Assembly: GCA_021464245.1 (NCBI GenBank)
Contig: JADCRB010000062.1
Coordinates: 144,616 to 208,615, forward strand
DNA from: Carallia brachiata
Lineage: Eukaryota; Streptophyta; Magnoliopsida; Malpighiales; Rhizophoraceae
DNA length: 64,000 nt
Direction: 5' to 3'
Each line of letters opens with the position of its first letter. The stretch's first letter is position 1. Under the pieces are notes generated by a model. It ran no database searches, had not been told where the DNA came from, and saw only the letters and a list, made by a program, of their open reading frames with translations. The position numbers were made by a program, and so were the translations under genes. This document shows positions 1-64,000 of the stretch, piece after piece.

Positions 1-545
1 TCATTTAATATTAATATTCAAATGTTGATACCAAATAATTAATTACCATCCGACAAAAAAAAATAATTACCATAATGATACAGTGGGATGTAGGAATACT
101 AGTCAAGTATAATACTAACGACTATTAATTCAAGTAATAACAAATTTGATATCTCTTAAATACGGTCTCGAATTGGAGTCTTGTAAATAAAAAAAACATA
201 TTAAAAGAACTGCCTAATGTAGGTCTAACAGTATTCAAATCAGATTAATTGAAGAGTCAATGAAATCTATTGAATATTGAGATAAGGTAAAAAGAGAAAA
301 AAAACTAACTAAGTATAATGTTGCTATAAAGAATACAAAATCTATCTAAAATAGAAATTTTAGAAACATAACCTTATCTAACTTCAAATAATCAATTAAC
401 ATAATTTTTGTCAGATTCTGAAGCATTAATTAATTTATTAAAAAAATTTTTATTCTTATATAAGAAAATAGATATAAAAATGATTTAATATCAAAAAAAA
501 GGCTGTCTCTACATATTGTTGTCATATACCGCAGAAGCATTAAAC
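1..545. other. AT-rich intergenic DNA upstream of DUF295 copy 1
   Basis: There is no coding potential beyond chance. The sequence matches 42597-43200 with many substitutions and short indels. It presumably holds the promoter of the downstream DUF295 gene, but no element can be named with confidence. Confidence 0.5.
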
Positions 546-867
546 TAACCTAGACCCTCCAGACGGACGATATTATCGCAGTCGCGTTTTGGCCGCCGTC
601 GCAATCTACCCTCTTCTTTGCAGGTGGCGAGTCCTTAAATGTTTCTTTTAATTCTTGAATATGCAAGTGTAGGGGAGTTTGAGAAATTTCTTGTTTTATT
701 TTTTTATTAATTCGTCAGCTTCGGGAATATATCTTCTCGATTTTCTGTGCATTATGCTTTTTTTTTTTATTTCCTGTAATCCTGTTCTTTATTCTTTGCC
801 TTTCTGTACATTTAATTCCGCTTTATTATTATTATTATTATTATTTAATTTATTAGCAAGATTCATC
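546..867 (+). promoter_or_regulatory. DUF295 leader with probable 5'-UTR intron
   Basis: A pyrimidine-containing leader precedes the start codon. TTTGCAG followed by GTGGCGAG near 620-635 looks like an exon end and donor, and TTATTAG just before CAAGATTCATC and the ATG at 868 looks like an acceptor. The same leader lies before copy 2 (43203-43522), where the donor-side AG is AT. A piece of it also stands alone at 36446-36524. An ATG at 679 is open into the gene but lies inside the supposed intron, so the ATG at 868 is preferred. Confidence 0.5.
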
Positions 868-2170
868 ATGAGGACTCCAATCGTTAGAACTATGAATCTG
901 GGTGATGCTGGACGATTCTCCTGTACTTGGACCAGCAGCACATCTCTATTGGAAGAGCTGATTAGCACATATTCGAGCCCATCGCCTCCACCACCACCGA
1001 CACCAGCGGCAGCATCTCAGGCGGATGCTGCACCGCCACCGCTAATGATGCTTCCTAGGATGGGCGTGCGCAAAGATGGTGGCTTGTTCTACCGGCTTTT
1101 CAACCCCGTTGACAAGAAATTCAGTGTTGTTACGAAGCGCATCAATCTTCCTCACACTGCTCAAACGATGACATCATCGAAAGGTTGGGTGACTTCTTTC
1201 AACCCTCGTGATGGTGCCTTGTATGTGTGGGATCCCTTGTCTGATTCTGACGTGCATAAGGATGTCCTTAAGGTGCCGTCTGCTGGAACTCTCCCTATTG
1301 TGGTGGACATTCGATTTGTCCGGCGAAATGGTTCTCCTACGACTACCATCAGAGATTTTGCTCTTTTCGAATTTATCAGGCACCGAGCTAAGCTGACTAA
1401 CAGAGAGATGGCATCAACCAATGGATCTTTTTCAAAAGCACCAGATGATGACAATCGCTGCATTGCCTTTGGTTGTTATGGATCTGTTCCAGCTCTTCAC
1501 TACTCTGAGATTGGAGGCTCCGGCTGGAAAGCCTTGGATGCCCCTTTAGGCCATTACGATCAAGTGCTAGCGTCATCTAAAATCGATAGATTATTTTTTT
1601 CCCGTAATCTTCCTGGAGAGATTGAAGCTTGAAAACCGGACTTTGGTCACTGAGGCCCATCGTATCTCTTTTAAGAATGATTATCTAATCAAAACAGATT
1701 CGAATGGTCGGACTTATTATAAGAAAGAGTTTGATTATTTGGTTGAATCATCTGGGGATCTTTTGTTAGTCACCAGGTACATACACCATTATATTAATGA
1801 TGACAGGTTTAATGGTATTTCCTATTATAGAACAAATGGATTTGTCGTTAGCAAGCTGAATTTTGGTCTAAGAACGTGGGAAGCTGTAAATTGTTTGAAC
1901 GGATATGCCATATTCTTGGGTGTGAGTGGCGAGAGCTTTTCTCTTCGTGCTTGTGACCATTCTGGACTTGAGGGAGATGCCATTTATTTTGCCCCTGCCG
2001 ACAAATTTGGTGAGTATGGTGGTCAGGATTCTGGTGTTTTTCGCCTGGCAGATGAGAAAATTGATCGATATGATGATCAACTTACTCGCTATCAGAAGCT
2101 TGATTGGCGTTATGGGTCTACAATACCACCACCTTTCTGGGTTGCTCCTCGTTGTTCACCTTCGCTTTGA
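868..2170 (+). pseudogene. DUF295 / KIB1-4 beta-propeller protein, copy 1, frameshifted
   Basis: The product resembles plant KIB1-4 beta-propeller (DUF295) proteins. The first frame runs from 868 to a stop after GEIEA at 1630-1632. The second frame covers about 1622-2170 and has the family C-terminus: YLVESSGDLLLVTRY, a GLEGDAIYF segment, a GVFRLADE segment and a closing PPPFWVAPR, which lines up with PPAVWIAPN in the intact paralogue at 39478-40857. No F-box is visible at the N-terminus, as in the organelle-directed DUF295 subgroup. The two frames differ by a short indel at the point where the paralogue reads IEAWDV. Because copy 2 differs from this one almost only by indels, the break may be real or an assembly error. 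Total coding length is about 430 codons, close to the intact paralogue. Confidence 0.85.
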
Positions 2171-4330
2171 ATGGTAATGATTTCTCTGCTTTACTGGCGA
2201 TGGTGGAAGATGACAACTATTCTTCTGCGCAGTAGTACTATCGCTGTGTACCGTGGAGAAGACTGGTTGTTGTTTTGCTATAAAGTCTCAGTTTACCAAT
2301 GAGAAGACTGGTTGTTGATTGGCTAGCTAGTTTTAGCTAGATTGCTTCTATGATGAGGAGATTCTATTGGTGAACTTGTTTGTTATGATATTTAGTTTGA
2401 ACTCCTCGTATTTTATTTGTTACTGTTTGCTGTTCCTACTCCGAATTCTTGGCTTCAATATCAGGTTAACTCGCTGTTCTTGAAGGACAACTTGAGCAAA
2501 TGCATAACTAAGCTGGTGTGTGCTCGATCAATCATTTGGGAAAATTAGTATCACCACTTACCAATGAATGACAAGTTTGACACCACCTATCAAGTCTTTC
2601 CGTTTCCTTTTGTTTTATGTTGTTGATTTGAGCCAAATGAAGGAAATTGACTTGTTTGATTTGGAAATTCTTCTCTCTTTCTTTGAGTTTTTAAATCATT
2701 CTCACTCCCTTATATTTCTCTGCCATCAATTTTCAGATAAGAGTTTATTTTTCCTCCCCTCACCTTTTTTAGCTCATTGGTGGTAGAATGATGAACTGAC
2801 AGGGTAACAACTGCTCGCACATGGGAAATATTTGGCAAATGGATTGGAGGCTACCTGGCAATGCATGGGACAGCCCTCTGGCTCCTCTTAAAGTTCAAAA
2901 ACTCGTTCATCAAATGAAAGTTCAAGGGGGAGAGGGAAAGAAAAACATTGTCCTCATTTTCTCAGCCAAGTAAATGCTCCAGTTTCTTTGGTTGCCTGCA
3001 ATAATGTTGCAACAAGAGGCCCTTGCCGTGCCCCCACAACCATGAGTTCAGTGAGTGAAGCAGAAGCTTCATCCGAGGCACAATTTGCTCTGTGGTTTTG
3101 GTCGTGTTTCTTCGAATCTTTCTTAATGTCTCATATGTTTGGGTCTCTAGGTTATCCATAAGTGGTTGTAACGGTGACCTCGAAAATTATTGCAAAGCAA
3201 ACTCAAAACGTCCTTGCTTAAGCAGGGGGATCCAACTTAAGAAAAAAACAACAGTAGTCCAAGTCTGCCAAATAAAATGTCTTGGTGTGCTTGCTGAAGC
3301 CGCACATCACGTCGAAGAATCTCAGCATCATCCTTAACTGTTGACATCTTCTCATGATCTAGCAAAATTTTTAAGTTGCAGCTTCCTTGCAGCCTGACTC
3401 TGGGCTCTTCCATTACAATTATCGGAGTGCTAAATGGTCTCCTTGGTAACTTTTGAATTGACTCAACAGTCTGGAAGCACTTCCAAGGGAGCCTGATCCA
3501 CCCATCGTTTTGCATTACAATGTTAAGCTCTATGGAAATAAGATTTCCGAGGGTCCTGTGATAGTGTAAAACACATGGACTGTAGGCTGTAGCTCGTGAT
3601 GGGGATGACGAAAAGGTTGTTCATCGCCTGCCACTGAGAAAAAAAGAAAGGTAAGGATTCATGTGACATTCTTTTGGTATCAGGTATCAGGTGCAAGCAT
3701 AAATCAAGAAATATTGGTTGCTGAATGTGAAGGCATAGGCAAACACTAAGCGTGCACCTGTTGCTCAGTTTATTGCTCCATGCAGAGGTCCAATTGCATG
3801 GGCCCTTAACAGTGCCAAGCCCAAAGGGATGTCACAGGCCAGAGGCCTCTTATTTTGAGGAAAGAGGGGCAATTTATTATGCTTTCTCCAAGCAAAGGGG
3901 CCTCTAGCCCTCATATGGGTTGGGGCCTCTGACTCCTAAATTCTAATGGAGTCCTTCTTTAACATAAGAGGTAAACTGACATTAATGGATTAAAATATTT
4001 AGACATAAAATATTAATTTCACTCTTTTGTATTTCATTCATAACTTTTTTTTTTTAAAATTAGTTTCTAACGTTACGTCTATAGATTTAAATTGATTTTT
4101 TTTTGTCTATAATAATATTACATGTGCTGTGATAACGCAAGTCATGTCATTGATTTTTTAACATATCAACTAAGATGCTAATGTGGTATTTTTAAAATTT
4201 TAAATAATTTTTTGGAAAAAAATAAAAATTTTATTTTTAATCTATTTAATAAAAAAAATAGATAATGAAAAAAATTCCCCTCTCACTTAAAACTCTCTCT
4301 CCTCGTTTTTCTTCCTCTCTTCACAATTAA
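2171..4330. other. DUF295 3' region and unassigned downstream DNA
   Basis: Positions 2171-2560 look like a 3' UTR, with GAGAAGACTGGTTGTTG occurring twice. From 2800 to 3640 the DNA has more even composition and short open frames on both strands (for example 3237-3515 minus), none of which I recognise. These frames are broken by indels relative to 45420-46290, so they are poor gene candidates. From 3960 the sequence becomes AT-rich. Positions about 4035-4155 are absent from copy A2, between runs of T. Confidence 0.5.
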
Positions 4331-4950
4331 ATAGAAGAATTTACAGTTCAGTTAACTGAACTTTTATAACTATTTATGAACTAAAATTTTTGGTTATGTA
4401 AAATGAAAAATTGTTTTCAAATTGAAAATTTTGTTAAATCAAATTCAGTTAATTAAAAATTTTAATTTAATTCTGATTAACGGTTCAGTTAATTGAATTT
4501 AATAACTAAAATTTAAAATTATAATATACTAGAAAACGCCAAAAAGAAGAAAGGAAATCATCAATTTCTTTCCCAGCTAAGACAAAGTTATGTTTTTAAC
4601 TCATAAGTGTTCAAAGATATCACAGGCACCGTATATAAAAAAATATTTTTGATATATATATATTTTAAAAAATTATAACTATTATTATATATAAAAAATT
4701 AATAAGTAATTAATTAAAATATAATAATATTTTATTAATATTTACTTGTTAATAATTGATATATATATAAGCATTTCAGTCTAATTCAATTAATTATAAT
4801 TTTTTAATATTAAAAACTGAAATTAAATTAAGAATTTTAATTTTTATTTAATTCAATTAATTGATTAAAAATTAATTTCATTAACTAAAAAATCTATTAA
4901 GTTCGATTTGATTTTTTCGATTATCTGAAATTTTCTATTTTTTTAAAACC
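4331..4950. mobile_element. Degenerate hAT-type MITE relative
   Basis: Repeated motifs of the type CAGTTCAGTTAACTGAAC, GGTTATGTAAAAT and GGTTCAGTTAATTGAATTTAATAAC resemble the arms of the clear hAT-type element at 8090-8588, and related motifs return near 4780-4930. The expected TAGGGGTGTTCA end is missing, so borders are approximate and the copy is decayed. The counterpart lies near 46890-47510. Confidence 0.45.
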
Positions 4951-6245
4951 CCACGATCAATCCTCCGTCTCCCACACTTCTATCCTCGGTCCCATCGTCT
5001 CTCATCTCGGCTTCAATGAGCTGGCCATGGCCGCTGCCTCACTGATTGGAGTCCTAATTGCCCCTTTACTCGAATTTCTGGCGCGGTTAATGAAGGCAGC
5101 TTGAGGAATGTAATGTTTATCGGGGAGTCTTCAAACTCATGTATGAGAATCTGGAAAGAAATTGCCAAAATCGTGAAAGCCAATCATGTTAACCGAACAA
5201 GATTAGCGATGAATCTGATCCCCCTCCGTTCCTTTTTTAAAAAGAAAAAGGCTTCAAATCAAGAAAATTTTGAAAATCCTGATAATCAATAGTGCAACAA
5301 AAAAAATTTCTTTGCCTGTGATGCCAAACCCCCAACTTAATATCTCCTCTAATCCAACTGAACACGCTATTCTTCTTCGTGCTATGGTCGTGCAGGGCAG
5401 AGGGAGAAGGAGGAGAGAGGAAATTTTTTTCTATTTTGTTTTGTTCTATTTATTAAATAGATTTTTAAAATAATAAAACTTTAAATTCTTTTTCCAAAAA
5501 ATTATCCAAAATTTTCAAATGGTCACGCATTATTGAAAATTTTAAAAATGTCACATCAATACAATGGTGACATGATAAGGTAATATATTAATACTGTTAC
5601 GTTACATTAATAGATTTAGCGTCACTATATATATATAAAATCAATTTAAACTAACAAATATAATGTTAGAAAGTGATTTTTTTTTTTAAGTTATGGATGA
5701 GATATAGAAATCGTTGAAATCTAGTGGATGAAATTGAGCTTTAAACTAAATATATAACTTTTCATATTAATAAACATGTAACAGAAAAACCGTTAACGAA
5801 AAAACGTTGAGGAAAAATTAGGAAAAAGTTAAAAAAATAAATTCATAAATAAATTTTTTTTAAAATACATTGTTATCGAAAAAGCAATCTAAATCAGTAA
5901 AAGTGTATAATGTAATAGTTTATGCGGATAGAGTTAAAAAAAAGTTGAGAGAAACAAAGTCTAACCATTGACAATGACAATGGATAGCGTTCATTTGAAA
6001 CTACACTCTTTTTTTTTTTTTTTTAATTTACTAAATAGAAAGTTTAGTTAAAAGGCATAAAGTCCAACCATGAATATGTCCAGTTTTGCTTTCTGAGCAG
6101 CAAGGATTGTAACTGTTCTTTTCAGACTGATCAAAGGGGGGGAAAAAAAAAAAGAGGAGAGAAGGTTCCTGGAAAGGCCATAGAGGATGTGGAAATTATA
6201 AGAAGGGGAGAGAGAATTAAATTAGTGAAGATTGTGGGATTTATT
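4951..6245. other. Conserved short hydrophobic frame and AT-rich DNA
   Basis: Positions 4955-5265 have balanced composition and match 47515-47820 closely. One plus frame reads a hydrophobic stretch, AMAAASLIGVLIAPLLEFLA (about 5024-5083), and stops soon after. It could be a remnant of a membrane-protein gene, but I do not recognise the family. The rest is AT-rich without evident genes. Confidence 0.35.
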
Positions 6246-6600
6246 GTTGGAGAATTTTTAAAATAAAAAGTTATGTTCTTTAATTAATATGATAGTTTTA
6301 GAGTTGCATTTATTGATAAAAAAATATGTTGAAGAGTCATATCTATTGGTAAAAAGATACGTTAAAGAATCGTATCTATTAGATGCAAACAACGTATTTG
6401 TTGGCCAAATAATTACTAATTTAATCTTCTTATAAATATATATAGAAGATAGAGAGAAGATATCTTTTCTCCTTAATCTCACTTAATTTTATTATTTATA
6501 TAAATATAGAGAATATAAAAAAATTCATATATATCTTGAGAGTAATTTTTAAATATTTTAATAACTTTTCGAAAACTTGATTTTAATAATATAAATTATA
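6246..6600 (+). mobile_element. Possible LTR-like repeat
   Basis: The stretch starts TGTTGGAGAATTTT, contains repeated GAGTCATATCTATTGGTAAAAAGATAC-like units, and has a TATA-like CTTATAAATATATATAG near 6430 followed by a pyrimidine-rich segment. This order is typical of a plant copia LTR. No matching end, target duplication or partner LTR was found. It is present in A2 near 48829. Confidence 0.3.
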
Positions 6601-6973
6601 GTTAAATGTATTTCATTTTATCTTATAAGGAAATTCATTTTAACCTACTTGCATCGATATAAGAACAAATTTTTTCTTAAAAAGGTAATACTATTAAACG
6701 AATTGAAGTAAATTCTTTCATTTCCAATTTTACAGCTTTTTTCTATTTCAACATTTATAATAGGATAATTGAGATCCAGAAGATAGAAAGACAATGAAAA
6801 ATTAAAAAAGTTTAAGAATCTTGGGAACAAACTATAGATTGTAATATAAAAATCGGAAGAAGGATGATCAAAAGATGCCTAATATAACGCGTTGTCACAT
6901 GCTGAAGATCTGTGCAAACATTACAGAGAGAGATTAGCCGTTGTGATTATCTACCGAATTAATGCCCCTCTTT

Positions 6974-6989
6974 TAGTTAGTGCTTAATT
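6974..6989. repeat. LINE target-site duplication, left
   Basis: TAGTTAGTGCTTAATT here matches TAGTCAGCGCTTAATT at 9638-9653 with two mismatches. The two copies flank the LINE at 6988-9636. A duplication of this length is typical of target-primed reverse transcription. Confidence 0.75.
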
Positions 6990-9636
6990 TTTTTTTTGAC
7001 AGACAAGTTCATAGTTATTATATTACGTAGAAAGGTCTCGACGTAAAAGCTGCATTAGTACAGCGAGTGGTTTGCAAACCCAGTCTTAGTGACACTGACC
7101 CTCCCTAGATTGTTTTGCAACCTAACCAGTGGGAGAATTAGCTACTCGACTAATATAAGCTATTTCACACAAACTAAGATCAGACAGAAGTTTCTTAATG
7201 TCACTTAATATAGGGGTAGTCTCCCAAGGCTATTGAGTTCTTTCCTGTTGTAGAACTAAGAAAATCGTCTTGGAATCCGTCTCAAAGATAGTATGGACAG
7301 TAGCCCGTTTAACAATGAGGTGTAGAGCCATCAATACCGCTGTCGCTTCCGCTTAAAGAGCTGAATTTGTTCTTCTCGTTCCTGCTAGTCCCTCAATCAA
7401 CGCTCCCTCTGAGTTCCTACATATTGAAGCAATCCCAGTCTTGCAAGTCACTGGATCAAAAGAGGCATCACAGTTGACTTTGAGTTGACCAGGGGATGGA
7501 GGAACTCATCGGGCGTCGCGGCTTGTAGATGGTAGCGGTGGTTTAGGTGGTTCAGGCTGTAGAAACATAGACTCCTGTATCATTGCTTGGATTCTATTCA
7601 AAGTTCTAACAGGCTGTGGATTTTGTTGGTTGAACATAAATTCATTTCTTGCTTTCTATATTTGCCGGCAATGTATAGCCACATTTGGGATAATATCCTC
7701 GTGTCCACTTAAAGATAAAGACTTTGAGAGATCCTGCCACCATAACGCGAAAGAGGGGAAGTCCTGTTGTGTTGGATAGTAGCCTAGGTTCCCCCCTTCC
7801 ACGTAGCAGATATGTGGAGACAAAAGAAAATTAAGTGCTCTAATTATTCAACCTCATACCCACATAGGTTGCATTCTGGACTCAAGTATACTTTTTTACG
7901 ATTCAAGTTCTCCTGTGTGGATAGACAGTTATGCATAACTTTCCAAACAAAAAGTCTAACCTTGGGAGGGCACCACATATGCCAAATAGACTGCGACGTT
8001 CTTGGGTGAACATAAAAGTAGTGACTTGGTTGCCAATGATTTCTTTGGTCAACAATGAGCAAATGATATCCCGACCTCACAGTGTAATTAGGGGTGTTCA
8101 CGGTTTGGTTAACTGAACTGAACTACTATAACTTTTCTTGAACTGAAATTTTCAGTTATGTAAAATTAAAAATTGTTCTCGAACTGAAACTTCGGTTAAC
8201 TGAAGTTCGATTAACTGAAAATTTCGATTCGGTTTCGGTTAACTATTTGGTTAATTGAATTTAATAACAAAAAAATTTCAAATTATAATCTAAATGTAAA
8301 AAAATATTTTTTAAAAAGTATACCTATCATCATATATAAAAATAACTAAATGATTATTTGCGATGTAATAATATTTTGTTAACATTTATTTATTTATTAA
8401 TAGTTATTGTATTAGTAATATTTTTTCCTATTATTAAAAAACTATATATATATATAATAGTATTTCAGTTCAGTTCAGTTAACTACAGTTTTTTTTTCAG
8501 TTTTTGTGTTCAGTTAACTGAAAATTTAGTTCGGTTCAGTTCAGTTTTATCAGTTAACTGAAATTTTCAGTTTTTTTGAACACCCCTAAGTGTAACACCC
8601 TACTTTATCATAGTGTCATATAAGGGAATCTCAGGTTGGCCATATACTAAGAGGAATAAGGCGTATTGCTTTGGACTCCTTTTTGTGAACAGAGCATCGA
8701 GCTTACTTATGTGTATCCCATCTTCCTGAATTAGGAACAATGAGATGTTTGACCAATGAGTATGGGGTGTAGGTGGGCCATAAGATTTAATGCAAAAACC
8801 CAGAAGACTTATGACCCAAGGTTCATCCCATATGAACACATCATTGCTGACTCCAATACTCCATCTTATGCCTTTTTTCAAGAGCTCTCGAGAGTGAAGT
8901 AAACTATTCCAAGACCATGAAGCATGGGCGGTATGCATAGTGGAGAAAAAAGTAGTGGCTGAGAAATACTTGCCTTTGAGGACTTGAGCCCATAATTTTT
9001 CTGGCTCCTTAATTAGCAACTAGGCTTGCTTGGCAAGGAGTGCTGTGCTAAAAGTTGAAAAGTCTCTAAAACCGAGGCCTTCTTTTCCTATGGGGAGACT
9101 CAACATGGTCCAATTTACCCAATGAATCTTGTTCTCATCTTCTTGTTGACCCCACTAGAAATTAGCAATAAGAGATTTTATTTTAAAAAACACTACTACT
9201 GGAAATTTGAGGACCGACATTGCATACATTGGTATGGTTGTGGCCACTGCTTTGATAAGTACCATTCTTCTGGTTTGCGACAACAACCTTTTCTTCCATG
9301 GCTTCAGTTTGTTCTCTACCCGATTGGCTATAAATTTTAAAGCCTTTAATTTCAACCTTGCTAGTAGGAGCGGAAGGCCAAGATATTTATCAGAGTCGAT
9401 AATTGGCTCAATCTTCATTATTCGCTTGATATGGTCCCTTGATTCCCTAAGAGTGCTTGCACTGAAATGGACCCTAGATTTGGAGAAATTAATAGATTGG
9501 CTAGAAAAAATTTGCAATAAAGCTCTAGAATTTCCAATATTATGGTTGCCTCCTGAGTTGTTGCCTGCGCAAGCAAGAGGGTGTCATTCGCAAATAAAAT
9601 CTGGCCACCATAATAAGTGCAAGAGTTGTTGCCTCC
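6988..9636 (-). mobile_element. 5'-truncated L1-type LINE, copy 1
   Basis: Read on the minus strand, the order is: C-terminal reverse transcriptase (9155-9517, with YLGLPLLLARLK and a KRLLSQTRRMVLIKAV segment), a linker region (8600-9019), the RT-associated zinc-binding domain (about 7790-8081, with WHMWCPPKVRLFVWK and a CNLCG knuckle) and an RNase H domain (about 7190-7510). It ends in a poly(A) tail, seen as poly(T) at 6988-6997. A 16-bp imperfect target duplication flanks it. The endonuclease and the catalytic part of the reverse transcriptase are missing, and stops and frameshifts occur throughout. An hAT-type element at 8090-8588 interrupts the zinc-binding region. The second copy is at 49568-52249, so insertion came before duplication. 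Confidence 0.88.
8090..8588. mobile_element. hAT-type MITE inside the LINE, copy 1
   Basis: The terminal inverted repeats are TAGGGGTGTTCA and TGAACACCCCTA. Eight-base target duplications AGTGTAAT (8082-8089) and AGTGTAAC (8589-8596) flank them. The arms are rich in GGTTAACTGAAC-type motifs and the centre is AT-rich, with no transposase. Eight-base duplications and these ends fit non-autonomous hAT elements. Removing the element rejoins the zinc-binding frame of the LINE around the sequence YTVRSGYHL. Confidence 0.85.
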
Positions 9637-9653
9637 TTAGTCAGCGCTTAATT

Positions 9654-10609
9654 AGTGCCACCATAGGTGGTAAGTTCACTTAGTTTGCTATTCTATTTTA
9701 GTTTCTTCATGGATGCAAATTAACAACACGATAAGCCTGATGATCGCCACATTACTTACCTTGCACTATTTTTTGATTCTTTCTGAATTTACCTAAATTA
9801 CAGTGTGATCACTGACAAAAGGTTAGAGTGCCTCAATCCTTAATTTTTTATGTCCTTGTTTCATTTTTTTTTACCAAAGAAAAAAAATTTATTGCGGATA
9901 TCTCGATCGTCAAATCTATTGACAAAGATCGAGATAATTATTGTTTTTTGATGTCTTCTTCAATAACTTTTAAAGAGACTAACCCACTATCCAAGTACTA
10001 GCAGGATTGAGCGTGACTCTGTCACAGGAGATCAGGGCGATTATTAAGTCGAACTCCCGCGTTGCTCTTCAACACTTTCTTCATAAAATACGAACATTCA
10101 GCATTTGCCAGAATAGAGCGCACATGCAAAATCTAAACTCGAGTCGTCAGCGTGAAAATACGCTTATTTACACTGAATTACCGTTTTAGGTACCGTTGTT
10201 GTTTCAATTTGGTTAATTGTTTTTGCACAACAACAGATGAACAATTGCATACAACCAACTGTTTTTTTTTTTTCTTAGAACCCTACTACATACCCCTGAG
10301 GTGCACCACGAGTGGTGCATTAAGGGAATAAACTTTTTTTTTTTTTTTATTTTTTAAAAATTAAACATAAATTTAAATAAATGTTATCTTATAATATAAA
10401 GTATAAATATTATATAAAATTTTTTACAAAAAATTTTTTTCCTTCTAAATTTTTTTTATTAAAATGATAAAAAATATTATTATTTTATTAAATTTCTATG
10501 TACAAACTTTTGTGGCCCTATCTTTTTCCTTTTTCTTATTATGAGCAAACTTTTTATTTTGGCGCTCTCAAATAGCCCTTACAATACTCCTCACAAGTTG
10601 TCAAATTGA
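9654..10609. other. Intergenic DNA between LINE and dirigent pseudogene
   Basis: No gene recognised. Positions 9880-10200 have balanced composition and differ from 52490-52800 by many single-base indels. Positions 10330-10560 are AT-rich. The palindromic GGTGCACCACGAGTGGTGCA near 10300-10320 is a small perfect-looking hairpin that also occurs in A2. Confidence 0.5.
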
Positions 10610-11209
10610 TCAATAATGCAACACATAGAGATTATACTCAACAACAGCATCTCCCGCGTTTTGATCAAAATTATAAGTTGCGGCCTCGGCAGATCCCCTA
10701 GCAAACCAAAAAAGGCGGCTGCCGCCGATCACCGGCATTTCTCTGACCTTGGAAAACACACTGTTTCATACCATTATGGTTATGGTGCTACCACCGTACT
10801 TCCCTTCAAGAAACACAAAGTTCATTGCCATTAGTAGAGAAACCTCTTCTTGTCCCGTGGAGCCATGCAAGCCTTGCGCTCGTCCCACCAGTTTTGAGCT
10901 GAGCTCCGGCCCTTTGGTGAGCGGATCATCGATCACGCTGACGGAACCGACAGAAGTCGAGGACGCATTGGAAGGCGGTTGCAAGATGGTCGCCGCGGCG
11001 GGCCTGGTCCCACTGTAGATGTCATGCCAGTAGACACGAAAATGGCTAAGTTTTTGTTTCTTGACGCCGAAATATAAGTCGGGATACGGATAGCCTTGAT
11101 TTTCTGCCATGACTTGAAGTTGAATCATGGCAAAAGAAGGAACGTGAGGAAGGATTGGAATTTTGCAATGGGAGAGGAAAAAAACCTGTCTGGCCATGGG
11201 CACCATCAT
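10610..11209 (-). pseudogene. Dirigent protein gene, copy 1, with in-frame stop
   Basis: Dirigent proteins are secreted and guide stereoselective coupling of monolignol radicals. On the minus strand from 11209 the reading has FRVYWHDIYSGTRP, then VGSVSVIDDPLT, then FVFLEGKYGGSTITIM, where a TGA follows (10766-10768). The same frame continues without shift through [17 protein letters not shown] and a terminal [11 protein letters not shown], ending at 10610-10612. With the stop counted as one codon the product would be about 199 residues, near the usual dirigent length. The stop sits where the family has the conserved GRN. The N-terminus lacks a convincing signal peptide core. Both duplicated copies carry the same TGA, so the lesion is older than the duplication. 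Confidence 0.88.
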
Positions 11210-12405
11210 CTGTCTACTTCTGCCTCTTTTGGTACATGAGCTATGACTCTGATTATTATATGCATATATATAAGATTGAGGTTTTCTTTCTTTGTAGGTC
11301 TTAATTAATTTTAAATTTCATTAATCAATTTTATCTCACATAAAGTTAAAATAATAACTTATGTAATGATATTTAATAGTTAATTTATTTTTTAAAATTT
11401 TTTAAAATTTCACCTATTATAATACAATTCATATCACTTTATTATTACTCAAATATTGCAACATAATATTTCTTTATCCCAATGTTATATGTTTGGCGGA
11501 CACAGGTTACTATAATAATTGTTTATTATTTATTTTTAGTTTTTTTTATGTGTAAACATAATTTACGACGAAGACTACCAATATGTAATCAAATAATAAT
11601 AATAATAACGTATCAATGTGAATTTGGGTTGGTCTGCATATATTTACCCATAGTAAAAATAAAAATTTAAATGAGATTAAGTTAAATTCAAAAATAATAA
11701 AATAAATTTGTATGATTTAAAATTATTATATATTTATAAAAAGATAAGCATGCATTGCATGCACCGATTTTTATTAATAAAATAATAACATGTACCAATG
11801 CACACCGGCAAGGTGTATAATTCAGCACGAAGATGTGTGTCGACGGAGACGAACAAAAACATGCACAAAACCGGAGGATTGAGATAAGAGAAAAAGGGGA
11901 GAAAATACGATATTTTGCTAGCAAGTGGAGTAGGTAGGCTTGGTGACGCGACTGTGGAAGAAATTATCAGAAAAGAAAGTGGTATGTTATAACCACTATT
12001 TTGATTTGGGTAAATCAAAATCGATTCATTTACAATCGTGGATGAAATCTGGGACAGATCGACATCATGGGATGCCACCTATATATATTTTTTTTATCTT
12101 TTAAAATTGATTACCGGTTGAGGCTGATAAACAGTAAAAAAAAAATTTGCAAATCCAATCACCTCAATTAGAGTATGATAGCTTAATCAAAGATAATTAT
12201 TTCTAATTATTTTAACTATTGTTAAATCCATGGATGTCCCATATTTTCGACTGTATCTGAAGTTTGCCCTGTTCTAGAAAAACATACAAAAACAGATTTC
12301 CGTTTTTTTTTTTGGGAGCAGCACAGACCTTGCTGGGCTTTGCCTTGTCACAAAAGTGGAAACTGGGTCCATGAAATTAAATGATACTAAATAGATACAC
12401 ATACA

Positions 12406-12408
<3 letters not shown>

Positions 12409-12441
<33 letters not shown>
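12409..12441. repeat. (AT)n microsatellite
   Basis: Uninterrupted AT dinucleotide run. It pairs with the run at 12602-12642, about 160 bp downstream. The A2 counterpart at 55757-55797 is longer. Confidence 0.95.
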
Positions 12442-12442
<1 letters not shown>

Positions 12443-12597
12443 CTATTATTTATATTATATTGATAAAAAATTTTCTTTATTTTTTATAAAAAATTAAAAT
12501 TAAAATTTAAATAGTTATTATCCTTAAATGAAAAATGTAGATATTCTATAAAATTTTTTAATTTTTTTAAAATTTTTTATCAATACAGTATAAAAAA

Positions 12598-12601
<4 letters not shown>

Positions 12602-12652
<51 letters not shown>

Positions 12653-12653
12653 G
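12602..12653. repeat. (TA)n(CA)n microsatellite
   Basis: A TA run passes into a short CA run and then GAGAGAG. The A2 counterpart near 55964-55985 is shorter and has almost no CA part. Confidence 0.95.
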
Positions 12654-14379
12654 AGAGAGTGTGTATTTTTTTTTCAAATAAAATTTGAGAATGAAGTGGT
12701 GGCCAGCTGTATCATTGTACCACTCCCAACAATTGCTTTACAAGTTAAATAGCGTTCCGTTGTTCAGTTCACTAACCACAGGCAAATTATTATTGTTTTT
12801 ATTTTATTTTATTTTTTTTCCTGAGGGAGGGGCCTGGGGGGTGTGGTGGTGTCAGTATTTTAGAGGTCTTGGTCGCCTAATCCCACACCGAACTGACTCT
12901 ACTTGGCGAGATTGAAACAAAGACTGGCAATGGCAGGACGTTACTTTGAAGGCAAGTGAAGAAGATTGCACGTGGGTACTTATGGAGGAATGAGTTCGGA
13001 GCACTGGAACCAGAAAAAACCAAGTTGTTGGAATAATGACGACTTTTTACTGCATTTGCAGCCATGTATTTCCTTCAAAGGAATCAATTGTTTTCATTGT
13101 TTTGTGGGAATTACTTGGACTAGCAGGGGAACCACTTATAGTTGTACATTAGAGGATCGATGGATCGCCATTGGAGGATTACAACAGTAAAATCAATTAT
13201 AACAAGCAATTCACTAACCACCACAATTACATCACTAAAAAAATTTGTATTCAAAATTTTATTTGAATACAATTATACTTCGACTTTTTATAATTACTGT
13301 AATATTTTTTATAACAAAATAAATAATAAAATATATTTTTTTTTTGTTATAAAAATATCACGATAATGACAAAAATTTATAATATCATTATATTTAGACA
13401 ATATTACAAATATCATCAAAGGCCCATTCTTGATTCCCCTCCGAACGGCAGCCATTGACCACTGTACTTGGAACCCTAATTCCACAACTCAAAACAAGTT
13501 GTAGGGGGACCATTAAATTAAAATCTAATTTGCACGAGTGGGCACGAATTCGGCTCATCTTTCCTTCCTCAGTATCCTGGAGTTTCAGTTCAGGCAGGGC
13601 TGCCGATTTTTTGGAAGGATTTCCGATGCAGGAGAGATATGGCAAATAATTTTAGAAAAAAACTGCATAATATATTAGCAATAAAGTTAGTATGCAAGAT
13701 CTAAACTGTTAGATCTTAAAAACATATTAAATTTTTAAAAACTAAAATATTAAATTAATTATATATCTTATGCATATTACGTTGTACAATTTATATCTAC
13801 CTAATCCTGTGCATAATTTAATGGAGCGAGCTACAAATCATCTCATCCAACTGACGCGTGGAGTTTTGAAATTGAAGAACAAAATGTCTCGTACAAACCA
13901 CGAGTCGGTTGGCCGAGATTCCTTGAAGTTAACCAATGAGTCAAAATTATCATAAACTGTGCCGGTTTGGTTTGTTTTGTTGTGCTTTCGTTTATTTAAT
14001 TGTGAGGGATACAAGTTTGATAGCAGAGTTGCAGCCAATTGCAGCGAACGTAAATTCCTGAAAATCTGAGATGAGTGATGGAACTCCTTGAATTTACTGT
14101 GCCTTCAGCATTGGGAATTGAAGTTTCTCCATTCAAGTCATAAAATATAACTTAATTACTGAATCGTAGGTATAATTTTTGTATTCTCTAACAGCTTCTT
14201 TAGTTATTCATGAACTATGTAATCATTTGCTGATATTATGGATTCAAATTGATGATTAATTGTTGGTCTTAATCAATCCATTTACTAGATGCTCATAGGG
14301 CTATTGGTCGTAGTTTATTATAGAACTATTGATGTAGCTTGTGGACATGCATGGCATTTTTCCAACTAAATTTGTAGTG

Positions 14380-14610
14380 CTAGTAATTACCCAGGCTATA
14401 ACTAACTAAGCAGGAATCAGTTGAAGAAACAAAAACCAACTTAAGAAACTTGGCTTGAAACATTCCCTTCAATAATTCTCTATTCTTTGGAGAAAAGGGC
14501 CCAAGTGAGAAAGTGGACATTGAAGAGAGATCATCTTTGCAGGCATGACTTTTAGCGCATGTCTCTAGAGCTTCCAATGTAGTATGGTGGCCACATCTCT
14601 TACCTAGCAA
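14380..14610 (-). other. Unassigned 76-codon open frame near carbonic anhydrase pseudogene
   Basis: The frame starts MLGKRCGHHTTLEALETCAK and has no domain I recognise. The copy at 58001-58216 is nearly identical over the first 66 residues and then diverges by an indel. It lies about 230 bp downstream of the carbonic anhydrase stop on the same strand, so it may be 3' UTR or a chance frame. Confidence 0.2.
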
Positions 14611-14835
14611 AGGAAGACAAGGAAAATGCAGTAGTCAATAAAGTCTATTAGAGCAGGCTTGCCACTACACAAGAACAGAAAGTCTATCCCACATTTTGGA
14701 GAAAAGGAGCGGCTGGAGAGCTCCATTTTATATTTATTGGAAACCATTTCTCCAGCTGGGCATATACAACAAAGTAGTACACTGTGGAAAGAAAACAGTT
14801 AGGCAACAAAGATGATGGGGTCACTCATAGTTTGT

Positions 14836-15805
14836 TCATGCGGAAAGCTGGGGAGAAAGGCCGAAATCAAGTGTCCAGAGTTTAAATGATCCTTTGACAA
14901 AATCATTGTAACCACCCTTCAATCCCAGAGTTTTGTTCACCAACCCATCTCTCACAAATGGGTAGCTCAGCAAGTTCCCAAGAGATACATTCACTGCCTC
15001 CTGCATCATAGTTCATTACACATGGTGAGCAACAAATACCCTTCGAACAAGTACATGCTTTGTTCCTGCCTAGCTAGGAATTAAGTTCATCATCAAAACA
15101 AATGCATTCGAAAGAAGTTTTGTCGTGTAGTTAGTTTTCCATGAATGATCGCGTAATTTCAAGCATAAAAGTATATTTCTAGAGCCAAATTGACATAATC
15201 TGTGCTAGAGAAGCTGGAAGCAGGGATTTACCTTTAGCGGTATCCGCACTGTTCTCCTAAAGGTAAACTGCCGTGTTGTGATAAAACCTTTGATTTGGCA
15301 GGCAAACCAATTTTGACCCATTCTCCTATGAAATCACTGCAGATCATAATCAATCAAGGGACAACTGCATTAATCATCTAAGTAATTTCATGAAGTTGTT
15401 GCAGAGGATTGAAAGTAACATTGGCTGATAAAGAAAATGTGAGAAAGATAAGGCGTTACGTGGATGAAGTTCCATCATATGGGAAAGTGATCAGGCCTTT
15501 AATTCCACCACAGCTGCTGTGACCAATGACCACTATGTACTCCACCTGGGGAAGAATTTAGAATAACAATCCAGACAAGCAAAATTTTTATTATATATAC
15601 AGAAATTTAGCACATCAGAACAGGTTTTTGGGACAGATATATTATCCACCTTGAGATGCAGAACTGCATATTCAACAGCAGGCCCCACTCCAGAGTATTT
15701 AATCTGCATATCCAATTGTCATTGGAATATAGATTTTAACAATTTACATAGACTAGTAATTGTAATACTAATTAGGCACCAACCATTGATTGAAGCCGTC
15801 GACAT
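14836..15805 (-). pseudogene. Chloroplast-type beta carbonic anhydrase pseudogene, internally deleted
   Basis: Beta carbonic anhydrases interconvert CO2 and bicarbonate, using a zinc held by two Cys and one His. On the minus strand an ATG at 15805 begins MSTASING, the start of the plastid transit peptide in plant family members. The next recognisable exon is already KYSGVGPAVEYAVLHLK (15703-15650), so the exons with the first zinc ligand are missing. Then follow [19 protein letters not shown] (15545-15460, carrying the His and second Cys), [15 protein letters not shown] (15336-15232) and the last exon ending FGLSPQLSA (15000-14836). Exon borders have GT and AG signals. The 15336-15232 exon ends with an in-frame TAA where the family has a glutamate codon. 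It is a decayed gene with a deletion joining its first exon to the C-terminal half. Confidence 0.87.
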
Positions 15806-18364
15806 TTCGCCACGGAACACTTGATATCGGTGGCTTTATAAGAGTGCGCTGTTTGTGTGATCGAGTGACCATGCATGCCCACTTTCGCTAGCTACAACAT
15901 ATTATCAGATAACGAAAGCAAAAGCTCGGTGAAGGAAAGCTTCTTGTTATAATTGCCTTTGCTTTGCAGATGAGGTTTGAATGTTGGAGATCCAAGAGCA
16001 CATATAAGCGGATTATCACGTCCCTAATATTGTCGGAATATTGCATTCTATCCGTGTGTATGACATTACTTTTGATGGCATGTGAATAAAAAATAACATG
16101 TAAGACATAAAAGAATATTGATGTTAATCTGGTTGAATTCTAAATTAATTTTCTGGTCATACAATAAGACGTTCGCTGTTTATCCATATTCCTATTTGTG
16201 CATTTAGACGACTTGAAACATTCTCACACTTTCTAATATAAAACTTCATCGTTTTGTTAGATTGCGATATGGTTATTTGGTAGCACAATTTCAGCATGCT
16301 ATAGATATGGTCTTAAGCTTGCATTGTACTAAAAAAATTAAATGAAATTAAAGAAAAAAACATATTCAATTATTAATCACGTCGTGCCAGCCCTTAGTGA
16401 AAAAGCTTCATCGTTTTGATAAATTACGATATGGTTCTTTGGTAGCACAATTTCAGCTTGCTTCCAGGGTACCAAAATATTAAATGAAAAACAAAACATA
16501 TTCAATTATTATTAATCACGCCAGCCCTCATATTAACTTGCTTAACAATTTTCGTGTGTCAAATGACAATGTAGACAAAATAACTCATGTATATATATAT
16601 ATATATATATATATGATCAAAAGAAGAAGAAATGAATTTTTTTTTTTTTTTTTTGATAGAGAAGAAGAAATGAACTTAAAAAACTCAACCCCTGGCTAAG
16701 CCAACAAGTGTGCTAACCTCCTCTTGGCAGTGCAACTCTTACTCTATCCGATTTAGCATGTCTGGTAAAGGATCTTCACAAATAGCTAATTGCACCAATG
16801 ATAATTGTCCGCAAGATAATCAGCACAATAATTTAATTTCTCTAAGAGTGTGTATGAGCCTACATTTCTATTGTCTCTGAACATAGGACCTACACTCTGC
16901 ATAAACTTACAAAGCATGATTAGTTATTATATTTTCAGTATTAAATTTGAAATAAAAATTCTCAATATTTAACATATAAAAAGTTGAATGTTTTCATTTA
17001 TTATGCAGTTGATGTACATATAACCTCAATATTTGGAGCAATTAAATAGACGTTGTGTACTGGAGATTTGCAAATATCCGCTGGGATTACGGAGCAAGGA
17101 AGTTTGCCGACGCCTACCCTCCTGGGACTATCAAAAAGCACAGTAATACACCGACATGTATGTGTAATTCTGCTCGGCTAATATTCTGAAGTTTGACAGG
17201 GAAAGGAGATTTTTTTTTTGTTTATATTAAAAAGGCAAAGAACTCCCTGCTAGAAGATTTCGGAGATCTGCGAAAAAACAATTAATGCTTGGTATTGTCC
17301 GGGAGTGGCATCACTTTGGTGCACGCATTTTTACAATGGAAAGCCATCACACGCTATTCCTTTGGAGCCAGTCTTGTCCATATTTAATCAATAATTAACA
17401 TTAATTTCTTTTTATTTATTTAAGATTATTTAAATATATTTAATAAAATATATTAAAATATACAGTCAACTTAATAATATTTAATAATTTAATTTATTAC
17501 TTATCTATTACATACTTACTAATTACGCTTCAAAAAATTTTTTTACTTTCATCGACAGTTTTTTGGCTTGTTTAATTTTTTTTTTCTCTCTAACAGAAGA
17601 AATGGGTCGGGATATCTCCTCTTTCACATAATAAGAATCAAGAGCAATCAAAAAAATATAGGAATAAAAAGAAGCATCAATCCCTTCGTCAATAAACCGA
17701 AATAAAGCGAAAGATTACTTTTGGCATATATGTTGTTATACTTTGCAAAAAAAAAAAACAGCAATTAAAAAAGAAAAAAAAATTGCCTACGACCAGATAG
17801 GGAAGACGTTCGAATTAAAAAAACTAAAAAACGAATCGTGCTCGCTGTCAGCGAGCGCTCCCTCTTTCCCTCTCACACTCACCCCATGTTGCCCGCTCTG
17901 TTAGAAAAAGGTCACGTGGCCTTTTGTGCGAGCATGGCACTTCACATCACTGAAATAATGAAGTATGTTAACAAATATTAACGGCTTGATATATTTAGAC
18001 TATATATAAATTTGGTAGTACAAATTTTTTGTTAGGGCTACATATTTGGGAGCAAGTTTCTCACTTCTTATAGAAGTTTAATTAAGTCTAGCATTTGGCG
18101 ACTACTATATTTTTAAAGAGTAAATAATATGTAGTTTTGCTGAAATAGTTTTAAAGTAGTTTTATAAATTAATCAACGACATATGACAAATTTTTTATTT
18201 TTTTTTTAATTTAAGTATTCAATAACTCATATCATTTTATAATTATTTTGAAATGTTTTAAGTAAAATCACTAATTTTTTTTTAATTTGAAAACTATAAA
18301 TATGTTTTATTTGAACTATAATTTTCTTGTTTAACTGTTTGTTCAATTATGAATTTATGAAAAT
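15806..18364. other. Intergenic DNA, no gene seen
   Basis: Mostly AT-rich. A TA run followed by a T run and GATAGAGAAGAAG near 16580-16670 resembles the tail end of a minus-strand LINE, but no domain follows. Motif TTCATCGTTTTG with ATTACGATATGGTT occurs twice (near 16245 and 16408), an imperfect duplication of about 60 bp. Nothing else can be supported. Confidence 0.45.
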
Positions 18365-18776
18365 TGTTGGAATGTAGTGATCCGAATCTTATTCAACCCG
18401 ACCCAAAAAGTTCGTCGTGTGACATTATATGAATTTTCGATAGAGATCTGTGGTGTAAGCGAAGGGATCAGGCCGAAGGCCTGAGACCGTTGATTGCGTT
18501 GGGGAAGTGGGGCCCCAGTGGTATACACTTGTTAGATTTTAGACTTACATTTATTTTGGAGTTTAGGATTCGCCTTACACATGTATATTTGTTCTTTTTA
18601 ATTAGGGCTTATAACCTTATTATTTTGTTACTGTCACCCTGAACTCTCCTTTGTACTCTTTTTCATTCTTAATGAATTTCTCCTCTCTGCCCATGTTTTT
18701 TCCCATATTAGAGTTTTCCACATAAAATTTGTGTGTTCTTATTTCATTTTCTTCATCTATCATGTTTAATTCTGCA
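18365..18776 (+). mobile_element. Probable solo copia-type LTR or fragment
   Basis: It begins TGTTGGAATGTAGTGATCCG. Its 3' part has TTTGTACTCTTTTTCATTCTTAATGAATTTCTCC, then CTCTGCCC and TTGTGTGTTCTTATTTC, the order seen at the ends of many plant copia LTRs. No clear target duplication was found and no internal domain adjoins it. Confidence 0.45.
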
Positions 18777-18989
18777 ATAAAAGAAATAAATAAACTTTGT
18801 TAGATATAAAGTTGGAATAGGAAAGCTTTTTTAAAATAACTAAGACCGAGTAAGAATTTCCTTCAATAAAAAGTTTAGTTGTTATGTATTTATTTTTAAT
18901 ACAATAGTTATATAATTACATTACCAAAAATAAAAGTAATTAATACGGTCATATCAAAATGAGTATTTCCCAATAATTACAGTCATATC

Positions 18990-20345
18990 AAAATGAATAT
19001 TTTTGATAGATTCAATATTTGCATAAATATTACGTGTAATTTGGTATTTTATTTGATATTTATTTATGCAAATATTATGATTATTGGTGGATTTTACATC
19101 TATTTGTTATTTTATATTTTGTAGGTCAAATTGGATGCAAATAGAAGTAATTGGAGCGGATTTGATACTATTCGGGCAGATTTCACTGCTTTGCGCACTG
19201 CTCGGTTTTTCAGCCATAACTTCCTCTACACAAGTCAGAATTGGATGATTCTTGATCCAAATTGAAGCTAAGAGATAGGGCTACAAGTTTACTGTTTTGA
19301 TGAACTTCGGATTCTACGTGGAAGGGGTAGAAATTTGGGTCCGAAAATACAGGGTTGAAACTGTCTAGAAAATTTACTAATCCTTTTCCGACTCGAATTT
19401 GGACTCTTTAGGGCTTACAATTTTATTATTTGAGGGAACTATAAATACTGAAGTTACAGCAGAGTTAGAGGACTTTTTGGAGGCTATTCTTGTAGACACA
19501 AGACAGAGAAAAAGCGTAGGGAGCGAAGAGGAGAAGAGCATAAGGGAGGAACTTTTTCGATTCCTTTTCTTTCCCTTCTTTTTCTTTTGAACTTAATGAT
19601 ATTAGATATTTGCTTAATTTTGGTTTTTAGCATGAGTAGCTAGAACCCTAAATTAGGGCGAAAGGGATGTAGCCTAATTTAGGGTTGGATTATTTGATTT
19701 TGTGGATGTTTAGATGTTCTTTTGATTTTATTGCAATTATCTGTTGAGAACTCGATTTGATTTATCTATTTTGTTCTTAAATATGCTTTTGTGCCTAGCC
19801 GTCATGAAAGTAGTCATATGATTTGTGTTGAGATCGACAGATGAGACACAATCGTGCACTAAATAGATAAACATATGAACTTTGAGTCAGACATGAGATA
19901 AATTTATATGATGTCATTATTAAATTCTCTGTTCTTAATGGGTTTAATCTACTTTGTGTGAGTTCGAGAGAAGATCATAAATTGATTGAATACGGTTAGG
20001 GTTGCTTGACAAAGAACACTAACTAAAGAAGAGGATTTGACATTCAAATCATTAATCCACAAAATTCATGTAATTCAGCCCCTTCTAGGTGAAAACCCAT
20101 AGCCCTGGTACCCTCTATCTTGTGTTTAGTTTTGATTAATTTGCCTTTGATTTTTCATTAGTTAAATTGTTTAATTTTTAGTTTAATAATTCTGCTTCTC
20201 ATTAATTGTCTCAACATAACTTTCGGTTTGAATAACTTAAATCATAATTAATTCTTTGTTCCTTTGGGTTCGACACCTGGAGTATTCACCAGGATTTTAT
20301 TGCTACGATCGGCCCTGTACGCTTGCAGGATTTTACCCGGTCAAT
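18990..20345 (+). mobile_element. LTR or leader-like repeat, possibly solo gypsy LTR
   Basis: The segment has no coding content. Its end carries GGGTTCGACACCTGGAGTATTCACC, then GCTACGATCGGCCCTGTACG and CCCGGTCA, which resembles the end of Tat/Athila-type gypsy LTRs. CCCAATAATTACA occurs just before it (18969-18981) and just after it (20347-20359). This direct repeat is longer than the 5-bp duplication expected for gypsy insertions, so the borders and class remain uncertain. Confidence 0.4.
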
Positions 20346-21479
20346 TTCCCAATAATTACATTCACAAATAACACAAAAATATTTGCAGATTCATTAATTA
20401 GATTGACAGATTTTGCCTGCGATTTTACTTAAAAAGAAAAAACAAAGTCAGGCCAGTAGGAGCTATTTATATTACAAAAAGTGGAAACGACGAGCTTTAC
20501 CTACAAAAAAAAAAAAAAGCGAGTCTCTCTCTGACACTCTCCTTACACTCTCTCTTCTCCATTTCCCCCTTTGCCCTTTTACTTTTGCCCTCTATTGAAA
20601 GAAACAAACATTATGCCATTTCTTTACTTTCTCTCTTTTATTTGAAATTATGTATCATAGGATCTGTTCTTTGTATATCCTCTCTTCCACCATTGATGGA
20701 CATTAATATCGCTATACCACGACAACTCCCCTTCCCCTGCCCTTGCTCCCATTTCCTCAACCCATGAGCACCATCAGCTTCTGCCATGGTCTAGCTTGCA
20801 AGGTCTCCAAGGTGAATAAGAACAAGCCCAAGGTTATTAATAAGCTCTTCAAGGATATTCAAGAAAAGAAGGTTAGAGCTGAAAAAAAAAGAAGAGAATA
20901 GGAAAAAAAAAAGATGCAAGAAAATCTACATCAACTGTGGTGTACTCTTTTTAAAGAAGGTCATTCCTTATGGTTGCAAGGTGGATGAGACTAGTTCGGC
21001 GAGGTAATGCAAGGATTGTGGCAACAGTTTTTAGAAATACAAGTCCTTAAAGGCACACAAGAGGAGATTCTGGCTAATTTTCCTTTCTCTTTTTTTTACT
21101 GGTTATTTATTTATACAATAATTTATTGGAGCATCTGATTTATGGAGTGAGCAAAACAATGATAGTTATAGCTTTTTTTGTCTTACAGTTCTAGATAAGT
21201 ATACACTCCTTTAATCTGCAGATTATTTGCATATAGTAATACATTGTAGCCAAGAAGATTTAAGTACCTCAATTTCAAACCTGTTTGTCTGAAAAATCAT
21301 CGAGAAAGCTCCTTTCACAGTTTGATAAGAAATTATCAGAATCGTTGGATTGGGGAGCTAAAGTAGCTCATCATCACCATCCCAACACTCATTCCCCAAC
21401 CCCTGCTTTTTTCTTTTCCACATGTCATATTCCAACATGCTTCTCTTCTTAGGCTTAGAATGATCGGCTGCCACAAGTT
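20346..21479. other. Intergenic DNA with a degenerate lysine-rich frame
   Basis: Around 20764-21075 on the plus strand a 45-codon frame starts MSTISFCHGLACKVSK and is lysine-rich. A later frame has a CKDCGNSF-like cysteine pair and is interrupted by stops. This could be a decayed gene, but the family is not recognised. The rest is non-coding. Confidence 0.3.
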
Positions 21480-21600
21480 TAGGCTTTGGCTGTACAAGTA
21501 GAGGCAAAAATATCAATTCTATTGGATCACTTTATAATATTGGGTCCATAATTGAGCTACACATATGATCTGATTTTAATAAAAATAGAAAATCCAATTA

Positions 21601-21840
21601 ATGGCAATCCAATTAGCTTTTAGATTGAAGCTATTATGTACGACCACAAGTTCAATATACAACACTTGCAAGCACCGAAAGAATAGCCTAAATGTTGCGA
21701 GTAAACACCTTTTTCCCAAACTTTCATGTGAATGTGAGTCTCATCTCAATAGTGAATTGGAAAAGGTAGAATCAGCTCATAGTTGGTTATTCAATCATTT
21801 TAATTGTAAACCAAACAAGGAAGATCACTTTCCAGCATAA
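21601..21840 (+). other. Unassigned 79-codon open frame in block C1
   Basis: The frame starts MAIQLAFRLKLLCTTTSSIY and has no known domain. Against its copy at 62880-63119 I count nine base changes, five of which change the residue and four of which do not, so there is no sign of protein-level constraint. It may be chance or part of a larger spliced gene. Confidence 0.2.
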
Positions 21841-22232
21841 GCAACTCACAAAACTCTTTTAGATTACTAAAGTAATTGATATCATCAAAAGAGCTTTGTT
21901 TACATCTTGAACCAGACAACAATCTCACAGTTTAATTTTTTCTCTTTTGCTGCGGTGCTGCTACCTCTAGTCTCAAAAGTTGCTTTAAGACGGTTTCTCA
22001 AATTGGCCTTTGCTCTACACTAATTTATATTCATTTTCATTTTTTTGCAGAATGGTTGGCATGCTAAAGCTGTTGGGAGAGCCTACATTGAAACAAGATG
22101 GTGAAGAGCTCAAGTTTTGCTATGGTGAACAACTTTCAAGTTTCGTTATGGTAAACAACTTTAGTATTAAAAAGGCTTTTTAAGTTTTTAATTAACTTTA
22201 TATGTCTCTTTTGTTATGTTTTTTTTTTAAGA

Positions 22233-22345
22233 GAAGACAAAAGATAAACTCTACATATGCTTTTGATACAAGAAAAAAGATGAATTCCACATATGCTTTT
22301 GATAGGAGAGAAAAGATGAACTCTACATATGCCCTTTCTAATTAT
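22233..22345. repeat. Three-copy tandem repeat of about 36 bp
   Basis: Units contain AAAAGATGAAYTCYACATATGC followed by TTTTGATA. Three imperfect units stand in a row. A second tandem pair with GTTAATGGTTGTATTGAAAC follows at about 22357-22435. Both arrays are kept in C2 (63555-63760). Confidence 0.85.
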
Positions 22346-22462
22346 GTTCTGGTTTTTTGTTAATGGTTGTATTGAAACTAAGCAATTAATTGTATAGAAT
22401 GAGTATTTTGTTAATGGTTGTATTGAAACCATGCAACTGGTATTGTAGTTGATATGCTTGAC

Positions 22463-23009
22463 TTAGGGATATTTGGTTCAAGGATTTTTTTTATTAGGGA
22501 ATGAGAATGAGAATGAGAATACGTCATTCCCTTTTTAGTGTTTGATAGGGGGTAATCTCATTCTCATTCCTTTAATTTTGGAAATTAGATTCCCTCATAT
22601 ATAAAAATCACTCATTCCCATTTACTCATAGATAATCTCATTCCCATTCCATTCCTCCTTCTTTGGTAGAAGTAAGGGGTCATTTGGTTTATGGTTCGGA
22701 ACCAGAAGCGAAATCAGAATGGAAATTAAGTGGAATCGAAAATGAAATAGGAAATTTTAAAAAAATGCTTGGTTTACTTTGTCGAAATCAGATTCCCTTT
22801 GTAACTATTTGTTTCAATTCGAAATCAATATCAAATATAATTGAAAAAAATTTTTATTAAAATTAAAAAATAACTGTAAATTAAAAATTATGAAATAAAA
22901 AAGTATATATAATAACAAAAATAAAAATATTAAAACAACTATCAAAATAAAATTATAAATATATTACAATCAAGAATTAATCCACTAATAGTAATGATAA
23001 TAATATGAA

Positions 23010-23046
<37 letters not shown>

Positions 23047-23458
23047 TTTATATTAAATTTTAAAAAAAATATAATTTTTTTATCATAATTATTATTATTA
23101 TTTCAAGTGTTATAATGCCATTATAATGCATAATTTAATTATTTATTATTATATTATCATAATTATTATTATATATATATAATTAGTATTTATCATAATA
23201 TATTCTATTATATTCAAATTATTTACTTCTTTTTCATATATATGTATGCGTGTGTGTGTGTGTGTGTGTGTGTGTAAAAGTTTTTTAAAAAAAAGGTAAA
23301 AATGAGTGGGAATGAGATTAACTAGGGAATGAGAAAATCCCATTCCCATAAGTAAAAGAATGAAAATGAAATTCTCTCTTATCAAATATTATGAGTGGGA
23401 ATCATTCATTCTCATTTCCATTCCCTAATAAAAAATTTATGAAACAAACACTCCCTAA
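22463..23458. mobile_element. Inverted-repeat element E1 (MITE-like)
   Basis: The left arm TTAGGGATATTTGGTTCAAG with ATTAGGGAATGAGAATGAG is mirrored at the right end by CTCATTTCCATTCCCTAAT and GAAACAAACACTCCCTAA. Arms of roughly 170-210 bp are rich in GGAATGAGAATG motifs. No transposase is present. The class is uncertain: the ends next to TTA and TAA suggest PIF/Harbinger, but the flanks are not an exact direct duplication. C2 carries the left arm. Confidence 0.65.
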
Positions 23459-23655
23459 TTATTTATTGTAAAGAACCCATTTCAGTGTTAAGAGTAGGTT
23501 GATAACCAAGAGCAGAAGACATTCTATCTAATAAGGCAGATACTTCAGATCTTATTTGTATGAATGAAAAATATTGTTGATAAATAGAATAACGATTATA
23601 TCACTTATAATAATAATAATTATTATTATTATATGAAAAATTATATTTTCTAGAA

Positions 23656-23690
<35 letters not shown>

Positions 23691-24159
23691 CAACAACTTG
23701 TTAACCATAACTATCAAATGAATATATTAATATAAAATACATGTTAATAATAATAATAATAATTAATTGACAAATGATTATTATTATTTAAGAGAAAATT
23801 ATGTTTATTATTATTATTATTATTATTAGTATGAAAATATTAACATAAAATTCATATTATCATTATTACTATTACTACTAGTAGATAAATTCTTGATTGA
23901 TAGTAATTTTAATATTATATTTTTTTTTGTATTTCATAATTTTAAATTTCCATTTAATTTATTAATTTTAAAAAAATTCTCTTAAATAATATTTGATATT
24001 GATTCTAATTTCGAATTAAAACAAACGGTAACAAATGAAATTTGATTATGATTTCAAAATAAACCAAACATATTTTAAAATTAATTGTTCTGTTTTTAAT
24101 TTCACCTGATTTTCATTTATATTAGAATTCTGATTTCGAACTAGGAATCAAATGCCCCT
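22675..24159. mobile_element. Inverted-repeat element E2 with arms over 300 bp
   Basis: The left arm begins AGGGGTCATTTGGTTTATGG, and its mirror at the right end is GAATCAAATGCCCCT. Similarity in inverted orientation can be followed for about 340 bp on each side, including GTTTCAATTCGAAATCAATA against the complement of 23990-24030 and the (TTA)n tracts. No coding domain lies inside. The left arm is inside E1 while the right arm is outside it, so the two elements interleave. Confidence 0.7.
23249..23275. repeat. (TG)n microsatellite
   Basis: Run of GT dinucleotides inside element E1, next to a short TATATG stretch. Confidence 0.95.
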
Positions 24160-24339
24160 CAATCTCTTTGATATTGTTTACATTCTTGTTAACTTAAAAA
24201 GAGCTCTATGTTGTATTTTTAACAGTTGGGCTTCCAAGTGTTTGGGCTTTCAATTACCGTCATTCACACACAATCAAAAAATGAACCTTGAACTTACAAC
24301 ACCACAACAAGATAAGCCCAATAGGGCCAAGATATAAAA

Positions 24340-24682
24340 AGATGGCGGGACCTTGTGCTTTCTTATGCTAGGGGAAGACTTTTATGCTTCAATTCTTTAA
24401 GTGGCTAAAAGCCAATTTGTTTGAAGACTTGGCAAGTTCTCGGGGTGATAGATGGCTGAAAATCTTTGCCATTAGCTGTTGGTGTATATGGAGATAGAGG
24501 AATGATCAGGTTTTTGAGAGGACAAAATGAACCCACTACCCAAAATTTAGAATTATTTCATTGCTGGAGGAATATACTAAGCCTAAAGAGTTTGCAAGAG
24601 GTTGGAGTCAGGCCACTTAGTAGGGAGTTAATGGTGGGTTGGAAGCCCCCATACAGTGATTGGGTGAAGTTTAATTCGGATG
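24340..24682 (+). mobile_element. LINE RNase H region, left half, split by copia
   Basis: The plus frame has a tryptophan-rich linker and WKPPYSDWVKFNSD, the start of a LINE-type RNase H domain. The frame is cut at 24682 by the copia insertion and resumes at 31922 on the far side. Several stops and shifts show it is dead. Confidence 0.8.
24678..24682. repeat. Target-site duplication GGATG, left
   Basis: GGATG immediately precedes the 5' LTR and is repeated exactly at 31922-31926 after the 3' LTR. Five bases is the usual length for Ty1/copia insertions. Confidence 0.93.
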
Positions 24683-26140
24683 TGTTGGAAAATTCACACC
24701 TCATGCATACATTAGGAAAATGTTACTAAGTGTGAATTCATGTTTTGATGATGAGTGTTTTGATAATGAGCTATGAACCAATCTAACATAAGTACAAGTG
24801 AATTTCATTTGTATGTTCTTCAAGTATACAATTCAGGTTCAAGAAATTCAAAGAGGTATACATATGCCATCTTACACGTGCATTGAGGAGAAAGATCACA
24901 TTGACCCTTATTAAACTACTATCTTAGAAAGACAGCACAAGAGCAAATCTGTTAGGGCAGATTCCAGGTACCAAACTTACTCACTTGAGATATATTTTGA
25001 GCCTAATATATATATATATTTGCAGGACTATAAGTTTAGTTTCAAATGAGCTTAGTCGTGCAATTTTTGGAGTCCTAGAGAAAAACTTATGAATTTTATA
25101 CTAAGAGGGTACAAGCTGTCAGGAACCTTCAGTGCACATGGAGTGAATTGCAACGGCTGCCTAGAAGAGCACAAGATGAATTTGAAAGCGAAATTTTGTA
25201 TGTAGATTCTCTGTTCTGTCTATTGATCAATGCAAAAAGAATCAAATCAAAATTCACAGCCACTCGCAAGATATTACCGTTATACTAAAAGTGTGCAGAC
25301 TGTCTAACGAAACTTTAACGTCAGTATTCCAACATTTATTTGACTATGCTACACTCATTCATAAATAGTCACATTTTGTGGGTAGAGAGCTCTGACAGTC
25401 TACTAAACAGAAAAAAAGGAATCGTAATTTTTTAAGCTCTCTGTATTACATTATAGCCGTTCTACCAGAAGGTGTCAGACAAGAGAATCAATGCAAAGCT
25501 GTGAAGAGGAAAACAACAAAGTATGCATGTGCAACCCATGGCAACGGCTCTAACAAGTTGCTAACCTATCTTGCAGCTACTAAAACATCACTTGAAGATG
25601 TTTTACAGGAGAAGAAAGTCATATTCAAGTATTGTACAATCTCTCTCAAGGCAAAAAGCTTTCTTTACTCTAAGTGCTTTCATTGTAAAACTAGCATTCA
25701 AGCTAGTAAGTTTCATTTGTATTGTAATACATTGTGAGAATAGGTGAGAGCTCTCAAGTGGGACTTGTGAGGATCATCTTGTAAGGAGTTAGGGTTGAAC
25801 TCCAAGAAGGAAAACCTAAAAGAAAAGGGAAAGTGGTGTTGGCAAGTGGGACTTGTGCAACAAGCGTTTTGAAGGCGGACGCAAGGGTGTTTGCGGAGTC
25901 TTCTTGTAAACTGTACGGTGGTGATTGGTGCGCCCAAAGGCACCCCATAGTTGAACTCTCAAGAATCTCCAAGAGAGGGATTGTTGAGAAGACCAAGGAC
26001 GTAGCCATTTGGTGAACCTTGTAAAAATCGGTATTGTATTTCTTTCAATCTCTTGTCATTCATTTGCAGAAATTTTTATTTGAGGATTTCATTGTAAAGC
26101 CTATTCACCCCCCCTCTAGGCTTCACCCAAGGGACCAACA
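24683..26140 (+). repeat. 5' LTR of copia element
   Basis: 1,458 bp, beginning TGTTGGAAAATTCACACC and ending AAGGGACCAACA. It aligns along its whole length with 30458-31921. Confidence 0.95.
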
Positions 26141-26142
26141 TT

Positions 26143-26154
26143 TGGTATCAGAGC
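26143..26154 (+). other. Primer binding site for initiator methionine tRNA
   Basis: TGGTATCAGAGC stands two bases after the 5' LTR. It is complementary to the 3' end of plant initiator tRNA-Met, the standard primer of copia elements. Confidence 0.92.
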
Positions 26155-26195
26155 TTAACCTCACTTGTAAGGCTTAACATCCTTGAGGGATCCCC

Positions 26196-26882
26196 ATGGA
26201 ATCCTCATCCAATGAAAACAAGAGACCTTTCTTTGATGGTAGTGATTTTCAATACTATAAAGATCATATGGAAAGTTATCTTAAATTTAAGGGGATGAAA
26301 GTTTGGCAAAGTGTAGAAGAGGGACCATATGTGCCTAAGGAAGAAGTTGTTGATGATAAGGGAGTAAAACCTTGAGAGTAAAAACCAATAGAAAATGGGA
26401 TGAAGAGGACTATAAGAAAAAAAATAGATGAAAGAGCATATTATTATTTGAAAACGTCCATAGCTAGAAGTGAATATAACACCATCAAACATTGTAAAAA
26501 TGCTAAGGAAATTTGGAATACATTGTGTCTCTCAAATGAAGGGACATTAAAAGTTAGGAAAGTTAAACTTGGCATGCTTATGAAAGACTTTGAACTTTTC
26601 ACTATGAGACCAAATGAATCGGTTAAAAGTGTGTATGATAGACTCATGATTATTGCTAATGGACTAACCGATCTTGGCAAAGTGTTTGGAAAGGGTGAAC
26701 TTGTGCAGAAATTAATGAATTCGATGAATGAGGAATACGAAATGAAGATTAATGCCATTGAAGAAACTCACAACGTGGAGGAGCTAACCATGGAAGAGTT
26801 ACTTGGGTCCTTGATGACTCATGAGATCAAACTCAAAAGGAGAAGTGCATTACCACAAGTAGAACATCCTCAAAAAATGTAG
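26196..26882 (+). pseudogene. Copia gag with two in-frame stops
   Basis: From the ATG at 26196 the frame reads a copia-type gag polypeptide (UBN2 family): a FDGSDFQYYKDHM opening, then after the breaks a region with WNTLCLSNEG and MRPNESVKSVYDR. TGA at 26373-26375 and TAA at 26379-26381 interrupt the frame near residue 60, and it ends at the stop at 26880-26882. A further coiled-coil-like, acidic stretch follows in another frame (26888-27079). Near 27390-27435 a CFYCHKK motif looks like a retroviral-type zinc knuckle thrown out of frame. No functional particle protein can be made from this copy as read. Confidence 0.85.
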
Positions 26883-27601
26883 CACTCATGGCCCTAGATG
26901 ATGACGATGAAAGTGACAATGAGGTAATGGATCTTCCCTCTTATGAAGAACTTAGAGAAGCTTTTGATGAGTTATTGATCACATTTAAAAGGAAATGTAA
27001 ACAATATAAAGAGCAAAAGAAAGCATGTGAAAAACTTTTGTTAGAGAAAGATGAAATTATCTGGAAAATAGTCTTTTAAAAGAAGAACTTGAAAAGGCTA
27101 AATTAGATCATAAATCAACTTAGTGAGTTAAATTTTGTTAAACAAGAGCTTGCAATATCTAAAGAGGCCCTAACATCAAAGACAATTTACATCATGCTTT
27201 GGAAAAAGAAGTTGAGGACCTTAAAAAAAGAATTCAAATTTAGAAAAGTCTTTTCAAAATTCACATTAGGTAGCAATAAGTTAGATGAGATGTTATCTTT
27301 CAAAAGAAATTTTTTACAAATCCGGTTTGGGCTACCTCACTAAAAAAAAACTAATCCATAAAAGAAAAGAAAATGTTGTATCATGTTTTTATTGTCATAA
27401 AAAGGACACAAATTTCATGATTGTAGACTTAGAAGACCTAGTGATCCCAACAAGTATGTGTCATCTTCTAAAGTTTGGACAAAGCCTAATAAATTCAAAC
27501 AAGTATGGATGGTTAAAGATTCATGAAGAAGAATGATTGTTGTAACATTGAAGGACCCAAAAAGATATGGGTACCAAAATATTCTACATCTTATTTTGTA
27601 G

Positions 27602-28024
27602 GTGGAAAAGTGCTTGAAGGCAACATATTTTAAAGAAGATGTCATTTGGTACCTTGATAGTGGATGTGCAAGGCATATGACCGGAGAAGCATCATTTTTC
27701 TCCACACTAAAAAGCAAGGATGGAGGATGTGTCACGTTTGGAGACAATGGAAAAGGCAAAATCATTGGGGTTGGCACTATAGGTAACAATGTATCAAGTT
27801 TTATTGAGGATGTTGCTTTGGTAAGTGGTTTAAAGCACAACTTAATTAGCATTAGCCAATTGTGTGATAAAGGTTTTGAGGTATTATTCAAACCCATGAC
27901 TTGTGAAGTATATGATCCCCATACTAATGCATTGAGATTTGTAGGAAAAAGAAAAGGAAATGTGTATGTGCATGTTAAAACCCTAAGGTTTTATTTTTTG
28001 GTTTTGATGATTGCTAAACATTGA
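27602..28024 (+). pseudogene. Copia aspartic protease remnant
   Basis: The frame contains IWYLDSGCARHMTG, with the catalytic DSG, and continues with VGLKHNLISISQL-like residues (here LVSGLKHNLISISQLCDKGF) typical of copia protease and pre-integrase. Similarity stops near 27975, after YVHV. The remaining residues are read from unrelated LTR-like DNA. Integrase, which normally follows, is absent. Confidence 0.85.
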
Positions 28025-29226
28025 GAGTTACTAATATGTTAATTTAAGTGTGTAGTTAAATGATTTAATCAAATAAACATCAATTGAAACGGAAGCAATG
28101 CTAGCATAAGGCAACCATTGATAATAGGTCACATTCAGTGTAAGTATGGTGAACTTTAAAAGGCTCGTTTGCTCACATGTAGATGAACTAGATAATATGT
28201 TTATATACGGTTAGAAGGATAATTCTGTCTAGTTTCTGAATTTTCAAGAATCATCTCAATTGGATATTTTTGGAGGAAGTTATAGTCTATGAACTGAAAG
28301 GTGCTCAATCTGTCAAGGTAGACAGGATCAGTGCACTTTAAGAGATGATTGCGACCAAATGGGAAGGAACTAGCTGTTGAGTTTTATATTCGTACAAATA
28401 TAATTCTGTCTAGTTTCTAAATTGACCAGAATCACGCAAATTGGAGTTCTATAGAAGGCGATATTGCCAAAATACTAAAGGATGTACAGCCTGTCCCGTC
28501 CAGCAGGATCAGTCAACTTCCAGAAGGCACCACGGCTAGCTGGAGTGGAATCAGACCATGATCTAGACATGTATGAAAATCTCTATGAGTCTACTTTCAA
28601 ATGAAAGAAACGAGATATGATTTGGAGTTATACAGGTAGACTTATGATTGATTTTTTAAGAAGTGTCAGAGCTGTCCTATTGAGAAAGGAAACAAGCTTA
28701 AATTGAGTCTTGGTGATGCTGTCCAAAAGAGATCCGTTTGAACAAAATTGTGAGCTAAAAAAGAAGCTTTTCGAATCTCATAAAGCTACTGTTAGTACAA
28801 ATATGAAAGCTTGAAAATTCTAGCATGAGTATCATTCCATAATCATCTAAGCTTAATTTAGTAAGAGGTTTGCCAATGCTTTAGAATTAGTTGTGTGATG
28901 CATGTGCTTAGAATAAAATAGATACATATTTCATTTTCTAGATCAGGGCAAGAGCCCAAGATCGACATCTCACACACTTTCACAAGGTTTTACATTTTGC
29001 CCCACTTCTTTATCTCGGCAGTACAAACAGACTTGCCAAAATTGATAAGTACACACTTACAGAACAAATAACATCAACCACTTATTTATACACCAACCAT
29101 TACTCATGCATGTACTATGCACTACAAAACAAACCAACATCCCTACACATACATACATTCTAGTAAAGATTTGCATATTGGAATTCATATTCCAACGCCA
29201 GAAAACGTCTTCAGATCTTACCCCTT
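27980..29226. other. LTR-like filler between protease and captured gene
   Basis: The stretch has no coding sequence. ATTCTGTCTAGTTTCT occurs twice (near 28221 and 28401), heading two imperfect units of about 180 bp with phrases such as GTAGACAGGATCAGTGCAC that resemble the style of the LTRs. It may be a fragment of another copia LTR. From about 28880 to 29226 the minus strand reads like the 3' UTR of the homeobox gene. Confidence 0.45.
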
Positions 29227-29837
29227 TTAGTCCCTCCTGTAAGGTCCAAGGCGTAGTTTTAAATCCACAGGGTCCTCATCATTTGGCGGAATAGTAATGT
29301 TGACGCTACCGGGATTTCTTTGCTGATTGACATCGCCTGGATAAAGAGGAAAGAGAGTGAGTGTTTCCCTTCTTCCTCATGAGGAGGGTCGACTGAACTG
29401 CTGCTTACTGGAATGATGCTCCTTACTGGGTAAAAATACCTATGAGAGTTTGGTCTTTGACCCACATCAAAGATCTGAAATGGGAAGGAGAAAATCTCTG
29501 GTGGTAGGTGATGCTGGTTGGGATTTTCGTGAAAAATCATTCCAGTAACATTTGGCAAAATAGAGCCTGCACTGTTGAGATCTACAACAGGAGGCGCTAC
29601 GGCTCTTCTCAGATCGCGCCTTCGATTCTGCATCCATACTCTAATATGACTTGCCTGAACTGGACCATATTGTCTCAGCAGTGAGGCAAGCTGAGCAAGT
29701 TGTCGTGATGTGGGACAAGCTCCTTCAATGCGACAAAAAACATCTTCCAAGATCTGCAGTTGCTCTGGTTCTGGTCTCCATCTAGAATTGGAAGAGTCTC
29801 CAATCTCCAAGTTCTGATGGCTTAATGGTGGTCTCAT
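29227..29837 (-). pseudogene. Captured WUSCHEL-related homeobox (WOX) gene, one frame change
   Basis: WOX proteins are plant nuclear transcription factors controlling stem cells and organ initiation. On the minus strand the ATG at 29837 opens a 192-codon frame. Residues about 18-79 are a homeodomain: SRWRPEPEQLQILEDVF, then LRQYG, then helix 3 with RVWMQNRR. The usual WFQN has become WMQN. After a linker the WUS box TLTLFPLYPG is found in another frame (29335-29364), followed by DLKLRLG (29245-29265), an EAR-like motif, and TAA at 29227-29229. A single indel near 29365-29400 would explain the change. No intron interrupts the homeodomain. The gene lies antisense inside a copia element, so it is a captured copy; whether it is expressed is unknown. 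Confidence 0.88.
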
Positions 29838-30457
29838 CTTGTTGATCTGAAAGGTGAGTGAAAATTTTGAGATTCTGGAAACAACAAAGATGAAAGATGA
29901 AAGATGATTGATCCGGAAATTACGCCTGATTCTTTGGCGTAATAATTGGCCAACTGTCCTCCACTTTCACCTAACTGTCAGCTACTTCCGTCTGACCGTT
30001 CGCGACTTTTCTGACTGTGTGCCACATCTGCACCGTTTCTGATTGTATACCATGTTAGCTTCCACATAAGCAATTGACTGCTAAGATGGACTTCCACGTA
30101 AGCAATTTGACTGCGGTAATATTTTTGACCTACTCATGAACTATTATTAAAGGTAATGATCCACATTGGATTTTTGGTAACATAGTGACCTAATTTTGAA
30201 TAAAGACCTTTTGATAGATCATTTTTGTTATCTAAGAAGAAAATTGGGCATGTCACACCCCATGCATACATTAAGGGGGAGTCTTAATCTCTTAACCTAG
30301 TTAGCATTCATATTTTTTGTTTCAACCATTTTTATTGATGACAAAAAGGGGGAGAAAATTAAGAGAGAGCCATCAAGAAAGAGCATTTCTAGAGGAAACT
30401 TAGATTAAGGGGGAGCATCTATCTTAAAGGTTTTGTCATCATCAAAAAGGGGGAGAT
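29838..30457. other. Upstream region of captured WOX and 3' end of copia internal region
   Basis: Near the gene the minus strand reads a leader with ATCTTTCATC repeats and AACAAG before the ATG. A direct repeat CTTCCACRTAAGCAA(T)TTGACTG occurs at 30059-30080 and 30091-30113; its second unit holds an ACGTGG core when read on the minus strand. From about 30250 the sequence is retrotransposon 3' region with repeated GGGGGAG motifs. Confidence 0.5.
30444..30457 (+). other. Polypurine tract of copia element
   Basis: AAAAAGGGGGAGAT directly before the 3' LTR is the expected plus-strand primer site. Confidence 0.9.
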
Positions 30458-31921
30458 TGTTGGAAAATTCACACCCCATGCATACATTAGGAAAATGCTA
30501 CTAAGTGTGAATTTATGTTTTGATGATGAGTGTTTTGATAATGAGCTATGAACCAATCTAACATAAGTACAAGTGAATTTCATTTGTATGTTCTTCAAGT
30601 ATACAATTCAGGTTCAAGAAGTCCAAAGAGGTATACATATGCCATCTTACACGTGTATTGAGGAGAAATATCACATTGACCCTTATTAAGTTACTATCTT
30701 AGAAAGACAGCACAAGAGCAAATCTGTTAGGGCAGATTCCAGGTACCAAACTTACTCACTTGAGATATATTTTGAACCTAAAATATATATATTTTTGCAG
30801 GACTATAAGTCTAGTTTCAAATGAGCTTGGTCGTGCAATTTTTGGAGCCCTAGAGAAAAAATTATGAATTTTATACCAAGAAGGTACAAGCTGTCAAGAA
30901 CCTTCAGTGCACATGGAGTGAATTGCAACGGCTGCCTAGAAGAGCACACGACTAATTTGAAAGCAAAATTTTGTGTGTAGATTCTCGGTTCTGTCTATTG
31001 ATCAATGAAAAAATAATCACATCAAAATTCAAAGTCATCTGCAAGATATTACCGTTCTACTAAAAGTGTGCAGATTGTCTAACGGAACTTTAACGTCAGT
31101 ATTCCAATATTTACTTGACTATTCTATACTCATTCATAAATAGTCAAATTTTGTGCGTAGAGAGCTCTGACAGTCCACTAAACAGAAAAAAAGGAATCGT
31201 AATTTTTCAAGCTGTCTGTACCACGTTATAGCTGTTCTACCAGAAAGTGTCAGACAAGAAAATCAATGCAAAGCTGTGAAGAGGAAAACAACAAAGTATG
31301 CATGCGCAACCCATGACAACGGCTCTAACAAGTTTCTAACCTATCTTGCAGCTACTAAAACATCACTTGAAAATGTTTTACAGGGGAAGAAAGTCATATT
31401 CAAGTATTGTACAATCTCTCTCAAGGAAAAAATGCTTTCTTTACTCCAAGTGCTTTCATTGTAAAACTAGGATTCAAGCTAGTAAGTTTCATTTGTATTG
31501 TAATACATTGTGAGAATAGGTGAAAGCTCTCAAGTGGGACTTGTGAGGATCATCTTGTAAGGAGTTAGGATGGAACTCCAAGAAGGAAAACCTAAAAGAA
31601 AAGGGAAAGTGGTGTTGGCAAGTGGGACTTGTGCAACAAGTGTTTTGAAGGCGGACGCAAGGGTGTTTGCGGAGTTTTCTTGTAAACTGTACGGTGGTGA
31701 TTGGTGCGCCCAAAGGCACCCCATAGTTGAACTCTCAAGAATCTCCAAGAGAGGGATTGTTGAGAAGACCAATGACGTAGCCATTTAGTGAACATTGTAA
31801 AAATCGGTATTGTATTTCTTTCAATTCCTTATTTACATTCATTTGCAGAAATTTTTATTTGAGGATTTCATTGGTAAAGCCTATTCACCTCCCCCTCTAA
31901 GTTTCACCCAAGGGACCAACA
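30458..31921 (+). repeat. 3' LTR of copia element
   Basis: 1,464 bp from TGTTGGAAAATTCACACC to GGGACCAACA, matching the 5' LTR with scattered substitutions. GGATG follows it at 31922-31926. Confidence 0.95.
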
Positions 31922-32450
31922 GGATGGTGCATCTAAAGGCAACCCAGGGCTGGTGTGTGCCGTCGGGAAGGGGGTCATTAGAGATGGAGATGGTAGATGG
32001 GTGGTAAGCTTTGCTCAGAACATGGGTTTATGTGCCTCCCTTGCAGCTGAATTGTGGGGGGTTTAATCAGCGTTGGACTGCTTTAGAATTATGGCTTTCG
32101 GAAAATATGGGTGGAGTTGGACTCTAGAGTGGCATTGGAGTTTCTACAGAAAGGTCCCCCCACCCCCCAAACGCATCCACTAGCCAACCTAATTGGTGCT
32201 TGTCGTGAATTGGCATGCCATGAGTGGCATATTAAATTCTCTCATATTTATGGAAAAGGTAATTCGATCGTGGATTAGATGGCGAACTACGTATTCTCTC
32301 TTCCTAGGGACTTACACGTCTTCCACAATCTCCTTTCGGGATGACTTCCCGCTTACAACAAGACCCTATCGGAGTGTCCTACCCTGGATAATAAGTAGAT
32401 AGAGTTCACTTCAATCCATTAACTTAAACTTCCATGTTAAAAAAATAATA
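31922..32450 (+). mobile_element. LINE RNase H region, right half
   Basis: The frame cut at 24682 resumes with GASKGNPGL, then VIRDGDGRWVVSFAQNMG and AAELWGV followed by a stop, all typical of the LINE RNase H domain. Later pieces include HEWHIKFSHIYGKGN in shifted frames. An A-rich AATAATAAT tail at 32437-32464 probably marks the LINE 3' end. Confidence 0.82.
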
Positions 32451-32677
32451 ATAATAATAATAAAATAAACATGAAAAAAAAAAAACAGATCAAACAAAAG
32501 GGCAGAGTCACTTCCGGGCCAGGTCAAGTCACGCTCCTTCCACTGCCTTTTCCACTATGCGACGACGGGTGTTTCTGACTGGCCGGCCTCCCCAATTTTT
32601 CTGCCGAGCCGACAAGTTGCCGGCGCACGAAAAGCCGTCGTTCTTTTTTTCCAAAAAGAAAAAAGGAACCCGGGTAA

Positions 32678-35600
32678 ATGAAACACCGAAAATCGGCGGC
32701 GGCGGCTGTGCAACACAACCAGAAATCTCATTGCAAATGGAAGAGGAAAGTGTTGACGACATTGCTGTTGGGGTTTTGTTTCCGAAGTTTGGTCTTGATG
32801 ATGCAAGGCCAATACAACGGGATTCTCAAGCTCTGCTCTGAGTCTCCGCTCCTTCTCCCGCCGAAGATTGCGTTTTTGTTCATTGCTTGGAATCGGCTCG
32901 CTCTTGAAATGGTTTGGGATGCCTTCTTTAAGGCAAGTTACCAAAACACGTTCATTTGCTAGCTGAATTCTTATTGGCTGTCTTATCTGTATATTAGATT
33001 CCAAGTAACGAGATAATTACATTAATTGGGGGCAAAGAGTCTAAATTTTTAATATATGTTCACTGGAGGCCTGGGTTTCTGTTCAACAAGGCAACAACAA
33101 GATCTCAGTACTTTCTAAACAGACAAGTTAATGATAGTGTTCAGGTTTGTCATTGCTAAGTAATCAATCTCAACATTTTAACTTGAGTAAAATTATTTAA
33201 AAATGTTTTGTGGAAGCAAAATCCCTTCTTTTTATTACATTTCTTTTATTGACTCTATACGTTTCATTTTCTTATTGATTGTATATATTTCATTTTTTTA
33301 TTGACTGCATCTATTTCTTCTTCTATTGCTTTAGCTATGCAAATAAGTCAAGATGATAAATACTTGTAATTTGCAAAAATTTTGAATATGTAGCAGTTAG
33401 GAGCTGTGACTAATCCCTCGCGTCGAAAACTTGCAGAAGTATGTGTTTGTCGAAGTTGACAGAGTCATTTAGCTTTTTTGTAACGACTTGAAAACAAGAC
33501 ACCTATGGTTGCTTCAAAGCATCTAAGATAATTAAATACTATAACTCGTGTGATTTTTTTTTTTGTAAGTGTATGTGCATGTATTCATATATTCGCATGA
33601 ATTGTTATCAGATAATTTTACTTAAACAAAACACAAATTTGCACTCAGTTGATTTTATCGGCATAATAATTTTGGGTCTGGGGCTCTATTCCAGGTAGAT
33701 TGGGGAGAATCCAACATGATTCAGGCAGAGCGCATAGTACTTCGCCATGCCCTGGAGGATCCTTTAAACAAATGCTTTGTTCTTCTTTCAGACAGGTGAG
33801 AATTGATATCAATAATGGCTAGTTAATTTGTTTCTGCTTTTGCTTCCTATAAGTGGTTGAATTTGACTGTAATTGTCAATAAGTAGCTTCATTATATTTC
33901 TCACTTTAATCGCGTAAGTGGTGGTAGCTTGCCTTATGAAGTAAAGTGTACTTTTCTTTAAGTTTCGCTGCCCCAAACCTTAGAATATTTCAGTTACCTG
34001 AGTTTTTCTCAGCTGCATACCTCTTTACAACTTCGGCTACACATACTAGTACATCATGTCGATATCTACTAGTTTTGTAGACAGGTCAGTGAGTGGATCA
34101 TGCAATAATTTGATTTGTATTTAGATTAGCTGTCTCATGCTTCTACCCTGCAATTGATACTGCTGAGAATGTTTGTTTTTTAGAAGTTAATGAGAGTAAT
34201 TTGTATGCCTTTTGATTTAATGTTATCAATTTTACTACTCAGTGGAAAACCCAAAAGTGATGTATCATGCGAGCTTGTTGCAGATTGTGTTAATCCCTGT
34301 TTTCTGCTTCATCTTTTTGCAGCGGGTCATTCTGACCAGAAAGCTTGCGAATGTTGCTGTGAATGACACCACTGTCTTTCCTATGTTTCAGCAGCACAGC
34401 AAGGCAGCATAAATTTTATTATAGAGATTTATGAGTCCCTTATAATGCCACATTACTTGCTTATTGTAATTTGCAAATTAGTAAGCCAGTCAGTCTGTCT
34501 GTATTATCTTCGTTGTAAAATGTTTATATTTTCAGTTATACAAATTGGCTCAAACAGGGCTTCGAAAGACTGGATTTGAGATACGATATTGGATTTTTTT
34601 TTTTTTTCAGAAAGATCATTTCACACAGGAAAACATTATTCGTTGCCCCTGTAATAGAAGGAGCAAATAATCAAAAACAGTAAAGATTTCTTGTTTCTTG
34701 AAAAACTCGAGTTTTCTAATTTATGTTGTTAATGCATGCAAATGATTCAGAGGAGACCACTACCTAAATTTTGGCGGAACCACCCTTTTGTAAGCGTTTT
34801 TAAAAATGAATGCCGAAAATAAGCTATGAATGCATACATAAGCTTTCCGAGTATATTAGAATTATCTACAGGAGATGAGCGGTCTAATTTTGCCTTTTCT
34901 TATATTCTTGTCACTGCAGCCAGCTGATCTGTCCAGTGAGCAGTGCATACCTGATGAACATTATGTCCAGACATTACGTGCTGTAAGATGCACCATTTTC
35001 CTTCTCTGGACCCAAATGGCCTCAGACATGGGAGGAACTAGGCATGTCAATTGGGCCAGGCGGCCAGTGGGTTGGCCTGGCCCAACCTCGCGCGGCTTGT
35101 ATAGTATTAGGTTTAGGATAGGCACGACTAATGTTAGAGCTTGAACTTAACTTATGTTTTTAGACTCAGGGGTCATGGGTCCGAGCTTAGGTACTACCTG
35201 AGTACGAGTACGGCCCAAGTCCAGGCACAACTCAATATCAACTCATAAATGAACCCAGTACAAGTCCTTTTAAAAATAAATTTAAAATCAAAATAAAAAA
35301 TGTAGGCAACAAGCCTTGAACCACGATTTAAGAGAATAAAAGTATCAATTTCTTCCACCAAAGTAACTGTAATGGTTTATATATATATATATATATATAT
35401 TTTAAATTTTTTATTTAATAGAACAAAACATATCACTATTTCATAAGGTTATTTATTTATTTTTTTTTATAAATTATGAATTATGAAGTTAGAGACAATA
35501 TTTATATGATATATTTATTTAAATTTCAACAAAAAAATTATATGTGATATAATATTTTGTTTGTATTTTTTTGTTAAAATTTAATATTTCACTTTTGTAA

Positions 35601-36438
35601 TTAATTATTTTAAATCTTAAATTTAAATATTTAATAATAAAAAAATAATATTTTTTTGATCTTTCGTTTAAATTTTATATTTATTTATTTATAAAAATAC
35701 ACGACATTATTTAAAAACGATGTATGATATAAGCGTAACTCGATTTAAGCATGATCAATCGTCTAAGTACATTATAGTTTAAGTACGATCAATGACTTAA
35801 ATTAAGGTGAGAGGCTCAATAATGGCAAGATGAGTGGCCAAAGCACAGTCGATGAGCGGCTCAAATACTGTACGACACGAACTCATAATACTTGGTCTTA
35901 TAGGCCGCGTTGGACTTATTATCTAAATTTTTAAACACAGTACAGTATAACACAAAAGATAAATAGATCGTGTTAAGGCACAATATAAAATAAATAAATT
36001 TCTAAAAATTGATCGTACATAACATGGCATGTCTCATTTAACATGTCTTGGCGGAACTTTTTGCTGGAAATATTTGTGGCCCTATTTTATTTTCAAATTC
36101 ACCGTCAAATAATGGGTTAAAAAAAAAGCATGTTGACCGGAAAGCATAAGAACAAGAACTTTTTTGATTAATTATTGTTAAAATTGGTGAACTGCCCTCT
36201 TGGAAAATGGCATTGTTACTACAACACGTTGAATTAGAATAACGCATGATCAAATGTATTTTATTGTCCTCTCTGTCTCTCTCATGTCTGTCTTACCTGC
36301 CCTTTCCAAATTCATGTACAGGGCCTTGAAGGGGAAATTACTCGAAGATCACTAACACATAGGTCATGGGCTCAGTCCTCCTCCAAAGACCCTTTACGCC
36401 ATGGATTTGCATCCTGTCACCATTGCATGTCGAAGTGA
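32678..36438 (+). pseudogene. GT14 (DUF266, core-2/I-branching type) glycosyltransferase pseudogene
   Basis: Family members are Golgi type II membrane glycosyltransferases. Exon 1 (32678-32932) has a basic N-terminus, a membrane anchor (VLTTLLLGFCFRSLVLM) and PKIAFLFIAWNRL. Exon 2 (about 33028-33144) has YVHWRPGFLFNKATTRSQYF, exon 3 (33695-33795) VDWGESNMIQAERI, exon 4 (34013-34084) CIPLYNFGYTY then an in-frame TAG, exon 5 (34323-about 34412) VILTRKLANVAVNDTTVFPM, exon 6 (34920-34982) CIPDEHYVQTL, and exon 7 (36322-36438) GLEGEITRRSLTH before a frameshift. The first donor is GC, the exon 2 acceptor lacks AG, and the exon between 4 and 5 and everything after exon 7 are missing. An hAT-type element (35040-36050) sits in the last intron. 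It is clearly dead. Confidence 0.88.
35040..36050. mobile_element. Non-autonomous hAT-type element in GT14 intron
   Basis: The ends AGGCATGTCAA and TTAACATGTCTTG are imperfect inverted repeats. Eight-base flanks GAGGAACT (35032-35039) and GCGGAACT (36051-36058) differ at one base. The left part is GC-rich (GGGCCAGGCGGCC), the centre AT-rich with an AT run at 35377-35400. No transposase frame is seen. Confidence 0.65.
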
Positions 36439-36445
36439 CTTCTAC

Positions 36446-36524
36446 CTTATTTTTTTTATTAATTCGTCAGCGTCGGGATAATATCTTCTCGATTTTCCGT
36501 GCATAATCCCTTTTTCTTTTCCTG
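36446..36524 (+). repeat. Orphan fragment of DUF295 leader
   Basis: TTATTAATTCGTCAGCGTCGGG, followed by ATATCTTCTCGATTTTC and GTGCATAAT, matches the leader of DUF295 copies 1 (about 700-755) and 2 (about 43362-43415). No DUF295 coding sequence follows. The fragment starts eight bases after the last recognisable GT14 codon. Confidence 0.8.
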
Positions 36525-39477
36525 TTTTTTTATTTTTTTGCCTTTTTTAAAGATAAAAAAATCATTTTAATGTAATATCTTATTTTGTCAAATATTTGTT
36601 AAATATGAAATAAAATAAATTTAATTATATTTAAACATAATATAAATGAATAATTTAAATTGTTTTATATTATTTTAATATTATATTTAGTTTGTATATC
36701 AAATATATCTTAATAATATAAGATATGATAAGTTTATTTTAACATATTTTATGTAATATAATACTAATTTATCTTATATTATCATATTTTATATTATATT
36801 ATTAAACACATCTTCGAAGAATACTTACTGTTAAATTAGGTTTCCTACTTGTGAATTAACGGGACTATCAACTCCCAATGTTTTTCCTGAACTAGCTCCA
36901 TTCGGAAATTTCTGCATACATTTTTTCTTTTTGTGATTTGACTTTCTTTGAATCACAACTCCCAATGGGCTTTTTTCGTAATGTTTTTTTTTTTGTTGTC
37001 TTTCTTCACATGTCCAGGCCCCAGGGTGGGGGAGGGGGAAAGGGTAATTGTCTTTTCTGTTTTTTTTTTTTTTTTGACCAACAAAGGGAAAAGATTCATT
37101 GCATATAGGAAAAGATTACGCATTCAAAGGTGTAAAAATCTACTATACATAAATCTCTGCAACCTAAGCCTATCCTAGAGATTTAGAAGTGAACAGACTA
37201 TAAATAAGATACAAAACTGACTAGATAATATTCAGATCTAAAGCTCAAATTCAATTCGGTCTACAGAGCAACAGAAAATACCTTGCTCCACAACCTCCCT
37301 TGATCGGAAGAGACTGGAACCGAAAGTCGCCGGTGTCAACAGTAATGCCGTCAACGCGGCACTTACCTGTTACGAGCTTGAGGAAGATGATTTTTCCATT
37401 CCTTTATTCTTTTATTTTTCTCTTGTAAAATAAAATTCATTGTTGGGTTGGTAACCGCGTTAAGTAGGACTGCAATCGTTTGAAGAAGATATTAATGGGG
37501 TGTTGCCGTTGATAGGACGGGATTAACAACTGTAGTAAAACACATCGTTTCACTGAAGTGGTTAAGGAAGTTAACGAAGAGTGAAATCAATTTTCTCTTC
37601 TCTAAAATTTTGTTCTCTCTCTTTCCCTTTCTTTCTTTCTCTTTCTATTCTTCCTCTTACCTTCTCTCTAATCCTACTTTACTTTCTGTTCAAGGTCTTG
37701 ATTGAATAAACCCATTTCTTTCAAGAAAACCTTATAGAAAATCCCCAAAATCCCTAATTCCAACTCTGAGACCTGACATCGGCATCGAGCTACCAACAGA
37801 CCAACACTGCCACCAGACACCAAGCATCAAAACTGCAAGAAAACACGAAAGCCGGATTGCGCGTCACGTTTCTCTTTCTTCACCACCCCAATCTCCATCT
37901 CTCTCTCTCTTCATGGTCTCCATCTCTCTCTATCTCCCTCCAAGGGCCAAGACAGCTTCAAGAACAGCAGCGGCAACAACAAAGGAATGAGTATAGAAAA
38001 AAAAAATTACAGATTTAATAAAAAAAACACGAAAACTGTCCTTACCTTATTACAGCTCTGCATCATTATACTCAATTAATTTCACTAATTTTTATTTGCA
38101 AATCATATTTAATAATAAAAATTATCAGATTTAATAATTTATTTTTTAAATTTTTTATTTTGATCTAGTTATTGGATTGTTCTTTTCTTTTTCAATAATT
38201 CTGTATATCTAAGGAATTTTAAATTAATCAATTTTTCCTTTTTTTTCCTCCTAATTTAACGACCCAGATCGGCCTCTCTATAACTGGGTTTCGTTACTTT
38301 TTCACCCCTATTTTCTCTTTCTATAATTATTCTCTCTCCTATTCTCTGTTTACTAATGTCTCTCTGTTATCTCTATCAAGGAGAAGCTTGTAGCCTTCGT
38401 TTTCCTTTTCTTGTTTGGTTATCCAGAAATTATTGAAAAAATTAAGAACCGATTTTTGTTTGTTGGTCTTCTTCATTTTTGCATACTTTTGGGTGCTCCG
38501 AGGGTGGAAATATGTCCACCTATGAAAGAAAAAGAAGCATTACATGGCTTTTTTTTTTTTTCGACTCAACTTAAAAAATAACCTAGGTCAGACGCAGCAT
38601 CACGATTTAACATTGGTTTACAAAAATTGAAAATTATTAATTTATTAATAATTTTTTTAACATTATACCTTAAATAGACAATTTTTAAAATCTCAATTTA
38701 ACAATAAACAATCAAAAAACTTAATGATCTAAAAATAGATTTTATCCCATCGAGGAGGGATATTGTTAGATACATAATAGAGGCGCATTGAGGTAAATAG
38801 CATAAAAAGCGCATCAAGAATATGCAAATACTATCATTTAAGATGTTGATTTAATAATAAGTCAACGTGATTTTCTATACTTGGATTCTCTCTTAATCGA
38901 ACCATGCTACAGACCCCTTTAATCAAAAGTTGTGATACACAGCATTAAGCTTAATCACACTTGATCCTATCAATACTCAGTAGATAGATCAGTCCCTACT
39001 TGATCCCATCAATACTCAGTAGATAAATCAGTTCCTTTAGAATTGTTAAATATGACTCAAACAAACAAAAATCACTCTGATCCGTCCCAAGCCGTCCCAA
39101 AGAATCGATGGCTGACAGGCCTAAAAAAATTTTTTTTTTATTAAAAAAAAAACAAGCAATTAGTCGCTTAGTTAGCAAGCGATGCACCAGTAACGCGGAC
39201 GCTTAGCTGGTTTGGACTATTATTAGCGTTTGCTACGATGATTTTACGAATCCATAATAAAGTCAATATTATGAAGCAACGGCTTAAAATCAAACTAAAA
39301 TTAAAAGGCAAATAAAATACAAACATAAGATTTTCCGATGTACCAAAAAAATATAAACAACAAACGTAAGGGATAAGGCTGCTTGATAATTAAGATCCCA
39401 AAACAAAAATGAAACAAGTTCCAAGACAGAGAAACATACTGAACGAGTTTACTTATGTGATAGATCAATCTCCCTTG
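36525..39477. other. Intergenic DNA, no gene recognised
   Basis: AT-rich to 36800. A long T run followed by GACCAACAAAGGGAAAAG at 37055-37095 looks like the tail of a minus-strand retroposon, with non-coding DNA of even composition to about 37400. Positions 37560-37990 are pyrimidine-rich and resemble a 5' UTR, but no coding frame follows on either strand. A 39-bp tandem duplication lies at 38960-39037. Confidence 0.45.
38960..39037. repeat. 39-bp tandem duplication
   Basis: Two adjacent units of CTTGATCCYATCAATACTCAGTAGATARATCAG with few differences: 38960-38998 and 38999-39037. Confidence 0.9.
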
Positions 39478-40857
39478 CTAACCACACATATTCGGAGCAA
39501 TCCACACGGCAGGAGGATCTTCAATTTCTAAATGATCAATCCCCATAAATGGATGATAATAATCCACCGAGTCATCTTCCAAGTTGAAGACACCCACATC
39601 ATGATTGGTTCGATCATCACGACGACAACTATAATTTTTATAGGTCATACTTAGCTCATCATCTGCAAAATAAATTGAATTTTCCATCAATCCTGGGAAG
39701 TCTCTAGTAGAAAGAGAGAACGGACTTGTCTGACCTACAAATAAAGCCCGATCCTGCAAGTGTTCTACACGAGTCCAATTTGTAGGTGATGCAAGATCAA
39801 ATTTGTAGACATCAAAGTCAATAGTATTGTAGCTGCTGCTATTGTAGGGAGGATTACAACATAAGTTCCTTAAAAGATGCCTAACAACTAGTAGCAAATC
39901 TCCACACGACTCCACTAAATAAAGCTTCTTGATTCGTAGCCTTCCCGAGATTTCTTCAGATCCCTGGTACTTGGGCATGGGGTAATCTACATACCTGTCG
40001 ACTGAAATTCTTTTTATAGAAGATGGGTCATGGACATCCCAAGCTTCTATTGTTCCATGGGAACTAATGACATAAAATAGTTGGTCTTTGCTACAATATG
40101 TGACCGAATCATAATGGTCATATGGTGCCGGCACATCAACCCAAGTTGTATCCCCGAGCTTACAAAAAGCAAGGCGTGTTCTTAGATCTCCGCCATATAG
40201 AGCCATAACTGTGCAATTACTATTGCTTATAGTTGAGGCTGACGATGGAAGCGATGACAAAGCAAGTTGTCTTACAAGGCAATGGTAGAGTTCATGTCTT
40301 ATATCCCGGAAATGGAAGGACTGAAATCCACGCAATCGTAATCTGTACTTTTCTGCCGAGCCATCCCAGTTTCGAGTCACACCCACTACACAGGGAAGTG
40401 ATGTCAAGGATGGGAGTTCGATGACATCCTCAGATCTTTCTGAGGATGTAGAGAATAGAGGAGCCCATAGGTACAACCCGCATTCGTTGAAGTCAGCAAA
40501 GGCCACAAAACCGTTAGAAGACCAGAAATAGCGAGCAGTATTTGGCAGTATACTGCTCCTTTTCTTCTTAATGCCAAAAACTTGTTTATTCACAGGATTG
40601 AAAAAACGAAACACATTCTCGCCGGTGGCTTCGATGTTAACAGACGGCAGAACCAGATGGGGAGCCTGATCGGTGATGCAACTGACAAGCGGTGGCAACC
40701 TAGTTGACGACTGCGGCTGAGGTTTCTCCTGGTGAGAAGGCCTACTCGTCATATAAGTACTAAATGATGCATGGAATCGGAGACCCCAAGCAGCGGCACC
40801 ATCGAACTTAGGAATTCCACCGGTAACATAATGCATGAGAAATTTTGGAGTGACCAT
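39478..40857 (-). CDS. DUF295 / KIB1-4 beta-propeller protein, intact
   Basis: This is a 459-residue uninterrupted frame and the only intact host gene here. Family features are FRFFNPVNKQVF, a GLYLWAPL blade, AFCKLGDTTWVDV, then IEAWDV, LYLVESCGDLLLVVRH, ALFVGQTSPFSLS, NSIYFADDE, DVGVFNLEDDS and the closing PPAVWIAPN. No F-box precedes the propeller. The N-terminus is basic and rich in Ser and Thr, which suggests an organelle-targeting peptide, as reported for the DUF295 organellar (DOA) group. An upstream exon at 41731-41766 could supply a better presequence; joining it in phase at 40806 would replace the first 16 residues. The exact biochemical role of the family is not settled. It is the intact relative of the two broken copies at 868 and 43523, in opposite orientation. 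Confidence 0.9.
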   Translation of the reverse strand: MVTPKFLMHYVTGGIPKFDGAAAWGLRFHASFSTYMTSRPSHQEKPQPQSSTRLPPLVSCITDQAPHLVLPSVNIEATGENVFRFFNPVNKQVFGIKKKRSSILPNTARYFWSSNGFVAFADFNECGLYLWAPLFSTSSERSEDVIELPSLTSLPCVVGVTRNWDGSAEKYRLRLRGFQSFHFRDIRHELYHCLVRQLALSSLPSSASTISNSNCTVMALYGGDLRTRLAFCKLGDTTWVDVPAPYDHYDSVTYCSKDQLFYVISSHGTIEAWDVHDPSSIKRISVDRYVDYPMPKYQGSEEISGRLRIKKLYLVESCGDLLLVVRHLLRNLCCNPPYNSSSYNTIDFDVYKFDLASPTNWTRVEHLQDRALFVGQTSPFSLSTRDFPGLMENSIYFADDELSMTYKNYSCRRDDRTNHDVGVFNLEDDSVDYYHPFMGIDHLEIEDPPAVWIAPNMCG

Positions 40858-41730
40858 AACAATTAATGAAAGAATAGTAAAATTGCCAGAAGAGAAATTT
40901 GATTTACAGTTAACTTAAAATAATTTAGTCATGCCTTTGAAACCAAAACTAGATCAGCTAACAAGCAAGCTGGGCTCCTAATTAACATATAAGACGTGAA
41001 AATTGAACACTTCAAACAAGTCAGTTAAAGAAGAAGACATCGTCAAAACAAAGCCATCAAAAAAACCAATCAAAAAAACCAAAGAACCAGTGGTAGTCTA
41101 TACAGAACTTCGTGGACAACAGCTAACAATGATTAATGTCTATTAATAAAAAAAAAAAGACAAAAGAAAAATTAGATAAAAGGTATTGGATCAAACCATC
41201 TAATACAGTACATGAACCTACAATTCTGCAGCAGTAGGTCAATTCTGCGGCAGTATTCTTCTCCATGTACCGAGCATAAGATTAAGGAAAAATATTTAAG
41301 GTACAGAATTTATGAAATTAAATTACTTTGTACATTATAACGGAAATGATAATTAAAAAAAATTAAAATTCAATTGTAAAAATACATAAAAGTTTAGCAC
41401 TAATTTTTTTTCTCTCTAAAAAAAGGTAAGGATGACCCTTCAGCATCTAGATCTCGGGAATGTTCATGAGCTTGGGGGATCGTTGATATAACAAATTAAT
41501 ATAAGTAAGGCTGAAAAATTAGGGAAATAAAAAACTGAGAATGATATGTTATTACTTATTAGAGTCCAATATATAAAATTCACATGGAAGTCCACCAACT
41601 AAAAAGACAGTAAATAAATAGTGTCGGAATCCGTCCTAGTACAATCAACGAAAAAAATTTAAGTACTTTCAGGGCTTGATGTTAATAAAAGCTGAATTTT
41701 TTTATGAAAAAGCGAAATAATAGAAAGTAC

Positions 41731-41766
41731 CTTCAAGTGCTGCAGCGATCTCGTTGAAAGCTTCAT
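41731..41766 (-). other. Possible first coding exon of the intact DUF295 gene
   Basis: The minus strand reads ATG then KLSTRSLQHLK, followed by the donor GTACTT. Twelve codons end in phase 0. An acceptor CCTAAG before TTCGATGG at 40806 is also in phase 0, giving MKLSTRSLQHLK joined to FDGAAAWGL. Its Arg/Lys/Ser composition without acidic residues is typical of mitochondrial presequences. The alternative is that the intron lies in the 5' UTR and translation starts at 40857. Confidence 0.45.
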
Positions 41767-41936
41767 GTTTGGAGAAGGTTTGGAGTCGTCGAGTTCGAGT
41801 TCGAACCAATTAATTGACAAAAAAAAAAGGGGAAAAAAAAAAAGTAGACACAGAGAAAAGACAGAAGCAGAAAAGATCTATCGACTGGATCTTTAGATGA
41901 TATTTTTTAAAGACGGAAGACTTTGAAACGACCGCC

Positions 41937-41944
41937 TAGGGTTT
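41937..41944 (-). promoter_or_regulatory. Telo-box AAACCCTA upstream of DUF295 gene
   Basis: AAACCCTA on the minus strand, about 170 bp before the ATG of the possible first exon. Telo-boxes are common near transcription starts of plant housekeeping and organelle-related genes. Confidence 0.35.
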
Positions 41945-42596
41945 AAGAGATAGAAGGGCAGAAGACAGACTCCAAAGTGGGGGCGTCCTTTAAACTGCTG
42001 TTGTACTTTAAGTTGGGGTTTGCTAATGTCACCATGCGGTGACTTGAACATTGGAGAATTAGGGAACTAGTAATAGTTGTCTCGCGCCATCGAACTTGTC
42101 TTCCTTTCCCTCTCTTGCACAGCCACAAAATTTAACGCATCACTTGTTGATATTATTAGTGGGATTCAGTTTGTGCTGCACTGTGATTATATTTTTTTCT
42201 CACTATTTTTAATTATTTTTATTTTTATTTTAATTCAATTATCTAATTATTTTCAGTTTTATTGATTTGAAAAAAAATTTTACTTTAAAGAATTATTAAT
42301 TTATTATATCTATTATTATACAGTTTTACTATTAATATAGATTTTTAATGTCACTTTCTTTTTTGACAAAGACAAATTACTTAATTATTTTTATTTTATT
42401 GGTCAAAACAAATTTTTTTTGTTTTGAGAAAATAATAATTTGTTATTTATTATGCTCATGTTACTATATAGTATGATCATCAATTTAAATTTTTATTCGG
42501 TAACATTCTATCCTTATTTAGGTGTGTTTTTAAAAAAATAAATTGATTTTCACTATTTTTTTAATTTAATCATTATTGTTCACTGATTCTTTACGA

Positions 42597-43522
42597 TCAT
42601 TTAATTTTAATATTCAAATGTTGATACCAAATAATTAATTACCATTTGAAAAAAAAAATTAATTACCATAATAATATAGTGGGATGCAGGAATACTAGCT
42701 AAGTACAACACCAACGACGGTTTGTTGGAATAATAAGAGATTTCATATCCCTTAAATAAGATCTCAAATTTGACTTTTATAAATAAAAAAAAACGACACT
42801 GAAAGAACAGCCTCACAATATAAGTTCAATGATGATCAAATTAAATTAGTGTGAAACTCAATGAGATCTATTAGATATCGAGATAAGACAAAAAAAAAAT
42901 AAGTAAGTATAACTGTTGCTATTAAGAATAAAAAATTTATCTAAAATAAAAATTTTAGTGAGATAACCTTATATCACGTCAAATAATCAATTAACATAAT
43001 TTTGGTCACATTCTGAAACATTGATTAATTTATCAAAAATTTCTTTATTCTTAAATATAATATTAACTGTAAGATTTATCTTAAAAATTATCTCTAAAAT
43101 GAGAAATATATATATAAATATAAGAAAATAGATATAAAAATGATCTAATATAAAAAAACGCTGTCTCTACATGTCGTTGTCATATACCCCAGAAGCATTA
43201 AACTAACCTAAACCCTCCAGACAGACGATATTATCGCAGTAGCGTTTTGGTCGCCGTCGCAATCTACACTCTTCTTTGCATGTGGTGAGTCCTTAATCTT
43301 TCTTTCAATTCTTGAATATGAAAGTGTAGAGGAGTTTGAGAAATTTCTTGTTTTATTTTTATGATTAATTCGTCAGCGTCGGGAATATATCTTCTCGATT
43401 TTCTGTGCATTATGCTTTTTTGTATTTCCTGTAATCCTGTTCTTTATTCTGTGCCTTTCTGTACATTTAATTCCGCTTTATTATTATTATTTTTTTTTTG
43501 TTAATTATTAGCAAGATTCATC
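42597..43522 (+). promoter_or_regulatory. Upstream region and leader of DUF295 copy 2
   Basis: It matches 1-867 with clear divergence; near the leader I count about 11 mismatches in 135 bases. The TTTGCAG|GTGG donor of copy 1 reads TTTGCATGTGG here. The acceptor-like TTATTAG before the ATG at 43523 is kept. Confidence 0.5.
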
Positions 43523-44827
43523 ATGAGGACTCCAATCGTTAGAACTATGAATCTGGGTGATGCTGGACGATTCTCCTGTACTTGGACCAGCAGCACATCT
43601 CTATTGGAAGAGCTGATTAGCACATATTCGAGCCCATCGCCTCCACCACCACCGACACCAGCGGCAGCATCTCAGGCGGATGCTGCACCGCCACCGCTAA
43701 TGATGCTTCCTAGGATGGGCGTGCGCAAAGATGGTGGCTTGTTCTACCGGCTTTTCAACCCCGTTGACAAGAAATTCAGTGTTGTTACGAAGCGCATCAA
43801 TCTTCCTCACACTGCTCAAACGATGACATCATCGAAAGGTTGGGTGACTTCTTTCAACCCTCGTGATGGTGCCTTGTATGTGTGGGATCCCTTGTCTGAT
43901 TCTGACGTGCATAAGGATGTCCTTAAGTGCCGTCTGCTGGAACTCTCCCTATTGTGGTGGACATTCGATTTGTCCGGCGAAATGGTTCTCCTACGACTAC
44001 CATCAGAGATTTTGCTCTTTTCGAATTTATCAGGCACCGAGCTAAGCTGACTAACAGAGAGATGGCATCAACCAATGGATCTTTTTCAAAAGCACCAGAT
44101 GATGACAATCGCTGCATTGCCTTTGGTTGTTATGGATCTGTTCCAGCTCTTCACTACTCTGAGATTGGAGGCTCCGCTGGAAAGCCTTGGATGCCCCTTT
44201 AGGCCATTACGATCAAGTGCTAGCGTCATCTAAAATCGATAGATTATTTTTTCCCGTAATCTTCCTGGAGAGATTGAAGCTTGAAGCTCTAACAAAACGG
44301 ACTTTGGTCACTGAGGCCCATCGTATCTCTTTTAAGAATGATTATCTAATCAAAACAGATTCGAATGGTCGGACTTATTATAAGAAGAGTTTGATTATTT
44401 GGTTGAATCATCTGGGGATCTTTTGTTAGTCACCAGGTACATACACCATTATTTAATGATGACAGGTTTAATGGTATTTCCTATTATAGAACAAATGGAT
44501 TTGTCGTTAGCAAGCTGAATTTTGGTCTAAGAACGTGGGAAGCTGTAAATTGTTTGAACGGATATGCCATATTCTTGGGTGTGAGTGGCGAGAGCTTTTC
44601 TCTTCGTGCTTGTGACCATTCTGGACTTGAGGGAGATGCCATTTATTTTGCCCCTGCCGACAAATTTGGTGAGTATGGTGGTCAGGATTCTGGTGTTTTT
44701 CGCCTGGCAGATGAGAAAATTGATCGATATGATGATCAACTTACTCGCTATCAGAAGCTTGATTGGCGTTATGGTCTACAATACCACCACCTTCTGGGTT
44801 GCTCCTCGTTGTTCACCTTCGCTTTGA
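43523..44827 (+). pseudogene. DUF295 / KIB1-4 beta-propeller protein, copy 2, multiply frameshifted
   Basis: It has the same gene content as copy 1, starting MRTPIVRTMNLGDAGRF. Up to the stop it differs from 868-2170 by about eight short indels (near 43926, 44176, 44250, 44288, 44385, 44453, 44775 and 44793) and almost no substitutions. Several are lost bases in runs, such as AAGGTG to AAGTG, CCGGCT to CCGCT, and one T fewer in a T run. The frame therefore breaks repeatedly, but all propeller segments are still present in one frame or another. Such a pattern is more typical of consensus errors in long-read assembly than of neutral decay, so an intact gene may lie beneath. Confidence 0.85.
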
Positions 44828-46890
44828 ATGGTAATGATTTCTCTGCTCTACTATCGATGGTGGAAGATGACAACTATTCTTCTGTGCAGCAGTACTATCG
44901 CTGTGTACCGTGGAGAAGACGGTTGTTGTTTGCATAAAGTCTCAGTTTACCAATGAGAAGACTGGTTGTTGATTGGCTAGCTAGTTTTAGCTAGATTGCT
45001 TCTATGATGAGGAGATTCTATTGGTGAACTTGTTTGTTATGATATTTAGTTTGAACTCCTCGTATTTTATTTGTTACTGTTTGCTGTTTTCCTACTCCGA
45101 ATTCTTGGCTTCTATCAGGTTAACTCGCTGTTCTTGAAGGACAACTTGAGCAAATGCATAACTAAGCTGGTGTGTGCTCGATCAATCATTTGGGAAAATT
45201 AGTATCACCACTTACCAATGAATGACAAGTTTGACACCACCTATCAAGTCTTTCCGTTTCCTTTTGTTTTATGTTGTTGATTTGAGCCAAATGAAGGAAA
45301 TTGACTTGTTTGATTTGGAAATTCTTCTTCTTTCTTTGAGTTTTTAAATCATTCTCACTCCCTTATATTTCTCTGATCAATTTTCAGATAAGAGTTTTTT
45401 TTCCTCCCCTCACCTTTTTTAGCTCATTGGTGGAGAATGATGAACTGACAGTAACAACTGCTCGCACATGGGAAATTTGGCAAATGGATTGGAGGCTACC
45501 TGGCAATGCATGGGACAGCCCTCTGGCTCCTCTTAAAGTTCAAAAACTCGTTCATCAAATGAAAGTTCAAGGGGGAGAGGGAAAGAAAAACATTGTCCTC
45601 ATTTTCTCAGCCAAGTAAATGCTCCAGTTTCTTTGGTTGCCTGCAATAATGTTGCAACAAGAGGCCCTTGCCGTGCCCCACAACCATGAGTTCAGTGAGT
45701 GAAGCAGAAGCTTCATCCGAGCAGCACAATTTGCTCTGTGGTTTTGGTCGTGTTTCTTCGAATCTTTCTAATGTCTCATTGTTTGGGTCTCTAGGTTACC
45801 CATTAGTGGTTGTAACGGTGACCTCGAAAATTATTGCAAAGCAAACTCAAAACGTCCTTGCTTAAGCGGGGGGATCCAACTGAAGAGAAAAAAACAACGT
45901 AGTCCAAGTCTGCCAAATAGAATGTCTTGGTGTGCTTGCTGAAGCGGCACATCACGTCGAAGAATCTCAGCATCATCCTTAACTGTTGACATCTTCTCAT
46001 GATCTAGCAAAATTTTTTAAGTTGCAGCTTCCTTGCAGCCTGACTCGGGCTCTTCCATTACAATTATCGGATGCTAAATGGTCTCCTTGGTAACTTTTGA
46101 ATTGACTCAACAGTCCTGGAAGCACTTCCAAGGGAGCCTGATCCACCCATCATTTTGCATTACAATGTTAAGCTCTATGGAAATAAGATTTCCGAGGGTC
46201 CTGTGACAGTGTAAAACACATGGACCGTAAGCTGCAGCTCGTGATGGGGATGACGAAAAGGTTGTTCATCGCCTGCCACTGAGAAAAAAAGAAAGGTAAG
46301 GATTCATGCGACATTCTTTTGGTATCAGGTATCAGGTGCAGCATAAATCAAGAAATTTTGGTTGCTGAATGTGAAGGCATAGGCAAACACAAAGCGTGCA
46401 CCTGTTGCTTGGTTTATTGTTCCATGCAGAGTTCCAATTGCAGTGGTGCTTAACAGTGCCAAGCCCAAAGGGATGTCACAGGCCAGAGGCCTCTTATTTT
46501 GGGGAGAGAGAGGCGATTTATTCTGCTTTCTCCGAGCAAAGGGGCCTCTAGCCCTCTTATGGGTTGGGGCCTCTGACTCCTAAATTCTAATGGAGTCCTT
46601 CTTTAACATAAGAGGTAAACTGATATTAATGGATTAAAATATTTAGACAAAAAATATTAATTTCACTCATTTGTATTTCATTCATAACTTTTTTTTAACA
46701 TATCAACTAAGATGCTAATGTGGTATTTTTAAAATTTTAAATAATTTTTTTAAAAAAATAAAAATTTTATTTTTAATCTATTTAATAAAAAAACAAAATA
46801 GATAATAAAAAAATTCCTCTCTCACTAAAAGCTTTCTCTCCTCTTTCTTCTTCTTCTCTGATTCTTCTTCTTCTCTTCACAATCAATTAG
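44828..46890. other. 3' region of DUF295 copy 2 and unassigned DNA
   Basis: It matches 2171-4330. A few open frames exist (45427-45618, 45803-46000 minus), but they are not kept in frame in A1 and match no family I know. Confidence 0.45.
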
Positions 46891-47510
46891 AAGTTTACAG
46901 TTTAATTAACTGAATTTTTATAATTGTTGATGAACTGAAATTTTCGGTTATGTAAAATTGAAAATTGTTTTGGAATTGAAAATTTTTTTAACTGAAATTC
47001 AGTTAACTAAAAATTTTAATTTAATTCTGATTAACTGTTCGGTTAATTGAATTTAATAACTAAAAAATTTAAAATTATAATATACTAGAAAACGCCGAAA
47101 AGAAGAAAGGAAGTCATCAATTTCTTTCCCAGCTAAGACAAAGTTATGTTTTGAACTCAAAAGTGTTCAAATATATCACAGGCACTGTATATAAAATTTT
47201 TTTTTTGATATATATATATATATATTAAAAAATTATAACTATTATTATATACAAAAAATAAATAAGTAATTAATTAAAAAATAAAAATATTTTATTAATA
47301 TTTACTTGTTAATAATAATATATATATATATATATAAGCATTTCAGTCCAATTCAATTAATTATAATTTTTTATTATTAGAAACTGAAATTAAATAAAAA
47401 ATTTTAATTTTTATTCAATTTGATAAATTGATTAAAAATTAATTTCATTAACTAAAAATTCTATGAAGTTCGATTTGAATTTTTCGATTATTTGAAATTT
47501 TTTATTTTTT
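46890..47510. mobile_element. Degenerate hAT-type MITE relative, A2 copy
   Basis: Counterpart of 4331-4950, with GGTTATGTAAAATTG and TTAACTGTTCGGTTAATTGAAT motifs and AT runs near 47212 and 47320. Ends are not defined. Confidence 0.45.
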
Positions 47511-49567
47511 TAAAACCCCACGATCAATCCTCCGTCTCCCACACTTCCATCCTCGGTCCCATCGTCTCTCATCTCGGCTTCAATGAGCTGGCCATGGCCG
47601 CTGCCTCACTGATTGGAGTCCTAATTGCCCCTTTACTCGAATTTCTGGCGCGGTTAATGAAGGCAGCTTGAGGAATGTAATGTTTATCGGGGAGTCTTCA
47701 AACTCATGTATGAGAATCTGGAAAGAAATTGCCAAAATCGTGAAAGCCAATCATGTTAACCGAACAAGATTAGCGATGAATCTAATCCCCCTCCGTTCCT
47801 TTTTTAAAAAGAAAAAGGCTTCAAATCAAGAAAATTTGAAAGATCCTGATAATCAATAGTGCAACAAAAAAAAGTTCTTTGCCCGTGATGGCAAACCCCC
47901 AACTTAATATCTCCTCTAATCCAACTGAACACGCTATTCTTCTTCGTGCTATGGTCGTGCAGGGCAGAAGGAGAAAGAGGATAGAGGAAATTTTTTTCTA
48001 TTTTGTTTTGTTCTATTTATTAAATAGATTTTTAAAATAATAAAACTTTAAATTTTTTTTCCAAAAAATTATCCAAAATTTTCAAATGGTCACGATCAGC
48101 ATTATTCAAAATTTAAAAAATGTCATGTCAATATAACGGTGACATGATAAGTTAATATATTAATACTGTCACGTTACATTAATAGATTTAGCGTCACTAT
48201 ATATAAAAAAATTAATTTAAGCTGAAAAATATAATGTTAGAAAGTGATTTTTTTTTCTCTAAAGTTATGGATGAGATATAGAAATCGTTGAAATCTAGTG
48301 AATGAAATTGAATTTTAAACTAAATATATAACTTTTCATATTAATAAACATGTAACAGAAAAACCGTTAATGAAAAAACGTTGAGGAAAAATTAGGAAAA
48401 TGTTAAAAAAAATAAATTCATAAATAAATTTTTTTTAAAATACATTGTTATCGAAAAAGCAATCTAAATCAGTAAAAGTATATAATGTAATAGTTTATGC
48501 GGATAGAGTTAAAAAAGAGTTGAGAAAAACAAAGTCCAACCATGAATATGTCCAGTTTTGCTTTCTACAATGGATAGCGTTCTTTTGAAACTACAATGTT
48601 TTTTTTTTTAGTTGACTAAATAGAAAGTTTAGTTAAAAGGCATAAAGTCCAACCATGAATATGTCCAGTTTTGCTTTCTGAGCAGCAAGGATTGTAACCG
48701 TTCTTTTCAGACTGATCAAAGGGCGAAAAAAAAAAAAAGAGGAGAGAAGGTTCCTGGAAAGGGCATGGAGGATGTGGAAATTATAAGAAGAGAAGAGAGA
48801 ACTAAATTAGTGAAGATTGTGGGATTTATTGTTAGAGAATTTTTAAAATAAAAAGTTATGTTCTTTAATTAATATTGTAGTTCTAGAGTTGCATTTATTG
48901 ATAAAAAAATATGTTGAAGAGTCGTATCTGTTGGTAAAAAGATACATTAAAGAATCGTATTTATTAGATGCAAACAACGTATTTGTTGGCTAAATAATTA
49001 CTAATTTAATCTCCTTATAAATATATATAGAAGATAGAGAGAAGATATCTTCTCTCCTTAATCTCACTTAATTTTATTATTTATATAAATATAGAGAATA
49101 TAAAAAAATTCATATATATCTTGAGAGTAATTTTTAAATATTTTAATAACTTTTCGAAAACTTGATTTTAATAATATAAATTATAGTTAAATGTATTTCA
49201 TTTTATCTTATAAGGAAATTCATTTTAACCTACTTACATCGATATAAGAACGAATTTTTTCTTTAAAAAGGTAATACTATTAAACGAATTGAAGTAAATT
49301 CTTTCATTTTCAATTTTACGGCTTTTTTCTATTTCAACATTTATAATAGGATAATTGAAATCCAGAAGATAGAAAGACAATGAAAAATTAAAAAAGTTTA
49401 AGAATTTTGGGAACAAACTATAGATTGTAATATAAAAATCGGAAGAAGGATGATCAAAAGACGCCTAATATAATCGCTGTCACATGCTGAAGATTTGTGC
49501 AAAGATTACAGAGAGAGACTAGCCGTTGTGATTATCTACCGAATTAATGCCCTCCCTTAGTTAGTGC
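47511..49567. other. A2 counterpart of 4951-6987
   Basis: It holds the same short hydrophobic frame near 47580-47640 and the LTR-like stretch near 48829. A 36-bp sequence present once in A1 is found twice here (48531-48566 and 48644-48679). No gene is supported. Confidence 0.45.
48531..48679. repeat. 36-bp exact repeat, copy A2 only
   Basis: AAAGTCCAACCATGAATATG plus the next 16 bases occurs at 48531-48566 and again at 48644-48679. In A1 the first site reads AAAGTCTAACCATTGACAAT instead, so the left copy replaced local sequence. Confidence 0.9.
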
Positions 49568-50669
49568 TTTTTTTTTTTGACAGACAAGTGCATAGTTATT
49601 ATATTACGTAGAAAGGTCTCGACGTAAAAGTTGCATTAGTACAGCGAGTGGTTTGCAAACCCAGTCTTAGGGACACTGACCCTCTCTAGACTGTTTTACA
49701 ACCCAATCAGAGGGAGAATTAGCTACTCGACTAATATAAGCTATTTCACACAAACTAAGATCAGACAGAAGTTTATTAATGTCACTTAACATAGGGGTAG
49801 TCTCCCAAGGCTATTGAGTTCTTTCTTGTTGTAGAGCTAAGAAAATCGTCTTGGAATCCGTCTCAAGGATAGTAGGGACAGTACCCCGTTTAACAATGAG
49901 GTGTAAAGCCATCAATACCACTGTCGCTTCCGCTTAAAGAGCTGAATTTGTTCTTCTCGTTCCTGCTAGTCCCGCAATCAACGCTCCCTCTGAGTTCCAA
50001 CATATTGAAGCAATCCCAGTCTTGCAAGTCACTAGATTAAAAGAGGCATCGCAGTTGACTTTGAGTTGACCAGGGGATGGAGGAACTCATTGTGCGTCGC
50101 GGCTTGTAGATGGTAGCGGTGGTTCAGGTGGTTCAGGCTGTAGAAACATAGACTCCTGTATCATAGCTTGGATTCTATTCAAAGTTCTAACAGGCTGTGG
50201 ATTTTGTTCGTTGAACATAAATTCATTTCTTGCTTTCTATATTTGCCAGCAATGTATAGCCACATATGGGATAATATCCTCTTGTCCACTTGAAGATAAG
50301 GACTTTGAGAGATCCTGCCACCATAACGCGAAAGAGGGGAAGCCCTGTTGTGTTGGATAGTAGCCTAGGTTCCCCCCCTCCACGTAGCAGATACGTGGGG
50401 ACAAAAGAAAATTAAGTGCTCTAATGATTCAACCCCATACCCGCATAGGTTGCATTCTGGACTCAAGTATACTTTTTTACGATTCAATGTCTCCTGTGTG
50501 GATAGACAGTTATGCATAACTTTCCAAATAAAAGTTCTAACCTTGGGAGGGCACCACATATGCCAAATAGACCGTGACATTCTTGGGTGAACATAAAAGG
50601 AGTGACTTGGTTGCCAATGATTCCTCTGGTCAATAGTGAGCAAATGATATCTCGACCTCACAGTGTAAT

Positions 50670-51026
50670 TAGAGGTGTTCACGGTTCGGTTAACTGAACT
50701 GAACTACTATAACTTTTCTTGAACTGAAATTTTCGGTTATGCAAAATTAAAAATTGTTCTCGAACTGAAACTTCGGTTAACTGAAGTTCGATTAACTGAA
50801 AATTTCGGTTCGGTTTCGGTTAACTATTTGGTTAACTGAATTTAATAACAAAAAAATTTCAAATTTATAATCTAAATGTAAAAAAAATATTTTTTAAAAA
50901 GTATAACTATCATCATATATAAAAATAACTAAATGATTATTTGCGATGTAATAATATTTTGTTAACATTTATTTATTTATTTATTAATAGTTATTGTATA
51001 AGTAATATTTTTTCTTATTATTAAAA

Positions 51027-51072
<46 letters not shown>

Positions 51073-51199
51073 GCATTTCGGTTCGGTTCAGTTAACCACA
51101 GTTTTTTTCAGTTTTTGTGTTCGGTTAACAGAAAATTCAGTTCGGTTCAGTTCAGTTTTGTCAGTTAACTGAAATTTTCGGTTTTTTTGAACACCCCTA
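50670..51199. mobile_element. hAT-type MITE inside the LINE, copy 2
   Basis: The ends are TAGAGGTGTTCA and TGAACACCCCTA, with flanks AGTGTAAT (50662-50669) and AGCGTAAC (51200-51207). It is longer than copy 1 mainly through an expanded AT run at 51030-51069. Confidence 0.85.
51030..51069. repeat. (AT)n microsatellite
   Basis: A run of about 20 AT units inside the hAT-type element. The A1 copy has only a few units at 8443-8456. Confidence 0.95.
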
Positions 51200-52266
51200 A
51201 GCGTAACACCCTACTTTATCATAGTGTCATATAAGGGAATCTTAGGTTGGTCATATACTAAGAGGAATAAAGCGTATTGCTTTGGACTCCTCCTTTTTGT
51301 GAACAGAGCATCGAGCTTGTGTGTATCCCATCTTCCTGAATTAGGAACAATGAGATGTTTGACCAATGAGTATGGGGTGTAGGTGGGCCATAAGATTTAA
51401 TGCAAAAACCCAGAAGACTTATGACTCAAGGTTCATCCCATATGAACACATCATTGTCGTCTCCAATACTCCATCTTATGCCTTTTTTCAAGAGCTCTCG
51501 AGAGTGACGTAAACTATTCCAGGACCATGAAGCATGGGCGGTATGCATAGTGGAGAAAAAAGTAATGGCTAGGAAATACTTGCCTTTGAGGACTTGAGCC
51601 CATAATTTTTCTGGCTCCTTAATTAGCAACTAGGCTTGCTTGGCAAGGAGTGTTGTGCTAAAAGTTGAAAAGTCTCTAAAACTGAAGCCTCCCTTTTCCT
51701 ATGGGGAGACTCAACATGGTCTAATTTACCTAATGAATCTTGTTCTCATCTTCTTGTTGACCCCACTAGAAATTAGCAATAAAAGATTTTATTTTAGAAA
51801 ACACTACTACCGGAAATTTGAGGACTGACATTGCATACACTGGTATGGCTGTGACCACTGCTTTGATAAAGTACCATTCTTCCAGTTTGCGATAGCAGTC
51901 TTTTCTTCCATGGCTTCAGTTTGTTCTCTACCCGATTGGCTGTAAATTCTAAAGCCTTTAATTTCAACCTTGCCAGTAAGAGCGGAAGGCCAAGATATTT
52001 ATCATAGTCGATAATTGGTTCAATCTTCATTATTCACTTGATATGGTCCCTTGATTCCCTAGGAGTGCTTGCACTAAAATGGACCCCAAATTTGGAGAAA
52101 TTAATAGATTGGCCCAGAAAAAATTTGCAATAGACCTCTAGAATTTCCAATATTATGGTTGCCTCCTGAGTTGTTGCCTGCGCAAGCAAGAGGGTGTCAT
52201 TCGCAAATAAAATCTGGACACCATAATTAGTGCAAGAGTTGTTGCCTCCTTAGCCAGCACTTAATT

Positions 52267-53205
52267 AGTGCCACCATAAGTGGTAAGTTCACCTAGTTTG
52301 CTATTCTATTTTAGTTTCTTCATGAATGCAAATTAACAACACGATAAGCCTGATGATCACCACATTACTTACCTTGCACTATTTTTTGATTCTCTCTGAA
52401 TTTACCTAAATTACAATGTGATCACTGACAACAGGTTAGAGTGCCTCAATCCTTAATTTTTGATGTCCTTGTTTCATTTTTTTTAACCAAAGAAAAAAAG
52501 ATTTATTGCGGATATCTTCGATCGTCAATCTATTGACAAGATCGAGATAATTATTGTTTTTTGATGTCTTCTTCAACAACTTTTAAAGAGACTAACCCAC
52601 TATCCAGTAGTACTAGCAGGGTTGAGAGTGACTTGTCACAGAGATCAGGGCGATTATTAAGTCGAAATCCCGCATGCTCTTCAACACTTTCTTCATAAAT
52701 ACGAACACTCAGCATTTGCCAGAATAAGCGCACATGCAAAATCAAACTCGATCGTCAGCGTGAAAATACGCTATTTACCTACTGAATTACCGTTTTAGGT
52801 ACCGTTGTTGTTTCAATTTGGTTAATTGTTTTTGCACACAACAGATGAACAATTGCATTCAACCAATTTTTTATTTTTTCTTAAAACCCTACTACATACC
52901 GTGAGGTGCACCACGAGTGGTGCAATGAGGGAATAAACTTTTTTTTATTTTTTAAATATTAAACGTAAATTTAAATAGGTGTTATCTTATAATATAAAGT
53001 ATAAATATTATATAAAATTTTTTACAAAAAATTTTTTTCCTTCAAATTTTTTTTTTTAAAATGATAAAAAATATTATTTATTTTTTATAATTCTATGTAC
53101 AAACTTTTGTGGCCTATCTTTTTCCTTTTTCTTATTATGAGCAAACTTTTTATTTTGGCGCTCTCAAATAGCCCTTACAATACCCCTCACAAGTTGTCAA
53201 ATTGA
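52267..53205. other. Intergenic DNA, A2 counterpart of 9654-10609
   Basis: No gene recognised. Positions 52500-52790 differ from A1 chiefly by single-base losses. The GGTGCACCACGAGTGGTGCA hairpin is present near 52913-52932. Confidence 0.45.
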
Positions 53206-53807
53206 TCAATAAATCAACACATAGCGATTATACTCAACAACATCATCTCCCGCGTTTTGATCAAAATTATAAGTTGCGGCCTTGGCAGATCCCCTAGCAA
53301 ACCAAAAAAGGCGGCTGCAGCCGATCACCTGCATTTCTCTGACCTTGGAAAACACACTGTTTCATACCATTATGGTTATGGTGCTACCACCGTACTTCCC
53401 TTCAAGAAACACAAAGTTCATTGCCTTTAGTAGAGAAACCTCTTCTTGTCCCGTGGAGCCATGCAAGCCTTGCGCTCGTCCCACCAGTTTTGAGCTGAGC
53501 TCCGGCCCTTTGGTGAGCGGATCATCGATCACGCTGACGGAACCGACAGAAGTCGAGGACGCATTGGAAGGCGGTTGCAAGATGGCCGCCGCGGCGGGCC
53601 TGGTCCCACTGTAGATGTCATGCCAGTAGACACGAAAATGGCTAAGTTTTTGTTTCTTGACGCCGAAATATAAGTCGGGATACGGATAGCCTTGATTTTC
53701 TGCCATGACTTGAAGTTGAATCATGGCAAAAGAAGGAACGTGAGGAAGGATTGGAATTTTGCAATGGGAGAGGAAAAATAAACCTGTCTGGCCATGGGCA
53801 CCATCAT
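53206..53807 (-). pseudogene. Dirigent protein gene, copy 2, stop and N-terminal frameshift
   Basis: Counterpart of 10610-11209. From the equivalent ATG at 53807 two extra bases in a T run shift the frame; the longest frame restarts at MIQLQV (53724). The body carries FRVYWHDIYSGTRP and FVFLEGKYGGSTITIM, then the same in-frame TGA (53362-53364), and the same frame continues to 53206. The C-terminal part differs at a few residues, for example a cysteine in the VIGG region and VLIY at the end, so this copy is slightly more decayed. Confidence 0.87.
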
Positions 53808-54616
53808 CTGTCTACTTCTGCCTCTATTTTGGTACATGAGCTATGACTCTGATTATTATATGCATATATATAAAGATTATTGAGGTTTTCTTTCTTTGTA
53901 GGTCTTAATTAATTTTAAATTTCATTAATCAATTTTATCTCACATAAAGTTAAAATAATAACTTATGTAATGATATTTAATAGTTAATTTATTTTTTAAA
54001 ATTTTTTAAAATTTCAACCTATTATAATACAATTCATATCACTTTATTATTACTCAAATATTGCAACATAATATTTCTTTATCCCAATGTTATATGTTTG
54101 GCGGACACAGGTTACTATAATAATTGTTTATTTATTTTAGTTTTTTTTTATGTGTAAACATAATTTAGGACGAAGACTACCAATATGTAATCAAATAATA
54201 ATAATAATAACATATCAATGTCAATTTGGGTTGGTCTGCACATATTTACCTATAGTAAAAACAAAAATTTAAATGAGATTAAGTTAAATTTAAAAATAAT
54301 AAAATAAATTTGTATGATTTAAAATTATTATATATTTATAAAACGATAAGCATGCATTGCATGCACCGATTTTTATTAATAAAATAATAACATGTACCAT
54401 TGCACACCGGCAAGGTGTATAATTCAGCACGAAGATGTGTGTCGACGGAGTCGAACAAAAACGTGCACATAACCGGAGGATTGAGATAAGGGAAAAAGGG
54501 GAGAAAATACGATATTTTGCTAGCAAGTGGAGTCGGTAGGCTTGGTGACGCGACTGTGGAAGAAATTATCAGAAAAGAAAGTGGTCTGTTATAACCACTA
54601 TTTTAATTTGAGTAAA
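53808..54616. other. AT-rich DNA upstream of dirigent copy 2
   Basis: It matches 11210-12010 closely. No gene is seen; a minus-strand frame at 54290-54526 is kept in both copies but has no known domain. Confidence 0.4.
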
Positions 54617-55366
54617 TAAAAGATAAATGTTATGTATACTGAAAATTAAAATCGAATTACATACACATATGACGTGGAGTTTGCAACCTTTTATTGACGT
54701 GGACGGGAGCAGCTTATGAGGGCAGAAACGTGAAAATTTTCTATTTTGGACGTTAAAAAAAAAATGGACAGCGCAGTTTCCCTTAATTAGATTATATTCT
54801 AAAAACTTAGTGCAAAAAATTAGAAAGACTTCTCCTTCGCGTAGCCACCGTGGGCTGTAGAAAGTTTGCTAAGAAGGTATGTTATTGGTGGTTGGGTACG
54901 GAAATTACGCAGAAATCAAAGATATAGGAAGGAGTTGATGATCTGCCAGTGTAGTAGAAGGTTGGAGCTGAAGACTCAATTTTGGTTGAAGAGGTTAGAC
55001 TGGAAAGAATGATTTGGACTTTTAATGCCCACCCCAACAATCATCAACAGCTTTCCTCACTACAATTCAAAGTCGTGATTTGTTAACCAGATAGATCCGC
55101 ACCGTCGCGAAACAGTAATCTTCAACCACTTCTTTTCTTGTTGTATTTCCCAAACGATAACCCTACTTTCAGTTGCACTGTTTCTATCCTCGACGGTATT
55201 TGTATTTCATAGGGGTAATTAAGTCTTTTTATTAGCACACCTTATGCTCTCACACGTTGGACAAAAGTGTTGCTTGTCAATCTAATTTTCTGTTCACACG
55301 AATGCGACCACGTGGATGTGTTTGCAATTTGGTACAAGATATTCGGTATACGTAGTTGATCCCCAA
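54617..55366. mobile_element. MITE-like segment present only in A2
   Basis: A1 passes directly from GGGTAAAT to CAAAATCG at 12016, whereas A2 has about 750 extra bases. The ends are roughly inverted: GTTATGTATACTGAAAAT with ATGACGTGG at the left against ACTACGTATACCGAATAT with CCACGTGG read back from the right. No transposase is present and no clean target duplication is visible. It could also be ancestral DNA lost from A1. Confidence 0.45.
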
Positions 55367-55753
55367 TCAAAATCGATTCATTTACAATCGTGGATAAAAT
55401 CTGGGACAGATCGACATCATGGGATGCCACCTATATATATTTTTTTATCTTTTAAAATTGATTAGCGGTTGAGGCTGAGAAACAGTAAAAAAAAATTTGC
55501 AATTCCAATCACCTCAATTAGAGTACGATAACTTAATTAAACATCATTATTTCTAATTATTTTAACTATTATTAAATTCATGGATGTCCCATATTTTCTA
55601 CTGCATCTGAAGTTTGCCCTGTTCTAGAAAAACATACAAAAACAGATTTCCTTTTTTTTTTCGGAGCAGCAGAGACCATGCTGGGCTTTGTCTTGTCACA
55701 ATAGTGGAAACTGGGTCGATGAAATGAAATGATACTAAATAGATACACATACA

Positions 55754-55801
<48 letters not shown>

Positions 55802-56751
55802 TTATTTTTTATATTATATTGATAAAAATTTTTCTTTATTTTTTATAAAAAATTAAAATTAAAATTTAAATAGTTATTATCCTTAAATAAAAAATGTAGA
55901 TATTATATAAAATTTTTTAATTTTTTTAAAATTTTTTATCAATATAGTATAAAAAATAATTATTATATATATATATATATCTATACACGAGAGAGTGTGT
56001 ATTATTTTTTTCAAATAAAATTTGAGAATGAAGTGGTGGCCAGCTGTATCATTGTACCACTCCCAACAATTGCTTCACAAGTTAAATAGCGTTCCGTTGT
56101 TCAGTTCACTAACCACAGGCAAATTATTATTGTTTTTATTTTATTTTATTTTTTTTTCCTGAGGGAGTGGCCTGGGGGGTGTGGTGGTGTCAGTATTTTA
56201 GAGGTCTTGGTCGCCTAATCCCACACTCAACTGACTCTACTTGGCGAGATTGAAACAAAGACTGGCAATGACAGGACGTTACTTTGAAGGCAAGTGAAGA
56301 AGATTGCACGTGGGTACTTATGGAGGAATGAGGTCGGAGCACTGGAACCAGAAAAAGCCAAGTTGTTGGAATAATGACGACTTTTTACTGCATTTGCAGC
56401 CATGTATTTCCTTCAAAGGAATCAATTGTTTTCATTGTTTTGTGGGAATTATTTGGACTAGCAGGGGAACCACTTATAGTTGTACATTAGAGGATCGATG
56501 GATCGCCATCGTATGATTACAACAGTAAAATCAATTATAACAAACAATTCACTAATCCCCACAATTACAGCACTAAGAAAATTTATATTCAAAATTTTAT
56601 TCGAATATAATTATACTTCAACTTTTTATAATTACTGTAATATTTTTTACGATAAAATAAATAATAAAATATACTTCTTTTTTTGTTATAAAAATATCAC
56701 GATAATTACAAAAATTTATAATATCATTATATTTAAACAATATTACAAATA
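55367..56751. other. AT-rich DNA with microsatellites
   Basis: Counterpart of 12010-13405. It includes an AT run at 55757-55797 and unassigned short frames near 56300-56520. No gene is supported. Confidence 0.45.
55757..55797. repeat. (AT)n microsatellite
   Basis: AT run, longer than its A1 counterpart at 12409-12441. Confidence 0.95.
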
Positions 56752-57019
56752 TAAAATCTCACGCACTATACTTTTTCCTTGACAAATACCAATTTTGAGT
56801 TTTGATAGACCACTTGGCTGACATCCAGCAATCAAAAATTGAAAAAAGCAAGGCACTCCTGTTCCACGGGAGCCTAACCATGGCTGTGTCTCAAGCCCGA
56901 CAAGCTCTTGGGTTTGGGAAGTTGGGGGTGAATGACTTACTTACCGGCCCAGCCCTCTATTAATTTTTAATTTTGGGTTGGGTTGCTGAACTACTCACAG
57001 TTTCAGGCCTGCACTTGTG
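56752..57019. other. Segment of about 270 bp present only in A2
   Basis: A1 joins ACAAATAT directly to CATCAAAGG near 13405. The extra DNA has even composition (GTTTGGGAAGTTGGGGGTG, GGCCCAGCCCTC) and no inverted ends, so loss from A1 is more likely than insertion here. Confidence 0.6.
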
Positions 57020-58440
57020 ATCATCAAAGGCCCATTCTCGATTCCCCTCCGAACGGCAGCCATTGACCACTGTACTTGGAACCCTAATTCCACAACTCAA
57101 AACAAGCTGTAGGGGGACCATTAAATTTAAATCTAATTTGCACGAGTGGGCACGAATTTGGCTCATCTTTCCTTCCTCAGTATCCTGGAGTTTCAGTTCA
57201 GGCAGGGGCTGCCGATTTTTTGGAAGGATTTCCGATGCAGGAGAGATATGGTAAATAATTTTAAAAAAAAACTACATAGTATATTAGTAATAAAGTTAGT
57301 AAGTAAGATTTAAACTGTTAGATCTTAAAAACATATTAAATTTTTAAAAAATAAAATATTAAATTAATTATATATCTTATGCATATTGTACAATTTATAT
57401 TTACCTAAGCCTGTGCATAATTTAATGGGGGCGAGCTACAAATCATCTCATCCAACTGACGCGTGGAGTTTTGAAATTGAAGAACAAAATGTCTCGTACA
57501 AACCACGAGTCGGTTGGCCGAGATTCCTTGAATTTAACCAATGACTCAAAATTATCATAAACTGTGCCGGTCTGGTTTGTTTTGTTGTGCTTTCGTTTAT
57601 TTAATTATGAGGGATACAAGTTTGATAGCAAAGTTGCAGCCAATTGCAGCGAAAGCAAATTCCTGAAAATCTGAGATAAGTGATGGAACTCCTTGAATTT
57701 ACAGTGCCTTCAGCATCGGGAATTGAAGTTTCTCCATTCAAGTCATAAAATATAACTTAATTACTGAATCGTAGGTATAATTTTTGTATTCTCTAACAGC
57801 TTCTGTAATTATTTATGAACTATGTAATCATTTGCTGATATTCTAGATTCAAATTGATGATTGGTTGTTGGTCTTAATCAATGCATTGACTAGATGCTCA
57901 TAGGGCTATTGGTCGTAGTTTATAATAGAACTATTGATGTAGCTTGTGGACATGCATGGCATTTTTCCAACTAAATTTGTAGTGCTAGTAATTACCCAGG
58001 CTATAAGTAACCTAAGCAGGAATCAGTTGAAGAAACAAAAACCAAGTTAAGAAACTTGGCTTGAAACATTCCCTTCAATAATTCTCTATTCTTTGGAGAA
58101 AAGGGCCCAAGTGAGAAAGTGGACATTGAAGAGAGATCATCTTTGCAGGCATGACTTTTAGCGCATGTCTCTAGAGCTTCCAATGTAGTATGGTGGCCAC
58201 ATCTCTTACCTAGCAAAGGAAGACAAGGAAAATGCTAGTCAATAAAGTCTATTAGAGCAGGGCTTGCCACTACACAAGAACAGAAAGTCTATCCCACATT
58301 TTGGAGAAAAGGAGAGGCTGGAGAGCTCCATTTTATATTTATTGGAAACCATTTCTCCAGCTGGGCGTATACAACAAAGTAGTACACTGTGGAAAGAAAA
58401 CAGTTAGACAACAAAGATGATGGGGTCACTCATAGTTTGT
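57020..58440. other. A2 counterpart of 13405-14835
   Basis: It contains the short unassigned frames 56960-57166 minus and 58001-58216 minus. No recognised gene. Confidence 0.4.
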
Positions 58441-58605
58441 TCATGCGGAAAGCGGGGGAGAAAGGCCGAAATCAAGTGTCCAGAATTTAAATGATCCTTT
58501 GACAAAATCATTGTAACCACCCTTCAATCCCAGAGTTTTGTTCACCAACCCATCTCTCACAAATGGGTAGCTCAGCAAGTTCCCAAGGGATACATTCACT
58601 GCCTC
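58441..58605 (-). pseudogene. Last exon of beta carbonic anhydrase pseudogene, copy 2
   Basis: A 165-base exon reading [20 protein letters not shown] and ending with a stop at 58441-58443, matching 14836-15000. The exons further upstream seen in copy 1 are missing because the block ends near 58688 and gypsy DNA follows. Confidence 0.85.
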
Positions 58606-58758
58606 CTGCATCATAGTTCATTACACATGGTGAGCAACAAATACCCTTCGAACAAGTATATGCTTTGTTCCTGCCTAGATAGGAATTAAACTCAAATTTT
58701 ACCAGTTACAAATTTTTGGCACGCTCGATTGGACCTCTTCAACTCTCATCTCTTATTC

Positions 58759-58988
58759 CTAAAAAAAAAAAAAAAAAAAAAGTAAAAAGAAGCAGCAGAG
58801 AAAAGAAAAAAAAAAAAAAGAAAAAAAAGGAAAAAAAAAGAGCCTAGAAAAGAAGAAAAGGAAAAAGAAAAATAAAAAAAAGAAAAAAGAAAAACAAAAA
58901 GGAAAAGAGAAAAAAAACAAAATAGAGAAAAAAACGAAAACGGTAAAAAAGTAAAAAAAAAAAAAGTAAAAAAAAAGTGAAAAAAATA
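58759..58988. repeat. A-rich purine tract in gypsy leader
   Basis: About 230 bases almost wholly of A with interspersed G and a few C or T (AAAAGAAAAAAAAGG-type). It lies between the leader and the first gag ATG at 59014. Confidence 0.9.
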
Positions 58989-59013
58989 ATTTAACAGGTG
59001 TTTAGCATATCAA

Positions 59014-60852
59014 ATGGCACCAAAGAAATGTACAGTTGCCGGTACCAATAAGAAGACAACGGCTCCATTACCTGCATCAATTATTCTACCTAGGTACGCA
59101 AGTCTATAAACCCAGGGACGGACACAATTTCTTACCGTCCAAACCCGACAAAATATCGAAATGGAGAGTCCACAGCTCGCACAACAGGATCTTTCCCCTG
59201 ACTCTCTTACCGCATGAAGGAGTCGATCACCAATTCCGATCGAAGTCGGGGGCAACACGACGAAGCTCGCTCAACAAAATCTAACACATTCTGTAGAGAT
59301 CCATACAGAGGAACTAGAAGATTTTTCTCCTCCAGTCATTCGCGGAGCTTCATCTGTTGCTGTCATGATGACCAACACAACCAGCACAGAAGAAAGGATT
59401 TCAGAATTGGAGAACAAGATTTTGTAGCTGATCAGAGTTGTGGAGGAAAAAAATCAACAGATGGCTGCCCTCAAAGGAAAAGTCTCGATCCAAGTTGATC
59501 TCGAAATCCGCGAGGAGCAACCATATCCACCCAGTTTCACTCTAGAAGCCACACCAGTCGACATCTTCACTGCAGAAAAGCGACCAGGTAGTTCTACACA
59601 GCTACTACCTCAAATTCTGTAGCTTCACTATCTGTTCAACAATTGCAGGAAATGATAGCTAATATGATCCGCCTGCAACAAGCTACATCCTTCAAAGGAT
59701 TACAGATGTACGTCAAACCGTACACCAGACGGATCGAAAGTCTCAACATGCCCTTAGGCTACCAACCGCCCAAATTTCAATAATTCGATGGACGAGACGA
59801 TCCCAAACAGCACATCGCCCACTTCGTTGAAACCTGTAACAATGCAGGAACTTATGAAGATCTCTTGGTGAAGCAATTCATTCGTTCACTCAGGGAGACC
59901 GCTTTCACCTGATTCATAAATCTTGAACCAGAATCGATCGACAGTTTGGAACAGCTACAACGAGAGTTCCTCAATAGATTTTTCAGCACTCGAAGGACGG
60001 TAAGTATGATGGAGCTTACCAGCACCAAATAAAGGAAAGGAGAGCCCGTTGTCGAATACATCAACAGATGCACGTGCCCTCAGCTTGGACTGCAAAGATC
60101 GTCTGACAGAGACTTCTGCTGTGGAGATGTGCATCCAGGGAATGCATTGGGAGCTGTTATACATCTTGCAGGGCATCAAACCTCGAACCTTCGAAGAACT
60201 GGCGACCCTCGCACATGATATGGAGATAAGCATCCAGACTTCCGGGGGTACGGTTCCCATCCAGTTGGACCAGCAAGGAGGCAGAAGAGAGATTAAGAAA
60301 GCCAACAGTTCCGAAAAAGGAAAAGAAGTGATGACTCTTGAAGCCGCACTAGTAAAAGTGGGAGCCAAATGTAAGGTAAATCCTCCGACTCAAATAACTC
60401 AACCAAAACAACAGGAAAGGCGGAAGGTGACATTGCGAGAGTTGGAGCAGAAGCAGTATCCATTCCCCGACTCAGACGTTCCCGACATTCTTGAACAACT
60501 ATTGGAGGCAAAGCTGATCGAACTCTCAGAGTGCAAGCAGCCCAATGAAAAGGATCAAGTCAACGATCTAAGATTCTGTAAATATCACCGCATAGTAAGT
60601 CATCCAACCGAGAAATATTTCGTACTGAAGGAGTTAATCATGAAGCTCAAGAGGCAGAATAAAATCATTCTTGACCAGGAAGGCGTAACCTCTGCAAACC
60701 AAACCACCATCACTTCAAAACCATCAGAAGAGGTGACACACCGTAAGGAGGAGCCGCTTGACAACAAAAAGTCGATAACGGAGAAGGTATATGAAGCTCT
60801 CCAAACCTTTCTCGCTAACCCTCAGTTGTTTGTGCAATCAAAAGAAATATGA
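59014..60852 (+). pseudogene. Gypsy gag remnant
   Basis: The first ATG opens a short frame starting MAPKKCTVAGTNKK. The central capsid-like part near 59760-60045 has a FDGRDDPKQHIAHF segment, then FIRSLRETAFT and EFLNRFFSTRRTVS, as in plant retrotransposon gag. It is crossed by stops and a shift. The last part is a 267-codon open frame at 60049-60852, partly in a changed frame. No zinc knuckle of standard form is seen. Confidence 0.8.
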
Positions 60853-60969
60853 CAGAACCAAGTCAACAACACTCTCCATACCTCAGCTGAACCTCTGCCA
60901 TCAAGTGATTCCACCTCGACGGAGCAACAGACGGCCCAAAATCACGTCGGATGTTATTCTGCTATCTCA

Positions 60970-61330
60970 TTTTCAGATGAAGATCTCCTGCTGGGGTCCA
61001 AACCCCACAATCGGCCGTTGTATGTATCAGGCTATATGAGAGAACAGAAGGTCCGACGTATTCTGATCGACGATGCCTCGGCAGTCAATATTATTCCAAA
61101 ATCTACCATAAAGGAGCTCAGCATTGGCATTGATGAATTATCAGATAGCCGCTTGATGATTCATGGCTTTAATCAAGGAGGATAGAAAGCAATTGGGATG
61201 TTTCGTTTGGAGCTAACTATCGGTAATCTTACTTCTAACACTCTATTTCATGTGATCGATGCATGTACTACATATAAGATGTTGTTAGGACGACCGTGAA
61301 TTCATGGAAATGGAGTTGTGCTCTCAAGCC
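60970..61330 (+). pseudogene. Gypsy aspartic protease remnant
   Basis: The frame contains RILIDDASAVNIIPKSTIKE, with the catalytic aspartate in an IDDAS setting where many relatives have DDGS, followed by GFNQGG, then a stop, and MLLGRP, then a second stop. These breaks show that the copy is inactive. A further frame at 61414-61698 and one at 61777-62322 belong to the linker between protease and reverse transcriptase. Confidence 0.8.
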
Positions 61331-62439
61331 TACATCAGTGCTTCAACTACTACAATGGTGGCGTTTAAAAGGTCAATGCTAACTTAAAGCGGTTTGATGA
61401 TGATGAATCACACTTGGTGGATGCAGTCTTTTATACCGACACAGACAATCCGGAGATCATTCCATCAAAAGTTACTTGGACTGGGGGCATTCACAAAAAG
61501 GGAAAAGCTGTCGCAGAACCTGCCAATGCTCAACCTCAGGCTCTGACAAATGAAAAGCTGCCACAGCTTGCTGAACTTCGTCCGAAGGATGTTGCATCTT
61601 CAAGCTCCATTCCAGTCCTACGATATGTGCCGAAGTCACGACGTCCAGAAGGGCAACCCCCTTTCTCTTATTGTATTGATCCTAAACAGGAACAATGACA
61701 TAGCCAACCCAAAACAAAGGAATTGCACAACTAGACGGAGACTTACACTCCACCGATACCAAAGATTGAGCTGGTTTTGTCTTCAAAACCATTAAAATGT
61801 TTCGTCAAACCACACACAGGAGTAATCGAAGGCGGCTCACTTCTAGAAAGAAGAACACACGAAGGATTTGATCCTAATGCATACAAGATTTTGGCCAAGG
61901 CAGACTATGACTTCTCAAACCCGAGCACAATGGGTATGCTGCCGTCCACACATGGCGCCGCTTCTCAATCATCACAATCCCGACTTGGCTTAGGCTATCA
62001 GGAGAAGTCACCTGTGCGAATCACGCTAAAGAGCCAAAGCCGAGCAGCTGATATACGTGCCATCACCACCACCACCACCACCAAACAAGATAGTCTTATC
62101 CAGTCAAATGAAGAAGGTGAAGTTAGAGGCTCTATATTTCATGTCACAATTAGCGAGGAGGCTGAGTCCGACTCGTCAAACGGCAAAGTAAAAGAGTCTC
62201 CCCCAGAACTTGAAGATGGTGGCCAAGCAACTGTTGATGAACTCAAGGAGGTCAATCTTGGCTCTCTGGAAGATCCTCGACCTACATTTGTAAGTGCTTT
62301 ACTTACTGCAGAAGAAGAGTAAGAATATGTTCAGGTATTAAGTTAATACAGGGATGTGTTCGCATGGAGTTACAAAGAAATGCCTGAACTTGACCCAAAG
62401 ATTGCAGTGCATCGTCTAGCAGTAAAGAAAAATTGTTTG

Positions 62440-62758
62440 TTCTGTCAAGCAGCCACAACAACGGTTCTGCCCGGAACTCATTCCACAAATCGAGGGGGAA
62501 GTTAACAAGCTGATCAATGCTGACTTCATCCGAGAAGTCACCTACCCAACATGGATTGCCAACATAGTTCCGGTAAGAAAGAAAAATGGACAGTTAAGGG
62601 TATGTGTTGATTTTCGAGATCTTAACAGGGTCTGTCCGAAAGATGACTTTCCGTTGTCCATAATGAATATCACAGTCGATGCAACAAAGGGTCACAAAGC
62701 ATTGTCTTTCATGGATGGTTCTTCAGGCTATAACCAAATCAGAATGACACTTTATAAG
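62440..62758 (+). pseudogene. Gypsy reverse transcriptase, N-terminal fragment
   Basis: The frame has ADFIREVTYPTWIANIVPV, then CVDFRDLNRVCPKDDFPLS and LSFMDGSSGYNQIRM, the first fingers and palm motifs of Ty3/gypsy reverse transcriptase. It ends two codons later at the junction with block C2. The YVDD catalytic motif and everything after it are absent. Confidence 0.92.
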
Positions 62759-64000
62759 TAGGCTTTGGCTGTACAAGTAGAGGCAAAAATATCAAGTCTA
62801 TTGGATCACTTTATAATATTGGGTCCATAATTGAGCTACACATATGATCTGATTTTAATAAAAATAGAAAATCCAATTAATGGCAATCCAATTAGCTTTT
62901 AGATTGAAGCTATTATGTACGACCACAAGTTCAATATACAACACTTGCAAGCATCGAAAGAATAGCCTAAATGTTGTGAGTAAACACCTTTTTCCCAAAC
63001 TTTCATGTGAATGTGAGTCCCATCTCAATAGCGAATTGGAAAAGTTAGAATCAGATCATAGTTGGTTATTTAATCATTTTAATTATAGACCAAACAAGGA
63101 AGATCACTTTCCAGCATAAGCAACTCACAAAACTCTTTCAAATTACTAAAGTAATTGATATCATCAAAAGAGCTTTGTTTACATCTTGAACCAGACAACA
63201 ATCTCACAGTTTAATTTTTCTCTTTTGCTGCGGTGCTGCTACCTCTAGTCTCAAAAGTTGCTTTAAGACGGTTTCTCAAATTGGCCTTTGCTCTACACTA
63301 ATTTAGATTCATCTTTATTATATTGTTATTAAGCTCTACACTTAATTTATATTCATTTTCATTTTTTTGCAAAATGGTTGGCATGCTAAAGCTGTTGGGA
63401 GAGCCTACATTGAAAACAAGATGGTGAAGAGCTCAAGTTTTGCTATGGTGAACAACTTGCAAGTTTCGTTATGGTAAACAACTTTAGTATTAAAAAGGCT
63501 TTTTAAGTTTTTAATTAACTTTATATATGTCTCTTTTGTTATGTTTTTTTTTTATAGAGAAGACAAAAGATAAATTCTACATATGCTTTTGATACAAGAC
63601 AAAAGATGAATTCCACATATGCTTTTGATAGGAGATAAAAGATGAACTCTACATATGCCCTTCCTAATTATATTCTGGTTTTTTGTTAATAGTTGTGTTG
63701 AAACTAAGCAATTAATTGTATAGAATGAGTATTTTGTTAATGGTTGTATTGAAACCATGCAACTGGTATTGTAGTTGATATGCTTGACTTAGGGATATTT
63801 GGTTCAAGGATTTTTTTATTTGAATGAGAATGAGAATACGTCATTCCTTTTTTAGTGTTTGATAAGAGGTAATCTCATCATCATTCCTTTAATTTTGGAA
63901 ATGAGATTCCCTTATATATAAAAATCACTCATTCCCCTTTACTCATAAATAATCTCATTCCCATTCCATTCCCCCTTCTTTGGTAGAAGTAAGGGGTCAT
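62759..64000. repeat. Segmental duplication, copy C2
   Basis: It matches 21480-22682 in direct orientation up to the window end. It includes the 79-codon frame at 62880-63119, an extra 60 bp near 63300-63350 with a repeated CTCTACACTAATTTA-type motif, the tandem repeats and the left arm of element E1. The final bases AGGGGTCAT match the start of element E2. Confidence 0.93.

Follow-up and report, generated by a model that had tools for sequence, protein, structure and literature searches.

A copia-type LTR retrotransposon of Carallia brachiata (element A, 24683-31921, plus strand) holds, where integrase, reverse transcriptase and most of RNase H would be expected, a mosaic insert of about 2.2 kb that includes an antisense homeobox gene of the WUSCHEL (WUS) type. 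The sequence analysed, referred to here as the window, comprises 64,000 bases of contig JADCRB010000062.1 with a G+C content of 34.8%. We give about an even chance to the reading that a decayed, non-autonomous Ty1/copia element captured the mosaic together with its WUS-type gene and then landed at this site, the cargo now being an inert passenger. The data fit both a capture that preceded the last jump and a nested insertion that came after it; we favour capture, and nested insertion is nearly as good an account.

The host element and its mosaic insert

Element A displays the structural features of a Ty1/copia retrotransposon, with near-identical LTRs ending in TG...CA, a perfect 5-bp target-site duplication, a PBS and a polypurine tract (Table 1). 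The PBS reads TGGTATCAGAGC and is presumably of the initiator-methionine tRNA type, while AAAAAGGGGGAGAT is found directly 5' of the 3' LTR. The copia element with two LTRs and a perfect target duplication that had been described in the earlier note was therefore recovered by LTR alignment and by the presence of GGATG on both sides. Alignment of the LTR pair gave 1,388 identical and 69 substituted positions (47 transitions, 22 transversions) with 8 gap columns, corresponding to a K2P distance of 0.049. At rates of 1.3e-8 or 7e-9 substitutions per site per year, this divergence places the insertion at approximately 1.9-3.5 million years ago.

Table 1. Features of element A and its cargo (window positions; a dot marks a feature given without strand).
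Feature	Position	Strand	Basis and remarks
Target-site duplication, left copy (GGATG)	24678..24682	.	Flank comparison
5' LTR of element A (TGTTGG...CCAACA)	24683..26140	+	LTR alignment
PBS	26143..26154	+	Read in sequence, after 5' LTR
gag, copia type	26196..26879	+	Pfam PF14223, 1.9e-26 for 26382-26879; broken by stops 26373-26375 and 26379-26381
Protease / Pol_BBD region, final pol part before insert	27602..27969	+	Pfam PF22936, 9.1e-20, piece 27602-28021
LTR-like fragment of a related family (LTR-B)	27970..28900 (right edge approximate)	+	Scores against the LTR of element A; same direction as element A
Homeobox gene, 3' flank	28901..29226	-	Sequence composition; no A or T run of at least 7
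WUS-type homeobox coding sequence	29227..29837	-	Start codon ATG 29837; stop of the ancestral frame 29227-29229; single frameshift near 29370
EAR-like DLKLRLG	29245..29265	-	Out of frame with homeodomain
WUS box TLTLFPLYPG	29335..29364	-	Out of frame with homeodomain
Homeodomain, residues 18-77	29607..29786	-	Pfam PF00046, E 3.7e-7
Homeobox gene, 5' flank (5'UTR / possible promoter)	29838..30190 (right edge approximate)	-	Sequence
Copia RNase H C-terminal tail (putative)	30193..30297	+	Motif, 35 residues, no Pfam match
Polypurine tract	30444..30457	+	Read in sequence
3' LTR of element A	30458..31921	+	LTR alignment
Target-site duplication, right copy (GGATG)	31922..31926	.	Flank comparison

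When element A was removed and the flanks were joined through a single GGATG, one frame was open over the junction (...DWVKFNSD/GASKGNPGLV...). We take this frame (24300-24682 plus 31922-32330) to be the RNase H of a LINE; no Pfam match was obtained for either flank separately or for both joined. Because the flanks rejoin in one open frame and share a single target duplication, element A inserted as one unit. A resident gene around which the LTRs had been placed separately, an alternative raised in the earlier note, was rejected on the same two observations.

Elsewhere in the window, a large direct segmental duplication (1-22683 / 42597-64000) has blocks of 93-97% identity at a spacing of 41-44 kb and extends past the right end, and a second copy of the insertion site of element A would fall just beyond position 64000. 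Within this duplication 679-1632 and 43523-44050 encode a common protein sequence with no Pfam match at 0.01. Matches to the KIB1-4 beta-propeller (PF03478) were found at 1622-2170 and 39478-40857 (minus), and a long imperfect A-rich tandem array (58761-58986) lies close to the right edge of the duplicated block 57020-58689. No tRNA was found in the window, and no Rfam family reached its gathering score.

The coding capacity of element A was surveyed with a Pfam scan covering all 41 stop-to-stop pieces of at least 40 aa in 26141-30457, plus the 35-residue RNase H tail. Copia-type gag and protease are present (PF14223, PF22936), and only the gag, Pol_BBD and homeodomain pieces attained the curated cut-off. 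Integrase and reverse transcriptase had no match in any of the 41 pieces, and since neither enzyme was detected element A is considered a non-autonomous derivative. Twelve matches under the curated cut-off (best: malic, E 0.0022, 18.3 bits versus 23.1) were treated as chance. Downstream of the insert pol resumes with NKDLLIDHFCYLRRKLGM, which we take to be the last residues of copia RNase H. A stop-free stretch of 191 codons without a Pfam match was also observed on the minus strand at 27418-27990, antisense to the protease region.

The gag-protease part of element A carries about a dozen lesions according to a hand count made by eye on the translated frames, compared with 4.5 expected since insertion from the LTR rates. 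With this expectation, the chance of at least 12 lesions is 0.002 and that of at least 8 is 0.09. The excess weakly suggests that element A had decayed by the time of its last jump and was mobilised in trans.

The left break in pol lies at about 27970, and the insert extends from there to approximately 30190, comprising an LTR-like piece and the antisense homeobox gene with its flanks. It had been proposed in the earlier note that a host gene had replaced integrase and reverse transcriptase. Both enzymes are indeed undetected and an antisense WUS-type gene is found in their place, but the insert is not the gene alone, as approximately 900 bp of partly LTR-like sequence separates the end of the protease from the 3' flank of the homeobox gene. 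Compared with the LTR of element A, positions 28170-28520 scored 285 (maximum of 60 resamples 187), positions 28480-28900 scored 244 (maximum of 60 resamples 216) and the whole of 27970-28960 scored 395 (maximum of 60 resamples 368). The left 330 bp of the insert (27970-28300) scored 157 and did not rise above 60 resamples (mean 144, maximum 215). This LTR-like part also contains an old tandem duplication of approximately 180 bp (28149-28454 / 28331-28635; 61% identical, E 7e-19). No microhomology was established at the insert junctions and no notable words were shared at the edges of the homeobox module, the longest shared direct word (10 bp, 28294/29847) lying away from them.

The first bases of the insert, TGTTAAAACCC, resemble an LTR end with its TG start and lie directly at the pol break. 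This feature is awkward for capture, as a beginning at or near an LTR-like TG start, with equally oriented LTR-like sequence behind it, fits nested insertion too. According to that model, a complete element A landed first, LTR-B with or beside the homeobox gene then inserted into pol, and a deletion took away what else there was of pol and of the LTR-B element, such that the gene was never carried by element A. Nested insertion is the primary composite pattern reported in long plant sequences (PMC1950507), and we regard the model as a serious contender that falls short of being probable. It requires at least two insertions plus a deletion with one end in the RNase H tail. Over its first 330 bp the insert is no more similar to the LTR of element A than resamples are, and the hand-counted excess of gag-protease lesions weakly suggests that element A was already defective at landing.

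The homeobox gene and its relatives

The minus-strand ATG frame of the cargo has 192 codons (29262-29837, stop 29259-29261). The window has four ATG frames of at least 192 aa; among 40 second-order Markov resamples, one had such a frame. Searched against all PDB sequences, the frame matched STENOFOLIA (6e-9) and WUSCHEL (5e-8), with no other match at E <= 0.1. On a profile of fetched WOX5/7 proteins it scored 22.2 bits, with 7.1 bits for the best of 1,000 shuffled versions. AlphaFold2, run with an alignment including 11 WOX5/7 proteins, predicted three helices with block-mean pLDDT values of 86-95 over the homeodomain (whole mean 63), and the 11 best Foldseek matches of the model were all STENOFOLIA and WUSCHEL chains. 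Because WOX proteins were part of the alignment, the prediction supports the fold and is no independent proof of family. Judged by its sequence, the homeodomain is of the WOX type. The minus-strand WOX-type homeodomain proposed in the earlier note was thus confirmed by Pfam, PDB, fold and profile matches, and the profile search on which that note had staked its proposal returned a match to WOX.

The earlier note had also read the WUS box and the terminal DLKLRLG together with the homeodomain. Both motifs are present on the minus strand, but they lie in a different frame, in a second open stretch at 29230-29376 that ends at the stop TAA (29227-29229). TLTLFPLYPG is presumably a perfect match to the WUS-box consensus; the window contains the pattern T[LI]xLFP[LIM] a single time, and it was found in 2 of 60 resamples. 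Codon-position G+C in frame 1 was 0.58/0.48/0.35 and 0.55/0.40/0.38 up to approximately codon 156 and 0.39/0.39/0.61 beyond it, and the tail frame had 0.59/0.43/0.39. This switch of coding-type G+C from frame 1 to the tail frame indicates a single frameshift in the purine run near 29370. Read through the frameshift, the ancestral protein would have had approximately 204 residues. As a consequence of the frameshift, the present frame would encode a homeodomain protein without a WUS box, and because the box lies behind the frameshift we describe the gene as derived from a WUS-clade WOX rather than as a member of the clade. RWxP, the WUS box and an LxLxL end are combined in 108 of the 120 listed WOX5/7 proteins; the cargo has all three in the WOX5/7 order, the last two in another frame.

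No recognisable intron was found from the homeodomain to the WUS box. An intron between the two as the cause of the frame change was rejected: frame 1 stays open throughout this region, both remaining frames contain stops, the composition is of the coding type, and the purine-rich sequence ahead of the WUS box would make a poor splice acceptor. This uninterrupted stretch suggests a spliced copy, while a splice-acceptor-like sequence in the 5' flank just upstream of the ATG indicates that the part ahead of it may be unspliced. In cotton the number of exons per WOX gene is two to four and in Arabidopsis one to four, with the homeodomain within one exon (PMC5501002).

The cargo homeodomain is 29-38% identical to the 12 WOX homeodomains with which it was compared: 17/57 positions with WUSCHEL, 19/56 with STENOFOLIA and 16-21/56 with ten others, of which nine were Arabidopsis stretches and one came from P0120. 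The WUSCHEL homeodomain, compared with eight members of its own clade, is identical at 35-40 of 56 positions. With such low identity, an ordinary WOX is unlikely to have been the donor, and the small RNA against the parent WOX suggested in the earlier note is, for a conserved parent, not supported either. Identity to WOX9, 11 and 13, which lie outside the WUS clade, was 19-20/56 and as good as to the WUS clade; the features that point to the WUS clade are therefore the WUS box, the EAR-like end and a loop insertion.

Of the 27 columns invariant in 13 WOX sequences (11 WOX5/7, WUSCHEL and STENOFOLIA) the cargo keeps 12, and in 6 of the 15 changed columns one hydrophobic residue replaces another (hand count). 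WUSCHEL makes base contacts through R38, Q89, N90 and R94, and R94, which reads G in TGAA, is reported to be strictly conserved in WOX (PMC7203112, PMC8329861). The first three residues are kept in the cargo, and the position of R94 is occupied by an aspartate (D75), from which a missing contact to the G of TGAA would be predicted. One extra residue in loop I has been reported as unique to WUSCHEL (PMC7203112). The cargo likewise carries a one-residue loop I insertion, aligning without gaps to WUSCHEL and with one gap to STENOFOLIA and the 11 WOX5/7 proteins; its exact place is ambiguous, and the residue aligned to WUSCHEL Y54 is not a tyrosine.

Comparison of the 192-residue frame with plant proteins, as suggested in the earlier note, gave a divided result. 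In a large protein database, the 192-aa ORF yielded 109 word-sharing candidates, none at E <= 1e-3, and the 204-aa read-through yielded 161, none at E <= 10. This database scores only proteins that share exact 5-residue words, such that relatives at 30-50% identity would escape. Plant WOX proteins are contained in it, as a WOX5 query returned 1,697 matches, of which 120 were listed. Compared directly with these 120 WOX5/7 proteins, the cargo scored 34.6 bits at best (E about 0.005 at full database size), and the best 40 local matches among them were 27-36% identical. Since the direct comparison does score, we attribute the null result to the exact-word filter; it excludes close relatives among the proteins searched, not distant ones. 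Scans of IMG/VR and GTDB detected no relative. AtWOX15 was placed in no sub-clade in one WOX survey (PMC5501002). As AtWOX15 is an odd WOX that nevertheless exists as an ordinary gene, an unannotated cellular donor would be the simplest source of the cargo.

Probable selection before arrival and a proposed route of capture

The history of the cargo was examined with a neutral simulation in which substitutions without indels were applied to 204 codons at 35% G+C, starting from the WUSCHEL homeodomain plus random codons. Of 400 runs per level, one was stop-free at 60% identity, one at 50%, none at 42% and none at 36%, with mean numbers of stops of 6.3, 7.8, 9.0 and 9.7, respectively. The real sequence has no stop in either part of its frame. 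Compared with the simulation, this suggests that most of the divergence probably predates the gene's time as a passenger and accumulated while selection maintained an open, folded protein. Thus, as far as the simulation can indicate, the cargo at capture was probably a WUS-type gene under selection, fast-evolving or orphan, and not a drifted copy of an ordinary WOX.

The simulation bears directly on the model that an ordinary processed retrocopy of a normal WOX drifted to its present form within the element. Although the lack of a recognisable intron is in keeping with such a copy, drift to 36-42% identity would introduce approximately 9-10 stops in 204 codons without a single stop-free run at either level, and the module ends have neither an A or T run of at least 7 nor a target duplication; we consider this model highly improbable. 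A retrocopy made by a LINE was rejected for the same missing A or T run and the lack of a target duplication of its own; an old tail could have decayed.

Since arrival, the LTR rates predict 1.53 disabling lesions in 604 bp of the gene, and one is seen. This agreement suggests that the gene was probably intact at or shortly before arrival, and the lesion count relative to LTR divergence is consistent with neutral evolution of the cargo thereafter.

Unit insertion, the lost enzymes, the WUS-type origin, constraint before arrival, neutrality since and the LTR-B homology were all counted in favour of capture. Constraint is read here from the simulation together with the codon-position composition and the 12 invariant columns kept. 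According to this favoured model, the mosaic would have arisen in the element or its parent, either through aberrant reverse transcription or because it recombined with an LTR nearby, producing an element with gag, protease and an RNase H tail in which the mosaic took the place of the missing enzymes. Mobilised by enzymes supplied in trans, this element would have jumped once and landed here some millions of years ago, carrying an intact gene that subsequently drifted neutrally and acquired one frameshift. Today the gene is most likely an inert passenger. Transcription from its own 5' flank, if any, would give a homeodomain protein lacking the TOPLESS-recruiting WUS box, and if the element were active, LTR-driven transcripts would run antisense to the homeobox gene. 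The orientation of the cargo speaks against capture: transduced genes usually lie in sense, antisense being unusual (PMC7264820), and simple switching of template to a sense mRNA does not account for an antisense cargo.

Comparison with known systems

Antisense reading frames within LTR elements, as observed here, are known from Grande (gene23), RIRE2, Retand (ORF4) and PvRetro13; the gene23 product is nuclear and ORF2 of PvRetro13 carries an SMC domain (PMC7264820). These frames lie between pol and the 3' LTR and recur in most copies of their families; as described in that source, their origin is mostly unknown and no similar genes were found outside elements (PMC7264820). The cargo of element A, in contrast, replaces most of pol with the RNase H tail downstream and clearly originated from a host gene; one copy of it is known. 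Of the features of the aORF-3R class it thus has the antisense orientation and not the position between pol and the 3' LTR.

In a further model, a lineage of elements acquired a repressor gene of the WUSCHEL type in antisense, and the gene long evolved within elements under selection, as an accessory gene. Extreme divergence combined with coding constraint, the lack of a relative in the protein-database searches and an antisense placement as in Grande, RIRE2 and Retand (PMC7264820) would be accounted for. However, one copy is known and that copy is broken, the same data are explained by a cellular WUS paralog that evolves fast or lacks annotation, and the extra frames of Grande, RIRE2 and Retand do not replace pol (PMC7264820); we therefore consider this model unlikely. 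Were it true, the gene would be an antisense extra frame of recognisable host-gene origin with a homeodomain diverged beyond the cellular WOX compared, and it might steer how the element is expressed or silenced in cells of the meristem or in germline precursors.

Compared with WUSCHEL and the WUS clade, the cargo has the RW arm, the long loops, the extra loop I residue and the Q and N of the recognition helix, and like WUS-clade WOX proteins it has a WUS box and an EAR-like end, though its box is out of frame. It departs from them in its low homeodomain identity and in the aspartate at the R94 position. The cargo suggests that a WUS-type gene with a homeodomain about one third identical to the WOX homeodomains compared was once intact and selected in some plant, a lineage that the protein-database searches did not recover.

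Among plant elements that carry host sequence, Bs1 of maize is not known to encode reverse transcriptase. Like element A it holds host gene sequence within an LTR element, but its segments derive from a proton ATPase, a xylan endohydrolase and a beta-1,3-glucanase, none of them full-length (PMC13317346), whereas element A contains one nearly whole transcription-factor coding sequence, in antisense and adjoining a fragment of another LTR. The Angela and Opie complexes resemble the present case in combining more than one parent sequence per insertion with a single target duplication; attributed to template switching, they fuse two retroelements, and the available text of their description mentions no host gene (PMC1950507). 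Copia and Gypsy elements have been observed beside WOX genes in a cotton survey (PMC5501002), and a word search of the main text of a rice and sorghum survey found none of the words 'homeobox', 'homeodomain', 'antisense' and 'WUS' (PMC3726574). No WOX gene inside an LTR retrotransposon was seen in the literature searched, which included few subscription papers. Gene capture by plant LTR elements is itself well described, from Bs1 to 1,343 cases in sorghum (PMC13317346, PMC7264820). An element with an antisense frame of clear host origin provides a test case for the idea that host regulatory genes may be a source of antisense extra frames.
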